Below are positions 1-31,165 of a stretch of 31,165 bases of DNA, one piece after another. The DNA is from a virus. Position 1 is the first letter of the stretch; each line of letters opens with the position of its first letter. The notes under the pieces were generated by a model. It searched no databases and was not told the DNA's origin. It saw nothing but the letters and a program-made list of their open reading frames with translations. A program made the position numbers and the translations under genes. Where the stretch lies: the IMG/VR virus record IMGVR_UViG_3300009002_000654, positions 1 to 31,165 of that record; one strand, given 5' to 3'.

Positions 1-13
1 AATGGAAAAATAA

Positions 14-49
14 TTGACAAAAAGTTACCTAGGTATTACTATTTTTTCG
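14..49 (+). promoter_or_regulatory. Candidate promoter for the 5' leader
   Basis: TTGACA lies at 14-19 and TATTTTTT at 40-47, with a 20-base spacer. Bacteroidota promoters have a -33 element and a TAnnTTTG-like -7 element with about 19 bases between, so the spacing fits that host group better than the 17 bases of E. coli. It would drive the folded leader that follows and the genes from 534. This is motif matching only. Confidence 0.4.
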
Positions 50-533
50 TATATTGTATACAAGATACAAAGGTACTCCTATACCTTCCATACCAAACAT
101 AGGTTAACATTCCCATCTGTGGGCCCTGAAATTATGCTACCGAAAGGGTAGGGTTGATAAGGACTTCCTGTAGATGCGATGATGTAAAATCAAATACGAA
201 ACTAGTGCAGTAAAGCAGTAACGCCCTATGGGGTGCAAAAATGAACATGATGGTCTTAACCAATTGTTGCCGATGAGCTTAGTCATTCTGTGTAGAAGCT
301 AGATAAGTTATGATTACTGAAAACCTATAAGCTTGTTGCTTACTAGGTAAATTTGCTTGGGGGAAATCCTCTCGCTCTAATAACCTTTCTACGTCAACTA
401 TTAAGACAACAGTAAACAACTCAGTAATTAACAATCACCACTTCCGTGGGTAGCGTAAGCGTACCACAGGAACAAATCACTCATACGGAGTGAGCTATCT
501 TTAAAATTAACTTAAACCATAAAAAGAAAAATT
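50..533 (+). ncRNA. Folded non-coding leader region
   Basis: No convincing gene is present in about 480 bases. Several local helices are visible: CTACC-GAAA-GGGTAG at 137-151 (GNRA tetraloop, one bulged G), CGCCC-TATG-GGGTG near 222-235, AAGC-TTGTT-GCTT near 330, a long hairpin at 442-472 closed by TTCC/GGAA and capped by a GTAA tetraloop, and TCACTC-ATACG-GAGTGA at 477-493. The region lies between a candidate promoter and a run of tiny genes, so it may be a structured 5' UTR or an independent RNA. I recognise no known RNA family. Confidence 0.35.
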
Positions 534-842
534 ATGGCGCACGAAGACCTCGTACTAACCGAAATAGACATAGCTAAAGATCTACTTCGCCACAAAAATA
601 CATTCCTTACAAGACAAGTAAACAGACTAGAGTTCAGCTTAGAACAATCTAAAAAAGCTACAAGCCTCTGGAAAGATGAATACTTCGCTCTATACAATAA
701 GATCAAAGCCCTCACCCTCCTTGTAGAAGACGAACAAGCTGGACAACTAAACCTTACAAAAACCTCCTTCGACTCTGCTGGAAATCAACTTCCTGACATG
801 GCTCTCGCTATCTGCGATCTAGGAGAACAACATTGCGAATAA
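534..842 (+). CDS. Hypothetical protein, helical
   Basis: A 102-residue protein of unknown function. Residues 1-70 are rich in Leu, Glu, Lys and Arg with heptad-like spacing, suggesting a coiled coil; the C-terminal third is more polar. It has no signal peptide and no membrane segment. The ATG follows an AAAAAGAAAAATT leader with no Shine-Dalgarno sequence. Its stop overlaps the next start (TAATG), so it heads a three-gene translationally coupled set ending at 1104. Confidence 0.7.
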   Translation: MAHEDLVLTEIDIAKDLLRHKNTFLTRQVNRLEFSLEQSKKATSLWKDEYFALYNKIKALTLLVEDEQAGQLNLTKTSFDSAGNQLPDMALAICDLGEQHCE

Positions 843-976
843 TGACAACAATACAATATAACTGGAAAGACTCTGGATGGAAAGACTTACGCGAGTATAG
901 CATTCACCTAGTAGACTATGAGCTGCAGAAGATGATTAACCTTTACTCTCATGAATACAAATTTAGACTAGCATGA
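842..976 (+). CDS. Hypothetical mini-protein (44 aa)
   Basis: A 44-residue ORF whose ATG shares an A with the preceding TAA stop, and whose TGA overlaps the next ATG (ATGA at 973-976). The protein is rich in Trp, Tyr and charged residues (SGWKDLREY) and looks soluble. No family is recognised. The case for it being real rests on overlap at both ends and the absence of any competing frame. Confidence 0.55.
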   Translation: MTTIQYNWKDSGWKDLREYSIHLVDYELQKMINLYSHEYKFRLA

Positions 977-1104
977 CAATAGAACAAATAGCTTCTACCG
1001 ACCTTATATACAAGTCTACAGAAGTATATCAATACACCACCTCTGAACGCTACGATAAACCCATCCTAAAAGGCCTTACAAAAGAAGACAATACAACATA
1101 CTAG
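973..1104 (+). CDS. Hypothetical mini-protein (43 aa)
   Basis: A 43-residue ORF starting in an ATGA overlap with the upstream gene and ending in TAG, just before a C-rich stretch and the terminator at 1138-1179. The product is polar with no membrane segment or metal motif. Its position as the last gene before a terminator supports a three-gene operon 534-1104. Function unknown. Confidence 0.5.
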   Translation: MTIEQIASTDLIYKSTEVYQYTTSERYDKPILKGLTKEDNTTY

Positions 1105-1137
1105 CCCCCCTTTTAACCACCTATATAAAACATCCCC

Positions 1138-1179
1138 CCCCCTTAACCCTTTATGGATTCATTTCTGTAGGGGGTTTTT
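1138..1179 (+). terminator. Rho-independent terminator
   Basis: CCCCC at 1138-1142 pairs with GGGGG at 1170-1174 and is followed by five Ts. The loop is long (27 bases). It closes the 534-1104 set. The stretch from 1180 to 1335 shows no gene. Confidence 0.5.
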
Positions 1180-1335
1180 GCATTGTACTTGCTTCCTTCA
1201 ATACGTACATACATAGGTAAGGAGGTAAATAAAAATATTAGAGATAGTAAAGATGGTGAGAGTAAAATATTAACGATGGTATAGATGTAGAGTCTCCCAA
1301 TCAACCTACCCCCATTACATTTCCAATTTTTGACA

Positions 1336-1372
1336 CTCCCCCCTTAAGTTTCGACTTGGTGGGAGAATTTTT
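1336..1372 (+). terminator. Hairpin with UUCG loop upstream of 1393 gene
   Basis: CTCCC at 1336-1340 pairs with GGGAG at 1361-1365. Inside it, CC pairs with GG and AAGT with ACTT around a TTCG tetraloop, followed by AATTTTT. The form is that of an intrinsic terminator, but it stands only 20 bases before the next start. It may insulate that gene or stabilise its 5' end. Confidence 0.6.
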
Positions 1373-1392
1373 AACCTTTTAACCTTTACATT

Positions 1393-1806
1393 ATGCCTAT
1401 TCAATTTGTTTCCATTGCCGGTAAGGATCTATTCTCCGACCAGTATGGACAGTACCGTTACGTCAACGCCACCTACACCAACATCGTAGCTGAAGAGCGT
1501 AAGAACAGCAACGGAACCGTCTTCCACCGTGGTACCATCCAGGTTCCAGGTGACTCCAAGCCTTCTCGCACGGTCAACGTGTTCGGTGAGATGCTCAAGG
1601 ACATTCAGGTGGGCCAACAGGGCCTAACGCGTGTCCGTGTCTCCAAGGATGCTGATGGTGTTATCCAACTCGGCTTCCAGTTCTCTTACGGAGAGGGTGG
1701 CCAGAATGCTCTCGAAGCTTCTGCCGTTGAGTCCGAGTGGGGCTTCACTATGGTCGGAACTGAAGCGATCTCCGCTACTCAGGACGAGGTCATCGGAGAA
1801 AACTAA
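1393..1806 (+). CDS. Hypothetical, probably abundant soluble protein
   Basis: A 137-residue protein with no recognised family. It has alternating beta-like segments (residues 1-100) and an acidic, low-complexity C-terminus rich in Glu, Ser and Ala. That plan resembles single-stranded-DNA-binding proteins but no diagnostic motif is visible, so this is only a suggestion. Codon choice is strikingly C- and G-ending (GTC, ACC, CTC, AAG), unlike its neighbours, as in highly expressed genes. It stands alone between a hairpin upstream and strong hairpins downstream. The leader is AACCTTTACATT-ATG, without a Shine-Dalgarno sequence. Confidence 0.8.
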   Translation: MPIQFVSIAGKDLFSDQYGQYRYVNATYTNIVAEERKNSNGTVFHRGTIQVPGDSKPSRTVNVFGEMLKDIQVGQQGLTRVRVSKDADGVIQLGFQFSYGEGGQNALEASAVESEWGFTMVGTEAISATQDEVIGEN

Positions 1807-1814
1807 CTACCTAG

Positions 1815-1939
1815 CTCCCAGCTGCACCTTTAACGGTGTGGTTGGGGGCAACGTTGGGTTTCCAAGGGAGGAATGGATAGGCTGTTTGTGTTAGATAGTC
1901 TCAGACATAATCAACCACTCTCTACCCATTCTTCCCCTT
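1815..1939 (+). terminator. Double hairpin after the 1393 gene
   Basis: CTCCCAGCTGCACC at 1815-1828 pairs along 14 positions (with G-U pairs) with 1835-1848 around a TTTAAC loop. A second long stem pairs 1864-1880 with 1922-1939, again with G-U pairs. There is no clear T tract, so these may protect the 3' end or stop transcription by folding. Confidence 0.5.
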
Positions 1940-2007
1940 CCCAAACCCCCAAAAACCCTGACTACTATACCCTAGTCAACAGTACCAAGATCCCAAAGAT
2001 CTCAAAT

Positions 2008-2094
2008 GGACCGTTCGTATAAGCTTGGAAGAGCTGGCAATACAACTGGGAAACACCATCTCAGTAACTATGAGTTCGACTCTCATACGGTTTT
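2008..2094 (+). tRNA. Non-canonical tRNA-like cloverleaf
   Basis: GGACCGT (2008-2014) pairs over all seven positions with ACGGTTT (2087-2093), two of them G-U. The T-arm is textbook: ATGAG-TTCGACT-CTCAT (2070-2086). The D-arm would be GTAT/ATAC with an outsized 19-base loop containing its own AGCT-TGGAAG-AGCT hairpin. The anticodon-position arm is ACTGGGA/TCTCAGT (2045-2065) with loop AACACCA, which lacks the universal U33 and a purine at 37. It could be a decayed tRNA or a tRNA mimic; I assign no amino acid. Confidence 0.4.
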
Positions 2095-2119
2095 CTATTA
2101 ACCTTCAAATAACATCATC

Positions 2120-2305
2120 ATGAAAGTATACTTATTAGTCAGAAAGCGTTACTTTGACGATTATGGTCAAGTATCGGCCACTTACCCACACAATAATTAC
2201 TCTACTGAGAAAGTGATGAGTGTACATTACGCTGCACCTGAGCTTCCTGTACTGGATTCAGAAGACATGGATGAATATATCATCCGCTCTTTCATAGTAG
2301 AATAA
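2120..2305 (+). CDS. Hypothetical mini-protein (61 aa)
   Basis: A 61-residue soluble protein starting in a basic beta-like strand (MKVYLLVRKRYFDDY) and ending acidic. The start is preceded by AACATCATC, a leader repeated before several genes here. No domain is recognised. It follows a tRNA-like element and precedes a small membrane protein. Confidence 0.65.
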   Translation: MKVYLLVRKRYFDDYGQVSATYPHNNYSTEKVMSVHYAAPELPVLDSEDMDEYIIRSFIVE

Positions 2306-2335
2306 ATTAGTACACCAATCTTAAATAACATCATC

Positions 2336-2506
2336 ATGACCAACACTAAAATAATGCTAGTAACTCTAGGGGTATCCCTCGTAGCATCACTAATCATCAT
2401 GGCTCTAGAAGCCACATTTGGTGTCGTAGCAGTATACTACGCAGCAATGGGCATCGTAGCCTTTGTAGGCCTGATACTTCCCATCTACCAACTAAGACCT
2501 AGGTGA
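2336..2506 (+). CDS. Small two-helix membrane protein (56 aa)
   Basis: A 56-residue protein with two hydrophobic segments: residues about 6-20 and 24-50, the second holding a Gly/Ala/Val-rich stretch. The end is short and basic (QLRPR). Again the ATG follows AACATCATC. Small phage membrane proteins of this kind may act in lysis control, superinfection exclusion or host takeover, but nothing here decides between these. Confidence 0.6.
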   Translation: MTNTKIMLVTLGVSLVASLIIMALEATFGVVAVYYAAMGIVAFVGLILPIYQLRPR

Positions 2507-3153
2507 GTAGCCCTTTGACCCTAACAGGTCACTGTCGTTGGCTCAAAGCCATCACTAGCATAGACAAGGTATTAATGCGTCTGCCACAAAAGCAGAAGAA
2601 TCAAGGTTCGAATCCTTGAGTTTTTAACTAGTAACACAAGTGACCACGGTACCTCGCTGAGAGGTATAACTATCTAACTACGCAGAATATGATGTTGCTC
2701 AACACCATCATCCTAAACGTAAGTAGTAAATTAACCCGGAATCAATAAGCAATAGCTGAGAGTGTGAGAACTCAACACTATTGACGAAGAAGCTTAACCT
2801 GAATTAACAGGTAGAACACAAGTTATTAAACAGCTTCACTTGTTTTATTTAGTTCTGTAGTGTATTGAATAAACAACTGTAACATGTAATCGAACATGTC
2901 TGACGATCTGTAAAGCAGTGAAACAGTGAGAATATATAAATGAATAGCGATGGTGTTGACTACCATTAGATAAATCTCCCTGATCTTAAGAGTCTACATA
3001 ATCTAGTAGTAGGCACTGGAAGGAAACTTATAAACAACAAACTTTAAAAGAGCAGTTGCGAACATAGGAGTACAGAGCACAAAGATCATACTAGTGTAAA
3101 AGGGATTCATTTATATATTCTCTATCATTAATCATCATAAATACCCAACCATC
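2507..3153 (+). ncRNA. Long folded non-coding region with tRNA-like core
   Basis: About 650 bases hold no gene. Near the start is a tRNA-like core (listed separately). Further helices: TACCTC-GCTGA-GAGGTA near 2650, a GATG-TTG hairpin near 2690-2712, nested AATAG...CTATT / TGAG...CTCA near 2751-2782, ACCTG-AATTAA-CAGGT near 2797-2812, and ACAAGT...ACTTGT followed by TTTATTT near 2817-2850, which resembles a terminator. After about 2860 structure is weaker. I see no known family. It may be one large RNA or several small ones. Confidence 0.35.
2549..2626 (+). tRNA. tRNA-like core with unpaired acceptor
   Basis: Spacing is canonical: TA at 2556-2557; D-arm GCAT (2558-2561)/ATGC (2575-2578) with a 13-base loop containing GG; anticodon-type arm TCTGC-CACAAAA-GCAGA (2580-2596); five variable bases; T-arm CAAGG-TTCGAAT-CCTTG (2602-2618). 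Two things are wrong for a tRNA: the flanks (CCATCAC and AGTTTTT) cannot pair as an acceptor stem, and position 33 is A. A literal reading of the loop gives CAA (Leu), but leucine tRNAs carry a long variable arm, absent here. Pseudogene or embedded tRNA-like module. Confidence 0.4.
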
Positions 3154-3342
3154 ATGGTATACCTAGACCAGCGGATAAATAGACTACTCTTTAGAAAAGG
3201 AGAAGCTCTAGTAGCTTTGTATAACCTCAAAGCAGGTGCTGCTAAAATAATTAGTATTCACTACCCGACAGACGAAGAAGCTGTTGTAACCTACCTCCGC
3301 ACAAACGGAGAGTATGGAGTTCAACACTTCAAAGAGGCTTAA
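3154..3342 (+). CDS. Hypothetical mini-protein (62 aa)
   Basis: A 62-residue soluble protein of mixed helix and strand character, unknown family. Its ATG follows CCAACCATC, a variant of the leader seen at other starts. It stands alone between two long non-coding regions, so it has its own transcript or lies within a long structured one. Confidence 0.6.
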   Translation: MVYLDQRINRLLFRKGEALVALYNLKAGAAKIISIHYPTDEEAVVTYLRTNGEYGVQHFKEA

Positions 3343-3766
3343 TTGTCTCCCTGAAACCACTAAGCTAAGTAAAACCTTAGAAGGTCAGGTTATGGATAAC
3401 AAGTTTGCATTATGCATCTCAATGAAGAGAGAAGTAAAGAGTTATAGTAAGTGTCATGACACTCTATAATTTGCGTTGAAGCACTTAACTTGTTATCCTA
3501 AATATCTTACTACAAATTCGATACATCACGCAGGTTGCGGGTAAAGCGCTACAAACTAATAGAAGTAGCTTAGGGTTCGATCCCCTTATGTATCACCACA
3601 ATTACCCGAATGTAGAAATACTTTCTGTAGTACACAGAATAAGGCAATAGTATAGAATTGTATTCTTCTACTCCTAGTCATTAAGGATCTCACTATCGGT
3701 GAGGAAAGCAAGAGTTTGGCGACTTGCATACAGTTCACTTTTTATCATCCACTAACATCAAACATC
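3343..3766 (+). ncRNA. Folded non-coding region with 12-bp closed domain
   Basis: No gene is evident. GGATAACAAGTT (3394-3405) pairs perfectly over 12 bp with AACTTGTTATCC (3487-3498), closing a domain of about 105 bases. Inside are TCTC-AATGAA-GAGA (near 3417-3430) and a nested arm TTATAG (3442-3447)/CTATAA (3464-3469) over GTGTCATGACAC (3451-3462). Before it stands CTAAG-TAAAAC-CTTAG. Behind it come the tRNA-like gene 3520-3598 and more hairpins: TCTGT-AGTAC-ACAGA near 3624-3638 and CTCAC-TATCG-GTGAG near 3689-3703. No known RNA family is recognised. Confidence 0.4.
3520..3598 (+). tRNA. tRNA-like gene with encoded CCA, odd anticodon arm
   Basis: GATACAT (3520-3526) pairs perfectly with ATGTATC (3588-3594), followed by discriminator A and an encoded CCA (3596-3598). 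The D-arm is CGC/GCG with GGGTAAA in the loop. The T-arm TAGGG-TTCGATC-CCCTT has four of five pairs. Where the anticodon arm belongs, the best helix is GCTAC/GTAGC with a 12-base loop. With canonical spacing the loop would be AACTAAT (CTA at 34-36, A at 33) on a stem with only three of five pairs. Acceptor and CCA suggest a processed, possibly charged RNA; decoding ability is doubtful. Confidence 0.5.
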
Positions 3767-4381
3767 ATGATTACCACTCCAAACATCAAAGCACTAGTAT
3801 ACAAGATCCAGCCTGAATTAGCTGAAGAACAACAGACCATCGTTGACTCTTTCAACCTACTCATTGAACAGGCTGCCAATACCCTCAACATAAAGAATGA
3901 GGAGCTACAGAAGGAGAAGAAAGCAACTCTCCTAACTATCAAGAATAAGCTCAAAGAAACTCTTTACATTCACCGTCAAGATAATATCTTCTGGGTTGTT
4001 GGTATCACTAAGTTTGACCACCTAACCACCAAGGAAGTAGAGCTCTTAACAGAGTCTAAGGCTAGCACATGGGAGAGTAGTCCTCCAAAGCTTACATCTT
4101 ACAAGAGTCCAGCCTTCCACATCATCAACAATGTTATCTTCTTAGCTGGTCGTGAGATCAAGCAACCATACCCACTATGGAAGACACATAACATTGATAG
4201 CAACAGTGCAATGGTATACCCTAACATAGGTATCAAGCATGGCGACAACGGCTACTACAGCTTCCGTCAAGGTCATTACTCAACACTTGAACTTGCTGCT
4301 GTATTCAACTTACCAGCACTACCTACAGAAGCACAAGCAACCGAATTACCTACATTGTCTGATTACAAGGCACGTAAATAA
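3767..4381 (+). CDS. Hypothetical protein (204 aa)
   Basis: A soluble protein of 204 residues. I chose the ATG at 3767, after AACATCAAACATC, rather than an in-frame TTG 51 bases upstream, because that leader recurs here. Residues about 12-60 look like a long helix pair rich in Glu, Gln and Lys. The middle and C-terminal parts contain many aromatic and Pro residues with HGDNGYYSFRQGHYS-type beta segments. No catalytic motif or known domain is recognised, and there is no export signal. It is the largest gene between 2000 and 8600. Confidence 0.75.
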   Translation: MITTPNIKALVYKIQPELAEEQQTIVDSFNLLIEQAANTLNIKNEELQKEKKATLLTIKNKLKETLYIHRQDNIFWVVGITKFDHLTTKEVELLTESKASTWESSPPKLTSYKSPAFHIINNVIFLAGREIKQPYPLWKTHNIDSNSAMVYPNIGIKHGDNGYYSFRQGHYSTLELAAVFNLPALPTEAQATELPTLSDYKARK

Positions 4382-4431
4382 CCCACATTACCCTAAATGC
4401 TGTCAAATCAGTATTTTATTATGTAAGCTAA

Positions 4432-4455
4432 TCCCCTCATCGCAAGGTGAGGGGA
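4432..4455 (+). terminator. Strong GC hairpin after 3767 gene
   Basis: TCCCCTCA (4432-4439) pairs perfectly with TGAGGGGA (4448-4455) around TCGCAAGG. There is no T tract after it, so it could be a terminator without a U run or a processing/stability hairpin. Confidence 0.45.
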
Positions 4456-4569
4456 ACGCTGTAACCTAACTACTAGTCGTCACAAGTCGGCAATCATACA
4501 ATCAGTATGGATAGCGAGTGCAGTAACTAAATAACATCATCCGTCTAACCAAGATAAATAACCAGAATC

Positions 4570-4764
4570 ATGACCTATTTAAATAACATCCCTTTACCCG
4601 GATTATGGTTTGATGTTACTATAGGAACATCAGTTCAGCTAACATTCTATACAGAGTCTTGGGCCAAACGTGCTGCTGAATCACTGCAACACACATCACT
4701 AATGATAACCTCATCAGGACCACTAGTTACTGTTTCTGGAGGTATTATTAACATTCATCAATAA
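4570..4764 (+). CDS. Hypothetical mini-protein (64 aa)
   Basis: A 64-residue protein with mostly beta-strand character (IPLPGLWFDVTIGT, then a helix around KRAAESLQ and another hydrophobic strand). No signal or membrane helix. The start follows ACCAGAATC. It precedes a small membrane protein by eight bases, so they are probably co-transcribed. Unknown function. Confidence 0.6.
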   Translation: MTYLNNIPLPGLWFDVTIGTSVQLTFYTESWAKRAAESLQHTSLMITSSGPLVTVSGGIINIHQ

Positions 4765-4772
4765 ACATCATC

Positions 4773-4943
4773 ATGAGTACATCCATTTATGCATTACTCA
4801 ACCTATCAATCCTTTTAATTCTAGGATGGGTATTACTACCTACATTAGATAGTAGGCCGATACAAACAATAATGTGTTTCTCACTTATTACAATTGGATT
4901 AGTGGTTGACACTTATTCTTATTATAAATCAAAATACCCATGA
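4773..4943 (+). CDS. Small two-helix membrane protein (56 aa)
   Basis: A 56-residue protein with hydrophobic helices at about residues 5-24 and 29-47, separated by a short polar turn (TLDSRPI), and a basic tail (YYKSKYP). It has the AACATCATC leader. Length and plan match the 2336 gene, although the sequences differ. Its TGA overlaps the next ATG (4940-4943). Confidence 0.6.
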   Translation: MSTSIYALLNLSILLILGWVLLPTLDSRPIQTIMCFSLITIGLVVDTYSYYKSKYP

Positions 4944-5149
4944 AGATCAACGGAACAGAAATAGTAGACGTCTCAGTACAAACACATTCACTCAAGTATG
5001 TACTTAACGGACACCGTCTCTCTATCACCTTCTACAATCCGTCTGGATGCATTCGTGCATACACGCCATTAAGAGCTAACTCAGAGCTCGAAGTGATCAA
5101 GAATGGTAGAGAAATGCGAATCTTCGCAAAGAAAATCACAATCACATAG
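4940..5149 (+). CDS. Hypothetical protein (69 aa), beta-rich
   Basis: A 69-residue protein with alternating polar and hydrophobic residues, predicted mostly beta, basic at the C-terminus (NGREMRIFAKK). It is coupled to the upstream membrane-protein gene by an ATGA overlap. No family recognised. The stop is TAG. Confidence 0.6.
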   Translation: MKINGTEIVDVSVQTHSLKYVLNGHRLSITFYNPSGCIRAYTPLRANSELEVIKNGREMRIFAKKITIT

Positions 5150-5216
5150 ACCTGATCTATATCTCACTCAGTTAGCTATTCAATTAGTAACTCAACCTAA
5201 CTAATAATATTAGCCC

Positions 5217-5546
5217 ATGTTCTCAATGATAGAATACTTAGCCTTAACAGGTGCAGCGATAGTAGCATTTATGTTACTAGACCTTATTATCTTCCTGTAC
5301 GCTACAGAAGAGGTGTCAACAATACTGCCAGAACATCGGTATGAGTTGGTACAATACGGCGCCAACTCCTACTGCCTAAGATATGGTATTGAAGGAGATT
5401 GGGGTTATTTCCACGGCACACTCAGGGACGACCTAACGAACCAAGACAACTACGGTTCTTATGCTGCCACTACTCCTATACCCAAGCAATCTTTACAATC
5501 GTTGGAAGAGACGCTTACCAAAATCAAACCATGCAGATCAAGATAG
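5217..5546 (+). CDS. Membrane-anchored hypothetical protein (109 aa)
   Basis: One hydrophobic segment spans about residues 7-29 and is followed by a soluble domain of about 80 residues with an aromatic-rich core (YCLRYGIEGDWGYFHG). The short N-terminus with no cleavage site suggests an uncleaved anchor. The start lies in an AT-rich leader with no Shine-Dalgarno sequence. The 3' end overlaps the 29-residue ORF at 5531. Unknown function. Confidence 0.65.
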   Translation: MFSMIEYLALTGAAIVAFMLLDLIIFLYATEEVSTILPEHRYELVQYGANSYCLRYGIEGDWGYFHGTLRDDLTNQDNYGSYAATTPIPKQSLQSLEETLTKIKPCRSR

Positions 5547-5620
5547 CTAATTGGGCCTCTGGTTTAATAACCAATGGCATCCTCTATAGTTCCATCACTC
5601 AAGAAAACCTAATATTATGA
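5531..5620 (+). CDS. Possible micro-ORF (29 aa)
   Basis: A 29-residue ORF overlapping the end of the preceding gene by 16 bases in another frame and joined to the next gene by ATGA at 5617-5620. The product is amphipathic. It fits the coupling style of this genome and fills an otherwise empty 70 bases, but there is no independent support. Confidence 0.35.
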   Translation: MQIKIANWASGLITNGILYSSITQENLIL

Positions 5621-6078
5621 GTCCTCAACAACGTAAAGCACACAAAATCCTCAACGCCCTTAAAAAGGGTAAGAGTGTTACTTTCATCGTCATCCAATAT
5701 GGAGTAGATAGTGATGTAGTAGAAGAATTACAAGCACGTCTTGATTCTCTCGCAGGCAACGCCAAGCCACCAGCTAAGTTCTACCTACCTAACAACTCAT
5801 GCTGTATCACCTATCACGGTCGTGAGTTGGAGACTAATGTGTCGCCCATCTATAATGGTGGTAACCCACATGCCTCTAACTGGCTTGATATTGAGCGTAA
5901 AGCATTAATGTGCAATACAAAAGCTTTCTCTTCCATGTGGAAAGTAAAGGCTCGCATGTTTATCCAGCTTAGTGAATACTTCTTACGTACACCTCAAGCC
6001 TTAATGGCTGAATGGTACCGTATTAAGAACAATCCAGCTGAACAAGCAAGACTTGACAACCTCTATAACAAGAGGTAA
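5617..6078 (+). CDS. Hypothetical protein with N-terminal HTH-like segment (153 aa)
   Basis: Residues about 7-42 (KILNALKKGKSVTFIVIQY, then GVDSDVVEELQARL) read like a helix-turn-helix in which a recognition helix follows a Gly turn, so nucleic-acid binding is possible. The rest has a beta-like centre (CCITYHGRELE) and a helical, Arg/Lys-rich C-terminus. No catalytic motif or membrane segment is seen. The start lies in an ATGA overlap. A regulator is possible but not established. Confidence 0.65.
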   Translation: MSPQQRKAHKILNALKKGKSVTFIVIQYGVDSDVVEELQARLDSLAGNAKPPAKFYLPNNSCCITYHGRELETNVSPIYNGGNPHASNWLDIERKALMCNTKAFSSMWKVKARMFIQLSEYFLRTPQALMAEWYRIKNNPAEQARLDNLYNKR

Positions 6079-6224
6079 AGAAGCCCATTTTGATGTTTGG
6101 AGATGAGAGGATTGTGACAAGATATAACTCACAGTTTAAAATAAGGACTATGCCACGCCCTAACGGGAAAGGCGAGCAGAGGCTTACCTGCGTCCTAACC
6201 TCTTTTATTTACAAATCAACTGCT

Positions 6225-6404
6225 ATGAATGAACAAGAAGCCTACATCGTAAATATCCTCGAAGGATTTGTAACCATGCTTAACAGAGCTGGTATCGATA
6301 ACCTTGAGGTCACTGACCTTACTTTCACCAACGGAATGCTTAATGTGACTACCAGAGATGGTGTTACAACTACGCTAACAATGGTACAAACTCCAGTCGT
6401 ATGA
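6225..6404 (+). CDS. Hypothetical mini-protein (59 aa)
   Basis: A 59-residue protein with an N-terminal helix (NEQEAYIVNILEGFVTMLN) followed by beta segments. An in-frame ATG at 6093 would add 44 residues. I prefer 6225 because the added segment has no clear fold and its DNA contains AGAGG...CCTCT followed by TTTATTT (near 6178-6212), a terminator-like hairpin. The stop overlaps the next start. Confidence 0.6.
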   Translation: MNEQEAYIVNILEGFVTMLNRAGIDNLEVTDLTFTNGMLNVTTRDGVTTTLTMVQTPVV

Positions 6405-6586
6405 CGCAACCAAAGCGTAACAGCCGAGGGCAAATGAGATGCCTAGATAAAGCCACAAATCGCACATGTATTGCTACATGTGATGACGAGGTGATAACTG
6501 AACTCTCTGAACTGAACATAACTGACTCATCAGGCAATCACCGTAAGGTATTCGCAGATGAAGTTATTTTTAACCAATACTATTAA
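6401..6586 (+). CDS. Hypothetical mini-protein (61 aa)
   Basis: A 61-residue protein, basic in the first half (TQPKRNSRGQMRCLDKATNR) and acidic in the second, with three Cys residues (CLDKATNRTCIATC) that could bind a metal or be incidental. ATGA overlap with the upstream gene. Unknown family. Confidence 0.6.
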   Translation: MTQPKRNSRGQMRCLDKATNRTCIATCDDEVITELSELNITDSSGNHRKVFADEVIFNQYY

Positions 6587-6596
6587 AAACTTTATT

Positions 6597-6752
6597 ATGA
6601 AAATGCGATTCACAGCAATCCACCCTGTAAAAGGAAAAAGAGTCACTTGCTACTGCAAAAATGGTTATGTCATTTTTGCTGGCGGTTGGAGAAAATGGGT
6701 ACAGCGAAAATTCCCTTCTTCCGAAGTAACTGGATTACTTCCTGCCAAGTAA
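6597..6752 (+). CDS. Basic mini-protein (51 aa)
   Basis: A very basic 51-residue protein with Lys, Arg and Trp throughout (HPVKGKRVTCYCKNGYVIF, then GGWRKWVQRKF). It may bind nucleic acid. I chose the ATG at 6597 after TTTATT; a longer in-frame start at 6558 would lie inside the previous gene. The stop overlaps the next start (TAATG). Confidence 0.55.
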   Translation: MKMRFTAIHPVKGKRVTCYCKNGYVIFAGGWRKWVQRKFPSSEVTGLLPAK

Positions 6753-6880
6753 TGCTAAAATCTCTTGCACTCAAGTGCGACGGTCGTATTGAGTATCGTT
6801 CGCTTCCCAATAACATCAAGCCTCAAGTGCTGATTAATGGGATCAGAGAAGCCTTAGCTAACGCAGGATTTGACAATTAA
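6752..6880 (+). CDS. Hypothetical mini-protein (42 aa)
   Basis: A 42-residue soluble protein beginning within a TAATG overlap and ending just before the hairpin at 6885. It has a beta-then-helix layout (IKPQVLINGIREALANAG). It ends the 5617-6880 gene string. Function unknown. Confidence 0.5.
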   Translation: MLKSLALKCDGRIEYRSLPNNIKPQVLINGIREALANAGFDN

Positions 6881-6884
6881 GAAT

Positions 6885-7463
6885 AACAGTTAACCTCGGA
6901 GGAATTTATCCGAGTGGTGTTAACTGTTCCGTGCTGTACGGATTAAACAGAGAGGGAAGTACCCCTTAATGTTCTCCATTGGAGTAATATACAGAAGCCG
7001 ACTCTCCGCTGATCCTGTAACGAGGATTATGACGAGTGCGTTAACGGTTAGTATGTGTGTAAGGATGTGGATCTTTATGCTATTACGTGTGTGCTATTTA
7101 TGTGACAAGGTACCTACGCCTTTAATATATCTAGTGATGCGGAGTTTTATAGCCTTCCTCAGTAAAGTATGCAAAATTGATTGCAGGAAAGAAGGTCATT
7201 TAATATAGGGAAGTACTTACATCCGAAAGGATCTCGAAAGAGTAATAACAATTCACTACCTGTGGTGGAAACTTATTAGGTGTATAGTTTAGGGACTGCA
7301 AATCCGCTAAACTATATTCAGAACTTATATTATCTTAAATGTTGATAGTCATACCATACTATCTTAGTAAAGTCATTGAAGCTGTTTTATCGCAGCGTGT
7401 ATGTACCCGAAAGGAGGTCAATGATATTGTAATGCTGAAACACACTAGGCATTATATTTTAAC
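6885..7463 (+). ncRNA. Large structured RNA candidate
   Basis: About 580 bases with dense helices. AACAGTTAAC (6885-6894)/GTTAACTGTT (6919-6928) has an inner CTCGGA/TCCGAG stem. Then CTCC-ATT-GGAG; ATCCT-GTAACG-AGGAT near 7013-7028; GCCTTC...GAAGGT over TGCAA-AATTGA-TTGCA near 7152-7196; two GAAA-capped hairpins (7221-7245); TATAGTTTAG (7283-7292)/CTAAACTATA (7307-7316) over a CTGCAAA loop; GATAGT/ACTATC (7344-7363); and a junction closed by CATTGA (7374-7379)/TCAATG (7418-7423). A tRNA-like element follows. GOLLD and ROOL RNAs share this size, ornateness and tRNA linkage, but I cannot confirm membership. Confidence 0.5.
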
Positions 7464-7558
7464 GTTTCTATGGGTTGGAGAGTTCAGTACAAGACTACAA
7501 AGGCCAAACCGCCGCAATAACGTTTGCGGAGACGCTGGTTCGAATCCAGCATGAATCA
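7464..7558 (+). tRNA. Expanded tRNA-like element
   Basis: The T-arm GCTGG-TTCGAAT-CCAGC (7534-7550) is perfect and followed by ATGAATC and A. A partial acceptor partner is GTTTCTAT (7464-7471), with one mismatch and one bulge. A long arm GGGTTGG (7472-7478)/CCAAACC (7504-7510) with a 25-base loop stands in the D position. The anticodon position holds CCGCAA-TAACGT-TTGCGG (7512-7529), giving a six- or eight-base loop rather than seven. It directly follows the large RNA candidate and might be its 3' domain. Confidence 0.4.
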
Positions 7559-7590
7559 CATAATTAGTAAACCCAAAACTACCAAACATC

Positions 7591-7923
7591 ATGGCAATCC
7601 TAACACTAGCCCAACAAGACTTTGTAGACGTCTGTGCTGGACTTGACACAGTATCTAAGCGTAAGCAACAGTGGTTGTCTCTTATTGCAGCAGACAAGCT
7701 TACATGTTCTGCTACAGGTATTAAGGTAGACCATGTAGAGTACCAACTCAATAAGCATTGGAATGGTAGATCTTCTTACCACTATAACTTCTACTCACTC
7801 GGAGGAGACTTTATGACAGTTGATCACATCATCCCAAAGTCTCGTGGAGGTTCTGTAATGGATATTGATAACCTACAACCTATGCGGGACAGAGAAAACT
7901 TTGCAAAAGGTAGTAAAATTTAA
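7591..7923 (+). CDS. HNH endonuclease-like protein
   Basis: A 110-residue protein whose C-terminal half is an HNH nuclease motif: V-D78-H79-I-I-P-K-S-R-G-G, then I-D-N94-L-Q-P and N103-x-x-K-G. These are the general-base His and the two metal-site positions of the family. No CxxC zinc knuckles are present. It would nick or cut DNA. Small free-standing HNH proteins in phages act as homing endonucleases or in packaging; here it follows a folded RNA/tRNA-like region, not a terminase, so a homing role is more likely. The start is AAACATC-ATG. Confidence 0.8.
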   Translation: MAILTLAQQDFVDVCAGLDTVSKRKQQWLSLIAADKLTCSATGIKVDHVEYQLNKHWNGRSSYHYNFYSLGGDFMTVDHIIPKSRGGSVMDIDNLQPMRDRENFAKGSKI

Positions 7924-7928
7924 ACCTT

Positions 7929-8189
7929 ATGAATGAATGGTTCAACAGCCTATCCAATGAAGAATGTCGACGTCTATCTCGTATCCATCTTGGGTGCTAT
8001 ATAGGTCGTGGGGAGAAATACTGGAATCCTAAGACAGTTGCCCTCTTTTACCGTAGAGTTAACCCAATTACTCAACAAGACTTAGACGATGCTCGTCTGG
8101 AAGGTTATGAGAGAGGGTTAACTAAAGGTGTTAACATCGGAATGCAATATATTAGGAGCACTCAATTATCAAATAATGACAACATGTAA
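7929..8189 (+). CDS. Hypothetical protein (86 aa)
   Basis: An 86-residue soluble protein, helical and rich in Arg and Tyr, with no recognised domain. It starts five bases after the HNH gene, so it is likely co-transcribed. Its 3' end overlaps the start of the next mini-gene (8176) in another frame. Confidence 0.6.
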   Translation: MNEWFNSLSNEECRRLSRIHLGCYIGRGEKYWNPKTVALFYRRVNPITQQDLDDARLEGYERGLTKGVNIGMQYIRSTQLSNNDNM

Positions 8190-8298
8190 AATATGCGATG
8201 GTTCCGGTAAAGACACTACTGGAACCCGCATTTCATGCTATGCCTGTAATGGAACAGGACAAGCTACTCATGATCCAATGGATCTAAATACTCAATAA
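8176..8298 (+). CDS. DnaJ-type zinc-ribbon mini-protein (40 aa)
   Basis: A 40-residue protein with two CxxCxGxG-like repeats: CKICDGSGK near residues 4-12 and CYACNGTGQ near 23-31. This is the zinc-binding repeat of the DnaJ central domain; four Cys would bind one zinc ion. There is no J-domain, so it is a stand-alone zinc module that may bind proteins or chaperone clients. It overlaps the previous gene by 14 bases and ends two bases before the next ATG. Confidence 0.7.
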   Translation: MTTCKICDGSGKDTTGTRISCYACNGTGQATHDPMDLNTQ

Positions 8299-8300
8299 TC

Positions 8301-8663
8301 ATGTACAATCCTACCGTTACTAATACCTTCTGCCAGAATATCATTGATACATTAGCTCTTAGTGGCTTAGCTCCTACAGAAGCTCAGGAGATGCTTAATC
8401 AAAGTGATGAGCCTACCCAAGAGTTGTTAACTGAACTTGTCTATACTGTTAATAGTACCCTTCTTTCTGACCAAGACCTCTTCGCCAACGATGAGATGTT
8501 AAAGGTTGAGAAAGCACGATACTGGATGGAGTGTAAGAAAAGTATTACTGAGTATACTCGTGAAGACTGCGACTTTACCCTTGTCTTTATGGATGAGGCT
8601 ACAGACGCTCAAGGCAAAGAAGTTTTAAGACTTATCCAAGCACGATTAAAAGAACTAGCATGA
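8301..8663 (+). CDS. Hypothetical helical acidic protein (120 aa)
   Basis: A 120-residue, strongly helical, acidic protein (many Glu, Asp, Leu, Thr) with no membrane segment and no recognised motif. ATGA overlap with the phosphoesterase gene suggests coordinated synthesis and possibly a partner or regulator role, which is inference only. Confidence 0.65.
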   Translation: MYNPTVTNTFCQNIIDTLALSGLAPTEAQEMLNQSDEPTQELLTELVYTVNSTLLSDQDLFANDEMLKVEKARYWMECKKSITEYTREDCDFTLVFMDEATDAQGKEVLRLIQARLKELA

Positions 8664-9370
8664 GATTAGCAGCCATTGGAGACCCACATGGGAGATCCTT
8701 CTGGGATATCTTCTGGGTTCTCATCTTTATGTATGATCAAGTAATCTTCATGGGAGATTACCTTGACTCTTATGAGGTATCAGGAGCTACGCAGTTATCA
8801 AACCTCCAAGAAATTATTCGTCTTAAACTATCCTTTCCTGATCAAGTAGTGCTCTTACGAGGTAATCACTGCTATAGTTATATAGATCCTACACGTTTTC
8901 AGTGTGCTGGATTTGATGCTCATATAATGAATGAAGCAGCTAAACTATTTGATGACAACGACGATCTTTTCGTTGATGCCGTTGAATATGATGGTTACCT
9001 CTTTACACATGCGGGAGTATCTATGTCATGGTTAGACAGATATAATGGTTTGTATAAGCATTTACCGGTAGTTGATCAAGTTAACATGATTACGAAAGTC
9101 TTTCCGCGTTCACTTGAGTTTGCTCATAACCAAGGAAGACATTTCTCAGCCTCAGGGGATGATGTTACTCAGTCACCTATACGGATAAGACCTAGAAGCC
9201 TCCTCCTGAACCCAGCTCATCCTAAGCAGGTTATAGGACACACCCAAATTAATTTACCTACTGTACGTAAAAACCTCGATAATGAGATAGTCTTAACAGA
9301 TTGTCCTGATTATTACACTATAATTCATCATGGTGAGGTAACGTATGGTAAATACATCACCAATATTTAA
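8660..9370 (+). CDS. Calcineurin-like metallophosphoesterase
   Basis: A 236-residue protein with the full two-metal phosphoesterase signature: GDPHG (Asp8, His10), GDYLDSY (Asp33), GNH (68-70), THAG (His117) and GHT (His194). These bind the dinuclear metal centre and the phosphate. Phage members act as protein phosphatases (lambda type), nucleotide phosphatases or nucleases; the set alone does not choose between them. Length matches the lambda phosphatase type (about 220). No signal peptide is present, so it acts in the cytoplasm. A tRNA-like 3' structure directly follows the stop. Confidence 0.9.
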   Translation: MRLAAIGDPHGRSFWDIFWVLIFMYDQVIFMGDYLDSYEVSGATQLSNLQEIIRLKLSFPDQVVLLRGNHCYSYIDPTRFQCAGFDAHIMNEAAKLFDDNDDLFVDAVEYDGYLFTHAGVSMSWLDRYNGLYKHLPVVDQVNMITKVFPRSLEFAHNQGRHFSASGDDVTQSPIRIRPRSLLLNPAHPKQVIGHTQINLPTVRKNLDNEIVLTDCPDYYTIIHHGEVTYGKYITNI

Positions 9371-9445
9371 TGGTAAAACGAACCCGAATTAGCTGCTTGT
9401 ATTCTTCAAGTAGCATGCCTGACGTATTTGACGTCTCGTATCACC
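9371..9445 (+). other. tRNA-like three-arm structure after phosphoesterase
   Basis: Beginning right after the TAA, TGGT-AAA-ACGA (9371-9381) pairs at nine of eleven positions with TCGT-ATC-ACCA (9435-9445), so it ends in ACCA. It encloses an arm GCTGCTTG/CAAGTAGC (9392-9399/9407-9414) with a seven-base loop TATTCTT, and a second arm GACG-TATTTGA-CGTC (9421-9435). The layout is an acceptor, anticodon-type and T-type arm without a D-arm. No T-loop consensus is present. It may be a 3'-end structure or a reduced tRNA-like RNA. Confidence 0.35.
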
Positions 9446-9466
9446 ACCCCGAATCTTTACTAGATT

Positions 9467-9547
9467 ATGAGTACATTCATTGACCTAAAGACTCTTATTA
9501 CTGGAATGGCCGTTAAGGTATCCCTCCGAAGTAAGAGCGAATTGTGA
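9467..9547 (+). CDS. Micro-ORF (26 aa), coupled
   Basis: A 26-residue ORF, hydrophobic then basic (STFIDLKTLITGMAVKVSL), starting after CTAGATT. It ends in TGA inside GTGA, where the next ORF begins. Probably a leader peptide or the first of two coupled mini-proteins. A frameshift fusion of the two frames is an alternative. Confidence 0.45.
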   Translation: MSTFIDLKTLITGMAVKVSLRSKSEL

Positions 9548-9654
9548 AAGCTGTTGAAAATGACCTCAGTCGTCGTGCAGTTCGTGAGCTTTCCAAGCGT
9601 ACGGATAAGACTATGGCTAAGATGACTGACGCAGAGCTCCTGAGCCTCGTCTAA
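9544..9654 (+). CDS. Basic mini-protein (36 aa), GTG start
   Basis: A 36-residue ORF starting at GTG in a GTGA overlap. It is helical, basic in the centre and acidic at the end (TDAELLSLV). Codon use is C/G-ending (GTC, CTC, CGT, AAG), like the 1393 and 15415 genes, suggesting real translation. A terminator follows 13 bases later. Function unknown. Confidence 0.5.
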   Translation: MKAVENDLSRRAVRELSKRTDKTMAKMTDAELLSLV

Positions 9655-9667
9655 ACCCTTTTACCTT

Positions 9668-9736
9668 GCCTCTAAGGGCTTCTTTATGACTTAATGGTAG
9701 ATTATACTACAGTTAACGAGAGAGGCCCTTAGAAGC
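9668..9736 (+). terminator. Long stem-loop terminator
   Basis: GCCTCTAAGGGC (9668-9679) pairs with GCCCTTAGAAGC (9725-9736), 11 of 12 positions, with a 45-base loop, followed by TATTTAAAA. It closes the 9467-9654 pair. Confidence 0.5.
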
Positions 9737-9756
9737 TATTTAAAATCCTCCTATAT

Positions 9757-10086
9757 ATGCATAATTTCTTCAATTCAATCGACAAAATCAAGTTCTTCTT
9801 CCTATGGGTTTGTACCGTAGCGTTGTGCTTGATTGTCCCCCTCGTATTTGTAATACTTCCACAATATCTTGGTCAGTGCCCCAACATTGATTGGTATGTC
9901 ATGGCAAAGCAAACAGGAGGGATGCTTTTAATCTCCCCACTTCTTACTTTAGCAGCTCTCCTTGCCTCTGAAAAGGTTAAGACAAGTTATGCTCGAGTTT
10001 CTAAGAGGAAGTGGCTTTTTATTTTAATAGGCATCTTAGTCTTTCTTATGGGCTCATTAGTCTATCAGTCTTATTACTGCAGTTAA
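9757..10086 (+). CDS. Three-helix membrane protein (109 aa)
   Basis: A 109-residue inner-membrane protein with hydrophobic helices at about residues 13-35, 52-69 and 84-104, joined by a Cys-containing loop (QCPNIDWY) and a basic loop (SKRKW). Size and topology would suit a holin, but the lysin lies 11 kb away and no holin signature is recognised, so function is left open. Confidence 0.65.
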   Translation: MHNFFNSIDKIKFFFLWVCTVALCLIVPLVFVILPQYLGQCPNIDWYVMAKQTGGMLLISPLLTLAALLASEKVKTSYARVSKRKWLFILIGILVFLMGSLVYQSYYCS

Positions 10087-10173
10087 AAATTAATCGTTAA
10101 CTAAATCAAATATTTATGTACAATTTAGTCAACACCACTAGCCAAAGGTAAAGCAGGATGGCCACCTGCACAC

Positions 10174-10251
10174 GGCGAAGTATTCCCCGGGACTTCTAAT
10201 CTTGAGCGTGATAACTGGATGCAAATGTGGGTTCGACTCCCATCTTCGTCA
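10174..10251 (+). tRNA. tRNA-like cloverleaf with displaced Arg(UCU) anticodon arm
   Basis: GGCGAAG (10174-10180) pairs fully with CTTCGTC (10244-10250), discriminator A. T-arm GTGGG-TTCGACT-CCCAT (10227-10243) is standard. The first internal arm, where a D-arm belongs, is CGGGA-CTTCTAA-TCTTG, a textbook anticodon arm with U33, UCU and A37. The second internal arm is GCGT-GATAACTGG-ATGC (10206-10222), whose GG-bearing nine-base loop resembles a D-loop. If UCU decodes, this is a tRNA-Arg for AGA/AGG. An isolated D-arm-like TAGCCAAAGGTAAAGC and a GCAGG/CCTGC hairpin lie just upstream (10139-10168). Confidence 0.5.
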
Positions 10252-10253
10252 CT

Positions 10254-10328
10254 ATGAAATATAAAACCCTACATAAACCTCCTAGAGGTTATTGGACCAC
10301 CAAAATAAATAATTATGATATGGTTTAG
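10254..10328 (+). CDS. Possible micro-ORF (24 aa)
   Basis: A 24-residue basic ORF starting two bases after the tRNA-like element and overlapping the next start by 14 bases. It contains an ACCTC-CTA-GAGGT hairpin in its DNA, so this may instead be a 5' leader. Weak support. Confidence 0.25.
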   Translation: MKYKTLHKPPRGYWTTKINNYDMV

Positions 10329-10818
10329 AATACTCGTTTGGATGCTAGGTATAGCTACCCTTACTTACGGCTCTCTTATGCTACTCTCAGAGGTACTTAA
10401 GATACTAGCTAACCTGATACATGACCGTACTCCTAAGAAGACTCCTACCAAGGTGGAGTACAAGAATATGCAGATCTTAATTGATGAACTACACGGACAT
10501 GTAGTAGAATGTACGATTGACAATAGAATCTTCTATATCTCTAATAGGAGCCATAATGGTAGACCTAGTGATAGAACTAATGTACCAATTGATCCTACAC
10601 TATTTACATCTCGATGGAATTGGTATCCTTATCTTGAATACGCTCAGCGTTTCAGTGATGAGGAGTTACCTGCCCTTGAACGGTGTCTTGAAGAGGTGCA
10701 GGAAATAATCTTTAAGGAAATGCCTTTTAAGAAGTTTCGTGATCTAAGTATCTGGAACGAGACTAAAGAATACAAGGAGCTTTATTACGAAGTTCTTTCA
10801 CACCGACAAGAAAAGTAA
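10315..10818 (+). CDS. Membrane-anchored hypothetical protein (167 aa)
   Basis: Residues about 4-35 form a hydrophobic segment (one long or two short helices), followed by a basic stretch (DRTPKKTPTK) that should stay in the cytoplasm, then a soluble alpha/beta domain of about 120 residues with an acidic helix (EELPALERCLEEVQEIIFK). No known family. It ends two bases before the next ATG and so forms an operon with it. Confidence 0.7.
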   Translation: MIWFRILVWMLGIATLTYGSLMLLSEVLKILANLIHDRTPKKTPTKVEYKNMQILIDELHGHVVECTIDNRIFYISNRSHNGRPSDRTNVPIDPTLFTSRWNWYPYLEYAQRFSDEELPALERCLEEVQEIIFKEMPFKKFRDLSIWNETKEYKELYYEVLSHRQEK

Positions 10819-10819
10819 C

Positions 10820-11824
10820 ATGGAACTTAAATACTTACGCAACTACAAGATGGCTCTTCCCAAGTATAAGGGAGTAGAGATTCGAGAAGTAGTTAAGAAT
10901 AATCCAGAGTACTTCATTTGGCTTCGGATGAATACAAACCATACACTATCTAGATCATTATCTAATCAGGTATGTTTAAAGTTTTGTAATCATGAACTGT
11001 TTCCTTCTACAAAATTTGTCATTAATGGCCCACGGGTTAGTTGGGTAAATTGTGGAGGTATAGGTAAAGCTTATGAAGGTGCTTACCCTTATACTAATAG
11101 GATTAGAACCTTTAAGTTCTTTAGTTATCAGAACGAGCCTAGGATCATTATACTAGACGAACAAGGTTATAGTTGGATGATCAGTAAGGGAGATGACCTT
11201 AAAAGACTTACTCCTAAGGAACCAGTACCTCAATCTATAGGTTCCCTTAAGAACTGTAAGGTTGGTGATAAGCTTACTTTACACGATAACTTAGCTCGTC
11301 TAGGTTGTGCAAAAGAAGCAGCAAAGTTTGAAGGCCAAGAAGTAACAGTTAAGAGTATCACCCACTCTGGTATCATACTAGCTGAATATAGATTTGGTTA
11401 TGTATGGCAAGCAAAATATTTTAAATATGGCTCTTATAGGCCTAAGGAAGCTTTAGAGCTGTACCCTACAGACGGTCCTCCTTGTAGCATAGGAGATGAG
11501 TATAGTTTTAAAAAAGGACCACGAAGAAAGATTGTCAAGATTCAGAAAGCAAGCAATGGTCAATTTGCTATAACTCATAACTCTGGCGTATCCTATTATC
11601 GAAGTTCTAATTTTCAGGAATTCACTTTTTACAAAAATACTACTAATGAAGTATCTAAAACGACTGCAACAGTCAGAGGAAGTTCGTTCAGCGAAACGCC
11701 TCACATTCCTCGTCGCCAAACAGCACGAGTCTTTCAGAGCCCAACGGACAGCCAATCGCCTCAAGCGATTAGAACTCGAAGCCGACGAGTACGATATGCT
11801 CCACTCGGAAGGGTTGACCTGTAA
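10820..11824 (+). CDS. Protein with ExoX-C-like N-terminal domain
   Basis: A 334-residue protein. Residues about 12-40 (LPKYKGVEIREVVKNNPEYF, then IWL) match the small ExoX-like C-terminal domain found with phage exonucleases and ligases (pattern GKYKGxxIxEVxxxDPxYLxWL); here it stands at the N-terminus with no nuclease core visible. The middle has repeated small beta modules with KVGDKLTLHDN and SIGDEYSFKKGP segments, like SH3/KOW-type domains. From about residue 277 it is low-complexity Ser/Thr/Arg-rich and is read over the 11646 gene in another frame. The nucleic-acid-binding role is inferred. Confidence 0.65.
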   Translation: MELKYLRNYKMALPKYKGVEIREVVKNNPEYFIWLRMNTNHTLSRSLSNQVCLKFCNHELFPSTKFVINGPRVSWVNCGGIGKAYEGAYPYTNRIRTFKFFSYQNEPRIIILDEQGYSWMISKGDDLKRLTPKEPVPQSIGSLKNCKVGDKLTLHDNLARLGCAKEAAKFEGQEVTVKSITHSGIILAEYRFGYVWQAKYFKYGSYRPKEALELYPTDGPPCSIGDEYSFKKGPRRKIVKIQKASNGQFAITHNSGVSYYRSSNFQEFTFYKNTTNEVSKTTATVRGSSFSETPHIPRRQTARVFQSPTDSQSPQAIRTRSRRVRYAPLGRVDL

Positions 11825-11909
11825 AGGTCTTGTCGATCTCCGTGCTGAAATCAAGGAATTGAAGCAAACCGAAGAAGATATCTCCGCAACCATCAAGGAG
11901 TTGTTCTAA
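11646..11909 (+). CDS. Coiled-coil protein overlapping 10820 gene
   Basis: An 87-residue helical protein rich in Glu, Lys, Arg and Leu, with heptad-like repeats across residues 2-45 and 58-86. It overlaps the last 179 bases of the preceding gene in a different frame. Its codon use and balanced composition look more natural than the overlapped tail, so I regard this as the main coding frame there. It is followed by a strong terminator. Function unknown; coiled-coil oligomer likely. Confidence 0.7.
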   Translation: MKYLKRLQQSEEVRSAKRLTFLVAKQHESFRAQRTANRLKRLELEADEYDMLHSEGLTCKGLVDLRAEIKELKQTEEDISATIKELF

Positions 11910-11932
11910 GTCAGCCTATCCGACTACAGTAT

Positions 11933-11964
11933 CCCCCAAGGCATCAGTGTCTTGGGGGCTTTTT
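11933..11964 (+). terminator. Strong rho-independent terminator
   Basis: CCCCCAAG (11933-11940) pairs perfectly with CTTGGGGG (11951-11958), followed by C and five Ts. Classic intrinsic terminator ending the 10315-11909 group. Confidence 0.9.
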
Positions 11965-11982
11965 AACCAGTAAACAACAATC

Positions 11983-12435
11983 ATGAAGAATCTAATCCTC
12001 TCCCTTCTGCTACTCGTAGCACTAACAACCACACTCTCTGCTCAGGAGTTTAACTGCTACTGTCCGGAACCGGCACCAGTGTCGTATGCACCAGTGCAGT
12101 ACCAACAGCCTCAGCAATACATTGCTCCGAGAACCTACACGGCAGACCCGTGTAACGTTGTAGGAACCATTACGCCTACGCTTATCGTACCTGAACGACC
12201 AGTAATCAAATCGGTTAATGCTCTTCGTGTGGTCTCTTTTAGAAGCTTGGTTGATGTAAAACTCAAATCTGGGTATCTCATTGACTATGAAGGTGGGCTA
12301 TACCGAGTGTATGTTGATTGGCGTTACTTCAAAGGCGCTAATGCAGAGCATAAGGCACAAGCTGATGGTTACTGTACTTACATATACACTCTCCGCTCTT
12401 CCGATGCTGTCGAAGGGTTAAGAGAAACAAGATAA
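11983..12435 (+). CDS. Secreted hypothetical protein (150 aa)
   Basis: Residues 1-21 form a signal peptide ending LSAQ, typical of Bacteroidota. The mature part starts with Cys-x-Cys (NCYCPEP), then a Pro/Gln/Tyr-rich stretch (about residues 30-60), then a compact domain with two more Cys, probably disulfide-bonded in the periplasm. No family recognised. It starts a run of envelope-directed genes reaching to 17859. The leader is AAACAACAATC-ATG. Confidence 0.8.
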   Translation: MKNLILSLLLLVALTTTLSAQEFNCYCPEPAPVSYAPVQYQQPQQYIAPRTYTADPCNVVGTITPTLIVPERPVIKSVNALRVVSFRSLVDVKLKSGYLIDYEGGLYRVYVDWRYFKGANAEHKAQADGYCTYIYTLRSSDAVEGLRETR

Positions 12436-12446
12436 ACACTGATAGT

Positions 12447-12536
12447 CTCTAGCACCAAAGACTAGAGTGAAGTGTCGATGGGGGTTAATCCTTTGGAGGT
12501 GATGACTCAATACAAGGGGTTCCCCCATCATTTTTT
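12447..12536 (+). terminator. Tandem hairpins with terminator
   Basis: A small hairpin CTCTAG (12447-12452)/CTAGAG (12462-12467) precedes GATGGGGG (12477-12484)/CCCCCATC (12522-12529). That stem extends inward through AATCCTTTG/CAAGGGGTT with G-U pairs and is followed by ATTTTTT. A very stable intrinsic terminator. Confidence 0.85.
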
Positions 12537-12548
12537 AAATACTACTCT

Positions 12549-12779
12549 ATGACTATTCAACAGAAGAAAGATAGAAAACATCGTAGATGTCAGAAACGTA
12601 GAGCACAGAATCAAGAGGTTCGTGATTATGTTAAACAACATGACTGTTCCTTTGCTGAAGCTAAAGCTATGCTTAAGTATGGTTGTTATGTATGGTATGA
12701 CTCTGATTCTCCTACAGGATATTCACAATACTGTTCCTACGTAGGAACCTGCCAATCACCCTGTAATGGGGATTGCTAA
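12549..12779 (+). CDS. Basic, Cys-rich mini-protein (76 aa)
   Basis: The N-terminal 30 residues are highly basic (QKKDRKHRRCQKRRAQ), then a helix (CSFAEAKAMLK), then an aromatic and Cys-rich tail with six Cys (C-Y-V-W, C-S-Y, C-Q-S-P-C, C). This suggests nucleic-acid binding with a possible metal site. Unknown family. It is followed immediately by a tRNA-like element. Confidence 0.6.
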   Translation: MTIQQKKDRKHRRCQKRRAQNQEVRDYVKQHDCSFAEAKAMLKYGCYVWYDSDSPTGYSQYCSYVGTCQSPCNGDC

Positions 12780-12782
12780 TAA

Positions 12783-12839
12783 TGCGGGGTAGCTCAATGT
12801 AGAGCCGGTGTTTTGTGGGTTTGACTCCCACCCCCGCTA
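12783..12839 (+). tRNA. tRNA-like RNA lacking the anticodon arm
   Basis: GCGGGG (12784-12789) pairs with CCCCGC (12832-12837); TA follows; the D-arm is GCTC-AATGTA-GAGC (12792-12805), with a shortened loop missing GG; the T-arm is GTGGG-TTTGACT-CCCAC (12815-12831). Between the D and T arms are only nine bases (CGGTGTTTT) instead of about 23, so there is no anticodon stem-loop. All helices present are clean. It cannot decode. It may be a deleted tRNA relic or a mini-tRNA that still binds tRNA-handling enzymes. Confidence 0.6.
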
Positions 12840-12853
12840 CTAAATAATAAACA

Positions 12854-13000
12854 ATGCCACACCTATATTGCCTCTTATGTAGAGGAACTGGAAGATTGCA
12901 AGGCTTAATTGCTAGACGATGCTTCTGCACAAGAAATGACAAAAATGGTAGATCACCACGATTACAAACCAATTCTATCCTCAGTCCCTCTGAAGATTAA
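12854..13000 (+). CDS. Zinc-ribbon-like mini-protein (48 aa)
   Basis: A 48-residue ORF with CLLCRGTGR near residues 6-14 and CFC near 23-25, a CxxCxGxG half-site like that at 8176, with a basic body. Possible single-zinc module. Its 3' third overlaps the ORF at 12936 in another frame, so at least one of the two may be false. Confidence 0.45.
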   Translation: MPHLYCLLCRGTGRLQGLIARRCFCTRNDKNGRSPRLQTNSILSPSED

Positions 13001-13088
13001 AAAAGCTATTATCCTACTGGATAATGGCAAATACTTACATGTCCATACCCCAATGTTGGGGGTGGGAAACTCTGCAAAACTTAACTAA
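12936..13088 (+). CDS. Hypothetical mini-protein (50 aa)
   Basis: A 50-residue ORF, mixed beta and helix (KAIILLDNGKYLHVHTP), with four His. It overlaps the preceding zinc-ribbon ORF by 65 bases and joins the next gene through TAATG, which supports it as the upstream partner in a coupled pair. Unknown function. Confidence 0.45.
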   Translation: MTKMVDHHDYKPILSSVPLKIKKAIILLDNGKYLHVHTPMLGVGNSAKLN

Positions 13089-13369
13089 TGACCACTATAC
13101 GAACTTTAACGCAAGATGACGGTTCAACTGTCAACATCAAATACGTACGCCAAGTAACCCAAGCTTCTAAACAAACCACGGGTACTATACGTGCTAACTC
13201 GTACGAACACGAGGTAAAGAACTCAACTCTTCCTATAGTTCTTGAACCATCTTTAACCATCTCTGGTTACGGATGGAATACGCTTGGGGGGATTCGTCAA
13301 CAGTACAATCTGATTGGCAAAACATTAAGCAATCATTACGTTATCGAACGTATGGTTGTAAGTCTTTAG
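13088..13369 (+). CDS. Hypothetical beta-rich protein (93 aa)
   Basis: A 93-residue soluble protein, Thr-, Ser- and Gly-rich with mainly beta propensity (SLTISGYGWNTLGGI). No signal peptide and no recognised domain. The start is in a TAATG overlap; a terminator-like hairpin follows. TAG stop. Confidence 0.6.
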   Translation: MTTIRTLTQDDGSTVNIKYVRQVTQASKQTTGTIRANSYEHEVKNSTLPIVLEPSLTISGYGWNTLGGIRQQYNLIGKTLSNHYVIERMVVSL

Positions 13370-13396
13370 TTTGATAGTGGATATCAGATTTTTGGT

Positions 13397-13449
13397 GGGG
13401 GGGTGAGTTTAGCTCAAATGTGTTGGTTTCAGTCTCCCCCCTTACTTTT
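13397..13449 (+). terminator. Terminator-like G/C hairpin
   Basis: A run of seven G (13397-13403) faces six C (13436-13441), followed by TTACTTTTA. Inside is TGAG-TTTAG-CTCA. The TTTAGCTCAAATG core also faintly recalls a tRNA D-arm, but no T-arm is present. Confidence 0.5.
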
Positions 13450-13460
13450 AAATCCTTACC

Positions 13461-13700
13461 ATGTATCTATTTCTCTTCTGCTTCTGCATATCGGCACTAA
13501 CACTTACTTCTATCATTAGGATTCTCTCCATTAAGGAGATGATAGCTACTGGTATATACTTAGGTATAATGATAGTATCGATGATTAATGCTCATGACCA
13601 ACTTCATAACTACGCTATCCTACTATGGATTTCAGCTGTTTATGTAAGTCTAGAACTAATATACTACTCAACTAAACTTATCACTCAACGTTGTGTGTAG
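13461..13700 (+). CDS. Three-helix membrane protein (79 aa)
   Basis: A 79-residue protein, almost entirely hydrophobic, with helices at about residues 2-20, 27-46 and 49-70 and short polar turns (SIKEM, AHDQLHN). Very short hydrophilic tails. Holin-like size, but no family evidence. The start follows AAATCCTTACC. Confidence 0.6.
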   Translation: MYLFLFCFCISALTLTSIIRILSIKEMIATGIYLGIMIVSMINAHDQLHNYAILLWISAVYVSLELIYYSTKLITQRCV

Positions 13701-13731
13701 TGCGGATTATTAACTAATAAATTTAATTAAG

Positions 13732-13878
13732 ATGAAATATTGTAACGCAGTATATCACAATTCAAATAACATGGAGTACACTAATCGTTCTTTCGGAGAG
13801 TTTCTCTTTTTCATCATCGCTATGCCTCTCTTGACCATCTTTGGAGGAGCTCTTATAGCAGTAAGTCTTTTAATATGA
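13732..13878 (+). CDS. Single-pass membrane mini-protein (48 aa)
   Basis: A 48-residue protein with a polar N-terminus (about 20 residues) and one C-terminal hydrophobic helix (residues about 23-47, FLFFIIAMPLLTIFGGALIA). Tail-anchored topology is likely. Joined to the next gene by ATGA. Confidence 0.55.
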   Translation: MKYCNAVYHNSNNMEYTNRSFGEFLFFIIAMPLLTIFGGALIAVSLLI

Positions 13879-14249
13879 ATATCTTTCAAAAAATCGTAAC
13901 CCTCTTTGGTCTACGACCTGAAGCCATTTCTAACCCTAAGAAGCGTCTAGCTTTCTACGAGTACCTTCTCGAGTATCTAAAAGCAACTAAGGGAGAAATG
14001 AACTCATCCTTCCTTTGCTTTGCTCTAAGTCCTTTCAATGTAGCTTGTCGTGAGTTGCAGAAGGAGGCACGTCCTTTCTGGGGCCGTTGTTGGAAGGTTC
14101 AAGAGGAGGTTAAACTCTTACAGAATAGCGTTCACTTAGACCCAGAAGTCCGAGGTAACCTTAACTGTAACCACTCCTGCTTCTTTACGAACGATGATCG
14201 CATCAAATTTATTAACGAGTGTATTGCTCTACTAAAAAAAACGTCATGA
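13875..14249 (+). CDS. Hypothetical helical protein (124 aa)
   Basis: A 124-residue helical protein with a short hydrophobic N-terminus (IFQKIVTLFGL), a conserved-looking helix (KKRLAFYEYLLEYLKATKG) and five Cys, some in an FLCFALSPFNVACREL segment. No recognised family. It sits between two membrane-protein genes with ATGA overlaps at both ends, so the products may act together. Confidence 0.65.
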   Translation: MNIFQKIVTLFGLRPEAISNPKKRLAFYEYLLEYLKATKGEMNSSFLCFALSPFNVACRELQKEARPFWGRCWKVQEEVKLLQNSVHLDPEVRGNLNCNHSCFFTNDDRIKFINECIALLKKTS

Positions 14250-14647
14250 AAACCATGCATAAATTTACCATCTTATTGTCACTTCTAGCAGTCTCAGCAT
14301 TTTCTTCACAGATTGCTGATGTCATCGTTTACTTCTGGCTTGATAAGTTAGAATGTAATGAGTACTTCGTACTCTTCTGCTCATTCTGGGACACCGTGAA
14401 GGCTAACGCTTTCCACTATCTCATTGCATTCCTTGTGTATAACATAGGCTTCCATGCCTTTGTTGGTTCACTCTGTCTGTTTGTTGAACAAGCAGTAATG
14501 CAACGTTTCCAGATCACCTCAATATTCTACAATGTCTTTGGCATTATTGCATCTATCCTAGTAGGTATGGTTGTAGCTCACCTTGTGGGCAACTTCTTAG
14601 GACTAGACAAGGTGTTTTACAACGTATACCAATTTATTAACGCATAA
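14246..14647 (+). CDS. Multipass membrane protein (133 aa)
   Basis: I take the ATG at 14246, in an ATGA overlap, as the start. It has an N-terminal hydrophobic segment (residues about 6-28, possibly a signal) and helices near 55-82 and 92-118. The loop at about 30-52 contains two Cys. No known family. Part of the envelope-directed run. Confidence 0.65.
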   Translation: MKTMHKFTILLSLLAVSAFSSQIADVIVYFWLDKLECNEYFVLFCSFWDTVKANAFHYLIAFLVYNIGFHAFVGSLCLFVEQAVMQRFQITSIFYNVFGIIASILVGMVVAHLVGNFLGLDKVFYNVYQFINA

Positions 14648-14658
14648 AAGTACAGACT

Positions 14659-14943
14659 ATGAAATACTTACTAACTCTCCTTCTTGGTATCGCTCTCTTT
14701 AGCTGTGCCGAACCTTCACAGGATACACGGTCTAGCTGTGATTGTCCTTCATTCGTTACTGGTGAACCACTAGTTAACTTCCCAGACAGTAACTTTACAG
14801 CCGTTGTAAAGTCTGGTTATGTCGATGACGTCTGCGATCTAGCAGTCTATGTCTATGGAGGTACTCTTAAGACTCGCCAGTATCAGGCAGTAGATTGCCA
14901 TATTGCTAAGCTCTACAAATCCTCTGCATCATGTTGCGACTAA
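14659..14943 (+). CDS. Lipoprotein (94 aa)
   Basis: A lipoprotein signal: basic start, hydrophobic core and lipobox LFSC with the lipidated Cys at residue 16. The mature protein has about 78 residues with seven more Cys (SSCDCPS ... SSASCCD), so disulfides are likely. Phage lipoproteins often block receptors or DNA entry of competing phages; that is a family-level possibility, not shown here. Its 3' end overlaps the next gene by 13 bases. Confidence 0.75.
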   Translation: MKYLLTLLLGIALFSCAEPSQDTRSSCDCPSFVTGEPLVNFPDSNFTAVVKSGYVDDVCDLAVYVYGGTLKTRQYQAVDCHIAKLYKSSASCCD

Positions 14944-15287
14944 CTACCTTCTCAAAGATGTTTATCTCCTGCACTATACTGTTTTTGTTGTTTTGCTTAC
15001 TTACTAAGCCAACAACAATCTTCTCATCTACTGAAGTCATATGTGCCGAAGTCACTAGTAAATGGCAACTGTCTTATTACAATGAAGACGGTATGATGAC
15101 GATGAAGCGTGGGATTACGACAGACCAAGGACTTTTCCAAATGGATGATCCCCTGTTTAGCACAATTGACTATGCTGTTGAGTATGGTAGTATTGAGCTG
15201 CATAGAAAGTATTCCTTTACCGCCTCAAGTGCCTTACTCTCTAGGTACAGGTACGTAATTTCTTCAGTAACTATTTGCACTCAGTAA
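14931..15287 (+). CDS. Anchored or secreted hypothetical protein (118 aa)
   Basis: A hydrophobic segment at residues about 10-26 serves as anchor or uncleaved signal. The rest is a beta-rich extracytoplasmic domain with two Cys far apart (C38, C116), which may form a disulfide. Overlaps the lipoprotein gene, so they are probably made together. No family recognised. Confidence 0.65.
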   Translation: MLRLTTFSKMFISCTILFLLFCLLTKPTTIFSSTEVICAEVTSKWQLSYYNEDGMMTMKRGITTDQGLFQMDDPLFSTIDYAVEYGSIELHRKYSFTASSALLSRYRYVISSVTICTQ

Positions 15288-15353
15288 TCATGAAGGGACT
15301 CAAGTAATAATTGCAGCCGCCTGATCCAGAATTGGGTTTTAGGTATGTTTGTA

Positions 15354-15392
15354 GTAGGGGTCTATCATAGGGGTAGGCTCCTACATTTTTTT
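15354..15392 (+). terminator. Rho-independent terminator
   Basis: GTAGGGGTC (15354-15362) pairs with GGCTCCTAC (15376-15384) with two G-U pairs, followed by A and a run of T. It ends the 13461-15287 run. Confidence 0.8.
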
Positions 15393-15414
15393 CAAATCAA
15401 TAAATAACTAACTT

Positions 15415-15978
15415 ATGAGTAACGTTTCCGTCCAGCACCACACCCACGCTAAACGTGTTGAAGAAGCTGCCGCCTTTCTAATAAAGAAGACAACCGAGTA
15501 CCAAACCATCTTGGATGCCGTTCCAGCTGCAGAGGCTAAGCTTGCTGGCCTTGATGCCGCATATGCTGAACAACAGCGCATTGCTGATCTTGACCTTTCC
15601 CTGAAGATTCGGGAGAACAAGACCTTTGCCTTCATTAAGATTGCTGGTGAACTCAATAACGCTGTTATCAGTGGAGCTAAACTACAAGCTCTTCAGAACT
15701 CAATAAACTCTGCCGAACAGGCGCAGGTAGATGCTGTCAACAAGTGTGAAATCCGTAGCAAGCAAGCTATCGATGCCGCTGTTGCTACCGCCAAGGCTAC
15801 TGCTGCTCTTGAGCAAGCAGAGCTTCGTGCCCAGTTGACCACTGCACAAAGCCAGCTCACGTTCCTTACGGATCAGATGGCTCAGATGCGTGTTGACAAT
15901 GATGCACAACGCGTTACAGCAACCGCAATGGTTACTGCAGCTACTCGTGGGCAAGTGAACGTCACTTCCGCCAACTAG
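15415..15978 (+). CDS. Ala/Gln-rich coiled-coil protein (187 aa)
   Basis: A long helical protein of 187 residues, nearly all Ala, Gln, Glu, Lys and Leu, with heptad-like repeats across about 10-165 and a short polar tail. No Pro after residue 40. Codon use is C/G-ending (GCC, GCT, AAG, CTC), unlike neighbours, suggesting strong expression. It stands alone between terminators at 15354 and 16001. Likely an oligomeric structural or scaffold-type protein; no family recognised. Confidence 0.75.
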   Translation: MSNVSVQHHTHAKRVEEAAAFLIKKTTEYQTILDAVPAAEAKLAGLDAAYAEQQRIADLDLSLKIRENKTFAFIKIAGELNNAVISGAKLQALQNSINSAEQAQVDAVNKCEIRSKQAIDAAVATAKATAALEQAELRAQLTTAQSQLTFLTDQMAQMRVDNDAQRVTATAMVTAATRGQVNVTSAN

Positions 15979-16000
15979 TAACAATTTCGATACGAATAGA

Positions 16001-16028
16001 GGAGGTGGACTTAGGTCTACCTCCTTTA
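16001..16028 (+). terminator. Terminator before tRNA-Phe
   Basis: GGAGGTGGAC (16001-16010) pairs over ten positions with GTCTACCTCC (16015-16024) around TTAG, followed by TTTACTT. It separates the coiled-coil gene from the tRNA. Confidence 0.7.
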
Positions 16029-16031
16029 CTT

Positions 16032-16104
16032 AGACTCATAGCTCAATTGGTAGAGCGCTAGTTTGAAATACTAGAGGTCGGTGGTTCAAATCCACCTGAG
16101 TCTA
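16032..16104 (+). tRNA. tRNA-Phe (GAA)
   Basis: A fully canonical tRNA. Acceptor AGACTCA/TGAGTCT (7 bp), TA, D-arm GCTC-AATTGGTA-GAGC, anticodon arm CTAGT-TTGAAAT-ACTAG with U33 and anticodon GAA, variable AGGTC, T-arm GGTGG-TTCAAAT-CCACC, discriminator A. CCA is not encoded, so the host must add it. It is the only standard tRNA in the window and a useful yardstick for the aberrant ones. Confidence 0.95.
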
Positions 16105-16119
16105 CAAAAATAAATCCTT

Positions 16120-16284
16120 ATGATAAAAGCAGACGGAAAAGACCATCTCTGTAAAGGTTGTGATCAACTCGTACATGACTCATGCGATACTGTAAAACAA
16201 GCATCAACTTGTTGGCGACTCGCAATTACCAAAACTCTAAAAATCAAGACAAATGACACTTGTAACAGCTCAAGACATTGGTAA
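16120..16284 (+). CDS. Cys-rich mini-protein (54 aa)
   Basis: A 54-residue ORF with CKGC, then C, C and a later C (LCKGCDQLVHDSCDTV ... STCW), plus two His. A small zinc-binding fold is possible. It overlaps the following gene by 32 bases in another frame, so its true end may be earlier or it may be one of two overlapping genes. Confidence 0.45.
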   Translation: MIKADGKDHLCKGCDQLVHDSCDTVKQASTCWRLAITKTLKIKTNDTCNSSRHW

Positions 16285-16621
16285 ATTCTTTACCCAAGAT
16301 AATAACAAAACTAAGTGGGAACTTACAGGGATAAATAAAGCTGCCTTTAACGGAGGTTGTCCTATCCTAACATTAGCCCAGTCTACGGGAGGTAGCCAGA
16401 CAGTATCACATAACTACTTTGTGAGACACTATCTAAGAGCAATTGTCTACCCTAAAAGGTTGACTATCTGTGCCTGTACCACTAAAGCAAGAAAAACTGT
16501 ATTACTTTACAGTGGTGATGAAGGTCTATACTACACTAGTCTTGATAATGGTACACTCCGTAATCAGTATCACTTGACTCATTCTCAATTCGTCAAAGTA
16601 AAAGAATACAAATCATGTTAA
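16253..16621 (+). CDS. Hypothetical protein (122 aa)
   Basis: A 122-residue soluble protein, mixed alpha/beta, with ICACTTKARKT in the middle. No signal peptide, no known domain. It overlaps the next gene start by seven bases. Start context AAGACAA-ATG without a Shine-Dalgarno sequence. Confidence 0.65.
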   Translation: MTLVTAQDIGKFFTQDNNKTKWELTGINKAAFNGGCPILTLAQSTGGSQTVSHNYFVRHYLRAIVYPKRLTICACTTKARKTVLLYSGDEGLYYTSLDNGTLRNQYHLTHSQFVKVKEYKSC

Positions 16622-16827
16622 CAGCACTCATCTGCTTAGTACTAGCTATTATCTTTGTCAATTTCTTTAAGAAATGGGCAGATAAGAACTGGACTAACGA
16701 AGCTCCTACGAGCAACAACAATATCATTGAACGTCATCAAAAGATGCTTGATACTGACTTTCGTAACTCATCCGTATACCGGGACTTTAAATCAGCTCAC
16801 GGTGAGCCCGGAATACCCAAACCATAA
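16615..16827 (+). CDS. N-terminally anchored protein (70 aa)
   Basis: A 70-residue protein with one N-terminal membrane helix (residues about 2-18) followed by basic residues (KKWADKNW) and a polar, flexible domain. Probably a cytoplasm-facing inner-membrane protein. Unknown function. Confidence 0.6.
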   Translation: MLTALICLVLAIIFVNFFKKWADKNWTNEAPTSNNNIIERHQKMLDTDFRNSSVYRDFKSAHGEPGIPKP

Positions 16828-16831
16828 TATC

Positions 16832-17266
16832 ATGAATTTAAAACAATGTTTAATCATTATCATTGGTGTACTAATGGCTTTCTGTGCTTCTGCTCAGGTG
16901 CCAACAGTATCTCCCAATGGAGAGTACTCCTTTCGTTTCATTGAAGAGTACCAAGTAGTAACAGGTCAAGGCGATACAATCAACGTAGGGCATGAAGCTC
17001 CTGATGGTATTACCAATGAAGGACATCTTTACTTTGATAAATCCTTTGAAGGGGTTATGTTGAAGGTTTATATTGCCGATCCTTGGATCTGTGATAATTG
17101 CGTGTTTCTTCAGTTCTCCGATAGGGGTAATGTTCTACAAAGTATGATGGTGTTCGTAAGAACACTTGATAAATATGTCGCCTATCAATCTCGATTGAAC
17201 GGAGAAGTTGTTATTATCGTAACTGACCGGAAATACCTTAAATTATGGGACTATGGAGCAAACTAA
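16832..17266 (+). CDS. Secreted hypothetical protein (144 aa)
   Basis: The ATG at 16832 gives a clean signal peptide (residues 1-22) ending CASAQ. The mature domain of about 122 residues is beta-rich with a Cys pair (CDNC) that may bind metal or form a disulfide. It may sit in the periplasm or at the outer membrane. No family recognised. Confidence 0.75.
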   Translation: MNLKQCLIIIIGVLMAFCASAQVPTVSPNGEYSFRFIEEYQVVTGQGDTINVGHEAPDGITNEGHLYFDKSFEGVMLKVYIADPWICDNCVFLQFSDRGNVLQSMMVFVRTLDKYVAYQSRLNGEVVIIVTDRKYLKLWDYGAN

Positions 17267-17357
17267 TAAACGGACCAACTTTGTTTGGTGGGCATCTGTC
17301 CTTCTGTTCCTCACGACCCTTTTAATCTTTCTATTCTACCCAAGCTTATTTGGGTAA
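17253..17357 (+). CDS. Single-pass membrane mini-protein (34 aa)
   Basis: A 34-residue ORF: polar basic N-terminus (EQTNKRTN) then one hydrophobic helix (residues about 9-31). It overlaps the end of the preceding gene by 14 bases. Positive-inside rule places the N-terminus in the cytoplasm. Plausible small membrane peptide. Confidence 0.5.
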   Translation: MEQTNKRTNFVWWASVLLFLTTLLIFLFYPSLFG

Positions 17358-17370
17358 CAAAACCAATACC

Positions 17371-17859
17371 ATGAAGTACATCTTTTCAATGCTGGCACTA
17401 CTTATGTGCCTTTCTGTCGTAGCTCAAGTCGAGTCTTATGCTACGACATCCTACTCAAGCAACTACGCTGTTGTAGACTCTACTGTCCATACAGGAGCTA
17501 ATGTCGCTCTTGAAGGCCATTTCGTAATCCAAGATCAGTCTGACGAACACTTCGGTGTTAACGTCGGTGTTGGCGTTGGGTATACCTCATTATCTAACCT
17601 CTCTAACGAGTTGTATGGTATGGCTACCTTTGGATTTTCGTTCACCGAATACTTCGACGGGGGCTTTGTTGCCCAATACACGATGGCCTCTAAACATCTA
17701 GGTTTAGGTGCTTATGGTGATATTAACATTCCGATTGGACAGTCCAAACGATTAAAGCTATTTGGTCGAGGTCAATTAATTCTGAGTACTAATGATAAGA
17801 TCGCAGCTAACCCTACGGTAGGCTCCATTGGAGCTGGTATCAAGGTCTCTTTTAAGTAA
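17371..17859 (+). CDS. Predicted outer-membrane beta-barrel protein (162 aa)
   Basis: Signal peptide at residues 1-19 ending VVAQ. The mature 143 residues alternate hydrophobic and polar positions in many short strands with Gly/aromatic motifs (GVNVGVGVGYTSLSN, FGFSFTEYF, YDGxF-like), as in eight-stranded OmpA/OprF-like barrels. It would sit in the host outer membrane during infection, possibly masking a receptor; that role is inferred. The start is ATG 17371 after AACCAATACC. Confidence 0.7.
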   Translation: MKYIFSMLALLMCLSVVAQVESYATTSYSSNYAVVDSTVHTGANVALEGHFVIQDQSDEHFGVNVGVGVGYTSLSNLSNELYGMATFGFSFTEYFDGGFVAQYTMASKHLGLGAYGDINIPIGQSKRLKLFGRGQLILSTNDKIAANPTVGSIGAGIKVSFK

Positions 17860-18059
17860 TCATGATTTCCGTTAATGACAAGGGATAGTAATGTGTGAGT
17901 TCATCCGTATGGTAATGAGCTTTGGAGTAGTTAAATAAGTAATGGAGTTGGTATATTTTGAATTCGGATATAACAACAAAGTCGCTATTTAACCATGTGG
18001 TCAAATGTTGGTGTTTGTACAAGACCATTACTTCTACACATTACGCAAATAATACTACT

Positions 18060-18518
18060 ATGACTATTTTTAATATTCAGTTTTTTGATCCAGATTTGTA
18101 TGCAGAAGCTATTATAGAGTTTATCCAACAAGAGGATGATCCAGATGATAGAGAGTCCTTAATAAAAAGCTTACCTCTTTCTTCGATCGATTGGTCAGAG
18201 ACATCTAATGGATATGATTATTGGGATGATCGTAACTGTCGTCTAAACGTATTCGACCCAAACTTTCAAGCAAACTTTTCTTGCCCAATAAATTCAGTGG
18301 ATACTAAAGGTGAGTGGTTATATGATGGTTACCCAGTCAGTAACTTAAGCTGGCAAACTTATCGGAACACCCCATACATTTATGGGTATTTTCTTAATTC
18401 TACAGCATTGTTAAACCCAAAGCTTTTAAAACCAAAATATAACTACGATGCAAGATACCGAGGAGGACAAAGAAGAGCAGAGCCACGTTTTAGGGTTTCT
18501 AAACGGAACCATAGGTAA
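18060..18518 (+). CDS. Hypothetical acidic protein (152 aa)
   Basis: I use the ATG at 18060 (after AATACTACT). Residues 8-40 are acidic (DPDLYAEAIIEF, EDDPDDRE); the centre has many Trp, Tyr and Asn; the last 25 residues are basic (RGGQRRAEPRFRVSKR) and are read over the start of the next gene in another frame (71-base overlap). No family recognised. The 200 bases upstream hold no gene. Confidence 0.65.
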   Translation: MTIFNIQFFDPDLYAEAIIEFIQQEDDPDDRESLIKSLPLSSIDWSETSNGYDYWDDRNCRLNVFDPNFQANFSCPINSVDTKGEWLYDGYPVSNLSWQTYRNTPYIYGYFLNSTALLNPKLLKPKYNYDARYRGGQRRAEPRFRVSKRNHR

Positions 18519-18927
18519 AGTAGCTATTGGGGGCTTGATCTTTGTTTTAGCATTCTTATGGTTAGGTAATACTTCCCTTAGTGAAGAAGCTACCCCAACG
18601 CAGGCTGAGACACTCTCTCCGTTAACCCCAGAAAAGGAACCTCTCGTGCTTAGAAAGCTTGAGAAAAGTCCTTTAACCTCTAAGGCCAAGTCTGGGTTTA
18701 AAGAGGATATTAACGATTATAAGACAAAGACTTTAGAAGCATTAACTCGTAATACGATGGGTCGTCATGAACTACCTGAGTTTACACGAGAAAGGCTAAC
18801 TGAAGCAATTGATTCACTATTCGACGCATTGTTGGAGGATACGTATAATTCGTATAGCAAATTTAAAGTAAACATTCCAAGAGTGGATACTTTACCTTCC
18901 AATGAGTTGTATAAAATGCTTGAGTGA
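18448..18927 (+). CDS. Single-pass membrane protein (159 aa)
   Basis: Acidic N-terminus (QDTEEDKEEQ), one membrane helix at about residues 23-41, a Pro/Thr/Glu-rich linker, and a soluble helical C-terminal domain (about 75-159). Likely type II or type I single-pass. It starts inside the preceding gene and ends in a TGATG overlap with the next membrane-protein gene, so the two are likely partners. Confidence 0.7.
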   Translation: MQDTEEDKEEQSHVLGFLNGTIGKVAIGGLIFVLAFLWLGNTSLSEEATPTQAETLSPLTPEKEPLVLRKLEKSPLTSKAKSGFKEDINDYKTKTLEALTRNTMGRHELPEFTRERLTEAIDSLFDALLEDTYNSYSKFKVNIPRVDTLPSNELYKMLE

Positions 18928-19886
18928 TGGAATACGATTTAACAACACTAGTTAAGAATATAGGTCCAATTGCTGGACTTCTCTTCGGCTGCTTCTTGAT
19001 CTACAAACTAATCCTTTCTGAGGATGCTGGTAAGAAGATTACTGATCAGTTGCAGAAGAGTAAACTAGGTATTGCAGATCTATTCTTACTTATTTTTGCC
19101 TTCCTTGAAGGTTTAGTAGCCGCTAACATGGGCAGTGATGCTCTTGGCGATACTTATACTACTAGATTTGTGAATCACATAGCGTTAGCACTAGCTGGCG
19201 CATTTGCTGGATTCATCTGTATTAAGGAAATTATCGACCTTGTTAATAAAGTGAGCAAGAGGGATGACAAGGGAAACCGAGTCCACGGAGGATTATACTT
19301 ATTTATCCAAGGACTACAACCTATCATCTACTTTATGATTGCTGCAGCAATGCCGATATTTAACTTAATTATCATCTCTAAGGGTACAGAAGACTTTGAT
19401 AAGCTAGCCTTGTTATGGGGTTCTGATTATAGTTACACCGAAATCTTTGGTGCGTTGCAGGATGTTACTGCTAGATCATTAATAATGGTCCTAGCTCACG
19501 TATCCCTAACGTTTGCTGTAGCTGTAGGTTCTATTGATGATGTTAAGTCTCCCGATAAGAAAAAGAAAGTAGAAAAAGATAAGAAAGAAAAAGGTAAGAA
19601 GAAATTACCATTGAAAGAAAGTTGTGAGTTAATGAGTCAGGCATTGTCTGGTACTCCTAATGCAGCAGCTATTTCAGTACTTATTGCTAAACATAAGATG
19701 TCAGATAATATGAGAGGAAGGATAGTCAACTTGGCTACCCAGTACTCCGATAATCTTAACTATCTTATTGAGGCAAAACAGAATGGTAATTCTGAGACTA
19801 TTGCAAAAGCTAAGGAATATTGCACCAAAACCGAAGCTAAATTTAACGGTGTACTCAAAGAATTAAAAGGAGAAAAAAATGAATAA
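18927..19886 (+). CDS. Multipass membrane protein with cytoplasmic helical domain (319 aa)
   Basis: Start ATG 18927 in a TGATG overlap (a GTG three bases earlier is also possible). Hydrophobic helices at about residues 10-30, 47-66, 82-105, 126-150 and 186-203, then a very Lys-rich linker (KKKKVEKDKKEKGKKK) and a soluble helical domain of about 90 residues. The Lys linker marks the C-terminus as cytoplasmic. No transporter or channel signature is recognised. It may anchor a phage process to the membrane. Confidence 0.7.
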   Translation: MEYDLTTLVKNIGPIAGLLFGCFLIYKLILSEDAGKKITDQLQKSKLGIADLFLLIFAFLEGLVAANMGSDALGDTYTTRFVNHIALALAGAFAGFICIKEIIDLVNKVSKRDDKGNRVHGGLYLFIQGLQPIIYFMIAAAMPIFNLIIISKGTEDFDKLALLWGSDYSYTEIFGALQDVTARSLIMVLAHVSLTFAVAVGSIDDVKSPDKKKKVEKDKKEKGKKKLPLKESCELMSQALSGTPNAAAISVLIAKHKMSDNMRGRIVNLATQYSDNLNYLIEAKQNGNSETIAKAKEYCTKTEAKFNGVLKELKGEKNE

Positions 19887-20700
19887 ACGCACCGCCAAAG
19901 AGCTAACCCTATTTGAAGTAGTATTAGCCTACGCTACAGACCATAACCAAGTACCAGATGATCAACGCGAAGCTTGCAAACAGCTTGCTGAGATGATGGT
20001 ACAGAATAATAAATTTCTCCAGCCGGGAGGCGAGTTCGAAACGCACAGTTCCCTTGGGACAGATGATGGAGCAACTCGTCAACCAGCTGGCTTTTTGATG
20101 TCCAATGTCCATAAGTGCTGGGACACTAAGTTTGAAGGCAAACAAGTGAAGATTCCGTTCCGTATTTACAACGATCCAAAACAGTGCTTTGAGTACATAC
20201 TGAAAGATCGTTGGAGTCCGCAAGAACGCATGGAACTTCTTGAGTCTGCCCTAGACTTCGTTCTAGCTAATCAGGACAAGGAAATCGTTGGAGACGGGGA
20301 AAACATCCAGCAACATAACGTATATGTGTCAGCTCAAGAGCTTGCCGATGTACTTATGACCACTGATAGTGTCGACCTTGATTCCGTTGTATGGTCTCGG
20401 GCTGCACACCTGTTGCAGAAGATTCATACAGACAAGACGTGGAGTGACGACTCCTTGCAAGAAGGGCAAGCTTTTTACTACATGATCAAGATCCTTGAAG
20501 AGGTGAAAGATACAAGTAGCTTTAAGAAGCTGTATGCCGCGCCAGTAGAAACATCAACCGAAGGCACTGAAGACGTCGAGGAAGCTCCCTTAGAGGATGC
20601 TCGTATCGAGGAGGTAGCCACAACAGATGATACTCCTATAACGGAGGAAACTACTGATACTCCCTCAGAGGGAACTGCAAATGATGCAGAAGAGGAGTAA
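19879..20700 (+). CDS. Soluble protein with long acidic tail (273 aa)
   Basis: A globular part of about 215 residues, helical with a central beta segment, then a tail of about 55 residues made almost only of Glu, Asp, Thr, Pro and Ala (EETTDTPSEGTANDAEEE). No domain recognised. Unusually for this window it has a good Shine-Dalgarno-like AAAGGAGAAAAA before ATG, lying inside the upstream gene. The globular part uses C/G-ending codons. Probably the soluble partner of the two membrane proteins upstream. Confidence 0.7.
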   Translation: MNKRTAKELTLFEVVLAYATDHNQVPDDQREACKQLAEMMVQNNKFLQPGGEFETHSSLGTDDGATRQPAGFLMSNVHKCWDTKFEGKQVKIPFRIYNDPKQCFEYILKDRWSPQERMELLESALDFVLANQDKEIVGDGENIQQHNVYVSAQELADVLMTTDSVDLDSVVWSRAAHLLQKIHTDKTWSDDSLQEGQAFYYMIKILEEVKDTSSFKKLYAAPVETSTEGTEDVEEAPLEDARIEEVATTDDTPITEETTDTPSEGTANDAEEE

Positions 20701-20714
20701 GATCCTCGTACCTA

Positions 20715-20750
20715 CCCCCGGTGCTCCAAAATTAAAGGCACCGGGGGCAC
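20715..20750 (+). terminator. Strong hairpin terminator
   Basis: CCCCCGGTGC (20715-20724) pairs perfectly with GCACCGGGGG (20738-20747), followed by CACTTTAAG. Short T run, but a 10-bp GC helix at the end of a gene group. Confidence 0.7.
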
Positions 20751-20758
20751 TTTAAGTT

Positions 20759-21355
20759 ATGAAACATTTACTATTACTATGCATTATTCTCTTGACACTT
20801 GGTATGTCCAAGTCATCAGGAGACGAAGATTTTAATACTTACTCAGCTCAGTTACCTGAAATAACAGTTAAGGCCAATATCTTAGATGGATTCGTTGCGA
20901 AACGAGCACCATCCAGAGATTCAATCCTTGTGCAGAATAACGCACTGTTTTCTTATGTAGCAAAGTATACAGTTTTAACGAAGTACCAAGCTTCAGCACT
21001 CTTTGTGATGGAACAAGGTAGAGGAAGTTATATCTACACTAGACATAACAACCCATTCAACGTTAAAGCAGCTAAAGGCCAGAGAAGTGTTAACGCTCTT
21101 ACTTGGGAGTACACAAGAGACAATAAGGTTTACGACAACTTTATGTCCCACAGAACTATCCAAGACGGAGCTAAGGCTTTTGTTGATTACTTCAATAGGA
21201 GATTCAGTCATATTAAGGCAGGATCAAATAGACAAGTATTCTATGACATGAGATACGGAAAAGATGAGAGAGGCTACCACGTAGCTTATCACACTGACTA
21301 TTCTCACTATGCAAGAGCTAAATTGGCCGATAATTATGAAAAAATGAATGTATGA
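20759..21355 (+). CDS. Secreted glucosaminidase-like endolysin
   Basis: A 198-residue protein with an N-terminal signal (about residues 1-20) and a glucosaminidase (FlgJ/LytD-type) domain from about 60: YQASALFVMEQGRGS with the likely catalytic Glu85, then RHNNPFNVKA, the equivalent of the family NNLFGIK motif, and an FVDYFNRRFSH stretch. It would hydrolyse the glycan strand of peptidoglycan. The signal peptide suggests Sec export, so it may act without a classical holin. Confidence 0.8.
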   Translation: MKHLLLLCIILLTLGMSKSSGDEDFNTYSAQLPEITVKANILDGFVAKRAPSRDSILVQNNALFSYVAKYTVLTKYQASALFVMEQGRGSYIYTRHNNPFNVKAAKGQRSVNALTWEYTRDNKVYDNFMSHRTIQDGAKAFVDYFNRRFSHIKAGSNRQVFYDMRYGKDERGYHVAYHTDYSHYARAKLADNYEKMNV

Positions 21356-21507
21356 ATTGGTTCACCAAGTTTATGTCTGAAGATACTCCTACTCTAGCTC
21401 AGATTAATCGAAAGCATGCTATACAGCTTGCTATTAGGTTAGGAGAAGAGATAAGAGATCTAAAGAAAAGATTAGATAAATTAGAAAAGAAAGTTAATGA
21501 GACATAA
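21352..21507 (+). CDS. Coiled-coil mini-protein (51 aa)
   Basis: A 51-residue helical protein ending in a highly charged heptad stretch (EEIRDLKKRLDKLEKKVNE). ATGA overlap with the lysin gene. Its position after the lysin could suggest an accessory lysis role, but it equally begins the replication string. Unknown function. Confidence 0.6.
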   Translation: MNWFTKFMSEDTPTLAQINRKHAIQLAIRLGEEIRDLKKRLDKLEKKVNET

Positions 21508-21751
21508 CAAAACAATAGTTGTTCCAGCTAAACCTGAACACACTACGTTAGTGTATAGCCATACTACCTGTGACAAGTGTAAAATTACTATACCTAGCAA
21601 TGATTGGGGTACACCTATAATGGTTACCCAACTTAGGTTGGAAACTCCTAACATAAGTCGTCATGACAATTTTGAGATTTGTGAGTCGTGTAAGGCAGAA
21701 TTAGACGAGGCAATGACTAAGTTAGGTTATGTGTTTAACCCTATTAGATGA
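21497..21751 (+). CDS. Zinc-ribbon protein (84 aa)
   Basis: An 84-residue protein with CDKC near residue 25 and CESC near 62, separated by a beta-rich stretch: a four-Cys zinc ribbon. It overlaps both neighbours (11 bases upstream, ATGA downstream into the polymerase gene). A small DNA- or protein-binding accessory of replication is plausible. Confidence 0.65.
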   Translation: MRHNKTIVVPAKPEHTTLVYSHTTCDKCKITIPSNDWGTPIMVTQLRLETPNISRHDNFEICESCKAELDEAMTKLGYVFNPIR

Positions 21752-22653
21752 CAAAGCAATTATGGTGTTACGATTTAGAGTCATTTCCTAACTTATTCTT
21801 ATTAGGTTTTAAAAATCCTAAAACAGGAGAGGTACGAATCTTTGAGATAAGTACAAGGAAAAATAACTCTATATCAGCAAGAAGATTTCTTAGGGAAAGG
21901 GTGAGTAAACTAGTAGCGTTTAATTCAACGAATTATGATGCTATCCTACTAGACTACTTCCTGAAGACTAAGACAACTAACCCTAAGAAGTTTAATGAAT
22001 TGAGTGTTAGGACAATCAATGGAAATTCTAGCAACCATAATCCAATCCTCCCACATTTAGACCTGTTCAAAGTTCTCCACTTCGACAACAAGAACAAAAG
22101 AACCAGCCTTAAATACTGTGAGTTTGGCTTAAAAATGCCAGTAGTACAAGATTTACCCTACTCATTTGATAGAGATCTAACAAATGGGCAAATTCAAAAG
22201 GTAGTAGAATATCTACACCACGACCTAGCAGCAACAGAAAGGTTATACCTCGAATATCGAGATAAGATATACCTTCGAGCAGTCATACAGAAAGAGTATG
22301 GTTTACGTTGTATGAATTGGTCAGATAGTAAGATAGGAGAAAAGCTCCTACTAAAATTATACTGTGAAGAAACAGGAGATGATCCAGAGATTATCACTGC
22401 GCAGAGAACAGACTTTAGAACTGTTCGTATTAATGATATGTTACCAGATTACTTAGACTTTAAAGTGCCTGAATTCAAAAAGGCTTTTGAAGAAGTAAGA
22501 ACTGTTACCTTAAGTAAAGGTAACTGGTCCCTTGCACATGTATTCTACTTTAATGATATCAAGTACACAATTGGTTTAGGCGGTATACACTCTACAGATA
22601 GAGGTATATGGAAAGCTAGCAAAGAGCTGTTACTTCATGATGAAGATGTGGGT
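21748..22653 (+). CDS. DNA polymerase family B, exon 1 (302 aa)
   Basis: The N-terminal part of a family B DNA polymerase: 3'-5' exonuclease motifs YDLES (Asp9, Glu11), FNSTNYD, and YLHHDLAATERLY (Exo III type), then the GGIHS segment seen in protein-primed and crAss-like polymerases, then the start of motif A (DEDVG). It stops at the group I intron splice site; reading on into the intron gives a TAA at 22672-22674. After splicing to 23634 the frame continues as DVG-GYYPSLI, giving 646 residues. Translation couples to the zinc ribbon by ATGA. Confidence 0.9.
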
Positions 22654-23633
22654 AAACATAGCTGCCCACAATAAACGCATTGAATTCAGGGAAATCTTAC
22701 TATTAAGTTAAAGACAATCCTGAGCGAAGCCCGGAAGGGAACGTGCAGAGACTATTCCGAAAGGAAGTACAAAAGAGTTGATTACTCTTTTGGAAGCGGT
22801 GCGCTTTTCGCTATAAAATTAAAATAAAATGAATGGTTATATTTATAAATTAACTCTACTAATTAATACAAAGACTTACAAAAAAGGAGAAACTTATATA
22901 GGACAACATAAAGGAAACCGAAGCTGGTATATTACTAGTGGAAGAATACCTTTATCTATCATTGCAAAATATGGTAAAAAAGTTTTCAAGAGAACTATCA
23001 TTATGGATAACCTATCAGGTTTTCGTAACCGATCTGCTTGGGAATGCTTTTATATAAATCTCTACCAAACCAATCGGCCTGTAACAGGTAAAGGACTAAA
23101 TCTTAATGACGGTAAAAAAATGTATTTCGGTGACCGTACAGGAGAAAATAATCCTAATTACGGAAATACTTGGTCTCCAGATATGCGTAGTTATATGTCT
23201 TATGTAAAGACCAAATACTATAAGGAAAATCCAGAAGCTAAAGAAGCTTTGAAAGCAAGTGCCAAAAAAGGACAAGAGGCTCTTCAGGAAAAACTTAAAG
23301 ATCCGGAATACAAAAAAGAGTTTGGTAAAAAAGTATCAGCTAGAAAAACTAGAAATACTATTTGTAAATTTAGTAAAGAACGAGAGTTAATCAAAGAATA
23401 TAGTACTATTCATGAAGTTTTAGAAGAGAGCCCAGAATATACTAAAAGTACAATTTTATCCACCTGTAACGGTTGGAAAAATACGTATAAAGGATATATT
23501 TGGAGGTATCGAAATATAGAAACTGGTTTAATTGTAGAACCAGAAAAGAAAAGATGATATAGTCCGATCCTTGGAGAAATCCAAGCTAATTTTTATAAAA
23601 ATCTTAAGAATTAAAATCAATGAGACAGGTAAG
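22654..23633 (+). mobile_element. Group I intron in DNA polymerase gene
   Basis: P1 pairs exon GTGGGT (22648-22653) with IGS GCCCAC (22664-22669), ending in the required U-G at the splice site. P10 pairs exon 2 GGCTA (23634-23638) with TAGCT (22659-22663). Core: CAATCCTGAGC and GTGCAGAGACTA, with P7 GACTA (22750-22754)/TAGTC (23560-23564). The last base is G (23633). The nuclease ORF lies between the two halves of P7, in a peripheral loop. Length 980. Splicing restores polymerase motif A. Confidence 0.9.
22829..23557 (+). CDS. GIY-YIG homing endonuclease in polymerase intron
   Basis: A 242-residue protein with the GIY-YIG nuclease core at the N-terminus: GYIYKLT (residues 3-9) and TYIGQH (23-28 region), and catalytic Glu in SAWECFYINLY. 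A NUMOD3-like element GENNPNYGN follows near residue 108, then a Lys-rich linker and a C-terminal helix-turn-helix-like DNA-binding module, as in I-TevI relatives. It would cut intron-less polymerase alleles to spread the intron. Its stop is three bases from the P7 3' strand. Confidence 0.88.
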   Translation: MNGYIYKLTLLINTKTYKKGETYIGQHKGNRSWYITSGRIPLSIIAKYGKKVFKRTIIMDNLSGFRNRSAWECFYINLYQTNRPVTGKGLNLNDGKKMYFGDRTGENNPNYGNTWSPDMRSYMSYVKTKYYKENPEAKEALKASAKKGQEALQEKLKDPEYKKEFGKKVSARKTRNTICKFSKERELIKEYSTIHEVLEESPEYTKSTILSTCNGWKNTYKGYIWRYRNIETGLIVEPEKKR

Positions 23634-24668
23634 GGCTATTACCCATCCCTCATTGCTAATCTATTAGTTTGTCCTTCTCACCTAAACAAAGAAGCTTTCG
23701 TTCGAGTAATCTCGGAAAAGCTTGTAATCCCTAGAGCTACAATACATAAGCCTAGGTCAAAAGATAAGACTCTTCACTGGAAAGAGCGTAAGTTATCAGC
23801 TGCTTATTCCGATATGCTAAAGCTAGCAGCAAATTCAATCTCAGGTAAGCTAAAGGACTCATATTCATTTATATATGATCCTGCAGAGAATGCTAGAATG
23901 ACCTTAGCTGGTCAAATGTCCTTACTCATGTTAATGGATATGATAGCACAAGAATTCCCCGACATGCACTTTTTACAATCTAATACTGATGGGTTTACAA
24001 TGACCTACCCTCCTAAGCATAAGAGAGCAGTAAAAAAGATATGTAAGAAATGGGAGAAGATTACTAAGTTAGACTTAGAAGATTGTTATCCTAATGCTAT
24101 TTATCAAAGAGATGGTAATAACTATATATGGGACTTCGGTGAGTATCAAAAACTTAAAGGAGCCTATGAAGTTGATAAGAAGATAGGTAATGAACTTATC
24201 TTAAATAAAGATTCTTCTAAGAGAATAGTAGCTATTGCTGTTAGAGAATACTTTACCAAAGGTATACCAATTGAGAATACTATAACAGGCCATAAAGATA
24301 TTTATGACTTCTGCATTGGTAAGAAGAATAGAAAAGCTCCTAAAAAGGGTAAATGCTATTTTGAATATCAATTAAATCCATATTCAGCTAGAATTAAAAT
24401 TAAGCAGACTAAAGTTTTACGTTATTATATCTCTAACAAAGGAGGAATGGTGCGTAAGATGTATGAGCAAGGAGATGAAGAGTTCTTGGAAGCTGGACTG
24501 AAAGGTAAAGACAACAAAGGACACTATTGGAAACTGCGTCTGTTTAATAAGTATAAGGAGAAAGAAGATTATGATATAGACTATTCGTATTATTTACGAG
24601 CGGCTCAAAAATTAATAGATGCAATCGAAAAGTACCATCAACCACCAGAGGAAAAGACTGGTAAATAA
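23634..24668 (+). CDS. DNA polymerase family B, exon 2 (344 aa)
   Basis: The palm and thumb part. GYYPSLI completes motif A; AANSISGKLKD is motif B (KxxxNSxYG type); QSNTDGF is motif C, holding the second catalytic Asp. The C-terminal 150 residues are Lys-rich, as in phage polymerases. Open frame continues upstream into the intron, so a start before 23634 would be false. Spliced length 646, in the range of short family B enzymes. The 3' end overlaps the next gene by 50 bases. Confidence 0.9.
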   Translation, partial: GYYPSLIANLLVCPSHLNKEAFVRVISEKLVIPRATIHKPRSKDKTLHWKERKLSAAYSDMLKLAANSISGKLKDSYSFIYDPAENARMTLAGQMSLLMLMDMIAQEFPDMHFLQSNTDGFTMTYPPKHKRAVKKICKKWEKITKLDLEDCYPNAIYQRDGNNYIWDFGEYQKLKGAYEVDKKIGNELILNKDSSKRIVAIAVREYFTKGIPIENTITGHKDIYDFCIGKKNRKAPKKGKCYFEYQLNPYSARIKIKQTKVLRYYISNKGGMVRKMYEQGDEEFLEAGLKGKDNKGHYWKLRLFNKYKEKEDYDIDYSYYLRAAQKLIDAIEKYHQPPEEKTGK

Positions 24669-25101
24669 ATTTACAAAGTATAAAGAAGTTAATCCAGAAA
24701 GTGTTAAAGTAGACCTTATTTTAGGAGAATCAATCCATCGAGCCGATATTACATTTAAAGATGGTAACAGATTACGATGGTCGCTTAGAGTTACTGAGAA
24801 TAATATTGTAATTTCTAAACCTAGAATGTGGGAGTATCCAATGGAGAAGCTAGCTGTAATGGATTATCTAACAGCTACTATATTTTCCAATGATACTTAT
24901 ACCATTATAGAAGATAGAGATTTACATCAGCCTAATAGATATGTTGATCAGTATAAGATACAAGGAGAGATATCGACAGCTGGAACAGTAGTATACTGTT
25001 TAGCAACTGATGTTTTTCATGAGTCTCATTTTATTGACTACGATATTAGAATACTTAGTAAACAGGCGAAAACCTATAAATTCCCAATGCATAATATATG
25101 A
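24619..25101 (+). CDS. Hypothetical replication-module protein (160 aa)
   Basis: A 160-residue soluble alpha/beta protein with no recognised motif. It starts inside the end of the polymerase gene (50-base overlap) and joins the helicase gene by ATGA. The position between polymerase and helicase suggests a DNA-transaction role. A start within the overlap is uncertain; about 15 residues could be trimmed. Confidence 0.65.
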   Translation: MQSKSTINHQRKRLVNKFTKYKEVNPESVKVDLILGESIHRADITFKDGNRLRWSLRVTENNIVISKPRMWEYPMEKLAVMDYLTATIFSNDTYTIIEDRDLHQPNRYVDQYKIQGEISTAGTVVYCLATDVFHESHFIDYDIRILSKQAKTYKFPMHNI

Positions 25102-26189
25102 TAAGGGATAGGATACAAACACAAGCACTGGAAGCGCTTAAAAAACACTCCTATAATTGTATTCTTAGTATTATACCTAGATTAGGCAAATCAAAGATTA
25201 TTATAGATGCATTAAAGGAAATACCAAATAAAAAGATCCTTATTTCTGCACCATACAATACGGTGTTAGATTCATGGCGACAAGAGTTTGTTAAATGGGA
25301 GTATGAAGGTGATGTAACTCTCACTAATTCCCGATCAATAGAAAAGCACGAACTAGATACCTACGACCTAATAGTAATAGATGAGTGCCACCTCTTGTCA
25401 GCTCGACAGATAAAGCATTTAAAGCCTTCTAAGGCCCATAAAATACTTATGTCGGGTACTATGTCCAAAGATACGTTAAAGTCTCTTAAAGGTAGCTTAA
25501 AACTCAAGCTAGCGTATCATTACGACATAAAGCAAGGTATCAAAGATAAGGTTATTTCTGACGTAGAAATTAACATTATTCATGTACCGTTAGATACGTC
25601 TAATAAGTATATTGAAGCAGGTACTAAGGATAAGAAGTTTAAGTCTACGGAAAGAGATAATTATGATTATCACTCCAAGAGATTAAGACAAGCCTTTGCT
25701 ATTGCAAAGAAAAATGGTAACCATGACTACGTTAAGTTAGTAGCAGGTGCCAGAGCTAGACAGGTTTATGCCTATGAGTCTAAGCAAGAACATACTAAGA
25801 AGCTTATCAAAAAGCTAAGTAAAGAAAAGAAGCTTATATTTACTATGTTAACGGCTAACAACCTTACAGAGTATAAGCATGACTCAAAAACTAAGGAAGA
25901 TAATCTATCTAAGTTTATTGAAGGTTCTATTAATGAACTGCAAGTAGTAAAGATGGCATCAGTTGGTGTCACTATACCAAATCTAAAGTGTTGTATATTT
26001 CATCAGATGAACTCTTCTTCTGAAACAGGTATGCAATCTATTATGAGAGCTTGTAATTATATGGAAGACGAAAAAGCCATAATTTACATCCTAGCATATC
26101 AAGATACCCAAGATGAAAAGTGGGTAGAGAAAGCAGTGTCTATGTTCCCAAGGGACAAGATCAATTACATTCATTATAAAAACATTTGA
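25098..26189 (+). CDS. Superfamily 2 DNA helicase
   Basis: A 363-residue helicase. Motif I: IPRLGKSK (Gly30-Lys31-Ser32). Motif II: DECH (95-98) after LIVI. Motif III: MSGTM (118-122). Motif VI: QSIMRAC, with the arginine finger, in the second RecA domain. Compact, comparable to phage UvsW-like or restriction-type SF2 helicases. It should remodel or unwind DNA using ATP. ATGA overlap with the gene before and directly followed by 26191. Confidence 0.9.
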   Translation: MIRDRIQTQALEALKKHSYNCILSIIPRLGKSKIIIDALKEIPNKKILISAPYNTVLDSWRQEFVKWEYEGDVTLTNSRSIEKHELDTYDLIVIDECHLLSARQIKHLKPSKAHKILMSGTMSKDTLKSLKGSLKLKLAYHYDIKQGIKDKVISDVEINIIHVPLDTSNKYIEAGTKDKKFKSTERDNYDYHSKRLRQAFAIAKKNGNHDYVKLVAGARARQVYAYESKQEHTKKLIKKLSKEKKLIFTMLTANNLTEYKHDSKTKEDNLSKFIEGSINELQVVKMASVGVTIPNLKCCIFHQMNSSSETGMQSIMRACNYMEDEKAIIYILAYQDTQDEKWVEKAVSMFPRDKINYIHYKNI

Positions 26190-26190
26190 T

Positions 26191-26505
26191 ATGAGACTCT
26201 CTAAGAAATTTGAGAATGGAGCTAAACTTACTCGTAAGGAACACCTCCTTATTTTAACCTTAATTCGTTCACACGAGCTTAGAGTTTACGATAGATTTAG
26301 GTTCAAAGAGATTGAAGATGCTCGTGTGGCTAAGCTTCAGAAAAAGAGTAAGAACCTTCCTAAGAAGATGAAACATAGACGTGGAGGTCGCTTAGAGAAG
26401 ACTATATACGGCTCATATGTAGATCCAACTGATGACGGTATGAGTCAGCAGAAAAATGCTATGAGTTATAAGGAGGCCATTAAGTATGGCTACAGATCTT
26501 GTTAA
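26191..26505 (+). CDS. Basic hypothetical protein (104 aa)
   Basis: A very basic 104-residue protein (LQKKSKNLPKKMKHRRGG in the centre), helical at the N-terminus. Nucleic-acid binding is likely from charge alone. It starts one base after the helicase stop. Its end overlaps the micro-ORF at 26486. No family recognised. Confidence 0.65.
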   Translation: MRLSKKFENGAKLTRKEHLLILTLIRSHELRVYDRFRFKEIEDARVAKLQKKSKNLPKKMKHRRGGRLEKTIYGSYVDPTDDGMSQQKNAMSYKEAIKYGYRSC

Positions 26506-26545
26506 TATGTATGATAAAAAGCCGCTTAAACCAGAGTTAATATGA
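26486..26545 (+). CDS. Possible micro-ORF (19 aa) with strong Shine-Dalgarno
   Basis: A 19-residue ORF starting at 26486 within the end of the previous gene. A perfect AAGGAGG lies at 26470-26476, nine bases before the ATG; such sites are rare in this window. It joins the next gene by ATGA. It could be a leader peptide that carries ribosomes to 26542. Confidence 0.35.
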   Translation: MATDLVNMYDKKPLKPELI

Positions 26546-26799
26546 TAAAGGAATTTAATGTTGAGGAGGCTAATAAATTATTGACTTTTCGACAGGATAA
26601 TGAGGCTGTTGATGTTGATACTTATGAATTTTATGTTAATAAGTTTTTAAATGACCAACTTTTAGCTAATCAACCTGATATAGAGTTGCTTATCGAGTCC
26701 TTGCAGATGAATATGCATGCTCATCCGACTAACTATCATGAAGACAGGCATAATAAGCAGTGTCAAAAACAAATTGATTTATTAACTAAAGAGTTATGA
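26542..26799 (+). CDS. Acidic hypothetical protein (85 aa)
   Basis: An 85-residue helical, acidic protein (Glu, Asp, Asn, Leu) with a His-rich stretch in the centre (NMHAHPTNYHEDRHNKQC). A metal site is possible. ATGA overlaps on both sides, so it sits in a tightly coupled string. Unknown function. Confidence 0.65.
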   Translation: MIKEFNVEEANKLLTFRQDNEAVDVDTYEFYVNKFLNDQLLANQPDIELLIESLQMNMHAHPTNYHEDRHNKQCQKQIDLLTKEL

Positions 26800-26966
26800 T
26801 AAAAGTAGTACTCGTCTTTGGAACAGACGACACAGAAATGGTTACTGATAATCTCAGTGATTTCTTAGGGGACTGCCCCGTAAGTTATAAGATGGATATT
26901 GAGAAGATAGCAGACCCACGAATTTGCACTGATTGCGAAGAGAGTCCTTGCTTTTGTAAAAATTAA
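26796..26966 (+). CDS. Cys-rich mini-protein (56 aa)
   Basis: A 56-residue protein: an N-terminal beta-alpha part (KVVLVFGTDDTEMV) and a C-terminal Cys cluster CTDCEESPCFC that could bind zinc. One of several tiny Cys-pair proteins in this genome. ATGA overlap with the upstream gene. Confidence 0.6.
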   Translation: MIKVVLVFGTDDTEMVTDNLSDFLGDCPVSYKMDIEKIADPRICTDCEESPCFCKN

Positions 26967-26976
26967 ATAATTTAAG

Positions 26977-27600
26977 ATGTTCGAGACTTCATTTAGAGAT
27001 TTAATTGTGGATCCAATTACGGATACCATAAAGCCAAAGTCTACCACTAAGGTAACTGTATTAGAAGAACGAAAAGGAACAATTACTGGTGAGTGGGTTA
27101 TGTCCACTACCCACGCTCCTTTTTATAGGTTGAAGTATGTACTGGACAAGGTTCCAGAAAAGCTGTACACGCAAGTAGTACCCATGCATCGAAGATCTCG
27201 TATTCGTATGGAGTTTGGTATTTGGGAAGGCGGTATTTGTTCACAACGACTGATCCAACGAATCAGTGTAGGTGATATGATGAGTTTATTGCCTGACTCA
27301 GAGATTGAGAGATTCTTCTTAGAAGGAGTAGGTCTCTATGTTGATGCAACACGTAAGCATTACTACCAAACCCCCGGTAAAGCATATCTTACTACTCAGT
27401 TGACTAGGCCTGAGACAGGGATTATTGCCCAGTGTAGACATACTCAACGTTTCTTGGCGATCAATAAATTTAAGGTAATAGGTGCTTACGATTGTAAGGA
27501 CTACGAACATCCGAGAAATATCTTTGTAAGAGATTATTACAAAAGTGATAATGATTACATTGGAGAGCACGACGATGATGACGAAGACGATGATGATTAA
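26977..27600 (+). CDS. Soluble protein with poly-acidic tail (207 aa), SSB candidate
   Basis: A 207-residue protein. Residues 1-190 are beta-rich with basic and aromatic residues (RRSRIRMEFGIWEGG); the last 12 are almost all Asp/Glu (EHDDDDEDDDD). Phage single-strand DNA-binding proteins commonly pair a beta domain with an acidic tail that recruits replication partners, and this gene lies between helicase and DnaB-like ATPase. That assignment is inference; no OB-fold motif can be proven by eye. Confidence 0.6.
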   Translation: MFETSFRDLIVDPITDTIKPKSTTKVTVLEERKGTITGEWVMSTTHAPFYRLKYVLDKVPEKLYTQVVPMHRRSRIRMEFGIWEGGICSQRLIQRISVGDMMSLLPDSEIERFFLEGVGLYVDATRKHYYQTPGKAYLTTQLTRPETGIIAQCRHTQRFLAINKFKVIGAYDCKDYEHPRNIFVRDYYKSDNDYIGEHDDDDEDDDD

Positions 27601-28060
27601 ACTTGCGATTGAGCATAAGTTATTTAATCTTCTGAATAAGCAAGCTTGTCAAGTAACCTTAAACACCTTATTACAGGATAGAGAAATTACGATAAACAAC
27701 GGTGAGTTTTACCTTACTAACAATGTTGTAAATACTTTAGATGTAGAGGAGTTTGCTCGGTTATTTGACGAGCTTTTTTCATTCAAAAGATTAGGAATTA
27801 GAGGAAAGAGTGGAGATAAAAGTAAAATTAAGAAAGACGCAATACGTTTCCAATTAGAGACAGGGTTAACCTTTCTTGAAATATTAGACCTAGCTAAACG
27901 ATACCTAGCATCTATCAATGATCATCGGTATTCCTGCAAGTCTAAGTATTTCTTTTATAAGAACAGTCCTAGACGAGTAGAGCACTCCTATGCTAAAGCC
28001 TTTATGGAAGCAGAGGAAGACGAAGTTAGTGAACAAAATATATTTGACATTAATGAGTAA
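27590..28060 (+). CDS. Hypothetical replication-module protein (156 aa)
   Basis: Start taken at ATG 27590, overlapping the poly-Asp codons of the previous gene by 11 bases; an open frame further upstream is only the shadow of the GAT repeat. The protein is helical, with a basic centre (RGKSGDKSKIKKDAIRF) and acidic end. The last eight bases overlap the next start (ATGAGTAA). No motif recognised; possibly a helicase loader or partner by position. Confidence 0.65.
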   Translation: MMIKLAIEHKLFNLLNKQACQVTLNTLLQDREITINNGEFYLTNNVVNTLDVEEFARLFDELFSFKRLGIRGKSGDKSKIKKDAIRFQLETGLTFLEILDLAKRYLASINDHRYSCKSKYFFYKNSPRRVEHSYAKAFMEAEEDEVSEQNIFDINE

Positions 28061-28223
28061 AGCTAAGAAAAGATTTGACCAGTTAAAACAACAAAGGCAA
28101 AATAGACTAGACGGTAAACACACTCTAATACCATTCTACCATCATTTTCCTAAGTTGAGTAAGTATGTGCCCGGAATCTTTAAAGAAGCCATCTATGGTA
28201 TCCTAGCAGGTAGTGGGGACGGT
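28053..28223 (+). CDS. DnaB/RecA-like ATPase, exon 1 (57 aa)
   Basis: The N-terminal 57 residues of a RecA-fold ATPase: a basic start (KAKKRFDQLKQQRQNR), then GIFKEAIYGILAGSGDG, the first half of the Walker A P-loop. The exon ends exactly at codon GGT (28221-28223), where the group I intron begins; splicing to 29047 completes GSGDG-KTKLTK. Without splicing the frame runs into the intron for only a few residues. Confidence 0.85.
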
Positions 28224-29046
28224 GGACAAAACAATATTTATAAATGAAGATAACCAAGATATACGGATTATACGATCCTAGAGATTTTAAAAAAGTGTAT
28301 TATATAGGTAAAACAGTAAGTAAATACCTTAATAATAGGCTGTGCTGTCATCTATATGAAGCACGTAATATGACAAAAAGTAATAGTGTTAAAATTCAAT
28401 GGATTAATTCTCTTTTGATGCAGGGGATAAAACCTCAAATTAAACTAATTACTAAGTGTTATAAAAACTCTAATGTAGTAGAGTCGCAGATAATTACAGA
28501 CTATTTGAAAAGAGGGAATCCTTTAACTAACACTTATGATATAGGTGGTAAAAATAAAGGAAGGATAGTATCTGTTGATCAAAAGAAAAGAATTAGACAA
28601 ACATTAAAGGAAAAATATGCTTCTGGAGAGATCATTTCTAAAAGTACAAAACCTATTAATGTATATACTTTTGATAATCAGTTAAGTCATACCTTTCCTT
28701 CTTTGAAAGAAACTATTAAACAACTTAAAGTTTCTGAAGATGTAATTAGACGATGCTGCAAAGATCACAATAAACGTCCGTTATGTGGTTATTATTTTAG
28801 ATATAAATAGTTTAGCCGTCACTAAATTCCGTGAATTGCTGGAACATCCTTCGGGACAATCAGCAGCGAAGCTTTGTAGAAATACACTGAACGTTCAACG
28901 ACTAGTACATGAAGTCTAAACAGATTAAGCTGTAGATGGTAAAGTGCCACGAGCGCGGAACAATGTTTTATAACATTGATGATATAGTCTGAGCTATACG
29001 GTAACGTATAGAAACAGTAATTAAAAAAGCTGTGATAACAAAACTG
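28224..29046 (+). mobile_element. Group I intron inside the Walker A codons
   Basis: P1: exon GACGGT (28218-28223) with IGS GCCGTC (28815-28820), U-G at the splice site. P10: GTTT (28810-28813) with exon AAAC (29048-29051). P7: GACTA (28900-28904) with TAGTC (28985-28989). The core includes CAATCAGCAGCGAAGC and TGAACGTTCAACGACTA, typical of phage group IA introns. The last base is G (29046). The GIY-YIG ORF occupies the P1 loop. Length 823. Confidence 0.9.
28244..28810 (+). CDS. GIY-YIG homing endonuclease in ATPase intron
   Basis: A 188-residue nuclease. GIY-YIG core: KIYGLYDP and VYYIGKT in the first 25 residues, an Arg/His-bearing helix (NRLCCHLYEARN), and Glu in VVESQII. The C-terminal half holds a NUMOD1-like module (INVYTFDNQLSHTFPSLKE) and a helix-turn-helix. 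It starts 20 bases into the intron. It should cut intron-less alleles of the ATPase gene. It differs clearly from the nuclease of the polymerase intron. Confidence 0.88.
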   Translation: MKITKIYGLYDPRDFKKVYYIGKTVSKYLNNRLCCHLYEARNMTKSNSVKIQWINSLLMQGIKPQIKLITKCYKNSNVVESQIITDYLKRGNPLTNTYDIGGKNKGRIVSVDQKKRIRQTLKEKYASGEIISKSTKPINVYTFDNQLSHTFPSLKETIKQLKVSEDVIRRCCKDHNKRPLCGYYFRYK

Positions 29047-29691
29047 AAAACAAAGTTGACTAAGTACCTTACAATTATTGTACCTTATCTACTAAACAAA
29101 TCTCATGGTCTTAAGTTTAAGACCATATACTTTGCCTTAGAAGAAAGTGAAGAAGAGTTTATTGATCACCTAACCCTCCTTCTGCTGAATGAGCGCTATG
29201 GTATTGAAATAGACTACCACGATCTTAATTCATACAGAGAGGACTTGATTGACACTTCTGTAATGGATAAGATGTATTCCTTACAATCAGAGGTAGATGA
29301 GATTATGTCTCACGTATATATCCATGACGATATATCACATCCTACAGGGATGTATATGAAGTGCAAGGAGTATGCTGAACAATGGGGAACTCTAGTAGAC
29401 GGTAAGTATGTTCCGCATGACGATGATGAGTTTGTATTAGTAGTCTGTGATCACGTATCTCTTATATCAAAGGAGAGAGATCATGCACTCAAACAAACTC
29501 TTACTAAGCATGAAGCTTTAGCTAAATGGTCAACTGACTATTGTCTGAAGGAAATCACTAAGAGACTGAAGTGGACTGTATTTAATGTACAGCAAACTAC
29601 AATGACTAGTGAAGGTTCAGATAAGAAGAAGATGAATACACTAGAACCTTCTCCTGAAGATCTAGCTACGAATAAGGAATTGTATAGGGAT
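29047..29691 (+). CDS. DnaB/RecA-like ATPase, exon 2 (215 aa)
   Basis: Begins KTKLTKY, the second half of Walker A. Then FKTIYFALEESEEEF, a strand-turn of the RecA core with its acidic residue (Walker A'), and DEFVLVVCDHVSLI, the Walker B Asp. The segment TVFNVQQTT carries the sensor-like Gln pair. This is the SF4 helicase/DnaB or RecA-like fold. A GTG at 29032 in the same frame is intron sequence, not a start. The exon ends at YRD (29691). Confidence 0.85.
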
Positions 29692-29934
29692 AGATGAATG
29701 TCCCTAAAAAACCCCGTGAATTGTCTGGGAACCCCTGAAGAGGGCAATCAGCAGCGAAGCTTTGTAGAAATACACTGAACGTTCAACGACTAGATGTGAG
29801 TCCCTATGGGATAATAACTCATCCACGAGCGCGGGGCATTCATATTAATTATGAATGATGATATAGTCTGAACTGCATATATAACAGAAAAAAATGCAGA
29901 AGTAGTAATTAAAAAAGCTACGATAACATAATTG
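29692..29934 (+). mobile_element. Short ORF-less group I intron
   Basis: P1: exon TAGGGAT (29685-29691) with GTCCCTA (29700-29706), U-G at the splice site. P7: GACTA (29788-29792) with TAGTC (29864-29868). The core is nearly the same as that of the 28224 intron, including CAGCAGCGAAGC through CAACGACTA and the 3' end GTAATTAAAAAAGCT...GATAACA. The last base is G (29934). Only 243 bases, no ORF. P10 is weak (two pairs). Confidence 0.85.
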
Positions 29935-30171
29935 ATGAAAGTATTACTAGCTCTCTTTAGTCCATTTAAGAATAAGATTGCTGACTATAGAGGATATACT
30001 ATAGTTAATAGAAGTGGAAGAGGATTAAGAGATGCTTATCGTAATTTAGGTATCCTTAAGAATAGATATGGTCCACCGGGGGTTAATATTGGTTTGCACT
30101 TTGATGGTGCAACTGGTAAGTATACAGAATTAGACAAAGACAAACAAGAATTACATTTTACACACGAATAA
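29935..30171 (+). CDS. DnaB/RecA-like ATPase, exon 3 (78 aa)
   Basis: MKVLLALFSPFKNKIADYRG follows YRD from exon 2, a stretch seen near the C-terminus of phage DnaB-like ATPases (YRDADxxLxLFSPF). LGILKNRYGPPGVNIGLHFDG is the final strand and arginine-finger region. The full spliced protein is 350 residues (57+215+78). It would be the replicative helicase or a recombination ATPase; the two are not separable by eye. Confidence 0.82.
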   Translation: MKVLLALFSPFKNKIADYRGYTIVNRSGRGLRDAYRNLGILKNRYGPPGVNIGLHFDGATGKYTELDKDKQELHFTHE

Positions 30172-30180
30172 TTACTTTTA

Positions 30181-30984
30181 ATGAGTATTTTTCCCGAAGC
30201 GAATAAGATTAAAAAAGAGGATATCAATCCTAACCCTAAGAAGTTGCTTATTGTTAAGCCACCAAAGACAGGAGGTACCAGACTAGCTGGTGCTTTAAAA
30301 GATAGCTTTCTACTTGACCTAGATGGTAGTAGTGACTTCTATGAAACAGAAGCAAAGGTATTTGATTTAAAGAAGAATTGGAAAGAGTATAACGAAAAGC
30401 AAGTTAAGCCAGTACCGTATGGTGCTTATGCAATTAAGTATCTAAATCACCTACACGCTAAGTGTAAGGAGGAAGGTCCTTTGGCTAAATATTTTATTTT
30501 AGATACGGTTACTGAGTTTGAGGAGATTGCTAAGTACTTAGCTCTTATGGAATACAAGAAGACTGCTATGGGTAAGTCATTTACTGAAGACGACATCTCC
30601 CTATTACCAATGGGAGCGGGTTATGGTCGAATCAGGAGTGCTTTTCAAAAGCTATATAGTATGCTAGAAGTATGCTATACCGACTGTATCATCTTTATCG
30701 CTCATCCTAAGAGCTCTTCTATTCAAGTAGATGGTAAAGAATTACAAGCTACTGATGTAGCTCTTACAGGTAAGCTTAAGCTTATTCTCGCAGGAGATGT
30801 AGATGCTATGGGTACGATGTATCGTAAGCCTAAGTCTAACATCAACATTCTGAACTTTAAAACTACGCAGCAAGATCTAGTATCTGGTGCAAGAAGTCCT
30901 CACTTGGAGAATCGACAGATTGAAATAAGCGAATTACTAGAAGATGGCACTTTTGTAACCCATTGGGATAAGATTTTTGTTTAA
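30181..30984 (+). CDS. AAA_24/Sak4-like RecA-fold ATPase
   Basis: A 267-residue protein like the phage nucleotide-binding AAA_24 family: LLIVKPPKTGGTRL at residues 22-35 is the P-loop, LLDLDG is the next strand, and YFILDTVTEFEEI the Walker B region, with IIFIAHPK as the following strand. The canonical P-loop Lys is replaced: PKTGGT instead of PKTGKT (Gly32). Family members anneal or recombine DNA, or support replication. It starts nine bases after the helicase-like gene. Confidence 0.8.
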   Translation: MSIFPEANKIKKEDINPNPKKLLIVKPPKTGGTRLAGALKDSFLLDLDGSSDFYETEAKVFDLKKNWKEYNEKQVKPVPYGAYAIKYLNHLHAKCKEEGPLAKYFILDTVTEFEEIAKYLALMEYKKTAMGKSFTEDDISLLPMGAGYGRIRSAFQKLYSMLEVCYTDCIIFIAHPKSSSIQVDGKELQATDVALTGKLKLILAGDVDAMGTMYRKPKSNINILNFKTTQQDLVSGARSPHLENRQIEISELLEDGTFVTHWDKIFV

Positions 30985-31025
30985 GCGAATTAACTACACA
31001 ATTTACCTATATATAATTATATTTT

Positions 31026-31165
31026 ATGTCTAACATGTTTAAGAATTATTCAGACGATTTTAAGAAGCAGGAAGCAGAGATTGCAGAGCGTAAAGCCGCA
31101 AATACTATCAACCCCGTAATGGTTGGCACAGCCCCTGTAAAGATTTTAGCGATTAACCCAGATCA
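31026..31165 (+). CDS. Hypothetical protein, cut by window end
   Basis: The first 46 residues of a gene running off the window. Polar, Lys/Glu-rich helix (DDFKKQEAEIAERKAAN) then a beta-like segment. The start follows TATATTTT with no Shine-Dalgarno sequence. No family can be called from this part. Confidence 0.65.
   Translation, partial: MSNMFKNYSDDFKKQEAEIAERKAANTINPVMVGTAPVKILAINPD

What the first reader, a model, noticed from the sequence alone, without database searches (positions are those of the whole stretch)
6885..7463. Large ornate RNA candidate beside a tRNA-like element
Seen: about ten helices in 580 bases, including a perfect 10-bp stem, a second 10-bp stem topped by a CUGCAAA loop, GNRA-capped hairpins and a closed multi-helix junction (7374-7423), with no credible gene. 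Known: GOLLD and ROOL RNAs are hundreds of bases long, ornate, phage-borne and next to tRNAs. Inference: this is such an RNA or a new class.
Basis: partly seen in the sequence, partly recalled or inferred. Interest (0 to 1): 0.75.

Follow-up and report, generated by a model that had tools for sequence, protein, structure and literature searches.

The report
Orphan phage noncoding stretch beside tRNA-like element
A 580-base stretch of a Bacteroidota-type phage genome codes for no protein and can fold into several clear hairpins next to a damaged-looking tRNA gene, but it matches no known RNA family and has no detectable relatives, so it is an untested RNA candidate; the odd tRNA-like elements around it are the more interesting part.

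Summary
No credible gene lies in 6881-7463. The region is not GOLLD, ROOL, HEARO, raiA or any other Rfam family. No DNA, profile or peptide search found a relative, so covariation could not be tested. Its folding energy (z -2.3 to -3.0) is ordinary for this genome (579-nt tiles: mean -2.06, sd 1.45). A real GOLLD scored only -1.45 in the same test, so energy neither supports nor refutes an RNA. The neighbour at 7464-7558 is a degenerate tRNA with a 30-nt D-loop (22.2 bits; threshold 29). It is one of six non-canonical tRNA-like elements in the window; one (12783-12839) lacks the whole anticodon arm yet scores 35.6 bits. That armless form recurs in IMG/VR phage contigs: 47 distinct examples have intact, covarying acceptor stems. 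Best reading: a lineage-specific untranslated RNA or spacer inside an island of non-decoding tRNA-like elements, perhaps trimmed by host tRNA-processing enzymes. Confidence is low to moderate.

The parts
6881..7463 (+). 583-nt stretch without a credible gene, between the ORF ending at 6880 and the tRNA-like element; candidate untranslated RNA or spacer
   Evidence: codon scores, no Pfam match, no Rfam match, no relatives
6885..6928 (+). hairpin: perfect 10-bp stem AACAGTTAAC/GTTAACTGTT with inner CTCGGA/TCCGAG stem, 5 nt after the upstream stop codon
   Evidence: fold; 160-nt tile z -3.2
7220..7240 (+). two adjacent short GNRA-capped hairpins (ATCC-GAAA-GGAT, CTC-GAAA-GAG)
   Evidence: fold
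7283..7316 (+). hairpin: 10-bp stem, bulged G, GGA/TCC, loop CUGCAAA (same letters as a tRNA-Cys anticodon loop with its last three stem pairs; resemblance only)
   Evidence: fold; 160-nt tiles z about -2.4
7373..7424 (+). 7-bp helix TCATTGA/TCAATGA enclosing GCTG/CAGC and a GNRA hairpin (junction)
   Evidence: fold
7464..7558 (+). tRNA-like element: T-arm GCTGG-TTCGAAT-CCAGC intact; D-stem GGTT/AACC with 30-nt loop; anticodon stem CCGCA/TGCGG with 8-nt loop; acceptor only 4 of 7 pairs
   Evidence: cmscan 22.2 bits; no acceptor partner of 6 or more pairs nearby, none of 7 within 900 nt
7591..7923 (+). HNH endonuclease gene directly downstream
   Evidence: Pfam PF01844, codon score 0.31
2008..2093 (+). 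tRNA-like element: 7/7 acceptor, T-arm 5 bp, enlarged D-loop, 7-bp anticodon stem, no U33
   Evidence: fold
2556..2618 (+). tRNA-like element: D, anticodon and T arms (31.6 bits) without a matching acceptor stem
3520..3594 (+). tRNA-like element: 7/7 acceptor followed by ACCA, 12-nt anticodon loop, 4-bp T stem
10174..10250 (+). tRNA-like element: 7/7 acceptor, T-arm, anticodon arm CGGGA-CUUCUAA-UCUUG, no D-arm, long variable region
   Evidence: cmscan 28.7 bits
12783..12839 (+). tRNA-like element without any anticodon arm: 6 acceptor pairs, D-arm, about 9-nt linker, T-arm
   Evidence: cmscan 35.6 bits, above the tRNA gathering score of 29; fold
16032..16105 (+). canonical tRNA-Phe(GAA), the only standard tRNA in the window
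   Evidence: ARAGORN, 74.8 bits

Best explanation
6881-7463 is a non-coding stretch of an early-region transcript of a divergent Crassvirales-like phage, most likely a lineage-specific untranslated RNA or long structured leader. It runs from just after an upstream stop codon to a degenerate tRNA at 7464-7558. Proposed mechanism (inferred, not shown): host RNase P and RNase Z still recognise the acceptor/T-arm half of such tRNA-like elements, cut the polycistronic transcript there, and so set the 3' end of the upstream RNA and the 5' end of the HNH-gene message, while the hairpins protect the released fragment. Shown here: it is non-coding; the hairpins exist in the sequence; the tRNA-derived element and five siblings exist on the same strand. 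Inferred: transcription, processing, and any function.
For: No credible ORF. Two 10-bp stems and clustered GNRA hairpins, rarer than in most shuffles and genome tiles. Low local fold z at 6881-7040 (-3.2) and 7201-7440 (about -2.4). Same-strand tRNA-derived elements: six perfect 5-bp T-arms on the + strand against a shuffle mean of 0.6 and maximum of 3. Four of the six odd elements keep 6 or 7 acceptor pairs although their D or anticodon halves are rebuilt or missing. In L. brevis phages LBR48 and Lb a comparable set of odd tRNAs also sits in a 450-670-nt gap without annotated genes.
Against: Overall stability is ordinary for this genome; the middle third is unstructured by energy. No homologue, hence no covariation. 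The adjacent element is the worst-preserved of the set at the acceptor (4 of 7 pairs), a poor RNase P substrate on paper. No promoter-like or terminator-like sites beyond shuffle expectation on the + strand. No transcript data.
Confidence: 0.4

Rival explanations
1. Neutral or decaying spacer: remnants of an old tRNA island and mobile elements in a region rich in tiny ORFs, with no present function; the hairpins are the best of many chance stems.
For: Overall fold z equals the genome average. The neighbouring tRNA is degenerate. Other long non-coding gaps lie nearby (1-533, 2619-3153, 3343-3775) with z -1.4, -0.5 and -2.2. Group I introns and HNH or GIY-YIG-type endonuclease genes show mobile-element traffic.
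Against: Two perfect 10-bp stems and GNRA clustering are above most shuffles; phages usually lose 600-nt useless stretches (general knowledge).
Confidence: 0.37
2. Cis-regulatory leader of the downstream HNH operon (attenuator or translation control), not a free RNA.
For: Same strand, directly upstream of a real gene; ASL-like CUGCAAA hairpin.
Against: A tRNA-like element separates it from the gene; no terminator-like site on the + strand; no known leader family.
Confidence: 0.13
3. A member of GOLLD, ROOL or another described large RNA family.
For: Size, phage location, GNRA hairpins (6 with at least 2 bp in 579 nt; a real GOLLD stretch has 7 in 438 nt), tRNA-like neighbour.
Against: No covariance-model match at any useful threshold, while the GOLLD model readily found a GOLLD in an unrelated phage contig (194.9 bits).
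Confidence: 0.03
4. A DNA-level element (replication, recombination or homing target) whose palindromes act as DNA.
For: Palindromic stems beside an HNH gene; positive GC skew 0.15 in this stretch against 0.01 overall.
Against: No direct-repeat or iteron array reported in the first 9 kb; nothing else points to it.
Confidence: 0.07

Closest known systems
GOLLD RNA (Rfam RF02032)
   Same: Phage-borne, hundreds of nt, many helices with GNRA caps, often near tRNAs and sometimes with tRNAs in its linker (PMC12286853).
   Different: No covariance-model match here; no covariation evidence; the conserved 3' region is absent.
ROOL RNA (Rfam)
   Same: Phage-borne, about 600 nt, near tRNA islands (PMC12286853).
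   Different: No covariance-model match.
Odd tRNA clusters in Lactobacillus brevis phages LBR48 and Lb
   Same: Same-strand set of tRNA-like elements with a missing anticodon arm or an inserted D-loop in a gap without annotated genes of 448-667 nt.
   Different: Unrelated phages and hosts; located just before the terminase genes; no sequence resemblance to 6881-7463 noticed (these gaps were compared by eye only; one search did not include them).
tRNA (RF00005)
   Same: The 7464-7558 neighbour keeps a perfect T-arm and cloverleaf order.
   Different: 22.2 bits, below the 29-bit threshold; 30-nt D-loop, 8-nt anticodon loop, 4 of 7 acceptor pairs.

Membership tests
GOLLD | match to the RF02032 covariance model (conserved 3' region) | tested here: not met
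   model works elsewhere (194.9 bits)
GOLLD | phage or prophage location near tRNAs | tested here: met
   window is a virus record; tRNA-like element at 7464-7558
GOLLD | covariation-supported secondary structure | not testable with these tools
   no homologues found
ROOL | match to the Rfam ROOL covariance model | tested here: not met
Other Rfam families (HEARO, raiA, group I/II introns, tmRNA, RNase P) for 6881-7463 | covariance-model match | tested here: not met
   only weak chance hits to eukaryotic snoRNA and miRNA models
New structured RNA class | covarying base pairs in at least a few diverged homologues | not testable with these tools
   no homologue in the collections searched
New structured RNA class | folding energy beyond genome background | tested here: inconclusive
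   z -2.3 to -3.0 against genome tiles -2.06 (sd 1.45); a true GOLLD scores -1.45, so the test has little power
tRNA (7464-7558) | RF00005 gathering score of 29 bits | tested here: not met
   22.2 bits
Protein-coding gene at 6969-7208 | coding-like codon use and a conserved relative | tested here: not met

The most novel reading that the evidence does not exclude
The window carries a set of tRNA-derived elements that cannot decode (anticodon arm missing, D-arm missing, or loops enlarged) but mostly keep the acceptor and T-arm half. Anticodon-armless versions with intact, covarying acceptor stems recur across many unrelated phages. They would be a general phage device for cutting transcripts with host tRNA-processing enzymes, or for engaging or decoying tRNA-handling factors, and 6881-7463 would be an RNA released at one such site.
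Probability: 0.25. Interest if true: 0.72.

Novelty: new member of a known kind. Interest (0 to 1): 0.34.

Why it matters
As it stands the stretch is one more orphan phage RNA candidate without relatives. If it is transcribed and stable it adds to the short list of large phage RNAs found next to tRNAs. The wider pattern could matter more: tRNA-like genes without anticodon arms that keep covarying acceptor stems in many phages would mean phages use the tRNA shape for something other than decoding, which is directly testable with RNase P and small-RNA sequencing.

Tried and rejected
Rfam at gathering and permissive thresholds: nothing for the region. Coding: negative codon score, no Pfam, no peptide relatives. 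An intron-split tRNA with its 5' half upstream: no 7-pair acceptor partner within 900 nt of the T-arm at 7534. ARAGORN with relaxed thresholds and intron search: swamped by chance hits. Homologues through neighbours: the HNH, phosphoesterase and polymerase genes gave no IMG/VR relative; Sak4 gave one near-identical contig overlapping only 29133-31165 and distant relatives of 35-47% identity; the HNH gene in GTDB gave one non-syntenic hit. DNA pattern GGTGGAAA...GGACTGCAAATCC in IMG/VR gave two hits with no resemblance beyond the pattern, apparently coding. Similarity between this and the window's other non-coding gaps: none. Thermodynamic z as a discriminator: rejected after a real GOLLD scored -1.45. 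Two scripts read ARAGORN input wrongly and reported no tRNAs; one search corrects them. The ORF-gap measure is unreliable and not used.

Full report
WHAT THE WINDOW IS. The window is a 31,165-base linear IMG/VR virus record. Its Sak4-like protein (30181-30984) and SNF2-type helicase (25098-26189) match mainly Crassvirales and other phages of Bacteroidota hosts at low identity. The split DNA polymerase is PHROG 1252. No close relative is in INPHARED. In IMG/VR only one 7.5-kb contig is near-identical (99.4%), and it overlaps only 29133-31165. The next relatives are 35-47% identical in Sak4.

THE OBSERVATION. All named stems are at the stated places. Against 200 dinucleotide shuffles a longest perfect stem of 10 WC pairs or more occurs 5 times, two stems of 8 or more 12 times, and four GNRA hairpins 5 times. 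Against 106 genome tiles each is reached by 5 or 6. So the local hairpins are somewhat unusual, each at about the 2-6% level, and they were picked by eye. The energy of the whole stretch is not unusual: z -3.0 or -2.3 depending on the shuffle set, while 579-nt tiles of the same genome average -2.06 with sd 1.45. Stability is concentrated at 6881-7040 and 7201-7440; 7041-7280 is at shuffle level.

CALIBRATION. The same energy test on a real GOLLD (RF02032 match of 194.9 bits in an unrelated phage contig; L243 minus strand, the sense strand judged from its GNRA loops) gives z -1.45. Failure to stand out therefore does not refute an RNA, and a z near -3 does not support one. Only covariation or expression could decide.

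CODING. ORF 6969-7208 has codon score -0.09 and ORF 7339-7554 -0.06. Most confidently coding ORFs nearby score 0.11 to 0.31, though two accepted short ORFs score about 0. Neither ORF has a Pfam match at E<=0.1. Peptide scans of IMG/VR with both gave no relative.

FAMILY MEMBERSHIP. No Rfam family matches at gathering score, at E<=5 over the window, or at E<=10 over 6300-8000 apart from the sub-threshold tRNA and eukaryotic small-RNA noise. GOLLD and ROOL are therefore rejected as families.

HOMOLOGUES. None by blastn in INPHARED at E<=10, by blastn in 45 related IMG/VR records, by nhmmer over 0.73 Mb of related and reference loci, by degenerate peptide patterns or by a DNA pattern on the CUGCAAA hairpin (the two hits share nothing beyond the pattern). 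Covariation is therefore untestable here.

THE tRNA-LIKE NEIGHBOUR AND ITS SIBLINGS. 7464-7558 aligns to tRNA at 22.2 bits. Read by hand it has acceptor GTTTCTA/ATGAATC (4 of 7 pairs), D-stem GGTT/AACC with a 30-nt loop, anticodon stem CCGCA/TGCGG with an 8-nt loop, and a perfect T-arm. The window holds five more such elements on the same strand: 2008-2093 (7/7 acceptor, enlarged D-loop, 7-bp anticodon stem), 2556-2618 (no acceptor partner), 3520-3594 (7/7 acceptor, 12-nt anticodon loop), 10174-10250 (7/7 acceptor, no D-arm) and 12783-12839 (no anticodon arm at all, yet 35.6 bits). There is one canonical tRNA-Phe at 16032-16105. Perfect 5-bp T-arms number 6 on the + strand against a shuffle mean of 0.6 (maximum 3 of 60 shuffles).

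THE ARMLESS FORM IS NOT UNIQUE. Of 80 loci fetched, 58 have all 7 acceptor pairs. After removing ordinary tRNAs caught by the pattern and collapsing duplicates, 43 of 52 distinct elements keep 7/7 pairs, and every acceptor position shows several Watson-Crick types. The pattern did not require the acceptor, so this is real covariation. A slightly different filter gives 47 distinct armless elements, 18 of them within 1.5 kb of a canonical tRNA. Rfam scores many at 38-56 bits as tRNA. In L. brevis phages LBR48 and Lb the armless element lies in a gap without annotated genes before the terminase genes, followed by further odd tRNAs, including a tRNA-Ile(GAU) that by hand reading has an insertion of roughly 55 nt in its D-loop. 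In 3-SAC12 the annotators called it a tRNA-OTHER pseudogene. Papers searched here did not describe such a class, but the library lacks most subscription journals.

MECHANISM AND VERDICT. The best-supported account is modest: a non-coding stretch of a phage transcript in an island of tRNA-derived elements, possibly released by host tRNA processing (0.4), against a decaying spacer (0.37). The steps shown are absence of coding, presence of the hairpins, and reality of the tRNA-derived elements. Transcription, processing and function are inferred. The finding as titled is an orphan that cannot be tested with the data at hand; the tRNA-like elements around it deserve separate study.

Noticed in passing
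window 12783-12839; L122-L201; L240:4001-4058; L241:4000-4057: tRNA-like element lacking the whole anticodon arm (35.6 bits to RF00005); the same architecture recurs in dozens of phage contigs with intact, covarying acceptor stems and a 10-12-nt linker.
   Followed up: partly
window 2008-2093, 2556-2618, 3520-3594, 10174-10250: Four more non-canonical tRNA-like elements on the same strand (enlarged D-loop, missing acceptor, 12-nt anticodon loop, missing D-arm).
   Followed up: partly
L241:3927-4592 (Lactobacillus phage Lb): Gap without annotated genes holding an armless tRNA, a tRNA-Ile(GAU) with an insertion of roughly 55 nt in the D-loop (hand reading), and two further T-arms inside a GTGCTTG/CAAGCAC closing stem.
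   Followed up: partly
window 28756-29011 and 29682-29887: Two group I introns (92.5 and 68.7 bits); a GIY-YIG/NUMOD1-type endonuclease ORF lies at 28244-28810.
   Followed up: no
window 22675-23570: DNA polymerase gene split between 21748-22674 and 23571-24668 by a stretch with an endonuclease-like ORF (weak NUMOD3) and a group-I-like 3' end (GATGATATAGTCC); probably a third intron that Rfam's model misses.
   Followed up: no
window 1-533, 2619-3153, 3343-3775: Other long non-coding stretches with no Rfam match and no similarity to each other or to 6881-7463.
   Followed up: partly
window 9640-9745: Very stable imperfect hairpin (over 20 pairs, z -4.6) in a non-coding gap, probably a terminator-type or regulatory structure.
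   Followed up: no
L243:1501-1938 (minus strand), IMG/VR contig of 282,855 bases: A GOLLD RNA (194.9 bits) in a jumbo-sized phage contig, met by chance in the armless-tRNA pattern scan.
   Followed up: no
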